In this document: positions 1-64,000 of the stretch, in pieces
Layout of the letters: every line of letters starts with the position of its first letter
Numbering within the stretch: position 1 is the stretch's first letter
DNA from: Tilletia caries
Taxonomy: Eukaryota; Basidiomycota; Exobasidiomycetes; Tilletiales; Tilletiaceae
Direction: 5' to 3'
Length of the DNA: 64,000 nucleotides
Assembly (NCBI GenBank): GCA_032718865.1
Contig: JALUTQ010000046.1
Location: 372,001 to 436,000 of the forward strand
Made by a program: the position numbers and the translations under genes
The notes under the pieces: generated by a model
What the model saw: only the letters and a program-made list of their open reading frames with translations
Database searches by the model: none
Told to the model about the DNA's origin: nothing

Positions 1-1
1 C

Positions 2-3000
2 CGCAAGGCGCCTCTGTCGACTTACGGAATCTCTCACTCTAGATTCGTCAAGGATAAAGTCTTGGTCTCTCCCAAGATCGGACGCCTTGCGACAGTAAAC
101 TTTACGCGTGCAACTGAGCCTTCAGGTGTGAAGATTGTCAAGACGGTACGTACCGAGATTTGTCAGGATGACCCACTGATGCCCGCTTCACTGGCAGTAT
201 CAGTACAGGACACGATCATTGATCGTCTTCGCGATAAATGGATGACAAGCACGAAAGACCTGTGGGGTCCTCGTCCGTTGAAGCTCCCCCCTTTTCGGGA
301 GATCAACCATTCAATTCCACTTATCGACGAAAATTACCGACCTACCAGTCGACCGGCCAAATGTCCGGAACAATTCCGACAAGCGTACATCGACAAGATC
401 AACACTTACACGGAGGCTGGCTGGTGGCAACGAGCCAGCGTTCCCGCTGCAATGCCAATGATGCCAATCCCCAAAAAGGATAACCGTATTCGTACGGTAG
501 TCGACGCAAGGCAACGCAACGACAACACTCACAAGGACGTCACTCCGTTTCCCGATCAAGACGTGATTCGACGTGACGTAGCTCGAGCAAAGTTCCGCTC
601 CAAGCTGGATCAAGCCGACTTCTTCGAGCAAATCCGTATTATCCCAGAGGATGTCGGAAAGACGGCGTTTGCTACGCCATTCGGCACTTTTGTCAGCCTC
701 GTGGCTCAGCAAGGAGACTGTAACGTCCCTAGTACAGCCCAGCAGCTGATGATGTTCCTCTTCCGAGAAATCATCGGCAGGTTTGCCCACGCGTACTTGG
801 ACGATATCTTTATATTTTCCGACACTCTAGAAGAACACGAGGAGCACCTTGCCACCGTGTTCGACATACTCAGGCGGGCTGAGCTCTACCTCTCGAAGGA
901 CAAAATGGATCTATATTCGAAGTCCATGATTTGTCTAGGGCACGTTATTGATGATAACGGCCTACATGCGGATGAGGATAAACTGAGCAAGATTATCGCC
1001 TGGAAGGAGATGAGTACAGTCAAAGAGGTTCAGCGTTTTTCTTGGACTGGTCCAGTACCTTGCCCAGTTCTTCCCAAACCTTTCCACAATGACGAGCCCC
1101 ATCTCCAAGCTCACGCAGAAAGGACAACCGTTCGAATGGGGTCCCTTACAGGTCGCGTGTCTGGCGCAACTACAACGCGCTGCCGCCAACGCTCCCATTC
1201 TGAAACCAATCGATCCGGCACACAATAAAGAGCCTATCTTTGTTGTTACCGACGCCTCCACGTCTGGCGTCGGTGGCCTGTACGGCCAGGGCCAAACCTG
1301 GCAAACAATGCGGCCCGCTGGGTTCCACAGTCGCAAGTTCAACTCTGCGCAAATGAACTATCGAACGCACGAGCAAGAGCTGCTTGCCGTGCTTGAGGCG
1401 TTGATGAAATGGGAGGACCAACTGCTAGGACGGCAGTTCACAATCATCACGGACCACCGCAGCCTTGAGTATCTACAGACTCAGAAGACACTCAGCGGTC
1501 GACAAATTCGCTGGCTTGAATACCTCTCGCGTTTCACATATACCATTTAGTATGTAGCTGGTGAAACAAATGTGGTCGCAGACTACCTCTCCCGCTTCTG
1601 GGAAGACCCAAAGGTCCCTTCAGAGCCTCACGACTATGTCAACGCCGACGCGCGCCTCAGCGATGACGACGACGGTCCTCCAAACTTGTATACTGCTGCG
1701 ATCCGGCGCAACACTACGGGCGCCAACAACGGGCGTCGGCAAGTCTCGGCACCCAACGCCGCCGAACACACGCCGCCTACTCGACCATCTCTACCTGCTG
1801 CGATCAAAACCGCCATCGACGTCAATGGTCTCGGCGATGACCTCTCTCCTGCCATCCAAGCCGGCTACGCTAGCGACATATTCTTCCGCCTCATCTGGTC
1901 CAAACCTGAAGACCACACCGTCCACTTCGAGGTCGAGGACGAGTTCCTGTGGCGCAAGCAAGATGATGGCAGTCGCACTCTTTGCATCCCAGGGGCCCTT
2001 TTTAAAGGTAGGAGGGTGACGGAGCTTCTGATCGACAGTACTCACAAAGGCCTTGGACACCTTGGTTCACTTAAGACTCTCACAGAACTCCGCAGATACT
2101 ACTTCTGGCCTCGCATGGTCAAAGACGTTGAAGCGTTTGTCAAATCCTGTGGACCCTGCGCGGTTACCAAGACATCACCCACATCCCCTCAAGGCAAGCT
2201 CCATACCATTCGTGTCCCGGACACACCATGGAAAGGCATGGCCATCGACTTCGTCGGACCGTTGCCCTTGACGGAAGATGGCTTTGACTTCCTATTGGTT
2301 GTCATTTGTTTGTACAGTTCAATGGTACATTTCATTCCGACAACAACAACAGTCACCGCTTCGGGGTCTGCCAAGCTCATCTACGACGGGATCTACCGCT
2401 AAGGTTGTCCCCGGAGTAACGCGGAGGGCTCCGCCTCCGCACTTCCAAATTCCGCCGGAATTTTGACTTTTTGAGGCGAGCTCCGCCTCCGCAGACTAAG
2501 ACAGAGCTGAAAAAACTCAGCTCCGCGTTCCGACGGAATTATACAAAAGTTGAAATCCCAGCTCCGCGCTCCGCGTTTTTTTCTGTGCGTTTTTCATAAT
2601 GCTCCTCCGTGCTCCGTGTATGCGGAGCTCGGAATTCCGCGGAATTCCGTCGGAGCGCAGTGATGGTATAATTTGCTCTCAGAATGACTCTAACACAATC
2701 AGAGCTATACATTCACCATCCGACATTGTTGCGGTATTGACTCCAGTGCTATTCTGAAGCTCTCAACGGATGATGATGCCTGTTTTATCTCCTGCGCGTG
2801 TCTCGGCGATGCCTATTTTTTCGGAATTCCGCACATTTCCGCGGAACTTGGACGGAATTCCGGCGGAGCGCACCCAAAATAAGGTCACGTGACCCCATTT
2901 TTCGACGATCACGTGACCTCACAGCTCCGACGGAATTCCGCGGAAATTCCGCCGGAATTTTCGCACAATTTTGACGACTCCGCGCTCCGTACTTTTTGAC

Positions 3001-4160
3001 TAGTGGGCCCAGGATTGGGCTCCGCGCTCCGCGTAAATTCCGGCGGAGTCCTCCAGGCGGACTCCGTGCTTTTTTAAGGTCAAAAATCTCTCAAAAGTGA
3101 GCTCCGCGCTCCGCCTCCGGCGGAGCCCTCCGTCGGAGGAGTACGGAGTCCGCAAAACCCCAGCTCCGCGTCAACTCCGGGGACAACCTTATCTACCGCC
3201 TCCACGGTTTGCCAGAGAGCATCATCTCTGACCAAGACACACGCTGGAAGTCAACGTTCTGGCAAGAACTCCACCGCCTTCAAGGAACAAGGTTGCGCTT
3301 CTCGACAGCGTACCATCCCGAGACTGACGGCGCCACCGAACGGGCCAACCGAACCGCCATCCAGATCCTGCGATCCATGGTCAGCGCTGACCAGAAGGAC
3401 TGGAAGGATCGGCTGACAGCTACCGAGTTCGCAATGAACTCGCAAACGAACCAGACCACTGGATTCAGCCCCTTCGAAATGCTTTACGGTTTCAACCCAG
3501 TCATGGTTCCGAACCCTGCATCCTCCAGCAAGATCAGCCCATTCAAAGGCGTTCGACAGTACCACGAAAAAGATCAAGCTCAACATGATGGCTGCTCACG
3601 ACAGCATCATCGCCTCTCGCACCCGACAGACCACGCAAGCTAATAAGCGTCGGTCAGTCACCGCACCGTACCAGGTAGGCGACTTGGTCTACTTGTCCAC
3701 CAAGAATCTTAAGCTTCCGACAGGACGAGCATCTAAGTTATTGCCACGATACCTTGGCCCGTACAAGATCGCCAAGTGTCTTGTGGAGCAGGATGCATTC
3801 ACCATTGAGCTACCTAAAGAACTAAAGGATCGCCGGATCCACCCAACGTTTCACAGTAGCCTCCTGAAGCCTCACGTACCGAACGACGATAAGTTGTTTC
3901 CTGGTCGTGAACCAAAAGCATTTTATGACTTTGGTACAAATGAGGATGAAGAGTGGCAAGTGGAAGATGTCCTCGGTCATCGTTGGCTATCCGCCCGCCT
4001 TCAGCTGCTTGTACTGTGGTCGACTGGAGAGAACACCTGGGAGCCAATTGGGAATTGCAACCGACTCTCTGTACTGGACAAGTACTTGGAGCTTCATGGT
4101 GTACACCAGCCCGACATGCTACCTCAAGGTACTCACACCTCAGGATTGGTCAGATCATAA
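2..4160 (+). pseudogene. pol: Degenerate Ty3/gypsy pol: RT, RNase H, integrase, chromodomain
   Basis: The frame is already open at base 2, so the gene begins before the window. The reverse transcriptase has the YLDD box (AYLDDIFIFS, near 790-830) and RNase H follows (VVTDAS, ITDHRSLEYL, near 1240-1480). The integrase has a zinc-binding H/C region (CGPCAV near 2150), VPDTPWKGMAIDFVG, and past the MITE LPESIISDQD and TERANR. A chromodomain ends the protein (WQVEDVLGH to WEPIGN, 3955-4055). Four lesions are visible: an extra T in the T5 run at 1036-1040, an in-frame TAG at 1548-1550 where family members usually have Gln before YVAG, the MITE at 2400-3191, and a one-base slip in the A run at 3567-3571. 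The role was reverse transcription and integration of the element. Confidence 0.88.
2400..3191. mobile_element. 792-bp hAT-type MITE inserted in the gypsy integrase
   Basis: Terminal inverted repeats TAAGGTTGTCCCCGGAGT start at 2400, and their exact inverse ends at 3191. The 8-bp duplication TCTACCGC flanks them at 2392-2399 and 3192-3199. Eight-base duplication is the hAT signature. The interior has no coding capacity and is packed with short words such as GGAGCGCGGAG and GGAATTCCG in both orientations. The first three bases of the element form the TAA that ends the upstream integrase frame. The frame resumes exactly one target duplication later, so host codons on both sides are still in register. 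Confidence 0.9.
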
Positions 4161-4594
4161 ACGTGCAGCACGTGACTACGATCTGACAGCGTTGAGTCCT
4201 TTACACAAAAAACACAAAAGAAAAAAAAATATATACAGAAAACCTCAATTAAACAAATACGCAGCACTTAGAGGTGTACCGTGCATGACGCAGGAACGAA
4301 GGTCCCGTCGGAGTATATGCACCTACATTCTAGACCTTTGAATATGTGCTGGGTACCTGCAGATAAATGGCAGTGCCTTGCATGGTCTAGAACCTCAAAC
4401 GCCGAAAAATCGGGACGGAGTTTTTAACCCGTTCCTGACCACACCTTCACTCAACACCGCTCAGCATTTCACCTCTACGTTGCATCGGCATCGAGTTGAA
4501 CACCACTCGAAGCAATCCAATGTTGCGCTCCTGAACGCTTGCTGCGGTGCGCAGCACACTGCTGATGGTCGCCGTGGATGGGGAGAGAGGAAGC
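4161..4594 (+). other. Non-coding gap between gypsy pol and the downstream ORF
   Basis: I see no credible gene here. There is an A-rich patch (4206-4230) and unique sequence leading to the TATA box at 4595. It lies inside the gypsy element, between the chromodomain stop and the extra ORF. Confidence 0.5.
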
Positions 4595-4602
4595 TATATA
4601 AG
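4595..4602 (+). promoter_or_regulatory. TATA box of an internal gypsy transcription unit
   Basis: TATATAAG lies about 90 bp before the ATG at 4695. Between them is a (CA)n tract (about 4657-4694). The spacing fits a stand-alone promoter for the ORF that follows, rather than readthrough from pol. Confidence 0.45.
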
Positions 4603-4694
4603 AGACAGTGTCGTTAGGGAGAATTGACTGATTCTACTCATCAAAACACACTCTCAGTACACACACACACACACACACTCACACACACACACAC

Positions 4695-5361
4695 ATGACT
4701 TATACACACACTTCTGATCCTCGGATCCCTCCTCGCACTCCTCGCGACAACACTCCTCACCCTTCCTACTCTCCCAACGACTCCCTGGTCATCAAGGACG
4801 AACAAGAGGATCCTGTTTTTGCAGTCTTTCGGTTTCTACACTCAAGAACGGCTCCCGAACGGCGAAACCGATTCCGAACAAGATGGCGACCCACTTCCCT
4901 TTGTTCCTCAGTCACAGCACATCCAGACCGCCGTCGACACCGCCCTCCACTACGTATTTAGTACCTTCTCAATGATGTCAGCTAATACTAGGGCTTGTTA
5001 CTTTATGTACATGAAGCCGTTTCTCCGTCCTGAGCTGGAGGAAGCGGTTGCCCAAGCAACTGCTCAGCTCCAGGCTGAGAATGATCGACTTACGGCCGAG
5101 AACGAGCGCCTCGACCGACACCTTCGAGCCCGACTCCGACTCGCCGGCTCCCGGTTTTACTTTCTTCCGGAATCCCGGTGGTCTCAACAATCGTGGTCTC
5201 GCCACTCACTCCGCCAACTCAACCACGCGGACGGGGTCAACATGGCGGCCCAACTTATTGTAGCTGCCGATGGTAACACTCACCACCCCTATCTCCTCCA
5301 CAACCCCGCTTACCGCTACTGTCTCCGCCGCTTTGCCCCCTACTCCCACTCTCACCCTTAA
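4695..5361 (+). pseudogene. Extra coiled-coil ORF between gypsy pol and the 3' LTR
   Basis: Two overlapping open frames (4695-4961 and 4819-5361) join into about 220 residues if one single-base shift near 4815-4822 is allowed. The N-terminal third is Pro/Thr/Ser-rich with SLVIKDEQEDPVFA. The middle has a heptad-like stretch, ELEEAVAQATAQLQAENDRL and more, that predicts a coiled coil. The tail is basic and Ser/His-rich. I recognise no family. The place, downstream of pol and before the purine tract, is where env-like or accessory genes sit in some gypsy elements. A gag-like fragment of another insertion is the other possibility. The function is unknown. Confidence 0.45.
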
Positions 5362-5480
5362 AAGTTTCCTCACTGCTCCCTTTGTCTCTCCACTATGCTT
5401 CCTCCACAAAAAATTCCCCTCTTTCTTGACTTCTTCAAAATTTACACTTTGGTGAAAAACTCTTTTGACTGACATGTCAG

Positions 5481-5495
5481 CCCAGAAGGGGAGGA
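5481..5495 (+). other. Polypurine tract of the gypsy element
   Basis: CCCAGAAGGGGAGGA directly abuts the TGTAAG start of the 3' LTR. This is the normal primer site for plus-strand DNA synthesis in LTR retrotransposons. Confidence 0.75.
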
Positions 5496-6041
5496 TGTAA
5501 GGTGTCTGACATATGTAGGTGCCACGCGTACATTATTCAGCACCTCACAAGTTAACATTTCTATCCTCTCACCCGTACCGACGCGTGGTGACCGACGCGT
5601 GGTGCGGGTTGTTTTTCTTCTCTATAATTTACGCATTGATATATGGTATCTGCGCGCGCGATATGTGGTGCGCGTTGTTTTTATTTCTCACCTGAGACGC
5701 GCCGCGCGTCGACAAGTGTCACGTGGCGCGTGTGGTGTGCGACGCGTGGTGCGCGTTGGTTTCTCACGCGCCCAACGCGTGGTGCGCGTCACGTGCCACA
5801 TATGGTGCGTGTTGTTTACAATTTTAGGTGAAGTGTTGGTTCACGCGAATTTACCATCGAAACACATTTTTCGCGTGGTGAACCAACGCTCACCACGCGC
5901 ACCGCGCGCACCACTCACCACCGCTTCCTCTCACCTCACCTCGCCACACTCACACTTCCCCTTTGACTCGTCCCTGCTCCCATGATGACTGTATGACTGT
6001 GTATGTATTTAGCCCGTGTCAAAGGATGACTGTGTATTGAC
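5496..6041 (+). repeat. Gypsy 3' LTR, left part (U3)
   Basis: It starts TGTAAGGTGTCTGACA after the polypurine tract and holds GC-rich near-repeats of ACGCGTGGTGCGCGT. It breaks at the hAT insertion after the target duplication GTATTGAC (6034-6041). The remainder of the LTR resumes at 14890. Confidence 0.8.
5524..5780 (+). promoter_or_regulatory. Cluster of MluI-box (ACGCGT) and CACGTG sites in the LTR U3
   Basis: ACGCGT occurs at 5524, 5581, 5595, 5742 and 5775, and once more across the hAT at 14931. CACGTG is present near 5720, 5790 and 14944. ACGCGT is the core bound by the fungal G1/S factor MBF, and CACGTG is a bHLH E-box. Regulation by them is an inference from motif density only. Confidence 0.45.
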
Positions 6042-6336
6042 CAGGGCTCGGCAGAACTAAGGCGACTAAGAAACTAAGACTATCCGACTAAGCCTTAGTC
6101 CCGACTAGACTAGACTATGACTAAGGGTTTTTGGCATCCGACTATGACTATGACTAAGGCCCCGCCAGGTCCGACTATAGTCGGTCTTAGTCTCTTAGTC
6201 GGACCCTTTTTGGGTTTTTCATCCGGGCTGAGATGCTTGAAAGGCCCTCCTTCGCGTTCACAAACTACTTCGAGTCATGCACTTCAAATTAGTAGGAACA
6301 CACAATTGTGACAGAAATCTCAGACTAGCATCCGAC
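6042..6336. repeat. Left subterminal region of the hAT element
   Basis: It is dense in ACTAAG, CTTAGTC and GACTATGACTA words on both strands, for example 6056-6205. The same words recur in the right subterminal region (14575-14881), which marks the two as ends of one element. There is no gene here. Confidence 0.7.
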
Positions 6337-6950
6337 CAAGGTTCGGCAACTATCTTCACTATGTAACTATGATAACTATATAGTTATAACTAATAGTGAT
6401 AACTTGACTATACTTTGGGCGGCGAAGCCGCCTAGAAAAAATAGTAGCTATAACTTTTTCAGATCGGCGCGGAGTAACTAATAGTTGAAATAGTTATTAA
6501 AAATCGCACTTGGCTGATATAGCCGCTAGATGGTCACTATGTAGTAGCTCCAGCTACTCCTAGTCACATATAGTCGCTATTTCAGTTACTCATAGCCACA
6601 TATAGTGACTATTTCACCCAAATATAACTTTTTGTGTTGGACAGGGGCTGGCTGAGACAGCTGTTGGATAGTTACTATATAGTAGTTCCAGTCACTTATA
6701 GCCACATATAGTGACTATGTCGATCTCACTTCGTGCTGAACCAGTCACAGGTAGCTGCTGGAAGTAACTATAGTGGCTGTTTCAGCGAAAAGCCAACCAA
6801 AATTTTGCATGGCTGAAATAGTAACTATTAGTTTTTATAGTAGCTATTTCTCACTTGACTATACTATTTCCCGCCGAGGTGACCACTCACTATAACTTGA
6901 CTATACTATTTCGCAGAAAAGTGGTAACTCTAGTAGCTTGCCGAGCCTTG
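6337..6950. mobile_element. 614-bp hAT-type MITE nested in the large hAT
   Basis: The ends CAAGGTTCGGCAAC and inverted CAAGGCTCGGCAAG are flanked by the 8-bp duplication CATCCGAC at 6329-6336 and 6951-6958. The interior is AT-rich, with many ATAGTAACTA and ATAGTGACTA words and no ORF. The ends share CTCGGCA with those of the surrounding 8.8-kb hAT, so the same transposase may have moved it. Confidence 0.88.
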
Positions 6951-7125
6951 CATCCGACAATTCGTCGGATTAGTTCGACAAATAATTTGACGTGTCCGAC
7001 GTCCGATTAGCATTCGCATTCGCCGAGTTACTATTACATAATAATTAATATGCACTACTTTCCGTTTAGCTCTGGCGCGCGTCGACAGTCATGTCCTGCA
7101 CGGCCGTCAGCGAAATTTTGCCGCA

Positions 7126-9518
7126 ATGGAGCTCAAAGCCTTCCAACAAGTACGAGCGCACAGCAAACATCCGTCCGCTGCTGCTGAAGAGGTGGTGCGC
7201 GAAGGCGCGCGCTTGTTCTGGCCCACGTCCTCGTACCAATTCGACACGATCTTCAACAAACTTTTTGGCTCGCCGATGTCGGCTGGAAACGAAGTACTTC
7301 GCACGGCTCTACGACCTCGCCCTCCCGATTCCTTTACCGACACACGAGGTGCCGGTCCTTATGGCCCAGTCGGAGAGTTGTGGCTCAATTTCTGCGTCCA
7401 CTATCGTGCTCAAGCCATCGGATTCGATCTTGACCACATTGAGGCCATATCTCACGCTCTCATCCCGGAGCTCGCCGCTGAGCTCCTCCATCTCGACTCC
7501 GGCTACTCCCCAGAGGAGGCGCACCACCACATCTCCTCCGCGGGGGCCTACGGACGACTGGTATTTCCCGTCACGCCCAGTCGCCTGCGCGACGTCCACG
7601 AGTGGATTGTGGCGAAGGAGCAAGTTTTCGAACTTCACGAGCGAGTGACTGGGCTACAGCAGAAGCTGAACTGGCTTCACATCCATCATGGATCTCTCGA
7701 CCGACTCACCTCCTGTTTACACTTCGCTCGCCAAGAGAATAGCGCTCTCCAGGCTCAGATCCGGAAAGCCAACGAGGATCGAGATGGCGCCATCCTATCT
7801 CTCCGAATGGCCGACGAGCAGCTCGAAACCCAGACGACCGTACTCGTCAACCTACGAGCCGAGTTCGACGCCCTCGATACCAAGGCCGATCGTCTCGAGG
7901 ACGAGCTGACGGCCTGCAGAAGACAGCTGGACGGAGCTGATCAGACGGAACCGTCCAAACCCGCCGATACAGTACAAGTCGCAGTCCAGACCGATCCCGT
8001 CGACACGATGCAAGTCGCGGTCCAAGCCGAATCTGTCGATCCCGTCGTTCAAACCGATCCCATCAACATCGACACGGTACGATTCACCGATCCCATCCAA
8101 GCTGGCGTCCAGATCGATCTCGTTGACACGGCTGATCCCGTGGACGCGGAACAAGTCGCGGTCCGGATTAATCCCGTCGACACGGCGCATGAGAAGATCG
8201 ATTCTGCCGTCTGCAACCCGGCACAGGTTGCCGCCGGACCTTCGCTTTCCGGTCACCCTCTCCCTGAAGCGATTCCGGCAACGACCGAATCCGGTTGGCT
8301 CTCACTCCCTTCACCAACACGCAAGTGTCGACCCGCGCCTCTGGATGGCCAGCGCGAGGTCAACTCCCTCGTATTTGGCATGAAGACGTGCCTCGTCAAG
8401 CCGACAGACATTTTTACGTGGATGCGGGGGCCCGGACGGTATACTTCGTACAAACTTGTGGGTTCTGGCTCCCAAGGTTCAGTGTTCCGGGCTCGCGACT
8501 ACCTTCAACCGGAGCCCGTTGCCATTAAGTCAATAATCGGCCGAACTCACCAGTCTTTTCCGAGGACGGTATGGAATGAACTCGGTGCGCTCGTGCGTAT
8601 TTCCCATTCAAACATCATACGATTGCGCGACGTTCTACTCGTGCAAAATTCCAATCGCCCGCAAATCCAGCTTGTGCTTGACTTCTGCGAGACCGACCTT
8701 CTTCAGGTCCTCTCGCATCAACCCTCACGCGGACTCCTCTCTGCGGCCGTCATCGCAAATTTGATGTCACAAGTAGCTGAGGGACTGCGGGCTGTTCACT
8801 TGGTGAGTCTCTGTCCAAATTTGATCAACATCCACAACTCCGGACTCACAGCGCGCTTATATCTTTTACAGGCTCAATTATCTCACTTTGACATTAAGCC
8901 GGCAAACATCCTCATCGACAATCGAGGACACGTACGGATCGGCGACTTCGGCCTCGCAGAAGACCTACGTCAACCACCGCCCCAATTACGATCTCAGAGT
9001 GTCGTCAGTCTCTGGTATCGGGCTCCAGAGGCCTTGCTGCGTTCCATGGAACTCGGCAGTGCGGTAGACGTTTGGAGCTTGGAGTCGTGCTCGCACACGT
9101 GCTTGATCCCACTGGCGCGCCTCCTTGGTACGCCGGCCGTGCCGACGAGATGATCAGCCTCATCGCTGCAGACATGGACAAGATGGGTCAAGAGCTCTGG
9201 CCCGGATCCGACGCCCTACCCGGCGCTGTATGCGACGAGAGGATTCCGTACAGCGATCCGCAGCGTGGATTTGGGCGGGGTGCTAGACTACCGCCCGGTG
9301 TGGTACCACGTCCACCTCTGCACGCCCGCTTGCGAATGGTACGGGGTTCAGACTCTTCATACGACGATCTCATTCGAATCCTGCCTGACATCTTGGTGCT
9401 GGATCCCTACGAACGTCCAACCATGCACACAATCTTAAACATGGGTATGGGATTGCAGAATATTGTTCAGGCGCCTCTTCCACAGTTCCCGTCGAAACAC
9501 ACTGTAGAAATTCGATGA
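7126..9518 (+). CDS. Protein kinase (CDK/CMGC-like) with N-terminal coiled coil, cargo of the hAT; one frameshift
   Basis: The catalytic half starts near residue 435. It has the glycine loop LVGSGSQGSVFRA, the ATP-binding lysine in PVAIKSI, the catalytic loop HFDIKPANIL, the Mg loop GDFGLAE, and SLWYRAPE followed by DVWSL, a CDK-like layout. Phe replaces Arg of HRD. An intron at 8803-8871 (69 nt) splits the sequence just before HFDIK. The N-terminal part has a long coiled coil (about residues 170-280) and then degenerate repeats of VAVQTDPVD (about 280-350). After DVWSL one G appears missing near 9081: the other frame continues GVVLAHVLDPTG to the end, with LDPYERPT of subdomain XI. This is either a real lesion or a sequencing slip. 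The gene lies wholly between the hAT ends and faces the transposase gene. Confidence 0.75.
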
Positions 9519-9629
9519 TGGCCTCCCTTTGCGATGATATTTGGTAACCATAAGTCGACTTCAATTCGAATTTAGTCACGAACAGCGAACTATTAGCTGG
9601 ATAATAGTCAGAGTTTAGTTGTAGTACGA

Positions 9630-10000
9630 GTGCTATAGTAGGAATATAATAGGACTATAGTACCAGTGCTATAGTAGGACTATAGCAGGACTATAATACC
9701 AGTGCTATAGTAGGCTGTAGGACTATAGTAGGACTATATACCAGTGCTATAGTGGGCTGTAGGACTATAGTAGAACTATAGTAGAGAACTATAGTAGGAC
9801 TATATACCAGTGCTATAGTAGGACTATGGTAGGACTATAGTAGAACTATAGTACCAGTGCTTAAGTAGGACTGTAGTACCATATCATTAGCCAGTACTAT
9901 AGTAGGACTATGGAGTATGGTACCAATGATATTGTAGGACTATAGTACTTAGTACCAGTGCCCAGTGGCCAGTGGCCAGTAGTAGTGCTATAGTACTGTC
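9630..10000. repeat. Degenerate tandem array of CTATAGTAGGACTATAG units
   Basis: Units of roughly 20-45 bp built from CTATAGTAGGACTATAGTACCAGTG are repeated with drift. The array lies in the tail-to-tail gap between the kinase and transposase genes of the hAT, and its ACTATAG words resemble the element's subterminal motifs. Confidence 0.75.
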
Positions 10001-10040
10001 TTTCTGAAAACGGCTGTCAAACAGGATGAGAACGGCTCAA

Positions 10041-10080
10041 GAATGGCCTGTGAATCATGACCCTGATTCACAGGCCATTC
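10041..10080. other. Perfect 17-bp inverted repeat (hairpin)
   Basis: GAATGGCCTGTGAATCA (10041-10057) and its exact complement (10064-10080) enclose a 6-base loop, and weaker pairing extends outward (GAACGG with CCGTTC). It lies 500 bp past the kinase stop and 180 bp past the transposase stop, so it could shape the 3' ends of both transcripts. Confidence 0.7.
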
Positions 10081-11080
10081 TCAACCCGTTCCGCAGACTA
10101 AAAACCGACCAAGCAGATTATTAATTGAATGGTAGTTGGATTTTTAGTCGCATTAGTCGGACTCGTCCGACCATGAGTCGACAACCAGTCGTTCCAATTC
10201 TCACAGTCCACTGTGCTCAGACATTTTAATCTCTTTGATTCCAAGGAAAGACAAGCTAAGCAGGAGTGATTTGCGGAGTCGGAGGAATGGGAGCGGTCGC
10301 CGTAGTGCTAAAGCCGGCTTTGATGAGCTGGTTCGCCAGGAGAAGCTCTTGCAGCGAACGCGGTGACAGGCTTCGGCGGCGTACAGAGCAGATCCGACCC
10401 GCGGCGGAGAATGTACGCTCTACCTCGGCTGTGGAACCCGTGGCAGCCAAGGCCTTGCGAGCAACCTTGGCCAGCGTGGGAAAGTTGACCTGGTTTTCTT
10501 TCCACCACTGGAGTACCGTCGTCCCGGCGCGCATCTTGAACTGAAAGCTCAGGTAAGCTGTGATCTCGTCCACCTCCGATCCAGCGGGCGTATCTTCGTC
10601 AGGGGTTCGCTCTCGCGCCCAGATGTCGATGTCGAGCACATCGGTTGCGACCGGAGCCATCGTCGGCACACCCTGGTGTCCGACGGCCAAACTCACTTCG
10701 CGACGGAGCAGTCCCTTGGCAACTTCGACCTTTTCCGGAAAGTCTTTTTGCAGCGAACGCAGTCGATTTCTTGGGTCTAGAATTGCTGCAAGAAGGAGCG
10801 GCTCACAGGAGCTTGCTTTCTCTCGATAAGGCCGAAGTTTGTCGGCAGTAGCTTGCAATGCATCGCCAAAGAACTTGCCCATGGCACCCTCTGTCTTCCG
10901 TGCGAGGTCGATCTCTACCTTGAGAGCATGGGCGAGCTTCCCGTGCAACGCCAAAGTTTCGCAAGCCGTAGGGCCTCTGATCTCTACTTGCTTGGTCAGA
11001 GCCATGAAGTACCCCAGAATACGAACCGTTCGCCGAAGTAAAACGATCTCTTCTTGCTTGAGGTTGAGTTCCGGACCGTA

Positions 11081-11649
11081 CACTGCCAATCGTCCATGAA
11101 GAACTGGGGATAGTCCTCAGCACGACACGTGAGGATCATCCTCGACGATATCGTGCGATCATCCTACAACCCTCGTGGGATCCACGAGATCTGAGGAGAT
11201 CCTCAGATAAATGAGCACCGCCTGGCATATTTTTTTGTACAACGTTATTATTTCTCAACACCAGGTCCTAATTGAGCGCGTCAGCCAGCATTTGAATCAT
11301 CCCCATGCCCTGGATTCGTGTTTCCAAAATTATGTGACATTATATTATTTTGAACTGAAAATGGTTACTATGTGCTGCGGCGCTCGTGGTTTAGTGGTAA
11401 CACCGCTGGATTTCGAAAAAAAGTCCCGGGTTCGAATCCGGGTATGAGTATTTTTATTTTTTCCCCTCATTTTTTCTCATTTTTTGGGATTTCTGAGGAT
11501 GATCGTGGGCTTACCATCTCGTGCGACTCTCAACGATTGAGCCCAAAATGATCGTGGGAAATCCTGGGTCGGGTTAGCCTCACTCAGCCTCACGATGATC
11601 CTGCGAGATCCTCGCGATGGGTGAGGATCCTCGCAGCCGACTGGCAGTG
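11081..11649. mobile_element. 569-bp TA-flanked MITE (Tc1/mariner-like) in the hAT transposase
   Basis: The ends CACTGCCAATCG (11081-11092) and CGACTGGCAGTG (11638-11649) are inverted repeats with one mismatch. TA flanks both sides (11079-11080 and 11650-11651). Removing the element plus one TA restores the transposase frame exactly, which fixes the borders. Subterminal GATCATCCT/AGGATCATCG words occur at both ends. The interior codes for no protein but holds a tRNA-like unit. TA duplication points to the Tc1/mariner/pogo group; the family is otherwise unknown to me. Confidence 0.85.
11382..11450 (+). tRNA. tRNA-like Pol III unit, probably a decayed tRNA or SINE head
   Basis: The A box TGGTTTAGTGG and a perfect B box GGTTCGAATCC are at tRNA spacing. 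The acceptor strands GCTCGTG and TATGAGT can pair with some G-U, and CCCGG/CCGGG form the T stem. T5AT6 follows at once as a Pol III terminator (11451-11461). The anticodon arm is abnormal: GGATT/AGTCC can pair, but an A7 run makes a 9-base loop, so no anticodon is assigned with confidence. Confidence 0.45.
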
Positions 11650-14464
11650 TAGTCATTTCCACCGTCCAGCACGTCGGACCTGACGACGAACGCAAGCGCT
11701 TTGGCGAAACGCAGCGCCACTCGGAGTTGGAAGAATCGGCTGTTCCATCGGGTCTTGTTGAACATGGGCGGTATATGAACAGCGGCCGCCTTTTTCGGAT
11801 TGTCTTTGTATGCTTCCTTCGCCAGCCGGAGAAAGCGGCGGCGTCGCTCCGGGCTACTGCGGGCAATAGACAGTTAGACACGATGTTTGCGATCTTGATC
11901 AGGGGACTCAGGGGGGGCCTCTTCAGCTGACAGGGGCTGCTCTTGTGTGAAGGGCGCCTCTGTTGGGACAGGATCCGGCGCGCGAGAAGAAGATCCTGCG
12001 ATGTCTTCGTCGTCTTCCTCCTCCTCCTCGGGAATCGTCTCTAGCATCCCCATATCGCTGGGGGTCAGCAAATCGTCTACCAGAGGGATCGCGTCCTCGT
12101 GGGCCTCGTCCTCCTCATCAGCTCCGAGCCCCAGATAACCGAGATCAGCGGACGTTAATAGCGCAGATGCCACGCCTGGAGAGTCGTCTTCTGGGTCAGA
12201 CCCTTCGTCGAACTCATCTGAAGATAGGCCACCCTTCGCCTCGTCGTCGGTGTCGAGGCTGGCCATCAGCTTCGCCCGCCGCTTGGGGTCGTCGAGATTC
12301 GGACCCGAGCTGGAAGACCCAGGAAGCACCACCTTCTTTCGGCCTGAGGTCTTCGGAACGCCAAGGGCAACGTAGAGATGCTGGACACAAAGGTTCAGAT
12401 GGTGTGCAAAGCATCGAACATGATGCGTGGAGGCCGTGTAGGCTGAGGTGATATTGTCACTTCTCAGTCGTTCCTCGATGAGTCGTCCCATCCGAATGAC
12501 AGCCGATGCGCTGTCGGTAACGATGGAAGCATTCCACATGGTATGGAGATCATGCTCTAACAGGAACTCGACGACGTGTCCAGAGAAGGTGGCGCCCGAG
12601 TGTCGTCCGAGGAGTACTTTGAAGTCCACGCAGAAGGAGTGGAACACCCAAGATTCGTCAATGTAACTCGCAACCATGGCTTGGAAAGCGTGTCGTTGAC
12701 CGGGTGTCGTCCACTCGTCAAGTTGAAGCGAGAACTCGTGGGTACGCAGGGCCGCGATGGCCTGCCGAAGAAGGTTACCGCTGATCTCCGCCACGTCTCT
12801 TTGCACCTGTCGCGGTGACATGAAGGCCTTGATGGCAGCGGGATCGAGAGACTGGATCAGCTTTTGGAAGCCTTCTGTCCGGAGCGTCGTAAAAGGAAGG
12901 CAGTCCCTGACGAGCCACTCTGCGGCATGACGGCGCACCACTTCGATCTTGAGTTCATGATTCCGCTGCCGATGGCCATTCATCCAGCCGACAACATCTT
13001 TTCCCGTACCGGAGGCGGCACCAGAAAACGAGGAACCGGGCGCAGAACCTTTTGGCTGGAGAGCTGGTGCGACGTATGGACCGAACGTGTTTCGAAGGGA
13101 GTGGTCCTTGGGGTTGAAAATGTTGGGACAAAGGGATGCCTTTTGCTTTAGGTTGAGATGCGGCGCCAAAGGAGAGGGTGTGTCGTTGGTGACTGGGATG
13201 TCACGCTCGCAAAATCGGCATCGAAAGAGCTGGACAGTAGCCTGGTATCGAGGCCGTCCACCTCTGGGATACTTCCATTCCAGTGTCTTTTTGCCGGCGC
13301 GATAGTAGCCCACGTACTTGGAACCTTTGCTACCCACACCCCTCACTGGTTCACCGGGGTCTTCTTCCTTTTCCGAATCGTCCTCGATGTCGGCAACTTC
13401 GACATCGCTGTGACTGCGCGCGTTGTATGCCTTGGAACGTGAGGAAAACTTCTTCGTGTGAACGTTGGACTTGGACGAAGGGGCTGTGACGTTGCGCTTG
13501 TGTTGACCGTGCTGTTGCTGAGTAACCGCGCCTGGCCTCTTTGATTTGTGACCTCGAGGTGTTGGGGTGGTGGTAATGGCCTCTTCTCCAGAGTCGTCTT
13601 CAGCAGCGGCGCCCGGCCTGAATTGATCAGGATCCTGGCTATCCTCGTCGCTGTCCGCAGCGACTTCGTCTTCGCCGAAGTCGTCGAGCGCGCTGTCCCC
13701 GAAGTTGCTCTCCGGAGCGCGGTTGTGCATGGCGGCGTCTTGCTCGCGCCGCTCAAGAGCGCTCATCCGGGTTGCGGATCGTTGTGGACGCGAGGGTCCG
13801 GAGGTCTCTGGCTGCCGTTTCGCGAGCACCCGACCTTTGCCCTTGTCAGGCTTTGCGCGCTTGGAGGCGGGGCCTTCTGCTTGGTCCGTGTCGAAACCGG
13901 ATAGGCGTTTCGACGGAGTCCGGTCGCGCTTCGAGCGACGGTAGAAGGCGTCGTCGTCGGTTTGTGACGCAGATCCTCGGCGTTGCAAGGGACGTGCGAT
14001 GGGTCGAGATGGCGCAGTGGGCTGGCGAGAAGTCGGGTGGGTTTGAGAAGGATGTCGGCGGTCCCGAAGCGCGCACCAAGTTGTCGAAGTGGGCGATTTC
14101 CTTAACTCGTTCCACCATGCTTCTGTCTCTGCATGATTGATTTTGGGCTGTTGAGTTACAAAGAAGCAATGACATCCAGGTCAGCGGAGCCGACTCGAGA
14201 GGTTTAGCTACACGGAGAAGATGCGAAGGTACTCACAATCATATCGAGAACGGAGGAGGGGAGGGTCTTGACAGCGCCGGTCTGCGCGGCAGTGGCACTG
14301 CGAGCATGAAATGCCACATTGCTCCAGGCGCTGGCGATGTTGGGTGGCAGTTGGAGCTCGTCCAGTTGGGGGTGAAATGGCTGATCGGCGAGGTTCTCGA
14401 AGGCGTACTGCCCAACGAGGTCAAAAACGACGGGGTCGTATGGAGAGGTTGCCGCCTCTGTCAT

Positions 14465-14881
14465 CTTCTGTACGGTTTGGCTTTCCAGCGAGCGGCGTCG
14501 ACAGCAGATGATGGTCGGTGGACGGTTGACGAATGAAGTAGACGTAGAAGGTGTGATGGGAATTTTTTTTCGAAACTGCGACTATTAGCCGGTAGCCAGA
14601 CTAATGGTCATAGCTGGTCTTTTATCGGCCGTAAATCTTAAGACTATTTGTCGATCAATAGTCTCGTAGTCGGACTTAGTCTAACTAAGGAAACTAATAG
14701 TCGGTTAGTGACATGTTAGTCACACGCTAGTCAGGTCCGCTTCCGACTAAGCCAAACTAAGAAACTTAAGTGACTATTAGTCCCGATTAGACTAGACTAA
14801 CGGACGGTCCGGGTCAATGTGACTATGACTATGACTAAAGATTTCAGAAAAGTACCGACTATTAGTCGTTGCCGAGGCCTG
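14465..14881. repeat. hAT transposase promoter and right subterminal repeats
   Basis: Upstream of the transposase ATG, bases 14575-14870 are filled with GACTATTAGTC, ACTAAG and GACTAGACTAGACTA words in both orientations, mirroring the left end. The right TIR is 14863-14881. I see no other gene. Confidence 0.7.
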
Positions 14882-14889
14882 GTATTGAC

Positions 14890-15400
14890 TGCTGGGTGAT
14901 TTATGGTGACTGTTGGATGACTACTATCTGACGCGTCAGTTGTCACGTGGCTGTGACTCTTGTGACTCACCAGCACACCGACGCATCCACATCACCACAC
15001 CTCAGCGCAGCGCACACCACACAATGCGCTGCGCATCAGGGGCACCATGAAAGGTATAAAAGGAGCGCCCTCGCCGCCCTTCTTCCCTTCTGGTCCCCCC
15101 AGCTCTTTCCTCTCGCACTCCCAGACAACTAACTTAGCAATCACAGATCATTGCAGAGTTAAAGTCTACTGTGTGAAGTCTGAGTCTCATAAAGTTTCAT
15201 CAAGTGATTGAGAGAGCCACTTTCACCCACACACCTATAGGACCACTGGTATACTGGTTAGTTATCTAAACATAGTAGCATAGGCCAAAGTTCAGCAGCG
15301 CGTCACTTCTGTCTCTATACAACGAGCGGTACTACGCGTCCGACTGTCCAACACCAATTCTATTGTGTTTGCAACGACCTTATAACTAGGAAATCTTACA
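14890..15400 (+). repeat. Gypsy 3' LTR, right part with promoter
   Basis: It continues the LTR after the hAT. TATAAAAGG at 15055-15063 is the LTR TATA box in plus orientation. The end is CTTACA (15395-15400), the inverse of the LTR start. The last 36 or so codons of the copia open frame are read through this sequence and are not copia protein. Confidence 0.78.
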
Positions 15401-18387
15401 CCTTCGCTGTTCCTCTTCCTCTTGTAGACCCATCGCGAGCCCACTGCCGTCCTTCCTACCGGCAGCTTCGCCGGCTTCCAGGTTCCTGCTCGACGATGAT
15501 TTCCGAGTTCGACCGCTTCCGCCGCCTGCCATTCCGACGCGTCCGGGGCGGCCATTGCCTGTCGGTGAGTGTTTGGCTCGTCTCCTAGCTCTGCTGCAGC
15601 AATGTTAACGTTGCCATTCCGTCCAGGAGCAGCTCGTCGAGGCGGGAGCGCGCGACGTGGGACCTCCGGGCGCGGCCGACGCGGTTCAGGTACGTGCATT
15701 GGTCGTGCCCGGGCCTGTCCAGTTCCGACCGCGACTTCGTCCTGCCGTGCGCGCTTCCTGTCAGCTGGTCCGGTGTCTTCGTTGCGGTCCCCGGGAACAT
15801 CGTGCTGGCCGACTCCGGCCTCTTGCTCCCCCTGGTCCTCCGCCACCGCCGTACCTTTGTCCTCGACATCCGCCACCTCCGGCTCCTCAACGCCCGTCTC
15901 CAGCACCTCCTTGACCTCCTTCGCCGCCTTTGCCGCGTCCTCCCCTTGCTCCGCACTTCCCTCGTCGAACTTTTCCACACTCTCCCCCTGCCCCACGCCG
16001 CTCTCGTCCGTGTTGCCGGTTACATCGTGCAAGTGGGGCTCTTCGACGGTGGTCGACGCGGGCGTTGGGACCGGTCCATCCTGACTGGGGGTGGGATCCG
16101 GGATCTCGGTTATCGTCGCCGATTGGTGTCGCGGCTCGAATGTCACCTCTCTGGTAACATGGATCTTTCCGGTTCCATTCTCCAGCACCGCCACCCCACC
16201 TTCGTACGTGAGTCCAAGGTACCGACCCCGAATGGTCTTTGCTGCAGTGAGATCTGACTTGGTTCTTGTTTCCGCAGGGGTATGGACCCAGGCCGCGCAT
16301 CCAAAGGGCTGGACCATACGCAGGTTGACCTTTCGCTTGAACAGCCGTTCCCAAGCCGAGATGCCGTCCCTCACCGTGAGTATGAGCTGAATGACAGTGG
16401 TGTACTGTAGCGCCCAGTCCCAGTACGCCATCGAGATGCCGCTGTCGACCATCATTGCTGACACCATTTCCTTGATCGTCCTGTTCTTCCGCTCAGCAAT
16501 GCCGTTGTGCTGTGGCGTATATGGAGGGGTGACCTGATGCACGATACCCTTTCCGCCCAACCAAGCCTTGAACGCATTGCTCGTGTACTCTCCGCCGCCG
16601 TCCGACCGCAGAACATGGACCTTCGCTGCGAGGCAGTTCTCGAGCAGATGAATCCATCCAATGACGGTCTGTGCGACGACATGCTTCGCCGGGATCGCCT
16701 TTGCCAGAGTGAGTCCGAGGTAGTCGTCCGTGAGCGCAACATAGTACTTGTTTCCTGACGCCGAATCTTGGACCGCTCCTGCCACATCAGTGACAACCAG
16801 GTCAAGGGGACTAGTTCCTCGCAGCGTCTCTTGTCCGAAGGTGTGTTTGGTGGTTTTGACCTTCTGACAGGAGACGCAGAAGTCGCTGACGTTGTCCTTC
16901 AGTACTATGCCCTTGATAGTGCCATCGCGGATCATGTTCTTGAGCCGGGTCTTCGACACATGACCGAACCGTTCGTGAGCCTCGGTGAGTGTAACGACCT
17001 CGTCCTTTGCGGGAGTAAACGCCACCAGGTGCTCTTGCTGATCATGATGCGTGTCCGTGCCTGCTCCAGGGAGCTCCAGAAGGAACAGACCTTGCTTCTC
17101 CGCCAACGACAAGGTGAGCGTGCCGTTGCGAATGAAGCTCTCGTTGTGCTTCAAGCTGACAGTCCAACCCTTTCGGATCAGGACTGGGGCCGACAGCAGG
17201 TTCACGCGCGCCTCCTTGACATGATGGACTTCCGTGAAGAGAACCTTCTTCCCGTCCTCCGTCGTCATCCCCACCGATCCCACAGCCGTGGACTCCATCG
17301 ATCCTTTACGCGTGGCGAGGCCAAACTGCATAGGTGAGTGCAGTTTGCGCATGTCCGTGAGCTGCGACGCATCACTAACGATGTGATGCGTGGCTCCAGA
17401 GTCGATAATCCAGGTCGTGTTTCGTGGTCCCGTCACCGTTGCCACCGTTGCGTCCTCGGCCGGGTCGACCGTCACCGCGTTGGCCACGCCGATGAACGGT
17501 CCCGTGGGCGCGACCATATGAGTGTCGCCGCCCTCCTGACTGTCCTCATCCTTGGGACAGTCCCGTTTCATGTGTCCAAGCTCATTGCACCGATAGCACC
17601 GGACGCGTGAGAGGTCGCGTCCATTGCCCTTGCCGTGCCCCGAGCCCTTCCGTTCCGTGTAGTTGGACTTCCGTGAGTGGTCCTCTTGGTTCTTGTTTCC
17701 GGCTGCCATCATCACCGCAGCCGTGCTTCGTGCCTGGGTGCGGGCGCGCTGGGCCTCCTCCAGGTTGTACTGACGCCGCAGCTCTGCGAACGTCTTCAGG
17801 CTCTCCGGATACATGCGCCACTGGAACTTGAGCATGTCGAACGACTCCGGCAGCGAGTCGAGGAACATGAGGCACTTGTCCTCATCGGCGTACCGAAGAC
17901 CGGCACCCGAAGCCTTGTACAGCATCTGAAGGAAGCCATCTAGGTGAGCCTTGAGGTCCGTTCCTTCAAGCAGGAAGTGGTTGAGCAGCTCCCGCTTGAT
18001 CTCCGCGCGATGCTCCGGCGCCGTTAAGTCGTGCAGGGAGCAGAGCTGATCCCAGATCTCCTTTGCCGACCGACAGTCCTCGATGTCCACCTTGAGTGTA
18101 TCACTGATGGTTCGGCGCATGATCGCCATAGCCTTGCGGTCTCTTTCGAGCCAAGACTTGAGGTCCTTCTTCTCCTCGGCCGAGACGACGGTCAAGGCCG
18201 CCGTTGTCGACTCTTCGATCTTGATCGCCACCGGCTGTGGCTCGTTTCCTTCGACGATGTCCAATGCTCCGAGCATCAGGAGTGAATCCGTCAAAGCGGT
18301 CTTCCACTGGAAGAAGTCGTCCAGGCCCGTCAAGGTGGGGATCTTGAAGAGGGCCGTCGATTCACCGTTGGAGTTGTTGCTTGACAT
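15401..18387 (-). pseudogene. gag-pol: Ty1/copia gag-pol, truncated at the start of RT
   Basis: One uninterrupted frame of about 995 residues belongs to copia. Gag is N-terminal (FFQWKTALTDSLLMLG) and ends with the zinc knuckle CYRCNELGHMKRDC near residue 260. The protease active site is IIDSGATHHIV near 330. The pre-integrase HERFGHVSKTRL is near 470. The integrase D, D, E are seen in VVTDVAG, LRSDGGGEY and NGIAERKN. An acidic linker leads to RT, which stops after VGSRWVYKRKRNSEG, where the gypsy LTR begins. All visible catalytic residues are present and there are no internal stops, so the element was probably young when interrupted. The open frame runs on to 15292 inside LTR sequence. Confidence 0.9.
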
Positions 18388-18401
18388 TGTATCTTAATGC
18401 T

Positions 18402-18723
18402 TGTTGGAAGTAATCGAAGTGCTTGAGGTTCAGACTCTTAATCTGTTGTGATCGATCGATCAGACTGAGTAAAGAAGAGGAAAGTCTTGCTTGTTCATTT
18501 CATCTTTCACCACAACCACATCCAGAGAGCCTCCTTTTATACCTTCGCAGCCATCCTCCAGAGAACCTTCCAGTCGCATCCTGCTCAGTCCAGCGCAGTC
18601 CTCCGCAGCATCGGTGAGTGATCCTTGTGCTCCTTGAGGTCTTGCTGGTGTATGCTGGAAGCTGGTGGATGGTCCTGGAACGAGCTGGTCCGTTCGAGAG
18701 TCTGTCGACGCTAACATCCAACA
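18402..18723 (-). repeat. Copia 5' LTR, 322 bp
   Basis: Read on the minus strand it starts TGTTGGATG and ends CTTCCAACA, an imperfect terminal inverted repeat with TG...CA. A TATA box (CTTTTATA on plus, 18534-18541) faces the gag-pol gene. The primer-binding site must lie in the 14 bases before the ATG. Confidence 0.82.
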
Positions 18724-18900
18724 TGAGGAATGAGACCCCAGACGTCCTGAAACTCCGGCGTTTCAAGAGTCTGAAGACCGGGATCGCATGCGCTTCGGGA
18801 GGGGATTCAGGTCGAGGTGACAAGACAAACTACCACTCCATCCATTCGTCTCTCTCTTCTAACTCTCGCCTTCAACACCCTCGAACGCGCGGTATCGAAT

Positions 18901-19577
18901 ATGCAGGTCTCACAAGCTCGCCACTCGGCCATGCCATCAGGCAGGAAGTGGGTGAGTACGCCCCAGCTTGAACGTACGCCGTTGGGAAGGAGCGAGAACT
19001 GACGATGTGTCCTTGCTTTGCGCGCTCTACAGATCGGATGGTGGGGTGCCATGGGAGGCCCGGCACAGAAGGGCATCACTCAATACTGTGAGTTCTCGCA
19101 TTCTCCTATGCGCTTAGGGGCATTCCTAATGCTGAATCTTTTCTCCCCTTCGCACCCCGGACTCAGCCATCTCCCCTTACCAAACTGCCAACATGCGCGG
19201 CGCCGTCCAAACATACCTCTTCTACGGGTACAAGCGCATCATGCAGCAGGCACCTTACTTCGCCGCTCCCGTCGCTGCCGGTCAGTTCTTCCCGCACTTG
19301 CCCTCGAACGCCTTTCTCTCAAAAGGGCATACTGACGCCTGCTCTCTTCTTTCCTCACATACCTTTTTTCCCATTCGCTGTACTTTGCAAACCCTGGATA
19401 CAGGCTACTTCATCTACACCTGGGGCAAGAAGACGGCCGCATACAACAACTCCAAGGTGAGTTTATTGATCAAATTCGGGGATTCGATGCATCATTAGTC
19501 CTCATCACGCCCCGGCGATCCCTCTCTTCCCACAGGCCGGCCACCTCGCACATGCCGGCGCTAGCCACGACGAGTAG
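18901..19577 (+). CDS. QCR8: Ubiquinol-cytochrome c reductase subunit 8
   Basis: Five exons: 18901-18951, 19033-19087, 19167-19280, 19404-19456 and 19536-19577, giving 104 residues, the usual size of the family. The product is the small single-span subunit of respiratory complex III in the mitochondrial inner membrane, next to cytochrome b. Recognisable parts are IGWWGAMGGPAQKGITQYS, then SPYQTANMRGA, a hydrophobic segment around PYFAAPVAAGYFIYTWG, and the C-terminal KKTAAYNNSKAGHLAHAG. No cleavable presequence is evident, as is usual for this subunit. The copia 5' LTR ends only 177 bp before the ATG, so most of the ancestral promoter has been displaced or must act across the element. Confidence 0.9.
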
Positions 19578-20418
19578 ACGGTCTGTCCCTCTCCCTCCCT
19601 CTTTCAGCAATCCTAGATCAAGTTTGCAATCCACGGTCATCCTTTCCTTCCAAGATCGAGCAGGATTCTTGCACTGCAACGTGCTCAATAGCCACCCCCG
19701 TTTTCCCAGTGAAGACCTCAGCGTCGCACAAATGCTGGAATGAACTCACTTCTTTCTTCAACCTTTTTCTCACCCACATCTTGCCCTCTTGCGCCATTGA
19801 TAAGGAAGCGCATTACAGTATACAGCAAGCTGGGCGACGTCAAAGGGCAAAGAATGGCAGAACTCATAATGCCTAGAGCGATGCCAGCGAATGCCAGGAC
19901 GCCGAAGCGATGCCAGCGAATGCCAGCAAAATCGTTCTCCAACTCACTTCGGACAGCGCGGTGTATCCAAAGGAGCTTTCGGATGACTCAATCTGGCGTA
20001 GCCCGTACCGCCCGGTAACGAGCGATGAGCGATTATGTAGCATCAAAGGTCGGATGAACGTTTGCGCTGTAAATGGCGACGCCTGCAACGAAAATGAGTG
20101 TCAGCCGTCAGGAACGCGGCTGTAGGTCACGCTGTCAATTGATCTCATCAACCCCTTTTCTTCTTCTCTAGAGCGACCGACTTGCCACACGCACAGCGAT
20201 GAAAGCTATAAAAGGAGGAGGAATCCGCCGGACTTGACCTCAGAGTAGCCCTCATCCCAACAACTTTCTTCTCTTCCTCCTCTTCTCAGGTGCAGCTGGT
20301 CTGTATCACATCACTTCATATTTCCTTTCTCCTCCTTACTTGCCACTTCAGCTCAACGCTCAACGCTCAACGCTCAACGCTCAACGCTCAACGCTCAAGC
20401 CTCAAGCCTCAAGCCTCA
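19578..20418 (+). promoter_or_regulatory. Intergenic region and promoter of the secreted-peptide gene
   Basis: No gene is seen. It contains short repeats of GCGATGCCAGCGAATGCCAG (19875-19930). TATAAAAG at 20207-20214 lies about 210 bp before the ATG. Just before the start codon (20352-20418) there are about five CTCAACG and then several CTCAAGC units, an unusual simple-repeat 5' leader that also appears before the gene at the right edge of the window. Confidence 0.6.
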
Positions 20419-21280
20419 ATGATGAAACCAGCCACCGCCCTACTCACGATCGCTGCGATGGCTTTCGTGGCCCAGGCTGCGCCTGTGCCGCTACCCAATG
20501 GTGAGTGTCAAACTTGCCATGTCGACTGATGTCGTTCATCAGAGAGCTGTACTAATGATTGCTGTGTCTTCTCAATCCAACCCTCTAGCCATCGAGATGT
20601 CGAAGTTCCAAGAGCGGGCCGTCGCCGTCCCGGCGGACGGCATTTTCGACCAACTCTCCCTCCACCACTCTCGCAGCTCTCGATTAATCGGTGGGAACGA
20701 CTACGCGGACACACTTCGCATGAAGCGGGGAGGAGGAGCAGAAGCTGCGGCCAAGGCCGCTGAAGTTGCGGCCAAGGAAGGTGAAGCTGTGGTCAACGCC
20801 GGTGAAGCTGCGGCCAAGGAAGGTGAAGCTGTGGTCAACGCCGGTGAAGCTGCGGTTAAAAAAGGGGGTTGGCGATGGCGATGGCCCTTCGGCTCGGGCA
20901 AGACTGCGGCCAAGCCCGTTGAAGCTGCGGCTAAAACAGCCGAGGAGGACGTCAAGAACAGCAAGCCTTGGGGATGGATCGTCGGCTCCGCCGTGGGGGG
21001 CACCATTTTCGGTCACGCCCTTCCCCACGATCAACAACCGACCGCGCCCGCGTATTATCCCGCCGCACCCGCGTATTATCCCGCCGCACCCGCGTATTAT
21101 CCTCCCGCGTCCTATCCTCCCGCGTCCAAGAAACGGGACGTAGTCGACACTCCGTCGCTCGTACGTTTCATCGCGCGCTCGATCTACTCGGTGAAGCGTG
21201 AGGAATACTCTCACAACTCTCGATCAATCGGTGGGAACGAGTACGGGGATGTCCTTCGCATCAAGCGCGAAGAGGCTTGA
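20419..21280 (+). CDS. Secreted protein with two Kex2-bounded peptide repeats
   Basis: Two exons (20419-20500, 20589-21280) encode 257 residues. Residues 1-21 form a signal peptide (MMKPATALLTIAAMAFVAQA). A peptide motif occurs twice, ending in a dibasic site each time: residues 55-74 (SRSSRLIGGNDYADTLRMKR) and 235-254 (SHNSRSIGGNEYGDVLRIKR). The second copy is also preceded by KR at 230-231. Between them are Ala/Glu/Lys-rich repeats (AKEGEAVVNAGEAA twice), GWRWRWPFG, a Gly-rich hydrophobic segment (GWIVGSAVGGTIFGHA), PAAPAYY repeats and KKR. Repeats bounded by KR are the mark of Kex2-processed fungal secreted peptides. I recognise no named family. Role unknown; surface or signalling peptides are an inference. 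Confidence 0.8.
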
Positions 21281-21688
21281 ACGTCGCATCAGCTGGGATC
21301 CAGGGGCTGCGACAGGGTTCGCGATTGACCATTGATCTCTCCTCCCTTACGGAGAGCACCGCTAATGAGACCTTTCCGTTTTCGCAATCCCATTCACCAC
21401 TTCCTCCCTTTCAAAAGCATTTGATCGAATTGCAGCGCCGAGAACCCACATCTGGGAGAGAAGACTATGCTCGCGTATGTGAAACAAAAGCGCGATCAGG
21501 CATCAGAAGACATTGATTGATCTGTCTCGACTCGCCACTGCGCCTTCTTCCTTCACATCTTCGCCGCCGCCGCCCGTTGCTGGCTCGCAGGAGTCTTCCG
21601 ATGTAGGTAATACTGCTCCTGGCAGGCCACACACTTCAGCTCTCGCGGCAAGCGGCTCGAAGCTCCGCGGAAGGGTCGGCGATCAGTG
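21281..21688. other. Gap between the convergent secreted-peptide gene and GNA1
   Basis: It holds the 3' ends of two convergent transcripts. I see no further gene or repeat. Confidence 0.5.
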
Positions 21689-22556
21689 CTACTTTGGTGC
21701 AGCGGTCGGAGCATACTTCGACTGCAGACACAGCACAAGGATGTCAGCATAGCACACGAAACCTGGACGACGCCTTTCGTGTGAGGCAAGACCCACCATC
21801 TGGACACCGGCAAGCTTGTAGCTGTGACCGAGGAGAAATGCAAGAGAACATTAGGGAGAAAGGATGGCAAGAAGAAGTAAGAAGCCCGTTAGCACAAAAT
21901 CCACGCGCTCGGTTCGAGGTGTCGGGTTAGACGTGACCATCATCATCTCGTAACTCACCCGCATTTCTCGTAGAATGCTGGCGAGACGAAAGGCGGCGGA
22001 CGAAGTAGTAGTGAGCGGAGAGGAGGTCCAGGCCGTCAGCCCTTCCAGAAGAGCGATTCCAATCTGGCTTGCTTCCCAGTTCAGGTAACTCACGTTGGTT
22101 CGACTCGCTACAGTCAAGGAACACCTTGTACGCGCCGAGTCCTTCGCTGATGGCAGTCAAAGCAGCAATGACCTTCTTTCCCAGCCCTTTGCCCTGCACG
22201 TTCGGGTCCACCGCGATGTCTTCGATGTGACCTGCCTTGCCCAGCCCGCGGATAAACTTGAACTCAAGAACGAGGGTGCCAACAGCCACGATGCGGTCGG
22301 TGTCCCTGTCGAGGATCACGATGGGGAAGTAGGTGTCCTGCACACGCTTGAGGGCCTCGAAGCGCTCCGTCCATGCCTCGGCGCCGACGTCAGGGGTCGT
22401 CGTAAGGATCGTGAGCACTTGGAGATGTCCGCGTGTGTAGTCGTCTGAGGCCAGGGGACGCAGAGCCAGTGTTGTTCCGACGAGCTCATGGACGGAGGCG
22501 GGGATCAGCGCCGGGTCGAAGGCGAGCTTGAGCTCGGAGTCGGGAGTGAGCGGCAT
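21689..22556 (-). CDS. GNA1: Glucosamine 6-phosphate N-acetyltransferase
   Basis: Four exons on the minus strand: 22094-22556, 21959-21977 (19 nt), 21797-21821 (25 nt) and 21689-21721, giving 179 residues. The enzyme acetylates glucosamine 6-phosphate from acetyl-CoA, the second step to UDP-GlcNAc for chitin and glycans. The GNAT fold is shown by AGHIEDIAVDPNVQGKGLGK (acetyl-CoA binding QGKGLG), LGAYKVFLDCSESN, and FYEKCGYKLAGVQM, assembled across the small exons, which is the typical GNA1 C-terminus. I chose the ATG at 22556, since the longer frame to 22571 opens with GTG. It is divergent from the NEO1-type gene, with 369 bp shared between start codons. Confidence 0.9.
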
Positions 22557-22925
22557 GGTCAGGCAATGCACCGTACACTAGGAAGCGCGAGCAAGGCAAG
22601 GAGGTCGTTGTTGTGTTCTATGTATGTATTTATGTACTGCGGACAGTTGTGTGAGGAAGGGGGGGAAGACAAGGGGGTGTGCATGGATCACTTTGCCTGC
22701 ATCCCCAACGACCATCTGCCGGACCGTCCAGAGTCATCGCCTTCTTACATTCGTATACCCACCCAGTAGTGGAGACCTGCTCCTTCCCTGTCCAGGATCC
22801 TGAGCCTGAGCACTGAGGTGGAGTCGAGTCGACCTTCACGCTTCACGACCCCAGGAACGTTTCAGCGCAAGGCCTCCGATCTCTGAGAATAGGAACCTTG
22901 CCGAACAGGGAGAACAAGTAGTCGC

Positions 22926-25900
22926 ATGGACCGCGGTGGACACAGCGCCGACCCCGACCACTACTCCGACACCGTACCCCTCCGACCCGTCGGTATGGCT
23001 CCCCAACCCGGCGCATCCTCGTCCTCCTCGTCCTCCTCGCGTGACGCAGCGCCTGCGGGCTTTCGAGCGCGCCCCTCCCGCTCCGCTCGCACCGCCTCAC
23101 AGGATCACGAACACGAACAGCAACGTCTACTCGATGTCGACGATCATGATGAGGACGAGCATGATTGGGGCGTGGACGAGGCGGGACCCAGTCGGGACGC
23201 GGGAGGTGTCGATGCTGCCTGGGCCAAAAGCAGGGGGAAGGGCAAAGCGTCACAGCACGCACGAACGCATTCTTCGGCTCTGGGTTGGTCCTTTTTCAAA
23301 CGTCGAGGGCGGGAGGTGAAGGATGCGAGCAGGACGGTCACGTTTGCGGATCCAGGTGAGCCTCAGAGCATGCCTCGCAACGCGTAGATCGCAGGCAGTC
23401 TGACACCCCGGCTTGTCTTCTTCTTACTCTCCAGAGCGCATCCGATCCAAGTATCCGGCCAATGTGGTCCGGAACCAAAAGTACAACGTCGCCTCCTTCC
23501 TTCCCCTCGTCCTCTACGAACAGTTCAAGTTCTTCTTCAACCTCTACTTCCTCCTCGTCGCCCTGAGCCAGTTCATTCCTGCCCTCAAGATCGGCTTCAT
23601 CGCGACCTACATTGCGCCGCTGGCCTTCGTACTCTGCGTCACCATCGGAAAGGAGGGGTACGATGATTATACCCGCTTCAAGCGAGACGTAGAGAGTAAT
23701 AGTGCTCCCTACAAGCTTCTCGTTCCCGCTTCGGAAGCTGCAGGTATCATCGGCCGATCGGGAAACTCGGCCAGCCGGAAACGCGCCTTTGCCGATTTGG
23801 AACAACAGGGCGGTCGAGGCTCTGCCATGGTTACAGTACCCTCGAGCCGGTTGAGAGTCGGAGATCTCGTCTTCTTGGAAAAGAATCAGCGTGTGCCGGC
23901 CGACATGGTCCTGCTGCGGACCACAGGCGGCGACAGCGAGGCGCCTGCTTCTACCGGCGAACAGGCTCGGCCAGAGGAGCAAAGCATCTTCGTACTGGAT
24001 GACGATGACGAGCCGGATAGTGCCAGACCCAGTCACGAGCGCAAGGACTCCATGTCCAAGTCGGCTATCACTGCCGCGCGGGAGGAGGACGAGGAAAAAG
24101 TCGAGCTGGGCGGTTCGGGGACTTGCTTCGTCAGGACTGATCAGCTCGACGGTGAGACGGATTGGAAGCTTCGTGTTGCTGTGGACGTCACCCAGCAGAT
24201 GAGCGAGGATGATCTTGTCCAGCTGGGCGCGCGCGCTTCTGTCTTTGCGGGACCACCTATCAAGGATATCCACACCTTCCTCGGCAATTTCACGCTGCAT
24301 CCGGATCTGGACGGCCCTAGTGCTCCAATCACTCCCGCTGTGGGTGACCTTTTGGACGGTGCGGCCGAGTTCTCTGGATCGCGCCCTTCTCAACAGGTTA
24401 TCGCGCTGAGCCAACAGCCCCATGTCGTCCCGCTGACGGCCGAAAACGTCTTGTGGGCCAACACGGTCCTGGCGGCGGGCAACGCTATCGGCTGCGTTGT
24501 CTACACCGGCAAGGAAACTCGCGCAGTGATGAATACCTCTCACCCCGAGACCAAGGTCGGCCTTCTTGATCTGGAGATTAACAGGTTATCCAAGATTCTC
24601 TGTGCGGTCACGTTCGCGCTCTCCGTTGGTCTGGTAGCCCTGAACGGCTTCCGGGGCGAATGGTGGGTTTACATCTTCCGCTTCTTGATTCTGTTCTCGT
24701 CCATCATCCCCATCAGCTTGCGTGTCAACCTCGACATGGGCAAGACGGTCTACGCAAGGCAGATCATGTCCGACGAGGAGATTCCGGGCACTATTGTCCG
24801 AACGAGCACGCTTCCCGAAGAACTTGGTCGGATCGAGTATCTACTCAGCGACAAGACGGGAACGTTGACGCAAAATGAGATGGAGCTCAAGAAGCTGCAC
24901 ATGGGCACGATGAGCTACTCGTGGGACAGTATGGACGAGGTCGCGACTCAGCTGTCAATTGCCATTGCGGAACAGTTCGGTGCGGGAGCCCGGGACGGAA
25001 CGAAGAGCCCTCCTCCTTTGCAGGGCGGACAGGCCTTGTTGGCCACAGCTGGCGCCGTGATAGGCGGACGGGGCAGACGCGACATGAGTTCCCGTGTCAA
25101 GGACGTCGTCCTCGCCCTCGCCCTCTGCCACAACGTCACCCCGATCAAGAACGACGATGGCACGGTGACATACCAGGCCAGCAGTCCTGATGAGGTCGCC
25201 ATCGTACGTTGGACGGAATCGGTCGGTCTGGCGCTGATTGCGCGTGATCGGACGTCGATGAGTCTGCGGGCGACAGACGGGACTGTGCTCTCGTTCGACA
25301 TCCTGGAGGTCTTCCCTTTCACTTCGGAATCGAAGCGGATGGGCATTGTCATCCGGGAGCGAATGACGGGTGAACTTATGTTCTACCAGAAGGGAGCCGA
25401 CGTCGTCATGGCCCGGATTGTCGCTCAAAATGACTGGCTGGAGGAAGAGTGCGGCAATATGGCGCGAGAGGGACTTCGAACGCTCGTTGTTGCGCGCAAG
25501 CGTCTTACCGAACAGTCGTACGGCGCTTTCGAGCGAGCGTACAAGGCGGCTCGTATTCAGGTCGACAATCGGAATGAGGCGATGAACCAAGCCGTTGCGG
25601 AGCATCTCGAGCACCAGCTTGAGCTGTTGGGACTGACGGGTGTCGAAGACAAGCTACAGGAAGACGTCAAGACGACCCTCGAGCTCCTCCGGAACGCCGG
25701 CATCAAGGTGTGGATGCTGACTGGTGACAAGATCGAGACGGCTACGTGTATCGCTATCTCGAGTAAGCTGGTTGCTCGGAACCAGTATGTGCATCAGGTC
25801 GCCAAGCTCAAGACGGTCGAAGCGGCACAGGACACGATTGACTTCCTCCGGTCCAAGCTGGACTGCTGCCTCGTCATCGACGGCGAGTCGCTCCAACTCT

Positions 25901-27095
25901 GCTTGGACCACTACCAGACGGCTTTCATCGAGCTCGCGACGCAGTTGTCGGCCGTCGTCGCCTGTCGATGCAGTCCGACGCAAAAGGCCGACGTGGCGAA
26001 GATCATTCGCGCATACACCAAGAAGCGCGTGTGCTGCATTGGCGATGGAGGCAATGACGTGTCCATGATCCAAGCTGCGGACGTGGGCATCGGCATCGTG
26101 GGCAAGGAAGGCAAGCAGGCCTCCCTCGCTGCCGACTTCTCGATCAACCAGTTCAGCTACCTGACGAAGCTGCTCGTCTGGCATGGGCGGAACTCGTACA
26201 AGCGTTCGGCCAAGCTCGCCCAGTTCGTCATCCATCGCGGGTTGATTATATCGATCATCCAGGCTGTGTTTTCGGCGATTTTTTACTTTGCGCCCATTGC
26301 GCTCTATCAGGGATGGTTGATGGTTGGCTATGCGACGGTGTATACCATGGCGCCTGTGTTCAGTTTGGTTCTGGACCGGGATGTTAGCGAAGACTTGGCG
26401 CTGCTATACCCTGAACTTTACAAGGAGTTGACGATGGTGAGTTCGGGGGGACCGATATTTGGAAGCTTACCTTGCGGCTCATTCCACTTTCCCAACTTCG
26501 CTTTCCTTTCTACAGGGACGGAGTCTCAGCGCCAAGACCTTCACCGAGTGGCTGATGATCAGTATCTACCAAGGCGGGGCGATCATGATCCTCAGCTTGC
26601 TCCTTTTCGAGAACGAGTTCCTGAACATCGTCAGTATCTCCTTCACGGCACTCGTTTTGAACGAGCTCATCATGGTTGCGCTGGAAATCACGACTTGGTA
26701 TGTGTTTCCCGTTCTTTTCCTGGTAACGTGTCCATTGGAATGGGTTACTGATAGTATGTCCTTGTGTATGTGATACAGGCACATCTACATGTTCGTTTCA
26801 GAGATCGCTACTCTCTTCTTCTACTGCATCAGTATCGCTTTCTTGCCCGAATTCTTCGGTGAGTGGGCAAAAAATAACCATTTTCGCTGGATCCTGCGGA
26901 CACGTTCACGAGCGGGAAGAACTGACGATTTCTCCTCCTTTGATATTATCCCAAACAGACCTCAACTTTGTGCTTACGACCCGGTTCCTCTGGAAGACAG
27001 TGGTGATTGTGGCAGTGAGCAGCTTCCCACTGTACATTCTCAGGGAAGTGAAGGCTCGACTTTCACCACCGAGCTATAGCAAGCTGGGCCATTGA
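22926..27095 (+). CDS. NEO1: NEO1-type P4-ATPase (aminophospholipid flippase)
   Basis: Five exons: 22926-23355, 23435-26436, 26516-26697, 26779-26858 and 26959-27095, giving 1276 residues. It flips aminophospholipids to the cytosolic leaflet of Golgi and endosomal membranes. Motifs: the entry [18 protein letters not shown] with [20 protein letters not shown] (TM1), the [12 protein letters not shown] actuator loop, the phosphorylation site [11 protein letters not shown] (Asp near residue 616), [23 protein letters not shown], and [19 protein letters not shown]. The membrane half ends with [35 protein letters not shown] and the close spacing fit the Neo1/ATP9 branch, which needs no Cdc50 subunit. 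The N-terminal 140 residues are Ser-rich and acidic. Loop insertions (Asp/Glu-rich near 24000-24110) make it somewhat longer than yeast Neo1. Confidence 0.92.
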
Positions 27096-27249
27096 GTCGC
27101 TGCGCTTGCTGAGATGGCATGAAATCCTAGTACATGATATCCCTTTTAGTTACATATTATCGTCAGGTTCTCCTTGTTTGGACGAATGCAGCAGTGTGAC
27201 GGATGTTTGTACTTTTGCCTGATGATTGGGTATAATAATGTTGCTGTTA

Positions 27250-28377
27250 TCACGGAAAGAGCATGGAGATCCTGTCCTGCAAGGCTGCAAGAACTTGTGG
27301 TCGAAGCCGCTCAGCCGATTCTGATTCTGATTCTGCTTCTGAAGGTGGGGCGAGGATCTCGCTGACAGCCGATTGCAGCTGCGCGTCCTTCGACTGTTGC
27401 TCATCCTGGTAGGACAGCCACCTCCAATGAGGCGACTCCGTGATACTGCTGACATGGTCGAAGTCTTGGACTGCGAAGCGAGTTGGAGGGGTATCCGAGG
27501 AAGGGGCCGACAGGGAGGACGCAAAGAGGATCCGGTGGCAATTTTCGACAGTTGCTCCTGTCAGACAGTCGTTCAGGACGATAGTAGAATCCGTCGTGTC
27601 GTGCATGCGGTACTGACAAGGAAGACGGAAGAGATATGAGTTATCGTCAAAAGGGAGAAACGGATGTCAGTGAGCTCTCTCGCTCACCTGTCTGCACTTT
27701 CCAACGACGATCAAACATCGCACACAGTCGTGCACCATGAGACTTCCTTGCAGTGGCGGAACGATGACGATGCAGTCGGAGAGGGATCGGATCTGGATGG
27801 TGAGGAGCTCGCGGGTGTTTGCATCTTTGCGGAGGTCGAGGATGCGGGCTGATTGATTCTCGAGGCGAAGGTCGGACGATGATGCTGAAGGTGGAGTTGC
27901 AGAGGAGGCAGTAGGTGGCTCAGCCAAGGTAGTCGCATTCGTCTGCACTCCATTGACATTTCCGACTGGTTCTGACTTGGTCGCAGAAGGCGTAGGGGCC
28001 TTGGCGGGATTCCTCTTGAAGGCAAACCGGGCCTTCGGCTGGGGAGCGTCAGATCCCGTTTTCGAAGTCGTCTGCGTCGAATTGTCCGAGGCAGAAGCGG
28101 TCAGCTCTCTTGACTTGGCGGCCAGTTTCTCGGAGAGCTCTCGCAACAAGCGTTCGTGCCCTTCTCTATCTCTGGGCGGAATAAGTGCGGTCTCGTCGAG
28201 GAGAGCCTTGCGTGTATCTGCGAGTTCCTGTACGAGTTGGGGTGTCTGTGTGGGTGAGGACGCCGCTTGGATCTGCTGTTCCAGAGTGGCGAGACGGGCA
28301 CGGAACGAAGTGAAGAATACGGCGGCATGCGTGGCAGAGAGCGCAGACGACGCGCCGAGCGAGGACGTCGAAGTCAT
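27250..28377 (-). CDS. Tubulin-binding cofactor C
   Basis: Two exons (27688-28377 and 27250-27612) encode 350 residues. The N-terminal half is helical (FFTSFRARLATLEQQIQ, LVQELADTRKALLDE), as in the TBCC spectrin-like domain. A low-complexity Pro/Thr/Ser linker follows. The C-terminal half is the TBCC/C-CAP beta-helix, with IQIRSLSDCIVIVPPLQGSL, DCVRCLIVVGKCRQYRMHDT, and NCHRILFASSLSAPS. The domain normally carries an Arg finger that stimulates GTP hydrolysis by beta-tubulin; RMHD sits in the strand after the exon junction. It acts in the cytosolic tubulin-folding pathway. It is divergent from YTM1 with 279 bp between starts, and its 3' end faces that of NEO1. Confidence 0.85.
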
Positions 28378-28656
28378 TATTCACTTTCTGTTCCTTTCCG
28401 ATGTCAGTGGAAGCGTGGAAGCGTGGAAGCGTGGAAGAAGTGGCGAGAAAAGAACAACACCCAGGCGCGCACACACGTAAACAGCGAGGCACGCGCCACG
28501 CGACGCGACGCATCCTCGGATAAACTTCGCGGATAAACTCACACCGGCACTCTCACAAAAAAATCTTCCTGAATCCTGACCTCGTCCCCGATGTGCAGTG
28601 GGACGACCTTCACCTTTTACTCCGTACTCCGTGCCCATACAGATTCATACAGGAAG

Positions 28657-30615
28657 ATGTCGGGACCCTCAGCTTCCATAGTCACGGCTCCGGCTCCGGC
28701 AACGGTGGCGGCGGGGAGCACGGCGGCGGACGGGGCTACGACGGCTTCGGTGCCGGTGCTGCTGCGGACGACGCACGCTTCTCTTGCCATCCCCCTGGCC
28801 CCGTACATGGTCCCGGTCTCCTGGCGTCGCAGTCATCTGTCGACGCTCGTCAATCGGATCCTTAGCCCGACGACTCCGACGCCGCTGGACTTCATCGTCG
28901 ACGGCCAGCTGCTCAGGACATCGCTCGCCGAGTACCTCGAGTCCGCTGGCAAGGACGCTGAGTCCACACTCGACTTGCTCTATGTCCCCAGCACGCTCCC
29001 ACCCAAGTACGAAGGCGCATTCGAACACGATGACTGGGTTGCCAGTGTTGATGCGCGGGGCGCTGCTGCCTTCTTCCCCGCTGGTCGGAGCTCTTCCTCG
29101 GCCGCGCTGCTCTTGACGGCCAGCTACGACGGCGCCATTCGGGTCTGGTCCCACGCCAATGTTGAAGAGCCTCTTCTCACCTATAACACATCCTCCTCAG
29201 CCGCCGGCTCGCTCAACCCGTCTCTCGTCGACGCAGTCTGGACCTCGAGCTCAGACCAAGGTTCAGCTCACTTTGCGACTGCTGGCATGGACGGTGTCAT
29301 TCGCGCTTGGAGCGTTCCCACAGCCGCTCTTCAATCTCATAATCCTGCCAACGGGGCCGCAAACGGAGCATCAGCAAACGTTGGCAAGCCCAGACCACTT
29401 TGGACAGGTCCCGCCAGCTTAACATCCTCTCCCCTCTCTTCTCTCCACACAACCACCGACGGCGACCATATCCTTGCCGCAGCATGGGACGGTACCGTCT
29501 CCCTCTGGGCCGCGAACCCTTCAGCCAACGATGAGGCCAATGCCGCATCAGCCTACTTTGTCGGCCAACCCGATCCGGAAGATGAAGATGAAGACGTGGA
29601 GGATGACGACAATGAGGATAACGCCGATGCTGGTGCCAAACGCTCCGCACACCGCAAGAAGCGGCGTACCCTCGCTCGGACCAAGGCGGCTGCCTCGGCT
29701 CTCACCAGGGAGCCCCTCCAGGTCATGTCTCATGTGGCTATCACCTCGTCGCTGGGCGTGCTTAGCAGCGCAGCGACCACGCGCGTGGCAGGTCCCAACA
29801 GTAAAGTTGCACGGGCCATATTCGCAAACGACGTCGCATCGAATGCATCCGGGCAATGGACTGCCTTTAGCAGTGGCTGGGACGGTGCAGTCAAGGAGTG
29901 GGACTTGACTGTTGGTGGACGAAGTGTAGCGAGCAAGGTGAGGGACTGCTTGTGGACATGTCTTAGGTACATTGTTTAGTCTTTCAGCTCACAGCGTATC
30001 TCTATTTTCAACAGTCATGCGACAAGGTACTTCTGACAATGGACCAGCTTCAAGGAGCCTCGTCTACCTCCACGATCCTGCTCACCGGTCACATGGATCG
30101 ATCGTCGGCCATCTGGGACATGCGAAGTGGTGAGTTTTCTGCGAAGGTACCTTCCGAATTGACGCGTCGCGTATCCCTTGTGTCCAGGAAACAAGACAGA
30201 CTCATCTCTCCTTGCCCTACGTCTTACAGACGTCGCGACCCCGACACTGGTCTTGCCAGGCGCTCACTCCGGGCCCGTCTCCGTGCTCCGGACCCATCCA
30301 ACCAATGGCAACCTCTTCGCCACCGGCTCACACGACGGTTCTCTCAAGCTGTGGGACACCCGCAGCCCGCGAACGGCCCTCTTTGCCCTCGCACGACCTG
30401 CTGCTGCGCCCACATCAAAGTCAGCGGCCGGCGCGGCGTCGACGAAGAGCAAGGTGCTGGCGATGGACTGGGATGCGTCTGGGAAGATGCTTTTCTCTGG
30501 TGGGGACGATTGTCGCTTGAGCGTACATCGGGGCGAAGGGATGGACCGGACTGGTGAGGTTACGGGGACCATGTCGGTCGGAGGTTCGAAGATGGACGTT
30601 GATCCTGTCAAGTAA
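28657..30615 (+). CDS. YTM1: Ribosome biogenesis WD-repeat protein YTM1/WDR12
   Basis: Three exons (28657-29937, 30015-30129, 30188-30615) encode 607 residues. The N-terminal NLE ubiquitin-like domain is clear (LAPYMVPVSWRRSHLSTLVN, TPTPLDFIVDGQLLRTSL, LPPKYEGAFEHDDWVASVDA). WD repeats follow, with YDGAIRVWS, MDGVIRAWS, AWDGTVSLWA, GWDGAVKEWD and HDGSLKLWD. A basic/acidic insert (EDEDEDVEDDDNEDN, then RKKRRT) sits between repeats. Ytm1 joins Nop7 and Erb1 in the nucleolus for 60S subunit maturation, and its NLE domain is released by the AAA ATPase Rea1. An earlier in-frame ATG at 28591 would add 22 residues with no homology; I prefer 28657. Confidence 0.9.
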
Positions 30616-30821
30616 GGCGCATCATTTTTCAATACTCATCAATACATTTCCAAATAGTTGGCACATCTTGTCTGTCGCTCAGGCGAAGATCGCACGGAGA
30701 GAGGCGCTCCTGCGCAAGGGTATTCAAGGAGGATCAAGGTCGGTTTCGTTTCGTTTCGATTCAAATATATAGAGGATCAGGAACAGAGTTCGTAAAGTTC
30801 GTTTTTGAGGCTCGATGCAGT

Positions 30822-31782
30822 CTAGACATCGAGGCCAGGGCACCTCTCGCTGGTAACATGGGTAGTGTGGGAAAGCGGCTGGTCAGTCTTGCCGTCTGTA
30901 ACAATCGAGGAGCGAAATCGCGCATACACGTACCTGTAGGGAGAGTTGGAGGTGAGGGCGCCGTTGTTCTCCTGCAAGATGATCCACAAAAGCATCAGAA
31001 GGTCAGTCTTGGCGAGTGAATGAGAAGGCCACGGGGAGCCCTTTGGAAGCTTACGTGGTAGATGAGGTCGAAGTGGCTGCTGGGGTAGCTGAAGCCTTGA
31101 CCGACTGTTGAACACGGGGAAGGAGGGACGAAGGTGAGCCCCACAAACAAGGCTTCGAAAAAAGTTAGAGGATGGGGAGAGATAAACTCACTCGAGCTTC
31201 CAATGTTCTCGAGCTGGTCGTGCTCCCAGCAGACGAGAATGTCAGCGCTGGACCTGGAGGCAAAGGCGTGGATGGCGTCGTGCACGCAGTTGACTGGATC
31301 GGACAAAAGAAGAAGGTCGATGTTGAGTCAGGGCGAATATCCAATCTGTTAAGCGCGATGAACTCACTGTCATCACGGTCTGTTCAATCAAGGCAGTGCC
31401 AGGAGAACGGAACGGTTCAGGGTGTCAGTCATCCAATGAATCTTCGCCTGAAAGTTAAGACCCAGAGAGAATCGAGGGACTCACCGCAGCTGGTGTCAAC
31501 AGTGAGCCCAAGGTCCTGGGCCAAGGGCAACACAGTCTGGTAAGGCCGGTTCCGAGATCCATCACTATTGTAAGCCTGAGCGAAGATCTTGCCGATGTTG
31601 TACCCGCTGCCACGGCCAAACACGTTGCGCAGGCACTGGGCGCGCTGCTGGCCCGTGGACGAGAGACCGACCGAGCTGTCGGAGACCTTCTCGCCGTGAC
31701 GGATGAGGTAGATCTGGTTGTTCACCGCGGCGTGGGCGGCCGAGGCGGCGAGGAGGGAGGCGAGGAGGGTACGGAAGTGCAT
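30822..31782 (-). CDS. Secreted histidine-phosphatase superfamily protein
   Basis: Five exons: 31485-31782, 31368-31379 (only 12 nt), 31192-31293, 31055-31104 and 30822-30971, giving 203 residues. A signal peptide (MHFRTLLASLLAASAAHA) is followed by IYLIRHGEK, the phospho-accepting RHG motif of phosphoglycerate-mutase-like enzymes. Then come LSSTGQQRAQCL, FAQAY, NRPYQTVLPLAQDL, and ILVCWEHDQLENIG with the second catalytic His. The C-terminal end is read without a further intron; a short 38-nt intron near 30900-30940 would end the protein earlier. The substrate is not evident. It is convergent with YTM1. Confidence 0.82.
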
Positions 31783-32650
31783 TGTGAGGAGGATGTTGAG
31801 ACTGGATGCGAAGGAGACTTGGAAGGGTCAGCGGGGAGGGTGGAGGGTCAGCTTCAGACTAGTAGCATCGCTCGACGCGTGACCAGATGTATTTATACCC
31901 TGGCGCCTCCCAGTGGAGCTAGAACTACCGTGAGCATCCCGCAAGGGCATGACCCCGGGTTGACGCTTGACTAGAGAGGCAGGGCTTCGGAAAGGTTGGA
32001 TGAATCAAGGCTAAGTGCCTTGCCTCACACAGCAGCGGCACTGGCATAGTGCTCCCCGGTCAAGCAAGCAGTCAGTGTTCGAACAGCTTCCCGAGGTCCG
32101 AAGCCTTCTTGAAACTCTCCACAACGAGCGTGTACGTCAGGCGTCAGGCGTTAGGGGCGACGTGGTGGTTGAGCTTGTGAGCGTCGTTGACCAGCGGCTG
32201 CTTGCGGCGTCCTCAAGCGAAGGCGAAATTGGGGGGGAGCACGTGTACACCGACTCAGAACACGACCCCCCCTGGCACAGCAGGGGAACTCGTCCCGAGC
32301 AACGCGAACAGACGGCGGCACGAAACGTTCGGGAGGCGGGGCAAGTGAGCTGTGCGCGCGTTTGGAAGATTTGAGATTTGCGTCGCGTATGCGATGCTCG
32401 GGTTTCTCCACTGAGTCCACGCCGTCTTCTTCCATTCGCGAGAGGCGTCGGATGGGTCAAATAGCCAATCAAGGACAGCAGCATGTGGCGGGCGGCGGGC
32501 GGCGGGTGAGTAACTGTAAGATTCAGGGCAAAAGGAACGTTCCAGCTTGAAGTTGCGTAGGCATTTAATAATATTCAGGCGTTCAGGCTGGTTACTCGAC
32601 TCCGGACGGTGATGCAACGCAAGTCCATGCGACAGTCGCATGGAAGAGGT
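31783..32650. other. Intergenic region upstream of the phosphatase gene
   Basis: 868 bp hold the phosphatase promoter (a TATA-like TATTTATACC near 31890-31898 on plus) and the 3' flank of WRAP73. I see no gene or repeat in it. Confidence 0.5.
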
Positions 32651-34953
32651 TCATTGCTGACTGGCGACGTCGATCGCACAGCAAAAAGTGCCGTTGTCGA
32701 TGACCAATAGCTTGCGCCCGTCCGGGGACCATCTGACCTCGTTCGCACTGAAAGGCTCTTCTGCAGGCGCCGACGAGCATTGAGCGGTCAGATGGTATCA
32801 CTCGGTGTAAGTACGATGAGCTACGGACAGTGACTCACCTGATGGCACCGCTATGCACTCCGCACGGTGAACGATGTCGCTGCCGTCCAATTCTGCCTTG
32901 TCGTTTGACGCCGTGTCGCTGGCGTTGACTTCCGCATCCGTCCCACTCGCAGTAGCCTTCCACGAGTAGACTGCGGGCCCTCCACAACACAGATACAGGC
33001 TTGCGTAATGGCGAGGTCGCCAAACGATGCTTTTAATCGGCGCAGCCTGTACGAGGAGGGCGATTAAGCGCGGCTGAGGTCGTGACCGGGCGGTATCGGT
33101 GATGCTTCCCGCGGGAGCTCGAGGTAGATGATAGATAAATACCGTGGAAGGTAGTGCCTCTACAGCACGGAAGAAGTTCGTCAGAGGTCTAGCTATTTCC
33201 ACGAGGTCAACGCTGCTTTGCTCACCATTCCGACATGCCAGCATGGTCTCGTCTTCGTTGAGGTCCATCCATGCGATTCCTACCTTCGGATTTGGCTTTG
33301 TAAAGTCTGGTCGTACATGCGGAGGGCTCAGGGGCAAACTTGTCGATTGATCTGATAGAGAGGTATAGAGGCGCGGTCAGAACCTGTGAGTGCTTTCTGC
33401 TCGGTCAGAACTCACATTCTATAATGCCTTGCCCCTCGACCTGAGCTAGCCAGCCGGCAGGCTCTCTGAACGCACACTACGCGTACACAACGATAAGCAA
33501 AGCGAATCCTGCTGCGGTGCAATGCCTTATTCTCACCAGCTCGATATATCCAGGATCACTCTCCGTTCCATCTTGACTGATGACGCGAGGTGTCACGTCA
33601 ATGGTTGACCATAGGCGCCAGGATGTAGCTTCGAGTACTCGGATCTGATGAAGCAGCAGAGGAAATCAGGTCTATGTTGCTCCCAACTATGTGCAGACGC
33701 TACTCACCTTCTCATCGTAGCCTCCGACTGCGAGCATTTGACCGGATGGACTCCACGACATGCACCGGATGCCGAGTCCGCCAACAGCCGTCGCTACTTC
33801 CTCACCAGAGTCCCTGTTCTTGCCTTTGGCTGTCCGATTCTTGATTGCTGTCGTTCTTGAACCTTTAGAACCTGCCAGCGAGGGATGCGTCACGACGATC
33901 TCAGGATTTTCGAATCCTTCTCCGGCCAAGGTGGCGCGAAGCACTCCGCTCGAGGTATAGACGACAAGTTTGTACTGTGATCAATAAGAACACGACTTTC
34001 AGCGATGCTGAAATGTGCGTAGGTCTTCGTCCGCCTGAGCCATACCTCCAAGATGCTTTCAGTAACAGCGAAATGATTTCCGTCTGGGGACCATAGTACC
34101 TCTGAGGCGTCGTTGGTGGTGATCGGGAAAGACTTTTGCGAGCGAGTGCGGTCAGTGAGAAGTCATTATATACCCCTCTGTTGAAGCGTGACACTCACAT
34201 GGTCAAGCAACCAGCCGCTGGGCTCATCTTTAGAAGGTCGCAGGCCCGAATGAGGCTTGTATCCATAAATGCTGATCTGGTCGGTCTCGTTGTGTATCTC
34301 CAGAACGGCGAAGACTTCAGGAAGCTTGATAGCACGCAGTACTAGAGGTCACGACGAGGCCACGTTCAGCAAACACTGAGAGCTCGGGAGCCAGGACATC
34401 CATGTCGGGCTCACTTTTGGCCTTTTTGGGATTCTCGTAGACTGTCACCCCTTGATTTGCAAGGTCATACGCCGTGAAACGTAGCTGAAAGTCATGGCAA
34501 AAATGCAGTCAGGAAGGGGCAGGGATTCTGGGTGTGGGCCCGAAGCAAGAGAACACATGCCTGATGCAAAGAAAATGTGAGGATGGTAGGTGGTCCGACC
34601 GAGGGTGCCCATGCTGCAGTAGCGATGCCTTCGTACCCTGCCTCGAGACGGGCCAGCCATCCTTGACGATCATCGGATTGATCGCTGGCCTGTCGCTGCG
34701 GATCTGGCGAGAGCACAAAGACAATACCGAACAGGGTGTTGGTGGCGTGAAGGAAGAGACCATCGTCTGACCATTGGAGCTGTTGGATGTCATATTCGTC
34801 AAATGTCCATTGAGATGCGACTTGGAGAGTGTCGCTGCGACAGACGATGACAGTGTTCGAAGGTGTGCCTGCTGTGTACGCCAAGAAGGTGGAGCCTGGC
34901 GAGAAGCAGAGACACGAGCTCGAGCTGTGCGGCAGCGAGTGAGTGAAGTCCAT
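32651..34953 (-). CDS. WD-repeat protein WRAP73/WDR8
   Basis: Ten exons, minus strand: 34561-34953, 34415-34484, 34199-34341, 34046-34132, 33708-33974, 33537-33644, 33416-33461, 33226-33351, 32839-33159 and 32651-32760; 556 residues. The protein matches the WRAP73 layout through its length. It starts MDFTHSLPHSSSSCLCFSPG, continues with IQQLQWSDDGLFL, LRFTAYDLANQG, EVLWSPDGNHFAVTES-type blocks and CMSWSPSGQMLAVGGYDEKI, and has the diagnostic TKPNPKVGIAWMDLNEDETM and APIKSIVWRPRHYASLYLC. The family works at the centrosome or spindle pole body with SSX2IP/Msd1-type partners in microtubule anchoring. The first intron (34485-34560) appears to be GC-AG. The exon 7 acceptor is chosen by frame among three AG in a row. 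Confidence 0.82.
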
Positions 34954-35185
34954 GCTGGATGTATGCGATTGCGAGCAGATGGGCCCTGGTGTTGGTCGAG
35001 TGTGTCTCGAGGTTGGCTGGACGCGTCGCAGTCACGTGCTTTTCAGAGCGACCGTTTGGCTGATGCAGTCAGTGGGTGAGTCGACCGAATGAATTGCATG
35101 CCAACAAGTGCCAACTTTCTCACTGCAACCCATCCATCCATCCGAAAGCGCATACATCCACATCTCTTACTCTCCCAACAACAGC

Positions 35186-37674
35186 ATGTCGGAACGCTCC
35201 TATCGCAATGGCCGCGCACGGTCGCCCTCAGCATCCATGTCCCCGCGCTCCCGGGCGGACAGCTACGACCGCGAGCCCGCGTCGTCCTCGCGCGACCAAG
35301 ACCGCGAACGCGAACTGGCGCAGCAATTGCGGAAGTGAGTGTCCTTGTTGACTGATCAGGCACTGACCTTGGTCCCATTTGTATCGACACTGATCAATGT
35401 CTTCGCTTCCTCCCCTTCAGGCGGGCTCAAAGTGGATCTCTTGGACGGCGGTCTTCGGGAAAGGGACGGATGCGCTCCTTCACTCCCTCGGACCGGTCAC
35501 GCTCCGCATCGCCTCCGCCGCGCCGGGGTCGCACTCCAAGTATCGTCAGCGAGCGCAGCCCTGACAGCCGGCGCGGGAAAGATTGGTCCAGCCCTGAGCG
35601 AGAGGTGGAGGAAACCAGAGAAGAGCGTCGTCGCCGGCGTCGTGGAGCAAGAGACATGGATGACGAAGATGAGATGGAAGACGTTGACCCCAGAGGCACA
35701 AGTGAGCGATCCTACCGTCGCAGCCGCCATCAAGACGATGAGCCACGGCGATCCACTCGTGATCGTGAATATGAGCGAGAACGAGAACGCGAACGGGATC
35801 GACGAACGTACCGGGATCATGACCGTTACGACAGACGCGATTCTGATTCGCGTCGTTCAAGCATTCGAAGGGAAGAACCGCACGAGCCTCGCGTCTCGTC
35901 TCGTCGTCGCTCACCTTCTCCAGCTGCGCCCCGTTTCCGTCCGTCGACGCAGGCAGAGGCTGACGACTATGAGGATCGCTCCATTTTCTGCTCCCAGCTC
36001 GCGGCGAGGCTTGTACAGCGAGACCTTGGCGAATTCCTTGAGGGCCACCTCGGCGAGGGCACCGTGAAGGATGTCTGCATTGTCATGGACAAGATCACCA
36101 AGCGGAGCAAAGGGTACGTTAAACATATCCACCACCTTGTTGCAACGCGTTGCTCGACCCTGACTCTATGCTCTCCACTTACAGGATAGGATATGTGGAG
36201 TTGGCTTCTCGTGAACTTGTGGCTAAGGCCCTTGGACTCAGCGGACAACTGCTCTTTGGTATTCCCATCCTCGTCCAACCCTCAGATGCTGCCCGGAACC
36301 GAGCTGACAGTGGCAACAACGACGTTATCTTCCGACCCAACCTTCCCGGAGCAGGAGTACCAATCCTCAACCCGGCCCTCATCGGCGTCCCCGGAATGTC
36401 CGTGACGGGAGGGCCGATCCATCTTGGTGTCGGTCCCGTTGTTCCACAGGGAGCTCAGATCCTTTCTCAAAACATCAACACCGCGGCCCGACTGTATGTC
36501 GGCAGTCTCCATTTCAAGTTGACTGCAGAAGACGTCAAGACTGTGTTTGATCCTTTCGGAGAGGTCGAATACGTCGATTTGCACCGCGAGCCTGGAACGG
36601 GCAAGAGCAAGGGTTTCGCCTTCGTACAGTGAGTAAGGAACGCAGCTGGTGCATTTCTTTTATGAAGTATTGAACCCTTCCTTTTACCCACCCACTTACA
36701 GGTTTCGCAACCCTCCCGATGCCCAGAAGGCTCTTGCACAAATGGACGGATTCGTGTTGGCAGGGCGACCTGTAAGTGTCCGGCTTCTTGTCAGGGGGTC
36801 TGCGCATTCACTGATCTTCCATCTGCCTCCACTTAGATTCGCGTCGGAAATGTCAACGCACGAGGTTCCGGAGCCGGCCCTTCCGCGCCTTCTGCCACCA
36901 GTGCGAACACAATGATGCTTGGTGCTCGGAACGACGGCGGACACGAACCTCAATCGTTGTCGTCGTTCGATGAAGGCGGTGGAGGTGAGAATTTCACAGC
37001 GTTCTGCACATTGTTGGATCGTTCATTGATCGTGCCGTTTCTGCTCCTTCCTCAGGTCGTTTGGACGCCAGCGCTCGCGCTGCTTTGATGCAGAAACTCG
37101 CGCGCGTACCAGCTCCGGAACCTGAGCGCCCTGCTGAGCAGTGAGTATAGGGGACATATTCATAGTGAGGAGCCCCGTTAGCTCACCTCGACTTTTCCTT
37201 CCACAGGCTTCGACCAGCCTCGATCCCTGCAGCGATGTCCAGGACTCTGCAGCTTACCAACATGTTCGATCCGGCAGAGTGAGTGATTGCGCTCAGATTC
37301 CGTCCACTGCCAGCGTGACATTCTGACAACATTCGTCTTTGATCTCACAGGGAGACGGAGCGTGATTGGGACAAAGACCTGGCCGACGACGTCAAGGCCG
37401 AGTGTGAGCGCCAGTACGGCCCGGTTGAGCGCATCCATGTCGAACGAGAGTCGCTCGGCGACATATACGTCAAGTTCGGTGACGTGCAGGCAGCAAGTCG
37501 AGCCTTGCAAGGCCTGAACGGTCGATTCTTTGGCGGCAAGTCTATCGGCGCTGGCTTGTGAGTCTGTTTTTCGGAGAGGAATTGGTTCAGCTGGCGGCGT
37601 ACTGACCAAATCTTTCTGGATCCCGTCGCACCGAAAGCATCTCCGAGGCTATCTTCAACGCAAAGGTCGGGTGA
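35186..37674 (+). CDS. RBM39/CC1-like splicing factor (Rsd1 family)
   Basis: Nine exons: 35186-35334, 35421-36113, 36185-36628, 36702-36771, 36837-36984, 37056-37140, 37207-37278, 37351-37557 and 37638-37674; 634 residues. An RS/RE-rich N-terminus (RSPSASMSPRSR, RERERERDRR) leads to three RRMs. RRM1 is DDYEDRSIFCSQLAARL to SKGIGYVEL, RRM2 is ARLYVGSLHFKL to GKSKGFAFVQF, and the C-terminal UHM-like RRM3 is GDIYVKFGDVQAASRAL to ISEAIFNAKVG. MFDPAEE before RRM3 is the conserved linker motif of the family. It should act in the nucleus in 3' splice-site recognition with U2AF and SF3b. The 5' end is divergent from WRAP73, with 232 bp between starts. Confidence 0.9.
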
Positions 37675-38543
37675 AGTAGAGCACAAAAAAGCAAAGACCC
37701 CACGTTGGACCCAACCCTTGACGAGTCATGACTCACCCTCGAATCTCGATGCCGCTGAGCCCAGCTTTTCCTTACGCTAAGCAGTGCATGCAAACCACCA
37801 CTCTTCCCAGTCCTCTGTCTGTTTTTCCTCTTTTTCCCAGGCTTCTCTCTTCCCTTCTTTGGTTTCCACTCTTTCCCCCTTTCTCTATTCCGATGTCTCC
37901 CTTCTTTCCCTGATAATTTGCAGATCCTCCCGCCAAAAGAGTACGTCCTTTCGATGATTGGTTGATGCGAGTTTCTTTCCCCATACTTGATTGGCAGAAC
38001 ATCGAACGTTACACCTCTTTGCTTCACTTTCTGCTTGCCGTGCTTTCTTTGTCCCCTCCAGTGCCGTTCTGCAGTCATGCATGGACAGACCGCTGGGATC
38101 AGGCTGAGTTATGGATTCATGTCGGAGTGCTGAACTTCAGTCCGATACGCTCTCCAGTCACTGAACCTCGTAGCCCTGCCCTTCATCTGCCTCAGAAAGG
38201 ACCTCGCCTTGGCCTCAGGCCCCTTCTCGCCCGGCCGAATCTCCTTTTTCAACGTCGGGGAAGCTGGGGCGCTGGGATGGGACGGAGGGTTCGGGCCATA
38301 GTTCCACCATGGGTTGAGATTCATGGGCATGGAGTAATCGGACAGTAAACAACGTGGATACAACAAGAAGGGACGACGTAGTAATGTAAAAGATGCAGTG
38401 AGAGAGGAGATGACATTGATTGATGCGGGCAGACAATGGTTGAGAGGAGCGAGTCTCGCCGTCCAGGAATGGAATAGACCGACACGGAGAAAAGGAGATC
38501 AGATAAGGTCCGGTGGAAGACATCGAAACCTTCTCGAGAGCGC
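37675..38543. other. Gap between convergent RBM39 and Dip1 genes
   Basis: 869 bp, pyrimidine-rich at 37790-37910 on the plus strand. Open frames across it are low-complexity and unconvincing, and I see no repeat or RNA gene. Confidence 0.5.
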
Positions 38544-40705
38544 TCAGTAGTGATCGGTGGCAGGTAACCGTATCTGCCGGTCGAACGAAGTCTGTTGCGC
38601 TTTTGGCGAATTCGTGCCCGCCGGCGACCTGGTTCCTTTGGTGGCCCGATTTATGGGCGGCGGGGTCCGCACTGCGCTGGGCGCCAGAGTCTGAGCAGAC
38701 ATAGGCTGCAGGCTGATATTGTTCGCTCGAAGATGCCCTGCTGATGTAGGGCGTACTGGGACGCTGCTCTGTGCAATTGGTGGAGTAGGTAGCCCTGCAT
38801 GAGGTGTCCGTTGCGCAGCTGATGTAGGGCGGACTGGGACGCTGCTCTGTGCGATAATCGTTGGAGGTAGCCCCGCCTGAGGGGTCCCTTGCGTGAGTTC
38901 GTCCAGCGCGACGCACCACTCCGCACGCAGACACCGATCCACCAGCCGCTTCGTCGTTGCGCTGACGTCTCGGATGTGTTCTTGAGATACGAGTGCCAGA
39001 AGTAATCTACGAATTTGAGGTCGCTTGTAGGGCACTGTACAAAGCTGCGTGTTCGTCAAGAGAGGATGCAGGACCCTGAGGTACGTGTGCCGTAGCTGTT
39101 GTAGATAATTCTGGTTAGCTATGTCTCCTTCTGCAACGACGCGCAAGGTCAACTCACTGATTCGCTTTCGTCTGGCAGATCCGACAATTCGCGGATGAAG
39201 ACATCAACGAGTACTTTGAGATCGTTTGTGTAAAAATAATGGGCGGTGTCCTTCGTTGTGAAGAGCAGGTAAAGGAGCTTGAGGACCAAGAGCTGCATGC
39301 AAATGTCCTCAGCGTCACTCGACGCGCGGTTCAACATGAAGATCAGGTTTTCTCCGAAGGTGTAGGAGACGTTAAGACGTGTTTTGAACACTTCCAGGAC
39401 GGTGTTCTTCGTTGTCGTCGATTCGCCGCCTGCAAAGCCGGCCACCATGAACTGCTCGTTAAGCGCGGCCTGAGGTAAGGAGGGAAATATCGTAAGTATC
39501 AGCTACGCCTGCGCCATGCCTCGAACGCTGTGTTACGAAACATAACTCACAATGAGCTTGATGAGCTGATAGTTAAAGGTGTCATCGTCATGTTCCCGAG
39601 TCCGTTCCACCAAATCGAAGAGATGGTCAACAAATTTGAGGTCGAGTGGTCCTGTATGCGCGAAGATGACCGCAGTGAGCAAAGGAAAGAAGCGCGCAGG
39701 CATCGAGACTGTGTGACTCACTCATTTCCACATCATTCAGCTTTTGCACCCTGCAAACTTCGTACATCATGCGCACGGCTTTAGAGCGCAGATCAATCTG
39801 CAGCTGACGCATGATAGAGGCGCTCGACGGTTTGCCAACAAGCACTTCTGCTGATTTGATCGCAGCGGCATCGAGTGGTACTCGTGGGGCTTGAGACGTG
39901 CGCGGATCCCAGTCAGCCCCGGTCCAGCCGGGTTGGGGCGGTAGTGCATCGCACGTTGCCGCGCCTTGAGAAGCCGCGCGGCGGGCATACTCGAAGTGGA
40001 GGGACTGTCCAACCTTGCTTGATCCTTTCGATGCGGCCTCGTCTGCTGTTAAGCGCTCCTCGGCTTGCGTGGCATAGAAGCCCGCCCATATCTGGTGTAC
40101 GAGACGGAAGAGGATATCCTTGATTCGAGACTGTATCAGGCGAAAGATGGCAGGGTTGCGCTGGCCGTAGAGCAAGATGATGTCGTAGCATATCAGCACC
40201 TTCCGAAGCGAAGTTGCCTGCGTATGGTCAGGAGATGATGAGAACGTGAGCCAACCTCGCAGACAGGGACACTTCCAGAAGCCAGAGCGAAGCTTACCGT
40301 TCTCAACTGATCCACCACGCATTCCGACGCATGTTCCTCATTCGCTTCGGAGAAGAGCGCAGAGTCCAAGAGCCGCTTGACGGTGTAGGTGCGATTGTAT
40401 TCATGATCCAGGTATCGGTCTGCGAAGATGCGGAAGCAAAGAGATGGAAGGTCAGCCTGGCGCCTGAGAGCATGTATTCGACCGGTCGCAGCGATAGGAC
40501 GAGGTAACGCACCGTAGCAGGCGTCTATCAGCGCCAGAAATCGTTGCAGCGCCGAGTGAATGCCAATCCGTGCAGGGCTTGCTATCGAGCCGTGTCCGGA
40601 CCGGGCCTGTCCTGCGTGCAGGGAGGGCTCATCGAGAATCTCGTCGAGCTCCTGCCAGAAGTGTTGCTGCGACTGAATCGCAGCATAGCCAGCGAACGGG
40701 TCCAT
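38544..40705 (-). CDS. SPIN90/Ldb17/Dip1-family Arp2/3 activator
   Basis: Six exons: 40513-40705, 40298-40419, 39722-40217, 39551-39651, 39158-39469 and 38544-39110; 596 residues. The protein has the helical armadillo-like SPIN90 domain: FWQELDEILDEP at the start, LICYDIILLYGQRN, NEQFMVAGF, and the hallmark FYTNDLKVLVDVFIRELSDL to YLQQLRHTYLRVLHPLLTNT and PYKRPQIRRLL. Dip1/SPIN90 proteins switch on the Arp2/3 complex without a mother filament, seeding linear actin filaments at endocytic patches. The C-terminal 140 residues are disordered and Pro-rich, with a direct repeat of IAQSSVPVRPTSA (two copies, near 38750-38870), which could bind SH3 domains. The start is the first ATG that precedes the conserved segment. 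Confidence 0.85.
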
Positions 40706-41607
40706 CGTCCTCCCACCTTGTCGCAGAAGGGCTGAACGAGGTGGTTGCCGTCTTCCTTGTATGTATTCGCGAGCGTCTCCCTCCTGTGATCCCCAAGCTC
40801 CGTCGTGCAGCGTGCTTACTGAGCCTGAGCTTGAGCTGCCCGCGACTTGCAATCAATGTTGTTGATCCTCTCCGTTCCGCGTCCGAAGCCTAACGTACCT
40901 GCCCGCCTTAAGACCGCTGCTCCTGCGACCTTGACGTCTCGGTGCTGTGTGCGATGCAGTTCTTCTTGTGTGTAGTCGTGCGCCAGGTCGTCAATGCCAT
41001 GGCGCGGGGTTCAAACTCCACCACCTCATCTTCCCAAGGCTCGAGGGGGAAGCAAACATATGTATGTAAGTAAGTAAGTACTCCAATCAGGCAACTCTCT
41101 CCTCACTGTGCAACGAGCGAAGGGATCAAGGCGCGGAAGCTCTCAACAGCGCTGCAGGGCTCCTTGGAGCGGCCTCGCAAAGGGACACTTGAAGAGACGA
41201 AGATAAAAGAAGAGACTTGGCGAAGCAGAGAAGAAATGCTACAAGTTCAATGGATATTGTGGATGAAGGGTCGAGCGAGCGTCTTGCGTTATAAGAGTAG
41301 GTAGGTTCAAGAATAAAATGGGCAAAAGAAGTGGAAGAACAGTTATAGGTAATAGTCCGAAGCCTCTGGCTGGTCCGGGACCGAGATGGGGGAGGCGGTT
41401 GCGATATCCTGAGCAAAAGCGGTCGATGGGATGGATGTCGGCCTGGAGCGAACGAAGAAAGGGCCCGAGGGAGAAAGGTCTCCGCCATGCTGATGGCGAG
41501 CTGAATAGATGTAAGGGTGCTGTAGGTGTCCGGATAGTTCGGCGATGGAAGAGAAAGCGCTGTGGGATCGAAGGTCCTGATGTCCAGCGGGAGTAGTGAA
41601 AGTCCGA
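40706..41607. other. Dip1 promoter and TEA-gene 3' flank
   Basis: 902 bp separate the Dip1 start from the TEA-factor stop. A short TAAG repeat (about 41065-41082) is the only pattern noticed. No gene supported. Confidence 0.5.
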
Positions 41608-44600
41608 TCAGCAGCCGTCGCCATCGTCCATCGGTCCTGTCATACCGCCGGGGCTGGCCCCGAGCGCAGCAAGGATGCCCTCAAAGAGGTCATGCGACCC
41701 TGAGTTTGAGTAGTCAGATGCGCTCTGTTGATGTGCCTCCACAGCTCCACTCGAGAAGCCCCGGATCATCTGACCGTCGATCTCGTGAGCCCTGCCGAGA
41801 GAGTGCGAAACTCCCAAGTCCAAGCCGAGAGCACCGGTGCTCAGACTTCGCGAGCATGGGGGTGCGGCCGCCACGATGCTAGGTCGATGCATTCCGCCCC
41901 CGAAAGCAGAGATGCCAAAGCTTGCCGAGAAGACGTCGGGCGTGGACGCAATCGAGCTCATCGAGTCGGATTGGACATCGGCTGCACCCGCCAGCGTCGA
42001 GCTGAGCGAGTTCCCTCGGAGCAGCATCATCTGGGACGATGCAGCCATTGGCATGCCATGGGCTTCAAGTCCAAACGTTCCATTCAACGGCGAGATCATA
42101 TCGCTGGGTGGTTGCGTCGTCGCCCAATGCCGTTCGAGGCGCTCTCGCTGGAAAGCGGCCTCCTCGACGTTCGGAAGCATAGGCGGAGGAAGGTCTGGCG
42201 TGTGGATCAGCTGGGGGAAAGGTGTGATCGGGGTGTGTGCTCCCGACTGCTGGACCATGCCGAAGTGTGCAGCCGCCATCGTGGCTGAGGCCAGACCAGG
42301 CGACGCAGAACCGCCTGCTCGCATAGCTGCCTGTGCATGCAGAACGTTCTTGTGCATGCTCAGGTGTGCCGGTGCTGGAGGGATCTGAACCATCAGGTTC
42401 GGCTTGCTAACCGAGATTCCACGCTTGCGCAACAGTGTAGGCATCTGCATCTGCGGCTGTGAGTGTCCCTGAGAACTGATGCTCGTCGGCTCGCTGATGC
42501 TGATCGACATTGAACCTTGCGAAGACGATTCCGAGACACTTCCGCTGGGGATGTTCGAATATGTCGACATGTTCATCGACTGCTGTTTCTGTAGGCTGAA
42601 GTAATTCGAGCCGGGAACCATCAAGTTCTGACCTGACCTGACTGGCGATCCGGTAGGAAGCGGCGCAATCTTTCGGAGTGGCGAAGGTGAGCGAGTCGCC
42701 ATGGTGAGAACCGACACTGAAGTAGAGCCGGGACCCTCGAGGGCTTCCACACATTCAAGATCCCATGCCACGACGAGCACGACGTCGCCAATCTTGCTTC
42801 CAGCACTGACATTTGCCGACGAGTCAAATGTGTTGGAGGTGGCGCCGCCCAGGATCGCCTCCACGCCTCCAAGGTTGTTGATGGCTTCCTCCGAGGCAAC
42901 GACAAACTCCTGTACGAGAGTGATTCCCGAGATCGCCATTCCGAGTGCAGCACGCTCACACGGATCCTTTCCGAAGGCCGGAGGAATCGACTTCTCGATG
43001 TGAGCAGGGTGTGTTCGGCTGAGGAAGTCGGCCCAGAAGTCGGTGGCGAAGGGTGCTTGGTGAACAAAGCTGTGCTTGCTCGAGGCAAGAGAGCCTTCCG
43101 TGCTTGATGTAGTTGCAGTCATAGGCACTTCACCGCCGGGAGAATTGGCACCCGATGCAGACTCGGAGCCCGAGCGACTGATGATCTTGCGCGGAGGATC
43201 GAGCGGCTCAACGAGAGAGAGCACACGCTTGCCGTGCGAGTAGATTGTCGTCACCGAAGTCAGGCGGGCGTCGGTAGCGCTGACAAGACTCAGCTGTGCA
43301 GAGAATTGGTCGAAGCGAGGGTTGGCAACGTCGTAGCGGGGCACATGGAGCGGCACATGAACATGCAGGAATTGGCACGGAAGCCGCTGATACATCTCCG
43401 CCAGCATCGGGAACCGGAGGTGACCGACACGGATGTTCTCGATGGGCATCGTGGGCAGTCCGGACTTGCCCTGAGCGCACGATGCCATCTTCTTGCGGTC
43501 CATGGACACGTAGTCGTGGCGGCTGGACGTCTGCGAGCACTGCAGCCACATCGTAAAGCTTGACGGAAGGATGGGGAACGTGGTGCAGCTCATCATTTTG
43601 ACCTCGCCCGTCTGTGGAAAAGTCATACCGTTCATCGCAGTTGTAAGACCTCCGGTGGCGGAGAGAGGAGGTGCCATCATATCGATGCCTGCAGTAGAAC
43701 CCATTCCGGGGGTATAAGGCGACAGAAGAGCGATTCCGTCCATCTCTAGCAAAGGGTATTGGCCACCAAGACCTCCGTATCCGTACCCAGCGAGAGTTTG
43801 AGCGTACATCATACCGCCGGCAGGGATGTAGTATTCGTCATCACTCTTGGGCTCGGCGATCAGCTGTTGGAACTCGATGTCGTTCTTCTTGATGTTCTTG
43901 AGCACCTGGATGTGGCTCGAGACTTGCTTGCGGCTGCGCTTGACACCAGTCTTGCGCTGGATATAGTCGGCAATGAGTTCGTTGCGACCGCACGCTTTGC
44001 CACCAACAAGCACCTTGCGTCGACCCAGCTTGGGGATGAGCCGCAAAGCTGTAGCGGGACCACAAGAGAAAAGTCAGCTTCATTCTGGTCGCAGCTCTGC
44101 CCGCGCCGATGGTGAGATTGCTTACCTTCCCAGAAAGCAACTTCGACGTTGTCAGGCCACACATTCCCAGCCGCCTTGTTCTTGGACAGGTCCGGGCTTT
44201 CTGGCGCTTGGTCCGTCGATCCGCTCCTTCCAGGACTGTCGCACACATCGTAGTCAGCCCCGAAAGCTTCTTCAGCAGCTTGCTGCATGGCGTAAGGGTT
44301 GGCCGTCGGAGGAGCACTCTTCGGCCCGTCGTCGTGCACACTCGGGATGGTGAGACCCATGGTGAGACTGGCAATGTCGGAGCTCCCGTCTGCCGCAAGC
44401 GAGACTCGCCTCTTGGAGGCGTAGGAGGAAGCCACCGAGCTGGGCTGAGATGAGCAGGCAGAGCCCGAAAGGTCTGATGGTGTCTCGGTGACAGAGTAGA
44501 AGAAAGCCGCACGGTCTTGCATGTTCATCCAGGGCTGAGAGGCTGATTGTTCCTTCTGAGGAGTTTGCTGAGTTTGCCGGACGAATGGATCCGCACCAAA

Positions 44601-45248
44601 AGGCGCATTCATGAAGGCATGAGAGCTTGCGCTGCCGATGCTGTCCGTGCTGGTAGAGCTGCTGAACTGCAGAGGAGTCTGATGGACGGCCGAGTATTTC
44701 CGTCGCTTGGCCTCTTCGGTCATGGCCGAGGCAGGCGTGGACTCAGGAAGGTGCACTGTCATGCGGGGGGGTGACATCAGGAAGTCGGTAGTCTGGTTGG
44801 AGAAGGCCGAGATGTCGAAGCCTGATGCGCCGCGTGACTCGTCAGCGTAGTCGTCCATAGAGGAGAGACTGCCGGAACTACCCTCGGAGGGCAACAGCGG
44901 CTGAATGCTGTGGCGAAATATCGAGGGGTCGGGGTTTCCTTGCATCTGTCGCTTCCCGAGAAAAGAGACCGAGTTGAAGTCCATGGCTGCGGCCAGATTG
45001 CTGGTGAATGTTGCTGGTGGTCCCAAAAGCATGCCGTTTTGCGCCGACATCATTTGTTCGCCATTGTGGTTGAACATTTGGCCGCTCTTTGACATGAACA
45101 TGTGTGCCATCGTCGAATGCTCTTGAGGGAGTGCAGAATGGACACCGTCGGGCGTTTGCAGAGCCGAGTCCGGCAGGCTGTTATTGGAGCCTGTAGGGGA
45201 AGGGTACAGGGCCGAGTTCAAGGAGAGGCTGCGCGACATTCCATTCAT
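41608..45248 (-). CDS. TEA/ATTS-domain transcription factor (AbaA/Tec1 type)
   Basis: Two exons (44126-45248 and 41608-44048) encode 1187 residues. The TEA DNA-binding domain is created by the splice: [19 protein letters not shown], then [40 protein letters not shown] and QVLKN (about residues 362-430). Fungal members bind CATTCC-type sites and control development, such as conidiation (AbaA) or filamentation (Tec1). The rest is long, Ser/Gly/Met-rich and mostly disordered. A conserved-looking block follows at about 43000-43600, with [22 protein letters not shown] and [11 protein letters not shown], likely the activation/YBD-like half. A 2.6-kb gene-free region lies upstream, as expected of a developmentally regulated factor. 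Function in this species is inferred. Confidence 0.88.
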
Positions 45249-47866
45249 GTCTTATATGACTTGCGTCGACCGAGATGCGGAGTTATCGAGTATGAGGGGG
45301 AGCCGATTCGGAAGAAAGGTGCTTGCGAAGCAGTCAGTGCTTGGCCAGCGACACTTGCCGGTGGAAGATGCGCGCCTCGCTCGATTTTTACCACGCTGAC
45401 TTGGCTGCACCGATAACGTAGCCGAGATTCAGTGTCTGCGAGCAGCGATGCACTGCTTTGCTGGCAAGAACCGAATGGGGACGCTGGAGGGTGACAGTGT
45501 TTTATCCGTTGACCGCTTTGCGTATCTCGATGCACACTTGATGATTTGACCAAAGTGTTGACGCTACGCGCTGAACCGACTCAGTTTCCGGGGTAGAAGA
45601 CGTTGACTTGATGAACAGAAAGAAACGAAAGAGTGTGGTCCGAGTGGGTGTAAAATGAGCGTGGATGCTTCCGGATGGGTCGTCGCGAGTGTCCGTGAAA
45701 GGATGATAGCGCAAAGCCGGCGTCGAGACGAGGTACCAGCTGGAATGGTCTGGAGTGTGAGAGGGCTGATTGCAGGTTCCGTGGGAGGTGGCGCAAGGTG
45801 GCGATAGCGCGCAGGTTTGGAGAGAAAGTTGAGGGGAAGGAATGGAGGAATGCAAATGGGGAAGCGACAACGAGGTATGAGGCTTGGGAGGTCAGTACTT
45901 AAGAATCGCTCACACTGCCCGTGTCAAGAACTGACCGCGTCACACCGGTCGAGGCAGAGACGGTGCCCCTGGTCTCCTTTGAGACGTCGATGACCTGCAC
46001 TGTCGGGCTTTGGCAATGTGACCTGCTAACAACAGACCGCTCGCACCATTCTTCGTGTGGCAAAGTGCATGTGTTTGTGCGCATCGAGCGGGATCGAAGG
46101 GGGCCCACAGTCGGAAGGGGTTGCCGACGCATCGGATAGAGTGAATTGAGAAGAAAGACTGTCAGTGTGAGCTGAGATGCTTTCCAGTGGCCATGCACCC
46201 AAGGAGACAAGAAGGCAGCGGCACCGCAGGAGCGAAGACAATGCTTTGACGGGAAGGGGCCAGCATCGAATCGTCGACGAGCGAGCCTAGAAACGCGAGC
46301 AAAGTTTGAACGGCAAAGTTGCCCTGATCCGTGTCGACACCGCTGCGCGCCGAAGCGCAGGAGGTGATGATCTTCGCACGACCCATGCCGCTACTGTTAG
46401 AAAAGTGCTGACGGGCGCAATGTGGACTGGTGAGGAACACTGAGCGATGCGACGAGGAGTTCTTTGTTTTCCCTCAACGGTCGAAAGGCGCAACAAAGTG
46501 CACCTTCCAAGGACGGAGAGGGGAAAAAGGCAGGACCGACCTTGGCTGTCTGAGCTCAATAATGACGGCCCAGAGCCCTTCTGATCGGCCGCTCAGCACT
46601 TCAAGGGGGCAAGGAGGAGGGGAAGCGTGGGAAAGGGAAACCGAGTCTCGTCTTCTCCTTTGACTCACCTCATCGACAACTGTCTGTGACCCATAGAGCA
46701 CAATATTATCCGACCGCCCTCCTGTCACGTCGGGAAACAGAATGCCTCTGCTTGAGGCTTGAGAGGGAAAGCTTGTGCTCAACGCTCAACGCCGCCGTCG
46801 CCGACGCCGACCTGTCCTTCCTTTGTTCGTCACCTGAGGGAGCCGAGGGCGAAGCGGTCTACGTTCGTTATTTAGTCCGCCTCCTGGTGCCTGGCAGCAA
46901 CTTGCAGAAGGTTGAGACGGAGTGGCTGGGAAGACGGAAAGAGGTGTGAACGGTTTAAAGAGTCTGGGTCCAACTGAGCCTGGCAGTCACTTGTTTGGCC
47001 CATGGACAAGTGGCTGACTGGCTGTCGCTGGAGCATCAAAAGGACAAAGAAGTCAGCAGGGGGCCTCCGGGCACTTTGATTGATTGTTAGTCTTCAGAAA
47101 TCCAACGATTCGGGCGGAAAGGTGAGGGAAGGGGCTGCCGCACGCCGTGGCAGTTAGGATACCGATAGTCGTGTCTCATATCTCATGCGGACCGTTATTG
47201 GATGTGGTCGGTCGGAAGGAGGTGTGTTCGGCCATCATGATCGTAGAAACCGTTGGCGACGCCACAGGCAAACAACAAGGAAGCCCGGAAGCTGGAACGA
47301 CGGCCATCACAAAACTCACAACACATCATCGACGCTCCGCTGTCCCCCGGTCCCGCAACGCAAGCTCCAGCGTCTGAGCCTGTACCGCATGTTTGTAGTA
47401 CCTGCATCCTGTACCTGTACCACCCTTTTCCAAAACGAATGATCACCGCAAGGCTCTGTGATTTTGACATGCGCTCGGGACACGGTTTTAAGCTTCTGCG
47501 GCCCTGGCTGGCTTCCGGCTCGCCCTCGTGGCATGCTGGAATGCTGGCAGCTGGAGGCTGATAAATGATTCACTCACTGGACGCGTGCGCATTGGGTGGA
47601 CGAGCAAGATGCATGCATGGCGAGGCAAATGGATCTTCATGCTTGTCGCTTGACGATCGATGTTGGAGGAAGGAACGAGGAAGTGATCAAATTTCTCGGT
47701 CTCAGAATTTATCTCTGTGCTCAACTGACTTGTACCGCCGATGATCAAACCTCCAGTCACAATGCTCAGCTTCAAGACGGACAGAGAATGATATTATTGG
47801 TCGTATACGTCCCTGGAGGGTTGTAGATCTGATCTATATGTCTATGTGCCGACTCCGAACAAAGGC
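45249..47866 (-). promoter_or_regulatory. 2.6-kb gene-free region upstream of the TEA factor
   Basis: No open frame here has recognisable protein character, and candidates (such as 45502-45870 minus) are short and low-complexity. It probably holds the long promoter and 5' leader of the TEA gene and the 3' flank of the esterase gene. TGACTGGCTG-type words (47015-47030) were seen but no clear repeat. A non-coding RNA cannot be excluded. Confidence 0.45.
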
Positions 47867-49036
47867 TCAAGAGCTGGAGGTCAGATTGACCCGGGGCTCC
47901 AATGGCACAGGCTCGCCGCTCTCGGACATCACATCTCTCCAAAGCGGATAGGTAGGCTGAAGCCGGCTGACGTCGAGCTCGGGCCATTGTCGAGCGATTG
48001 TGCTCGTGAGTTTGTGGAAGATGAGCTGGTTTCAGAATATTTCGAGGGTGGAAGGGTCAGTTATAGGTCTAAGCAGTTCTTCTCGTTCGGGAACCTCTGC
48101 AAATCAGGGCAGCCAGTATCGCTCTTGAACTCACTTCATAGCCGAGATCGGAGATGTGTATTCTGGAGGGGATGGTACGATGAAAGTGTGTCGGGCAGGC
48201 AAGGTTGCAAGGGTCCAGCATGAAAATGAAATGTGTTCAGTATTCTGGCGCGCACCGCACCTGCAAAGCCTGAACATCCACCACTCAAGGCCTCATGCCT
48301 CATGCATCATGCCTCACTACTCAGGATTCAGGAAGGACCACTCACCCATCTTCAAGCAGCAGTGGCTGCATTGAGCCGATCTCCCCTTCTGCCAGATCCT
48401 GAAACATCGAGTAGAGATCGACAGCGACAACCTTGAGTGTATTCCTCTTGGCCGCAACATCGATGATCGCCTTCGCGTAGGTCTCCGTCACCTGCGATCG
48501 ACGGGGGTCTCCCACGGCCGTCGATGCGATGAGCGTGGCGGGGGTGAGGAGGAGAATCTTGGCTGACTCGGCTCGGTCTTCGATCGTGTCCAGAATCGCA
48601 TTCAGATTGTCCCGAAAGCGTTGGAGTGGTACCTGTTGGTTTGATCCTCGCCCAGAGAGAGAAAGAGAGACAACGATCATTCAGTTCGGTCTGCCGGGCC
48701 AAGTAGTGGGAGAAAAGAGGGAGGACTCACATGCTGTTGATGCCCTTCCAAGGCAGCATCATTGGTACCAAACCAAACGGTGACGAGTCGAACACATCCC
48801 GTAGGACCGGGCCTCAGTGTCGAGGCCTCATCCGGTGCTTGAATCTTCTTATAAAAGAGCCTCGGGGCAAGGATGCGACCTTGGTCGGTCGTGTATCCGC
48901 TGAAGCCGCGGTTGAGGACGTCGAAGATGCGCGAGTAATGCTGGGAGAGCCTGTTGGCCAGACCGCCTGGCTTGCTCCCGAACTCGGTCTGACTGTCGCC
49001 GAAGAGAACAATGCAGTCATTCATTGCAGCCGCCAT
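47867..49036 (-). CDS. IAH1-like GDSL esterase
   Basis: Four exons: 48731-49036, 48346-48632, 48135-48162 (28 nt) and 47867-48025; 259 residues, close to the isoamyl-acetate esterase family. SGNH blocks are present: catalytic Ser in IVLFGDSQTEFG, Gly in NRGFSGYTTDQGR, Asn in VWFGTNDAAL, and the Asp-x-x-His pair in LLEDGIHISDLGYEL, which is completed across a 183-nt intron and the 28-nt exon. The end is ARQWPELDVSRLQPTYPLWR. It likely hydrolyses short acyl esters in the cytosol, but the true substrate is unknown. It is divergent from the CHORD gene with 322 bp between starts. Confidence 0.88.
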
Positions 49037-49358
49037 CTTCGCCCTCGGCCTTCACGCGCTGCTCCAGACTGTGTGTATCGATGCCTGCACTTGATTGCTT
49101 GATTCTATGTCTGGAATTCTCGTCCGTGAGCGCGTGAGCCATTATGGTCCTTACTCCTTGCGCTTGGGCCGTGGGTGGCAAGAAGGTTCTGCCGTTTCTG
49201 AGGAAGTGGCGCACTCAAACAGCATCAGAACGGATTCAGAACTGCTTGCAAAAGGCTCCGAGCAAGAATTCAACACCCTTCGCTTCGAGCTCGAGGTGGA
49301 AGGTGTCGTGTGGATATGTATCCCAGCTCCCCCTGCTCTGACGGCTGACCCGAACACG

Positions 49359-50760
49359 ATGACGATCTGCGCTCGACGCGGCTGCGGCTTCGACTTCGAC
49401 GCTTCCAACAGGGCCTCCGATTGCCACTTCCACCCAGGCCGGCCGGTCTTCCGAGATCAGCAGAAGAGCTGGTCCTGCTGCCAGGACACGAACCGGCCCG
49501 TGCTCGACTTTGAAGACTTCGTCGCGATCCGGGGATGTGCCCATGCACCCGAGCACACGGAGGACAAACAGCCGCTCCCTGATGCGCCGAAGCGCAATGG
49601 TGTAGAGGTGGACACGAGCGAGTCGGATCAGCAAGATCCCGCCGAAGCTGCTACGACAGTGGTGCCGGACGCCTTTGGGACGACCGACCTCGCTGCGACG
49701 CTACCGAGCGCCCTGAGCGGTGCCTCGCTGCTCGCTGCGCAGAAGGCTGAGCATGTCAAGAAGGGCGGTGGCGCAGAGGCTGCACGACGGGAACTCGAGC
49801 AGCAGGAGGAAGATGAGGATCCGGAAGAGGCCAGCATTCCGGTGGGCGCTCAGTGCAAGCGGACTGGTTGCGGTGCCAAGTACGAGGACGGGCCGCGGAA
49901 CCGGGCGGACGAGGTGTGCAAGTATCACCCAAGGCAGGTGAGCTCACTGCGCTTGTGCAGGGTTAGCTTGAACGTTCAGTCATGCTCAACACTTGCCTCC
50001 TCACACGTTTGACAGGCAATCTTTCACGAAGGGTCGAAAGGATACGGTGAGCATACTTCCTCACCAAAGCGATGCGAATCTCGAAAGAAATCTAACCTTG
50101 CCTCCCTCACTTCAGCATGCTGCAAGCGGCGGGTGTTGGAGTTCGTAGAATTCTTAACAATAGGTGTGGATCTCTACCTGTTCAGCTGTAGTGTTGAATG
50201 CCGCTGATACAACCTCCCCCCAACAGAGCCGTGTAGGACATCGGAAAAAGGACACTTGTTCATCGGCAAACCGAAGAGCGACTCTCCTGACGCAGAGGAG
50301 CCTGTCGACTGTCGGATGGATCATTACGAAACCCCTGTGGATATCCGACTGACCGTATACGCCAAAGGGGCCGACATGCAGAAGAGCCAAATTAACATGG
50401 ATACCGACAAGGTGAGGGCTGGCTTTATTCCCTCACAATGAGATCACGAAACACGTAGAACTGACCAGCCTTCTGAATCAAACCCAGGTCGACTTTTCTG
50501 TCTGGCTGCCACCCGCCAATGCTTCCTCCACCCAAGCCAGGCGATTCCAGCGCACACTAGTCCTCTTCTCCGAGATCGATCCCGAAGCATCGACATTCTC
50601 AGCCACGAAGTTCAAGATCGACCTCGTGTTGGTGAAGAAGGTGCAAGGAGTGAGCTGGCCGTCGCTGGAACGATCGGATCGGGTGTTCGGATACGGCTTG
50701 ACGTTCGGACGTGCTCGTGATGCGCAGGCCAATGGAGCTGCGGGTCGACCTGGCGTGTGA
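49359..50760 (+). CDS. CHORD- and CS-domain cochaperone
   Basis: Five exons: 49359-49937, 50016-50046, 50116-50163, 50227-50411 and 50488-50760; 371 residues. CHORD1 is at the N-terminus (CARRGCGFDF, CHFHPGRPVF, SWSCCQDTNRPVLDFEDF, GCAHAPEH). CHORD2 is rebuilt over three exons (CKRTGCGAKYEDG, CKYHPRQAIFHEGSKGYACC, KRRVLEFVEFL, TSEKGHLFIG). The CS (p23-like) domain is C-terminal (DHYETPVDIRLTVYAKGADM, VDFSVWLP, FKIDLVLVKKVQGVSWPSLE). The order CHORD-CHORD-CS is that of metazoan CHORDC1/morgana; plant RAR1 lacks CS. Such proteins bind two Zn per CHORD and work with Hsp90 and Sgt1. An Ala/Glu coiled region links the two CHORDs. Confidence 0.92.
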
Positions 50761-51480
50761 CGTGGGTGCACCCTCATTTGTACTTTGAACCATCAGCGCA
50801 TCATGCAACAACGAGAGTCTGTCCCCAGTTCCCGCGGTGATGCTGGCCAGTGTCCGCTGTCCGCTGTCCGGACTCCGCTGCGTCTGCTGTCAGTGCTTTG
50901 AAACCTCTCCTGTGAGACAACACAGCAGTCTCACGGGGGTCTCACTCGCTGTGGATGTGCGCTGTGTCAGACCATCTTTCAAGATTTGAGTGAGGGTCTG
51001 GAGTCTGACAGCACTCGCATCCAACCACCCGCCGCCTTGGTTCACTCACTTGGGGATGAACTTCTTCCTGTCACCTTGCCATCCTTTACAGCCCGGCCTC
51101 GACGTCGACCTCAAGATCAACATCAAGATCAAGTCTCGACAGCATACACGCGCAGGCAAACAACATCACGTGCAGCTCTCTCCCAGTGGACGCGCCAGAA
51201 TCGTCTGTCCGCCTTCTCTCTCCTCTCCGTGCGACCTTTCGGTGACGGGCTCGACTCTGCTTCCGGTGGTGCTGGCGGTGGGTCTCCGTGCTGATTACTG
51301 CTGCTGCTGCTGCTGCTACTGCTGCTGATCTCCCGCTCTTGGACGATCTCAAGCGATCAGGACTTCCTTCTCCGTTCACCCGCTTCTGGGCTGCGACATC
51401 TGCGATAATCGTCCACCGATCAGCATTCATCCCGGCCTCGTCTCTCTCTCCCCATCTCCCCCCCTCTCTCCCTCACATCA
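50761..51480 (+). promoter_or_regulatory. Gap and 5' region before the disordered orphan
   Basis: 720 bp with a (CTG)n tract (51299-51328) and a CT-rich stretch right before the next ATG (51440-51478). I see no other gene. Confidence 0.5.
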
Positions 51481-53061
51481 ATGGCGATCTTCGGTACTCT
51501 CCGAGGCAAGCGCGGTGCCCGCCGCGAGTCCATGTTCGGCGGCTCCGTAGACGACCAGCCAACGTCGAAGAGCAAGGCCTCCACCACGCCCTACAACCGC
51601 GATGCAACCGACGTCCTCGGCGAATCACCGTCCTTTGCCCGCAAACGCACTCCCTCCGACAACACCTCGCTCAAGAACCGCAACTCGGCCTCGAATATGC
51701 TCAGGCTCTTCGGCTCCAACAAGCGCGCTGCTTCGGCCTCGGGCCATGACCCCAATGGCCCCGCTCCTGGCAGCAGCAGCATCAGCGACGCCGGACACCG
51801 GACATCACAGACTGTCACGCGTCCTGAGACAGCAGCGGCAGCCAACAGGCCCAGTTCGCCCGCCTCCACACAGAACGGCGGAATCAGCGAAACCCTGGGA
51901 TCGCCACGCCCGAGCGAACTCTTCGCAGGCAAGGGTGTCAATTGGGAACAGCTCAAGCTCTCCGGGGCTACTGTCGCCCCCTCTGACCCCAAGCGTAACG
52001 ACGAGCTCCAGACATACCTCAAAGCGTAAGTTTCTTGAACCCTCTTTAGTGGCATGTTTCATATTCCAAGGGATCCGTGATCTCATTTATCTGTGCGGGG
52101 GTTTCATTTTGGCTCATTTCGACAAACTTCCCTCTCTTTCTCTCCCTCTCTCTTTCTTTTGCACAGTCGACGCCAATGGATTCCCACCTTTAAGACGGAG
52201 GACGAGAACGCCGAGAATGATTCGGACAGGCCTGCAGCTCGACTGGAAGAGGTTTCCTTTGGAGGCGCACCTGCAGCGCCCGAAGGGCTCATGACGCTCA
52301 ACGACCTGGAGGCCTCGCACAACCGCAAGCAACACTTGCTGTCCGACATACCGATCTCGTCCCTCTCGACGGACTCCAACCCAGACGCGTCGTCCTCGTC
52401 TGCTATTGGTGCCGGGGGTGACACGTCGTCCAAGCCGCCGTTGATCTCAAGAACGAGCCAGAGCAGCACCTCGATTCGGGCTACGAGCGAAGCGCCTGTG
52501 CGAAATCAGAGCTTCCGCCAGAGCCCCTTTGTCGGTAACAACAGCGGTAGCAGCACTGCCATCAACGGCGGCTCAACAACTATGAACCGGACCACGTCTA
52601 CCGCGTCGGCTGGAGGACCTGTTTCGCCCGCACGCAAGCCAGCCCCGTCTGCTGCTGCGGTCATCGCGCCCAGGTCGAACGGGAACGGAAGTGCGAATGG
52701 CGCCGTACCAACAGCAGCACCAGCACCAGCAGCAGCGGCAGCGGCAGCGGCAGTGAAACCAACAGCATCATCAGCAACACCAGACCAGGCACCACCAAAC
52801 CCCTCCGCCCCCCCTCCACGCAAGTCCTCCGTCGCTGCGCTCCCCGCCGGCCAAGTAGGCACCTCTTCGTCCTCCTCGAACGACACCGTGCTCGTGCCCG
52901 CTGCGTCGACGTTCTCGAACACGAAGGACACCGAGACGGCCTCATCTACGCTCGGCACGGGTGTGCGTCCGTCGATGGACTCGACGACGGGGTTTCAGAC
53001 GCCGGAGGCGCGGTCGGAGGTCGCTCATGCGGACCCGGAGCAGACTCCTAAGGTTGCCTGA
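51481..53061 (+). CDS. Ser/Ala-rich disordered protein of unknown function
   Basis: Two exons (51481-52025, 52167-53061) encode 479 residues. I do not recognise a family. The only parts that look folded or conserved lie at the N-terminus (MAIFGTLRGKRGARRESMFG), around residues 155-195 (GVNWEQLKLSG to DELQTYLKARRQWIPTF, spanning the splice) and LMTLNDLEASHNRKQHLL. Everything else is Ser, Pro, Thr and Ala, including a run of about nine Ala. No signal peptide or membrane segment is visible. The pattern, short motifs in a long disordered chain, would suit a cytosolic scaffold or phospho-target, but that is a guess. Upstream is the CHORD gene on the same strand; downstream is a long non-coding stretch. 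Confidence 0.75.
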
Positions 53062-54694
53062 TCTGTTTCATCATCATCATGGCGATCCCTTTTGGCGTTT
53101 TGAGGGTTCGGGAATCGGGAATGGTGGGAGGTTTGGGGAGTGGCTGAGCGGAGGAAGAGGATGGCGAATCAGATTTCCTAGGCGGGCCTTGTGGGGGGCG
53201 GAACATTTATTGGGGCCTGAGTGAGTGAGAGGAAGATTGGGGAGGGGAGGGGAAAATGATATGCAGAGAGCGCGCCTTACGACTGGGCGCTCCAAACCAC
53301 CACGGAGAGCGGGTCTCCATTCGGCCTTGAACGGCAAAACCGAACACAACCAGCAACACGCTCCTTTTTACCCCCAACCTCTTTTCTCTCCCCTTTCTTC
53401 CAACTCTCTCGACTTGCTCATGCAGCCGTCGGCCCAACGCTCGTTTTGCACTTTGGACGAAGATCACGGGACATGCCTTTACAGGCTCTGAATCGCCTAC
53501 GATCGTTTTTCATGATCTGGACTCCCTCGACCACGAAGTTCTTCCAAGGTCCTCTCCCTTTTTTTTTCTTTTTTCCCGCAGCCCCTCCCTCTCTCCTTCG
53601 CCACCATCCCCAAATTTCCAAACAGTGAAATCCTCCCCACGAACGCCCTTTGCTACTAATGCTGCTTTTCCATCTACGAGAAACTCTTCATTCACGAACG
53701 TCGGGCGCGGGAATCGGAACCGACCTCCCCCCGCCCTTTGAGGAAAAAGCTTCATTCCGGCCACACACAACCATCGGTCGGCCGCGCGCACACACACACC
53801 CCATCACTGCCCACGATCCCATCCATTCATCATCATTATCACCATCATCATCGAGCCCATTCGTCATCATCATCATCATCAATTGACCCGACCCGGCATA
53901 TCCGTTCCCCCGACCCGCTCTCCTCCCTTCTTTTTTTTTTTGCTCCCCAAGATTCGGCGATACCCTCCTCGACCTGTCGAAGTTTTATTTTCCTTCCCTT
54001 CCTTCTGCTTCTTCTTACTTGCGTTCTCCCTTCCTTTTTCGATTCTCGCCTCGTCCGAACGAAACCGGCTATCCCATCCTTCCCCGGGAATCACCGCCAT
54101 CCCTGCCCACACACACACACACACACGGCGGTTCTGGGCCTTTGTCCCTCACTCTCATCGATAACTCTCCCTCTCTCTTTCGCCTTCTGCTCCCCCAACC
54201 CCTGCTTGCCTTTCCTTTCCGTGTTCTCCCTTTCTTTCCCCTCACTCTGCGACATCTTGAGCCCCCCAATCTCACAAACTCTCTTCATCCATCCATCCAG
54301 TCCGCCCTGAGGTCGGAAAGCGGCAGAACTCGTCCAGCCCCCAAGACTAATAACTAACAACTGTCTCGCCTCCGACCTCGAAGGGCCTGATATACGAACG
54401 ATGAAAATATAGTCAGATTATGCAGGTAAAGGAAAGGTTGAGCCCCGCCCCGGCCCCGGCCCGCTCCCAAAGAGAGTTCAAAAGAGTGGAATGGAAGAAA
54501 TGAGTGGAAGGGTTAAGCCTCGGTCCTCAGAGAGGGAGAGAGGCGACCGCAAAGATGTTGGCAGGGGAGTTTAGAACGAGCGAGCGAGCGAGATTCCGCC
54601 GAGTATTATAGGGAAAGGAGTGGTAAGAAGGAAGGAACGTAAACAGTGGCCGTGAATTCGATGCCGATGTAGTTGGGTAGGGTGGGAAGGACCT
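53062..54694. other. Long pyrimidine-rich gap between convergent genes
   Basis: 1.6 kb with strong CT bias on the plus strand (53880-54310), a T11 run near 53932, CAT repeats (53828-53880) and a short (CA)n at 54108-54127. Open frames here are low-complexity by-products. No gene supported. Confidence 0.55.
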
Positions 54695-56282
54695 TCACCC
54701 CGTCGCCGTGCCCGCCTTGGCCCGGTAGTCTTCCTCTGTGAGTGTGACGAGAGGATCGGGCGGGAGGGCGGCATTGCCGTTCCCGTTCCCGTTCCCGTTC
54801 CCGTTCCCGTTCCCGTTCCCGTTCCCGTTCCCATTCCCGTTCGACGAAGCGTGGGCTATCCGGTCCTTGATGATCTGGGAGGGCGGCAGGTTGGCGGCGG
54901 CGTCGTCGTTGCCACCATTGGTGCTGGAGATGGGATGCCCGTTCGTGTCTGCGTCTGCGTCTGCTGTTTTGGAGGCTGGTCTTCGTGCGCGTAGGTCGGA
55001 GCCATTTGCCACCGCAGTACCATTCGCCGCTGTCGCCGTGGCTGTGGTCGATCGTTCCTCCGACTGCCCATCCCCACCACCACCAGGAACAACCTTCTCC
55101 CTGCGTCCCTTCTTCGCCTCCACCAACGCCCTAAACTTATCCACACTCATCCTCGTCCCCAACAGCACATCAAAATGCACAAAGAAAGGTTGCGAGTAAT
55201 TGAACTTCAACCCAAGCATCTGATGATGCACGTCGTGATAGGCCGCCGTGTTTGGGAAGAAGAGGTGGAGCGGGTCGAGGTACCAGGGGAGCGAGTAGCC
55301 GCCGTGGTCGGAGACGGTCTTGAAGGTGGCGAAGGTGAAGAGGGCGATGCCTTGCCGGGTGGTCATGAGGGCGGCTTTGTGGGAGAGGGCGCCGCCGAGG
55401 GAGTCGAAGAGCAGGCCTGGTGGTGTGGGAGAGAAGAGCGTAAAAGTTAGGGTGGCGTTCTCCCTATGCTAGACTCACAGGATTAAGAAGCTTGAGGAGC
55501 TGAGAGAGAGAGGGGACTGACCTTCGAGGGGATGGTTGTAGAGTGCGCCGAATGCGTAGGGGACGTAGAGACGGTGGTGGTGGGAGTGGAAGTTGCGGTA
55601 GAGCCAGCGCGACTCGTGGAAGGCGCGGTGGATGAAGTACTGCCAGGTGTCCATGACGAAGCTGCCAAGCGCAAGAATGGAAAGAGGTCAGGCCGTGAGT
55701 TACGTTCTGGAAATCAGAGGAGGAGGAAGCGGGTGTAGCAACTCACAAGGCCCAGAGGAACTGGAGAGCAGGGATGCCCCACCAGTATAGGAACTCGATG
55801 GCCGGTGTTCCCGCACTCGTAAGGATCTCGAGCGTCCTCTGTTCGCCCAGCACGAGAGCAAGCGACCGAGCAAGCGTCTGGCCCAACATGCGCATCTGCT
55901 CCCTATGATCCGCAAAGACTTGCGCATGCGAAACCTCATCCCCATCCAAAACAAGGATGCCCAACGCGGTCTGAATGAGCTGCTGCACCAGCACCATCCT
56001 AACAACCTGTCCCACACTGACCCGATTCCGTTTGGTGACCTCCTCGCTCTCGTGCAGCCGGAATTGCTCGAAGTAGGGCAGTTGGAGGACGTCGAGGGTG
56101 TAGTAGAGGGCGGAGAGGAGCCAGTAGATCAGGATGGGGAGGAGGAGGGAGAGGTGTTTGTCGGAGAGGGCGGGGAGGAGGGAGGCGCGGTGGGCGAAGT
56201 AGAGCGGGAGGTGGAGCTCGCCGGGCGGGGAGAGGTCGAGGGCGGCGAGCGGGGAGGTCGCGTTCGCCATCATCGCTGTCAT
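54695..56282 (-). CDS. SUR2: Sphinganine C4-hydroxylase
   Basis: Three exons (55747-56282, 55522-55661, 54695-55416) encode 465 residues. The enzyme is an ER di-iron hydroxylase that turns dihydrosphingosine into phytosphingosine. The histidine boxes of the fatty-acid hydroxylase superfamily are HRAFHE, HSHHHR and HDVHHQ. MDTWQYFIHRAFH and PYAFGALYNHPLEG, together with TFKTVSDHGGYSLPWYLDP, are typical of Sur2. Membrane segments are LSLLLPILIYWLLSALYY, the VVRMVLVQQLIQTALGILV region and FLYWWGIPALQFLW. The C-terminal 140 residues are an unusual hydrophilic tail with a run of about a dozen Asn-Gly pairs encoded by a hexamer repeat. It is divergent from the bS6m gene. Confidence 0.9.
54775..54842. 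repeat. (GGGAAC)n hexamer repeat coding Asn-Gly
   Basis: About eleven copies of CCGTTC on the plus strand lie inside the last SUR2 exon. The unit is six bases, so length changes keep the frame and only add or remove NG pairs. Confidence 0.9.
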
Positions 56283-56509
56283 CGTCGCTGCTGTCGAGGT
56301 CGAGGTCGAGGTCGAGGTCGAGGTCGAGGTCGGTCAGAAGAGTGGCGAGTTGGCGAGTTGAGCTCAGCTGGAATGGGATCAGTGATGTGTTGATCTTTCT
56401 TGTTGCTATGCAGCGAGCCAGTTTCCTCCCCTGCCTTTCCGCTTTCCTTCCTTCTGAAATCAGCGGATGAGCTCGAGAGCGACGATCTCGACAGCGAGAC
56501 ATTCCCACC
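56283..56509. promoter_or_regulatory. Divergent SUR2/bS6m promoter with (GAGGTC)n
   Basis: 227 bp separate the two start codons. A pure (GAGGTC)n run of 6-7 units (56294-56332) sits 12 bp upstream of the SUR2 ATG. The same hexamer occurs before the UBC6-like gene. Confidence 0.65.
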
Positions 56510-57200
56510 ATGCCGTATGTGTGCTCACTCGCTCTCTCACTCTCCAGCTAGTATGATGCCCGCTCACCTCTTCCACTCTTACCCACAGACTGTACGAACT
56601 CTTCTGCATCGCTTCCTCCTCCCTCGAATCCGTACGTTCCTCAGCTCCCAATCGATCGCACCAGCGGGAAGACTGCTGACCCTCCCTTCTTCTGCCACCA
56701 GGGCCCCCTGCGCGACCTCGTCAAGTCCACCTCACAGCTCGTGCTCAACAACGGAGGCGCCGTGCGCGGCATGCAGTACTGGGGCAGGAGAACACTCCCA
56801 CAGCGTACACGGAGACATCAGCAATATCACACCGACGGCGAGTGAGTTAGATCCCTCGTTCTCCCTTGCACACAACCACACAGCCGTGATCTCAACAAAA
56901 CCCTCTGTCTCGATGGCGACGACCAGCTACTTCCTCCTCCACTTCGACACCAACCCGCGCGTACTCTCGACCCTCTCCTCCCGCCTACGCGCCGACCCAC
57001 GCGTGATCCGATGGACGACCCTCAAACTCGGCGAGCGCAGACTGGCCGACGTCGTCCCACCGGGCACGAGCGGGCATGATGGCGAGCCTGCTGTCGGTGG
57101 CTTGGCCGGCACGGGGATTGCGATGGAGCCTAGTGCGGGAGCCGCGCCTAGTGGGATTTTGTTGGGTGGGAAGACCGTCAAGGGGCCGGGCTCGCAGTGA
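56510..57200 (+). CDS. MRP17: Mitochondrial ribosomal protein bS6m
   Basis: Four exons, the first only 5 nt (56510-56514), then 56589-56631, 56702-56841 and 56927-57200; 153 residues. The joined sequence starts MPLYELFCIASSS, the strand that opens all S6 proteins. GPLRDLVKSTSQLVLNNGG and AVRGMQYWGRRTLPQRTRR follow, then YFLLHFDTNPRVLSTLSSRL and RADPRVIRWTTLKLG. It belongs to the small subunit of the mitoribosome. A Gly/Ala-rich tail of about 45 residues is extra compared with bacterial S6. The first exon holds only ATG CC, so the gene is invisible to a simple ORF scan. Confidence 0.88.
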
Positions 57201-57469
57201 GGAATTGGAACTTTCTCTTTCTCTCTGTCTTGGCCTTTGATGGGAGGAGGAGGGAAGGATTCAGATTGAGGGGGGGACGTCTCGTTGACTAATGGTAGAA
57301 ATACAGGAGATGAGGGGGAGCGAGAAGCTCATGAGCTTTGCGAGAGAGAGGAAGGAAGAAACACACACACAGAGTGGGGAGGTACATGGTCAGGAGCCTG
57401 AGTCGTGACGAGAGAGAGATAGGAACGATTACTGAAATGTCTACACGAAGCTTGGAGGGAGGGGAGGAA

Positions 57470-58615
57470 TTAGAGGATGAGCATGCGGAGCAGGAGGACG
57501 CCGATGAGGAGGGTCAGAGCGGCGATGCATCGATCGACCAGGGCCAGCTGGCCAGATGCTGCGGGTGGCGTAGCAGCAGCAGCGACGACGGCATTGGCAT
57601 TGGCAGCGGGTACTGCTGCTGCTGCTGCTGCTGCTGGGGGCGACGCTGGCAAGGCCTGTCTGCGTCCCTCGGGCCCGTTCGTACTGACATCGTTACGAGG
57701 GCCGGAGGACGACGACGTCGACAGGCGTGTGAGAGCGACAGGGGGAACCTCACGGACAGCATGCAACGACGGAGCGGTGGTAGCATCACTCCGCTCGGCG
57801 GAGGCCCGATGGGTGGTACGGATGACTTGGTGTGGGGTGATCTCGGAGTGGATCATCTGCGGGGTGGACGTGCCGGAGTGGTCCGGTGAGGCTCGCTCCT
57901 CTTCCGAGATGGAGAGGGTGGTGGAGTTGGACGGGGTGAGGAGCGCTGTGGTCCTCGTTGCTGCTATGGAGGAAGAGGAGAGGATGGGGGAGGAGTCGGT
58001 CTCCTGGCTTTTGGCGGCGACCTGCTCCGCCTTGCGCGTCTCGGCATCGGCATCGACGGAGAGTCCCTCGGGCAGGGCGCTCGGCTGACTCTCACTCGAC
58101 TCAGGACGGGTTGCGGAGCCAAGGATGCCAGCACAGGTGTCCCCGCAGGTCGGGCATGCCCAGTCTTTACTCTTCATGGCCAGCCGGATCCGTTCGTGCT
58201 CCGGGTAATCGAGTGCGCCGATGCCAATGGCGGCCTTAGCGCGTGCAGCCATGAGACTCTGCATGCCGAGGAGGGCGGTGCGGATCCCCCACGCGGGCTG
58301 CCACATCTCCTCGTGGTATCCGGTGAAGGAGAGACAGATCTTCTTGTTGAGTTCCCAGCGCCCGTTCGGGGTGAGGAGCATGAGGTTCGGCGGGCGGAAG
58401 GGGTACTCGGGCGGGAGGAGGATGCGTCCGTGGTAGAGGCCGTGCTGGAACTCGGTGTCGGTGGGCCCGCGGAGGGTGAAGTGCCACTCGAAGATGTTGT
58501 CCTCGAGCGGCTGGGCCTTGTACTCGTGGGAGGGGTCGCGTGCGAGCTCGTTTGCCTCGGAGAGGATGCGCTTGACGGCGGAGGACTTGCGGTTGTGGGA
58601 GTGTGTCGTCGCCAT
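57470..58615 (-). CDS. Ubc6/UBE2J-type ER-anchored ubiquitin-conjugating enzyme
   Basis: A single exon of 381 residues. The UBC fold is N-terminal (residues 10-165): AVKRILSEANELARDP, FEWHFTLRGPTDTEFQHGLY, and YPFRPPNLMLLTPNGRWELN. The catalytic Cys is at 94 in KKICLSFTGYHEEMW, a context typical of the Ubc6/UBE2J branch, which lacks the HPN motif. A long Ser/Thr-rich linker follows, and then a C-terminal tail anchor LVDRCIAALTLLIGVLLLRM. Such enzymes sit on the ER surface and ubiquitinate ERAD substrates with Doa10/Hrd1-type ligases. An Ala/Asn run lies before the anchor. It is divergent from the CTLH gene. Confidence 0.92.
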   Translation of the reverse strand: MATTHSHNRKSSAVKRILSEANELARDPSHEYKAQPLEDNIFEWHFTLRGPTDTEFQHGLYHGRILLPPEYPFRPPNLMLLTPNGRWELNKKICLSFTGYHEEMWQPAWGIRTALLGMQSLMAARAKAAIGIGALDYPEHERIRLAMKSKDWACPTCGDTCAGILGSATRPESSESQPSALPEGLSVDADAETRKAEQVAAKSQETDSSPILSSSSIAATRTTALLTPSNSTTLSISEEERASPDHSGTSTPQMIHSEITPHQVIRTTHRASAERSDATTAPSLHAVREVPPVALTRLSTSSSSGPRNDVSTNGPEGRRQALPASPPAAAAAAAVPAANANAVVAAAATPPAASGQLALVDRCIAALTLLIGVLLLRMLIL

Positions 58616-58633
58616 TGTCGTCGTCGTCGTCAG

Positions 58634-58673
58634 CGAGGTCGAGGTCGAGGTCGAGGTCGAGGTCGAGGTCGAG
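58634..58673. repeat. (GAGGTC)n hexamer repeat upstream of the UBC6-like gene
   Basis: About six and a half pure units start 19 bp upstream of the ATG at 58615, so they lie in the presumed 5' leader. Confidence 0.85.
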
Positions 58674-58889
58674 CTGGTGGATGAGGTCGACGTGGAAGTG
58701 AGGAGGTGGTGGTTGCAGTTGCAGGTGGAGGCGGGGCAGAGTCACGTGAGAGGAGATGGATGCTGATTATGTAATGGTGACACATTCAGCGACTGCTCCC
58801 CAATCCCTATCGGTCGGTCTCAGACATCAGGATGGGCCAGCTGTTGACTTGACGCTTGACCTTGACCACCATCTGCCCATCGCTCATCG

Positions 58890-58951
58890 CTCTTTCACTC
58901 ACTCACTCACTCACTCACTCACTCACTCACTCACTCACTCACTCACTCACT
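58890..58951. repeat. (TCAC)n microsatellite
   Basis: About fifteen TCAC units end roughly 10 bp before the ATG of the CTLH gene. Confidence 0.9.
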
Positions 58952-58961
58952 CTCTGCAAGG

Positions 58962-60652
58962 ATGTCGATGCGCGCACCCGCTTCTACCTCGCAGCAGCAG
59001 CAGCAGCAGCAGCAGCGCAGCGCAGTCCCACAGCCATCAACAGTCGAGGATCTCAGCTCACCACTCACGCTCAGGCAGCTCGTGCTCAACTACCTGCTCC
59101 ACTACTCCTACGTAGAGACCGCAACCGCATTCGCACACGACATCAACACCACAACCACCTCACACTCACACTCACACTCCTCCACACCCACAGCACCCAC
59201 CGAGCTCGAGTCAACAGAGCTAGACCTGCTCGCCGTCCGGAAACAGGTCAGGGACGCAATCCTCAACGGAGAGATCGAGCTCGCAATCAACATCATCAAC
59301 AACCACTTCCCCACCGTCCTCGCAGCAGATCCCAGCAGCCAGCACCAGCAGCGCACTCCACCATCTCGAACTCAACACCCTGTCCCAACAGAAACCGCTG
59401 CCAACGCACCCACCCTGCCCGACAACCCAACCTCGCTCGACCCAGCCCATCTCTCCCTGAACCTGCAGATCCAGAACTTCATAGAATCCGTACGACGCGC
59501 CTCTGCACCCGGTTCTCGCAGTCGCTGGGAGTCCTCAACAAATCAACAGCAGAAGCAGCCCGTGCGCTCATCACAACAACATCAACACCAGCAGGCCATG
59601 TCGTCCTCTATTCATTCCCTTGCGTCCAACTCGTCTTGCGCGTCGGCTTCGACGGCGCTCTCCCGGCCTACGTCGCCTGCGTTGTCCTCGGTCTCGTCGA
59701 GTGCGTCGGGCTCGATATCTCATCAGCCTTCCGTTGCGGCTGTCGCAGCAGCAGCAGCAGCAGCCTCATCATCCTCCACCGCTGCAGGGCCCTCGTCTTC
59801 CACCTCCAATGGGGCGAATACAGCGTCCAATGGAGGAGCCCCATCCCATCGCAAACAGGGGAAATCAGCAGCGCGCTCTTCCCACGTACCCGCTCACAAC
59901 CACCACCACCACAAGCACCAGAACTCCAGCAGTCCGGCCTCGTCATCGCACCACCACCACTCGGTAACGACGAGTCTCCACCTGGCCATTGCCCACGCGC
60001 AGTCCCTCTATCGGGCCGTGGACGCGCTGCCGTCGTACTGGCAGGCACTGTATCGGAAGGAGTTGGAGAAGGTCACTTCCTTGCTCGCCTATCCGGAGTT
60101 GGAGGGCAGTCCGGTCAAGCAGCTTTTGCATCCCAATCGGCGAGTGGCCCTGGCGGAGCAGATCAACAGTGCCATCTTGTGTGAGCTTTCCCCCTCCCCC
60201 TCCTCCTAACCATGCAGATTAAAACAAATCTCATCTCCTCCCCTTTTATATCCGCTTCCTCAGTCCGAACCGGTCGACCGAGTCAACCGCTCATCGAGAC
60301 CGCCGCAAGGCAGACTACCTACGTCTGGAACCAGCTCGCAGCAGACCGCATCGCCGTACCCGCCGGACACCCGCTCCTCGCACAGATGAACAGCAATGCC
60401 GCGACGACCGCAAGTACCACCACTTCTTCCATCACTCCGGGCGCGACGTCAGCGTCGGCTGCGGTCGGTTTGATGGGTCATCAGGATAGTGCTACCGCCG
60501 GATTGAGCTCGGCGCTGGCGGCGTTGGTGCAGGCTACGCATTCCGCGGCGGCGGGCTTGGGCACGGGTGGGAGTAGTGGGAGTGCCCATCCTGGTCTTGG
60601 TGCGAAGTCGGATTCGAGACGGAGTGCGGGAGGGTCGAAGGAGACTGGCAAG
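58962..60652 (+). CDS. LisH-CTLH-CRA protein (RanBPM/GID-related), 3' end not resolved
   Basis: Exons 58962-60180 and 60264-60652 are supported; a third exon beyond 60653 is likely because the frame reaches a GT donor after GGSKETGK, followed by a T-rich stretch. The LisH motif is SPLTLRQLVLNYLLHYSYVE, then TATAFAHDI. CTLH is VRKQVRDAILNGEIELAINI, then INNHFPTVL. CRA pieces are LSLNLQIQNFIESVR and, after a 150-residue Ser/His-rich insert, LAIAHAQSLYRAVDALPSYW to LKQLLHPNRR-like text and INSAILFRTGRPSQPLIETA. This is the scaffold of RanBP9/10 and GID-complex subunits, but no SPRY domain lies before LisH, so it is a short RanBPM-like form. The Gln-rich start lies after a (TCAC)n microsatellite. 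Confidence 0.8.
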
Positions 60653-62282
60653 GTGAGTCTCCTTTTTTTTTTTTTTTTTTCTTCCCCCTGCTTTCCCTTA
60701 CCTTTCATAAGAAGGTACCCGGTTGGCTGACTCCACTGTGTTTGATGTGGCTTACCACCGATCGCGTTCGTATGGGAAGGTTCTCCAACCGTGGAATCTG
60801 TCTGCTTTCTTGAACAGTCGATAAGAGAGAGAGAGAGGGCCGCCCCTCCATTTCTGCCCTCGGATCCCCACGATTTTCGGGAACGTTCGTGCTCGGACCT
60901 TCGGGGGGGGGGGGACGGACATCTTTGGCCCCCACCCCCCTTGCACTGGCTGCGGGCGCGGGCGCGGGTGGAGATGGACGATGGGTAACCCCCCTTACGG
61001 ACTTGGGGTGTGTTTACCGCTGTCCAGATTCGTTTTTTTTCGTGCATGCAAAGTTCTTCCTCTGGTCTCCAACTCCCCCTCGTTCCTTGGGGCCCTGTGA
61101 ATGACCCGACTTCACCCAACCCCTGTCCTTCTTTCTCCTTTCAGCGTTTCCACTCCTGTCATTCCCCGCCTCCTCCTCCTGATCTGTTCATGGCCCCTCC
61201 CCCCCTTTCCCAGAGTCCCCCGGCGCGCGCAAACAAAGCTGCGGAAGGTCAAATCGTACGGTGTAACAACATGTATTCAGTCTTAGTCCTCCCTTCTCTC
61301 TCTCTCTCTCGCTCTCCCTTCCCCCCATTTTCTCCTCTTCAAATCCAGTCAGTTGTTCTTTCTGTTGATGTTTATGGGTTCGAGGGGTTGCGGGACGTTC
61401 CTTCCTGTTGCTGGATTTGGAGTTTGGAGGGAAGGTCGTTGGAACATCCTCCCTTCCCTGACGTCCGAAGTCCTGCGGGTAGGCAATTGACCAGACCAAA
61501 AACGTTACACCTGCATGTGTAGGGCGGCTCTAAGGACGTTCCCAGCTTCGCTAAGCTGAGAGCGAACACACAGCAGAAGTGCCAACAGAGTGGGTTCAGT
61601 ATGTACATACGGCGCGCGAACGTTTTTTCTTGCTTTCTCTGGTCCACATACATACATTGGAACTGGCTCTACACTTTAGCTCGCGGACCGAGGACGATGA
61701 TCGTGACCACCTAACCACCACTAGCGATACGGAAGGACTCTTGAACCATCAAGGGCAGCAGGGTCCCAATTTCCGTCATTTGAAAAGGGACGTTACCCCT
61801 CCCCGCTCCGACATTCTGAAGGTGCTCGGGTGAGGATTCAGCTGCCGTCGACAGCGCGTAAACGAAGGTCGAGGCAGCATCAGCAAGGAACGTTTATACA
61901 AAAAAAACGTTCTGCACGCATCTCCGTGAGGGCACCTCGGCTCTTCCCCGCCCTGCCTGTCTGTCTAGCACAGGTCCGGTCCCGGTGAGTAGGTCACTCC
62001 CTTGTTCGGGTCCTCGTGCTGGAAGCGGACTGACCCCCTTTCTTTTCCGCTTGTTTGGCGCACCTGAGAAGCTGGAGAGCAGTCACTGGAACGAAAAAGG
62101 CGAGGTTCTCTCGCATACGATAGCTGGTATATGGTATGTATGGATTCACTCCACCTGGAGAACATTCGTATTTTCCCCCATCTCACCCATCTCACCACAT
62201 CTCTCAGGGCGGCTGGTTTCCGTTGCTGAGCTTCCTCCAGGTGACCTTTCTTTCTCTCGCTCTTGGCGGACTGCATCGCACC
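60653..62282 (+). other. Region holding the unresolved CTLH 3' exon; otherwise non-coding
   Basis: It contains a T run (60663-60681), a G9 run near 60903, CT-rich tracts (61290-61340) and a ctttcag acceptor-like site at 61139-61145 that could start the last CTLH exon. I see no independent gene. Confidence 0.4.
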
Positions 62283-62770
62283 ATGAGGATCTCGGCTGTC
62301 TACCTACTCCTGTTCTGGTCGGCCTCGGCCTCGGCATCAAGTCTGTCCTCGCGTCAAGGTGAGTGGGACACAAGCCCGCTCATCAGCAGAAGGAATCCCC
62401 AGATGTACTGACATTTTACTGCAACGGGGGTGGACGGGGTCCGAAAGTGTTCATCACACAGCCTCCAGCCGACAGACGAAACCTAAACAAGCGGTCAGAC
62501 GAACATCAAGGGAGCGTAGAACGCCTTCACGACCAACCCCGCAGTCCTGAGCTAACGCACCGCCAGCTAACATGGCCGACGACCATCGGAATCGGCATCG
62601 GAGCGACCCTCGGCTTCGGACTCTCCTTCACCGCCCTGTACGCGCATATGTACTACGTGCATGCGCTCGAGAAGGAACATCGACAACATGCTGGGCAGGG
62701 AATGCGGCCTCCTCCTTCGCCCTCGCCCTCGTCCTTGCCGCCACCGTCGCCGTCGCCGGGACATCATTGA
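62283..62770 (+). CDS. Small type I single-pass membrane protein, orphan
   Basis: Two exons (62283-62358 and 62403-62770, intron 44 nt) give 147 residues. The acceptor was chosen because it alone joins the frames. Residues 1-19 form a signal peptide (MRISAVYLLLFWSASASAS). A short extracellular part (about 20-85) has one Cys in VLTFYCNGGGRG. A Gly-rich transmembrane helix follows (TIGIGIGATLGFGLSFTALY, AHMYYV), then a basic HALEKEHRQH. The cytosolic tail is pure Pro/Ser (PPPSPSPSSLPPPSPSP), which could bind SH3 or WW domains. The topology resembles a small sensor or adaptor at the plasma membrane, but no family is recognised. Confidence 0.65.
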
Positions 62771-63982
62771 CTGACTGGCTTTGACAGCTTGTCCCGCCTC
62801 TGGCTCCCATCTTATACAACGACTCCATCTCTAAACATGTGCTGCAATGCTCTGCCGCTCTGTGTCGTATTTTGTGCCCCGTGTATTCCACCAATACATA
62901 CATACGAGCTAGCGGTATACAACCATGGCTGGTGATGTGAGCTCGGAAAAACGCGGACTCCGCTGGAGCTACACGATCGTTGTGCTACGACGCCCAATAT
63001 AATGTCTAATGTATAGACGTTGCATCTCAATGCCGTGCCTCGAGCGTCTGGAAGCATAGAGAAGGCGGAGGAACATCCTTCAATCCAATCCCACGCTCAT
63101 ATATGTACATAGTCGCTGAGTCAAGGATGATTTGACTTTACCACGCAGGACCACCCTGATTTTAATTACGCAGCGTTCAAGGTGGCGGAAGAACGTTAGC
63201 CAGTACTCGATTGATCTGTGACCATAGCTTCGAGGATGAGATCCTCAATCGGGGATTGAGCGCCCGCAATGCTCACAACGAAGTATGTATACTGACCAGC
63301 TCAATCGAAGCTGCGCCCCGAGATTCATGTTCGGCTTCTCGTACGGATGCGCCTGGGAGCTGTATTGGCCCGCTGATGGACCAAGGTGACGAAGCTGCAT
63401 CTGCGCAACGCCAAGTAATACATGTTTGCGAGATGGCAATGCGTTAATGCTTTCTTCCGAAGCAAGTCGGGTCGTTCAGCCTCGTCTTTAAGCAATTGAA
63501 TTGCAAGTCAACCCTATGCATGGGCAATGGGCTGGTACCGCCTAACGGAAGCGTCAACGTTCCGTCGACTGCGCTCGTCTCGGACGGGAACGGAGGTCGA
63601 AAGCGGGCAAGCTCTCATAAGTCATGTAAGGAGCGGCCGTCGGCGGCGAGTTGAGAGCTTCATCTCTCTCCATCGTTTTTCGTTTTTGTTTGTTGCGGTG
63701 ATCGGTGGTTTGTTTGTTGCGGTAATTAGTGCGTTGTCAAATTGCAGCCCGAGCTGCGGTCGTCCGAGCGTCTTCCAAACCGAACATGCTGCCCACATAC
63801 TTATATATGGCCGGATCGCTCCCAGCTTCGTGTGCAAGAGGAATTGGTTGGTATACTCGACAGTCGACACGTCGTGCCCATCACCCCTTTCTTTTCGCTG
63901 ATCCCTACATTCCTACTTCCTCTTATATACTCTCAATCTGTTGAACTCTTCGCGACAGTACCTCAAGCCTCAAGCCTCAAGG
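62771..63982 (+). other. Intergenic region and promoter of the edge gene
   Basis: 1.2 kb without a supported gene. A TATATACT near 63923-63930 and CTCAAGC repeats at 63961-63980 lead into the ATG at 63983. Confidence 0.5.
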
Positions 63983-64000
63983 ATGAAAAGTGCACCTCTC
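63983..64000 (+). CDS. First codons of a probable secreted-protein gene, cut by the window edge
   Basis: ATG starts MKSAPL and runs off the window. The leader directly before it (CTCAAGC repeated) matches that of the secreted-peptide gene at 20419, which also begins with Met-Lys soon after the repeat. I infer a paralogue or co-regulated secreted protein; only six codons are visible. Confidence 0.35.

What the first reader, a model, noticed from the sequence alone, without database searches (positions are those of the whole stretch)
6042..14881. A hAT transposon with a protein-kinase gene on board
Seen: hAT ends with a perfect 8-bp duplication enclose both a hAT transposase gene and a spliced CDK-like kinase with a coiled-coil N-terminus, arranged tail to tail, with matching subterminal repeats at both ends. 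Known: simple hAT elements carry transposase only; large cargo is described for other fungal transposons. Inference: the kinase was captured as DNA (it keeps an intron) and may serve the element, for example by phosphorylating transposase or host repair factors. I know of no described fungal hAT family like this but could not search.
Basis: partly seen in the sequence, partly recalled or inferred. Interest (0 to 1): 0.87.

Follow-up and report, generated by a model that had tools for sequence, protein, structure and literature searches.

The report
Kinase-carrying jumping gene in bunt fungus
A mobile DNA element in a wheat-bunt fungus carries, besides the enzyme that moves it, its own protein-kinase gene, and it belongs to an old lineage of such elements in this fungal genus, some of which also carry altered copies of the chromatin protein histone H3.

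Summary
Window 6042-14881 is an 8,840-bp hAT element with 12-bp ends (11 of 12 match), a perfect 8-bp duplication (GTATTGAC), and a transposase and a spliced CDK-like kinase tail to tail. Joined flanks with one GTATTGAC match 27 near-complete copies of the repeat it sits in. A second locus has both genes inside the same ends with its own duplication. The host is a Tilletia of the T. caries group.
It is no one-off capture. 35 of 74 hAT dimerisation-domain hits in this genome have a kinase tail to tail within 3.2 kb (random mean 0.53). The kinase's unnamed N-terminal domain recurs in diverged subfamilies and in T. indica, T. horrida and T. walkeri. One subfamily carries two kinases. Two others carry a histone H3 gene between kinase and transposase, with H3 lysine 9 replaced. 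Purifying selection is shown for kinases of one subfamily only.
The window copy is dead: both gene frames are broken and two small elements are nested in it.
Most likely the kinase is a standard accessory gene acting for the element, plausibly on chromatin; its substrate is unknown. Closest precedents are rust IS3EU elements with an alpha-kinase and hAT7 elements with TET/JBP: a new variant of a known kind.

The parts
6042..14881 (.). hAT element, 8,840 bp, subfamily A
   Evidence: TIR and TSD at both ends; empty sites in other copies of the host repeat; C9 copy with other TSD
6034..6041 (.). target-site duplication GTATTGAC, left
14882..14889 (.). target-site duplication GTATTGAC, right
6042..6053 (+). 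left TIR CAGGGCTCGGCA, identical to the left TIR of subfamily B
14870..14881 (-). right TIR (CAGGCCTCGGCA read on -)
6042..6340 (.). left subterminal repeats (GACTA/TAGTC rich)
   Evidence: 16 of the element's 62 GACTA motifs
14560..14881 (.). right subterminal repeats (GACTA/TAGTC rich)
   Evidence: 19 of 62 GACTA motifs
7126..8802 (+). kinase K1 exon 1: N-terminal domain (about residues 20-150, motif DTRGAGPYGPxGELW), linker, N-lobe of CDK-like kinase
8803..8871 (+). K1 intron (GT-AG, 69 bp), at the same place as in subfamilies B and C
   Evidence: no RNA data
8872..9518 (+). kinase K1 exon 2: HFDIKPAN, DFG, WYRAPE; frame broken near 9078 in this copy
9580..10000 (.). tandem-repeat spacer between the two gene tails
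   Evidence: seen in sequence; the stretch aligns to the other copies in several registers
10256..14464 (-). hAT transposase gene: exon 1 14464-14237, intron 14236-14148, exon 2 from 14147; PF05699 dimerisation domain; broken in this copy
   Evidence: splice sites from sequence only
6337..6950 (.). nested 614-bp hAT-like MITE, TIR CAAGGTTCGGCA, TSD CATCCGAC; many copies; absent from the C9, C4 and C39 copies
11081..11649 (.). nested 569-bp element with TA duplications and TIR CACTGCCA, inside the transposase; absent from the C9 and C4 copies

Best explanation
The window holds a dead but recently inserted copy of one subfamily of a Tilletia lineage of hAT transposons whose usual gene content is a transposase plus one or two CDK-like protein kinases, convergently arranged. 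The kinase moves with the element, has been kept through the divergence of subfamilies and species, and works for the element rather than being a passenger. Most likely it acts in the nucleus on chromatin or on the silencing machinery, so that the element stays expressed and mobile, as suggested by sister subfamilies that add histone H3 genes whose lysine 9, the heterochromatin methylation site, is replaced. Shown: anatomy, mobility as a unit, recurrence of the pairing, conserved catalytic motifs, purifying selection on kinases of one subfamily. Inferred: that it serves the element. Guess: the chromatin target.
For: Two complete insertions of subfamily A with both genes and different TSDs. Empty sites. 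Complete elements with TSDs at two loci of subfamily B (kinase, H3-like gene and transposase inside) and one of subfamily C. 35 of 74 PF05699 hits have a kinase tail to tail within 3.2 kb against 0.53 expected (33 without two positions added by hand). 23 of 30 loci with a K1 hit lie within 9.5 kb of a related transposase hit; five further loci matched only in the kinase domain were left out, so 23 of 35 with them. Named close homologues are Tilletia proteins: 6 of 7 K1 hits, the 19 best of 169 K2 hits, 4 of 6 transposase hits. Kinase and transposase trees agree for A, each pairing with a T. indica protein. HxD and DFG are kept in all 21 kinases that I chose. Second kinase in subfamily C: 1 nonsynonymous of 12 changed codons, p 3e-6. 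H3 genes between kinase and transposase in subfamilies B and E; residue 9 is H or Y in B, F in E.
Against: No substrate, expression or transposition data. The window kinase and the other four subfamily A copies are all damaged; the B kinase frame is split in C33. K1 exon 1 shows no clear purifying selection in A, B or C (dN/dS 0.49-1.46). No H3 hit lies in the A, C, D, F or G elements read, so the H3 argument is indirect. 39 of 74 PF05699 hits have no tail-to-tail kinase, among them all of the 20 best-scoring ones, so hATs can do without one. The kinase tree leaves B and T. horrida P0005 unresolved, and the two trees differ on F. T. horrida P0004 has an altered glycine loop, and the APE or lysine pattern was not found in 4 of the 21 kinases, one of them a fragment.
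Confidence: 0.5

Rival explanations
1. The kinase serves the element but acts on the transposase, end-joining factors or the cell cycle, tying excision to a favourable phase; a CDK-like kinase would suit that.
For: K1 (through its T. indica relative P0003) and K2 are closest by sequence to CDK structures. The gene pairing is tight and convergent. Most kinase subfamilies read carry no histone gene.
Against: No data on substrates. It does not by itself explain H3 genes with residue 9 replaced in two sister subfamilies.
Confidence: 0.3
2. The kinase regulates host cells for the benefit of host plus element (for instance growth or host interaction), the element being its carrier, as with cargo of other large fungal transposons.
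For: Carrier transposons with host-useful cargo are known in fungi (recalled, not read here).
Against: K1 is mostly found beside hAT transposases (23 of 30 loci), in one usual place and orientation, and copies decay after insertion. Cargo would be expected to vary.
Confidence: 0.1
3. Passenger: the kinase was captured once and drifts along without function.
For: All five subfamily A copies have damaged kinase frames, and K1 exon 1 changes look near neutral.
Against: Catalytic motifs kept across roughly 30-65% protein identity and several species. Purifying selection on K2 and K1 exon 2 in subfamily C. Full-length kinases in T. indica and T. horrida.
Confidence: 0.08
4. Accidental neighbours: kinase genes and hAT elements merely lie near one another, or the kinase is a separate nested element.
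For: None found; 7 of 30 K1 loci have no related transposase hit within 9.5 kb.
Against: Both genes inside the same TIR/TSD pair at 5 loci of 3 subfamilies (window, C9, C33, C27, C40). 35 of 74 against 0.53 expected.
Confidence: 0.01

Closest known systems
IS3EU DNA transposons of rust fungi with an alpha-kinase gene (PMC12730594, passages read)
   Same: Fungal DNA transposon with a transposase and a protein-kinase gene in opposite orientation; in the TET-bearing families an epigenetic gene (TET/JBP) lies between them
   Different: Other transposase superfamily (6-bp TSD, TIRs over 30 bp), alpha-kinase rather than CDK-like kinase, TET/JBP rather than histone H3, rusts rather than Tilletia
hAT7 transposons of rust fungi encoding a TET/JBP dioxygenase (PMC12730594, passages read)
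   Same: Fungal hAT with an accessory gene thought to counter silencing
   Different: 7-bp TSD, dioxygenase not kinase; in three families named there the gene lies upstream of and in the same orientation as the transposase
HarbingerS and MuDR transposons of Phytophthora with SET histone methyltransferase genes (as cited in PMC12730594)
   Same: DNA transposon carrying a chromatin gene
   Different: An enzyme that modifies histones, not a kinase or a histone itself; oomycete
Ordinary hAT elements (Ac, Hermes, Restless; recalled)
   Same: 8-bp TSD, short TIRs, subterminal repeats, C-terminal dimerisation domain
   Different: Transposase only

Membership tests
hAT superfamily | 8-bp target-site duplication | tested here: met
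   GTATTGAC (window), ACCTTGAG (C9), ATAGTGAC and AGCAGAGG (subfamily B), CGGGGAAT (subfamily C). In C22 no clear TSD
hAT superfamily | short TIR, CAGGG-like, with subterminal repeats | tested here: met
hAT superfamily | transposase with hAT C-terminal dimerisation domain (PF05699) | tested here: met
   5.1e-18, 65.1 bits, cut-off 21.4
hAT superfamily | BED-type or Hermes DNA-binding domain | tested here: inconclusive
   PF10683 18.1 bits, below its cut-off 20.5
hAT superfamily | RNase-H-fold catalytic core with DDE residues | tested here: inconclusive
   PF14372 E 0.16, below cut-off; residues not mapped
hAT7 (TET-bearing rust hAT) | 7-bp TSD and TET/JBP gene | tested here: not met
   8-bp TSD; no TET/JBP among the Pfam matches of the four reading frames scanned
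IS3EU with alpha-kinase | 6-bp TSD, TIR over 30 bp ending TAYGG | tested here: not met
   8-bp TSD, 12-bp TIR CAGGG
Eukaryotic protein kinase, CDK-like (CMGC) | PF00069 with catalytic K, HxD, DFG, APE and best matches among CDKs | tested here: met
   the PDB comparison used P0003, the T. indica relative
Eukaryotic protein kinase, CDK-like (CMGC) | kinase activity and cyclin dependence | not testable with these tools
   needs protein

The most novel reading that the evidence does not exclude
These elements carry an anti-silencing kit: a CDK-like kinase plus, in some subfamilies, a histone H3 that cannot be methylated at position 9. Apparently two separate H3 acquisitions (near-canonical H3 with F9 on the transposase strand in subfamily E; long-loop H3-like protein with H9 or Y9 on the kinase strand in subfamily B) lost the same lysine. 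Genome-wide, 15 of 18 H3 tails matching one codon pattern lack K9 (F 4, R 7, Q 4), as if mobile elements of several kinds made H3K9-proof histones.
Probability: 0.25. Interest if true: 0.92.

Novelty: new variant of a known kind. Interest (0 to 1): 0.78.

Why it matters
Autonomous cut-and-paste elements are usually reduced to a transposase. A lineage that has kept its own kinases across a fungal genus, and apparently twice added histone H3 lacking lysine 9, would show transposons that actively reprogram host chromatin or cell cycle, and would give a natural system to test which host pathway limits transposition. It also warns that some kinase genes annotated in Tilletia as 'cyclin-dependent kinase 2' or 'negative regulator of the PHO system' may be transposon genes.

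Tried and rejected
Considered and rejected: kinase beside the element by chance or nested separately; a single recent capture. C24 as a separate insertion: it matches the window at 99.8% from 4000 to 14518, flank included, on a 12-kb contig, so I treat it as the same locus.

Rows handled: for I cut the kinase list (154 matches, a few not shown) to 119 entries by dropping further pieces of the same gene, and added two positions by hand, C24 and C33, known; without them the count is 33 of 74. Contig lengths in the shuffle are lower bounds for some contigs. Six of the 41 hAT hits with a kinase within 12 kb have a nearest one that is not tail to tail, among them C4:981895 (42 bp, head to head) and C28:1238174. 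For one search I took 30 of 35 loci; C3:262950 among the 30 matches only in the kinase part, beside a weak transposase hit. For the trees I chose 9 K2 proteins of the 19 Tilletia ones.

Literature: ten searches listed no paper that, by title and start of abstract, describes a hAT with a protein kinase or histone gene; the broad ones show only 12 or 20 of up to 614 papers, and only open-licence PMC papers are held. A fungal cut-and-paste survey I wanted is not held. Passages only were seen of PMC12730594, PMC9172201 and PMC6416283.
Full report
What is there. The window comes from a 38.1-Mb, 40-contig genome. Its kinase is 99% identical to a T. caries protein fragment, and a K2 kinase of the same genome is 99% identical to a T. 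laevis protein, so the host is a wheat-bunt Tilletia of the T. caries group. Positions 6042-14881 are a hAT element of 8,840 bp inserted in a dispersed repeat. A 419-base query made of the two flanks with a single GTATTGAC matched 40 places (40 of 68 candidates were scored); 27 run the full length or lack only the last base, at 98-100% identity, and the rest are partial, including the window's own two halves. The flanks match other copies at up to 100%, so the insertion is young.

Copies of the window's subfamily (A). DNA search found four other places with kinase and transposase sequence. C9 is a complete insertion with TSD ACCTTGAG and about 740 bp of extra sequence; its transposase exon 2 is open over 1,114 codons but its kinase has a one-base insertion and a stop. 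C4 lacks the right end and has a 10-base insertion near the kinase start, and its transposase frame is broken. C39 keeps only part of the transposase and has lost about 440 bp of kinase. C24 is a 12-kb contig matching the window locus at 99.8% including flank, taken as the same locus. The window copy has a kinase frame break, a transposase frame change and two nested small elements. So no subfamily A copy in this assembly has both genes intact, and the window copy cannot be autonomous as assembled.

The kinase (K1). It has an N-terminal domain of about 130 residues with no Pfam match, a variable linker (coiled coil by eye), and a kinase domain with VAIK, HFDIKPAN, DFG and WYRAPE motifs. The closest solved structures to its T. 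indica relative P0003 are CDK11 and CDK2. In a search of 5.8 billion proteins 6 of 7 hits are Tilletia proteins (T. caries, indica, horrida, walkeri); the seventh is a weak, unnamed kinase match (only the 7,998 candidates sharing most words were scored).

The lineage. Searching the same genome with K1 gave 49 matches and with the transposase 56. Their places coincide: of 30 loci with a K1 hit, 23 lie within 9.5 kb of a related transposase hit (23 of 35 if five loci matched only in the kinase domain are counted). A test with Pfam models gave 35 of 74 hAT dimerisation hits with a kinase convergent within 3.2 kb; 500 shuffles gave mean 0.53, maximum 3 (list handling in Tried and rejected). None of the 20 best-scoring PF05699 hits has such a kinase, so the kinase is not a property of hATs in general. 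I read seven subfamilies in part: A (window); B (C33, C27); C (C4:1626k, C22, C40:615k); D (C3:972k); E (parts of C30:681k, C25, C32, C40:1520k, C3:619k); F (C36); G (C34, C15). B elements are complete at two loci with TSDs ATAGTGAC and AGCAGAGG and the same 12-bp left TIR as A, though the C33 copy has a split kinase frame; the C element at C40 has TSD CGGGGAAT and TIR CAAGGCCCGGC; C22 shows no clear TSD, and the C4:1626k copy appears cut short at the right. The ends of D-G were not read.

Kinase types. A, B, C, D and F carry K1 as read, and E by its hits. G carries a shorter CDK-like kinase, K2, without the N-terminal domain, and C carries both. K2 relatives: the 19 best of 169 hits are Tilletia proteins from seven species down to E 6e-57; the next, unnamed, has E 1e-14 (120 listed). 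In trees, A's kinase pairs with a T. indica protein (100/98) and A's transposase with another T. indica protein (100/99). B's transposase groups with T. controversa, T. indica and T. horrida proteins (100/98), while B's kinase and T. horrida P0005 stand unresolved beside the A group (84/90 for the whole). The placement of F differs between the two trees. The intron just before HxD is shared by A, B and C. So the pairing is older than the copies and, at least for A, probably older than the split of T. caries and T. indica; proteins from other species carry no genomic context here, so the pairing itself was seen in one genome.

Selection. Between subfamily C copies K2 shows 1 nonsynonymous of 12 changed codons (C40-C22), 3 of 11 (C4-C22), 2 of 5 (C4-C40); K1 exon 2 shows 3 of 9 (C40-C22); binomial p 3e-6, 0.0016, 0.11, 0.012, taking 0.74 as the neutral share. 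These pairs are not independent. K1 exon 1 gives dN/dS 0.49-0.77 in A, 0.81 in B and 0.49-1.46 in C; the H3-like pair in B has a single change. Transposases: 0.47-0.50 in C, 0.47-1.06 in A. So purifying selection is shown for kinases of one subfamily only.

Histone H3. Between kinase and transposase, subfamily B has a spliced H3-like gene on the kinase strand (PF00125 2e-17; tail ARTKCVARHRSQ in C27; Y9 and a damaged frame in C33) and subfamily E a near-canonical spliced H3 on the transposase strand (tail ARTKQTARFSTGGKAPR), read at four E loci, of which C25 has a damaged exon 1; at C3:622k only a C-terminal H3 piece was found. T. horrida protein P0005 is a K1 kinase followed in the same gene model by the B-type H3, also with H at position 9; the H3 structures aligned have K there. 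Of 18 places matching a codon pattern for TKQTARxSTGG, 3 keep lysine 9, 4 have F (all subfamily E), 7 R and 4 Q; copies within a group are near-identical in this stretch, so these are a handful of events, and the pattern misses more diverged tails such as B. Of three H3 genes read for comparison, C39:102k is canonical and the other two (C1:65k, and the CENP-A-like C1:636k) also keep K9, so loss of K9 is not universal in divergent H3 here. The surroundings of the R and Q genes are unknown.

How it most likely works. Shown: the unit moves, and the kinase is old and keeps its catalytic motifs in full-length relatives. Inferred: it is kept because it helps the element. My guess for the route is chromatin, because the only other accessory genes seen in this lineage are H3 genes without lysine 9, and because the accessory genes described for fungal and oomycete transposons in PMC12730594 (TET/JBP, SET) are linked there to silencing, with a kinase beside TET/JBP in IS3EU (passages). 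The main rival is direct control of transposase or repair by a CDK-like kinase. Neither was tested.

Known or new. Ten text searches listed no hAT with a protein kinase or histone gene (limits in Tried and rejected). The kind, a fungal DNA transposon with accessory regulatory genes, is known; a kinase in opposite orientation is known in IS3EU. Kinase-bearing hATs, some with K9-less H3, are a new variant as far as these searches reach.

I left the odds as they were, because the main reading rests on the complete elements and the co-location test.

Noticed in passing
G000 C4:292785, C5:1644060, C7:302908, C19:343534, C23:898004, C30:498541, C34:995697 (R9); C1:1600360, C5:1093694, C27:892337, C39:1051900 (Q9): Dispersed multi-copy H3 genes whose tail lysine 9 is R or Q; no hAT, kinase, Helitron or MULE hit listed within 8 kb. 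What spreads them is unknown.
   Followed up: partly
L057 (G000 C1:65640-66060): A divergent H3 gene that keeps K9 but has I at position 14; no kinase-hAT hit listed near it.
   Followed up: no
window 6337-6950: 614-bp MITE with hAT-like ends (CAAGGTTCGGCA, TSD CATCCGAC), many copies at 95-98% in the genome; its ends resemble those of kinase-hAT subfamily C, which may mobilise it.
   Followed up: partly
window 11081-11649: 569-bp element with TA duplications and short inverted ends, five other copies listed at 99%; contains a stretch that looks by eye like part of a tRNA gene (no ARAGORN or Rfam match).
   Followed up: partly
L039 to L041 (G000 C4:1626k, C22, C40:615k): hAT elements with two different CDK-like kinase genes in tandem, convergent with one transposase.
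   Followed up: yes
L042 (G000 C36:1344200-1352900): Kinase-hAT element with what look by eye like non-LTR retrotransposon reading frames between kinase and transposase, probably nested.
   Followed up: no
window 15292-18393: Long copia-like polyprotein frame (by eye) next to the repeat that hosts the element.
   Followed up: no
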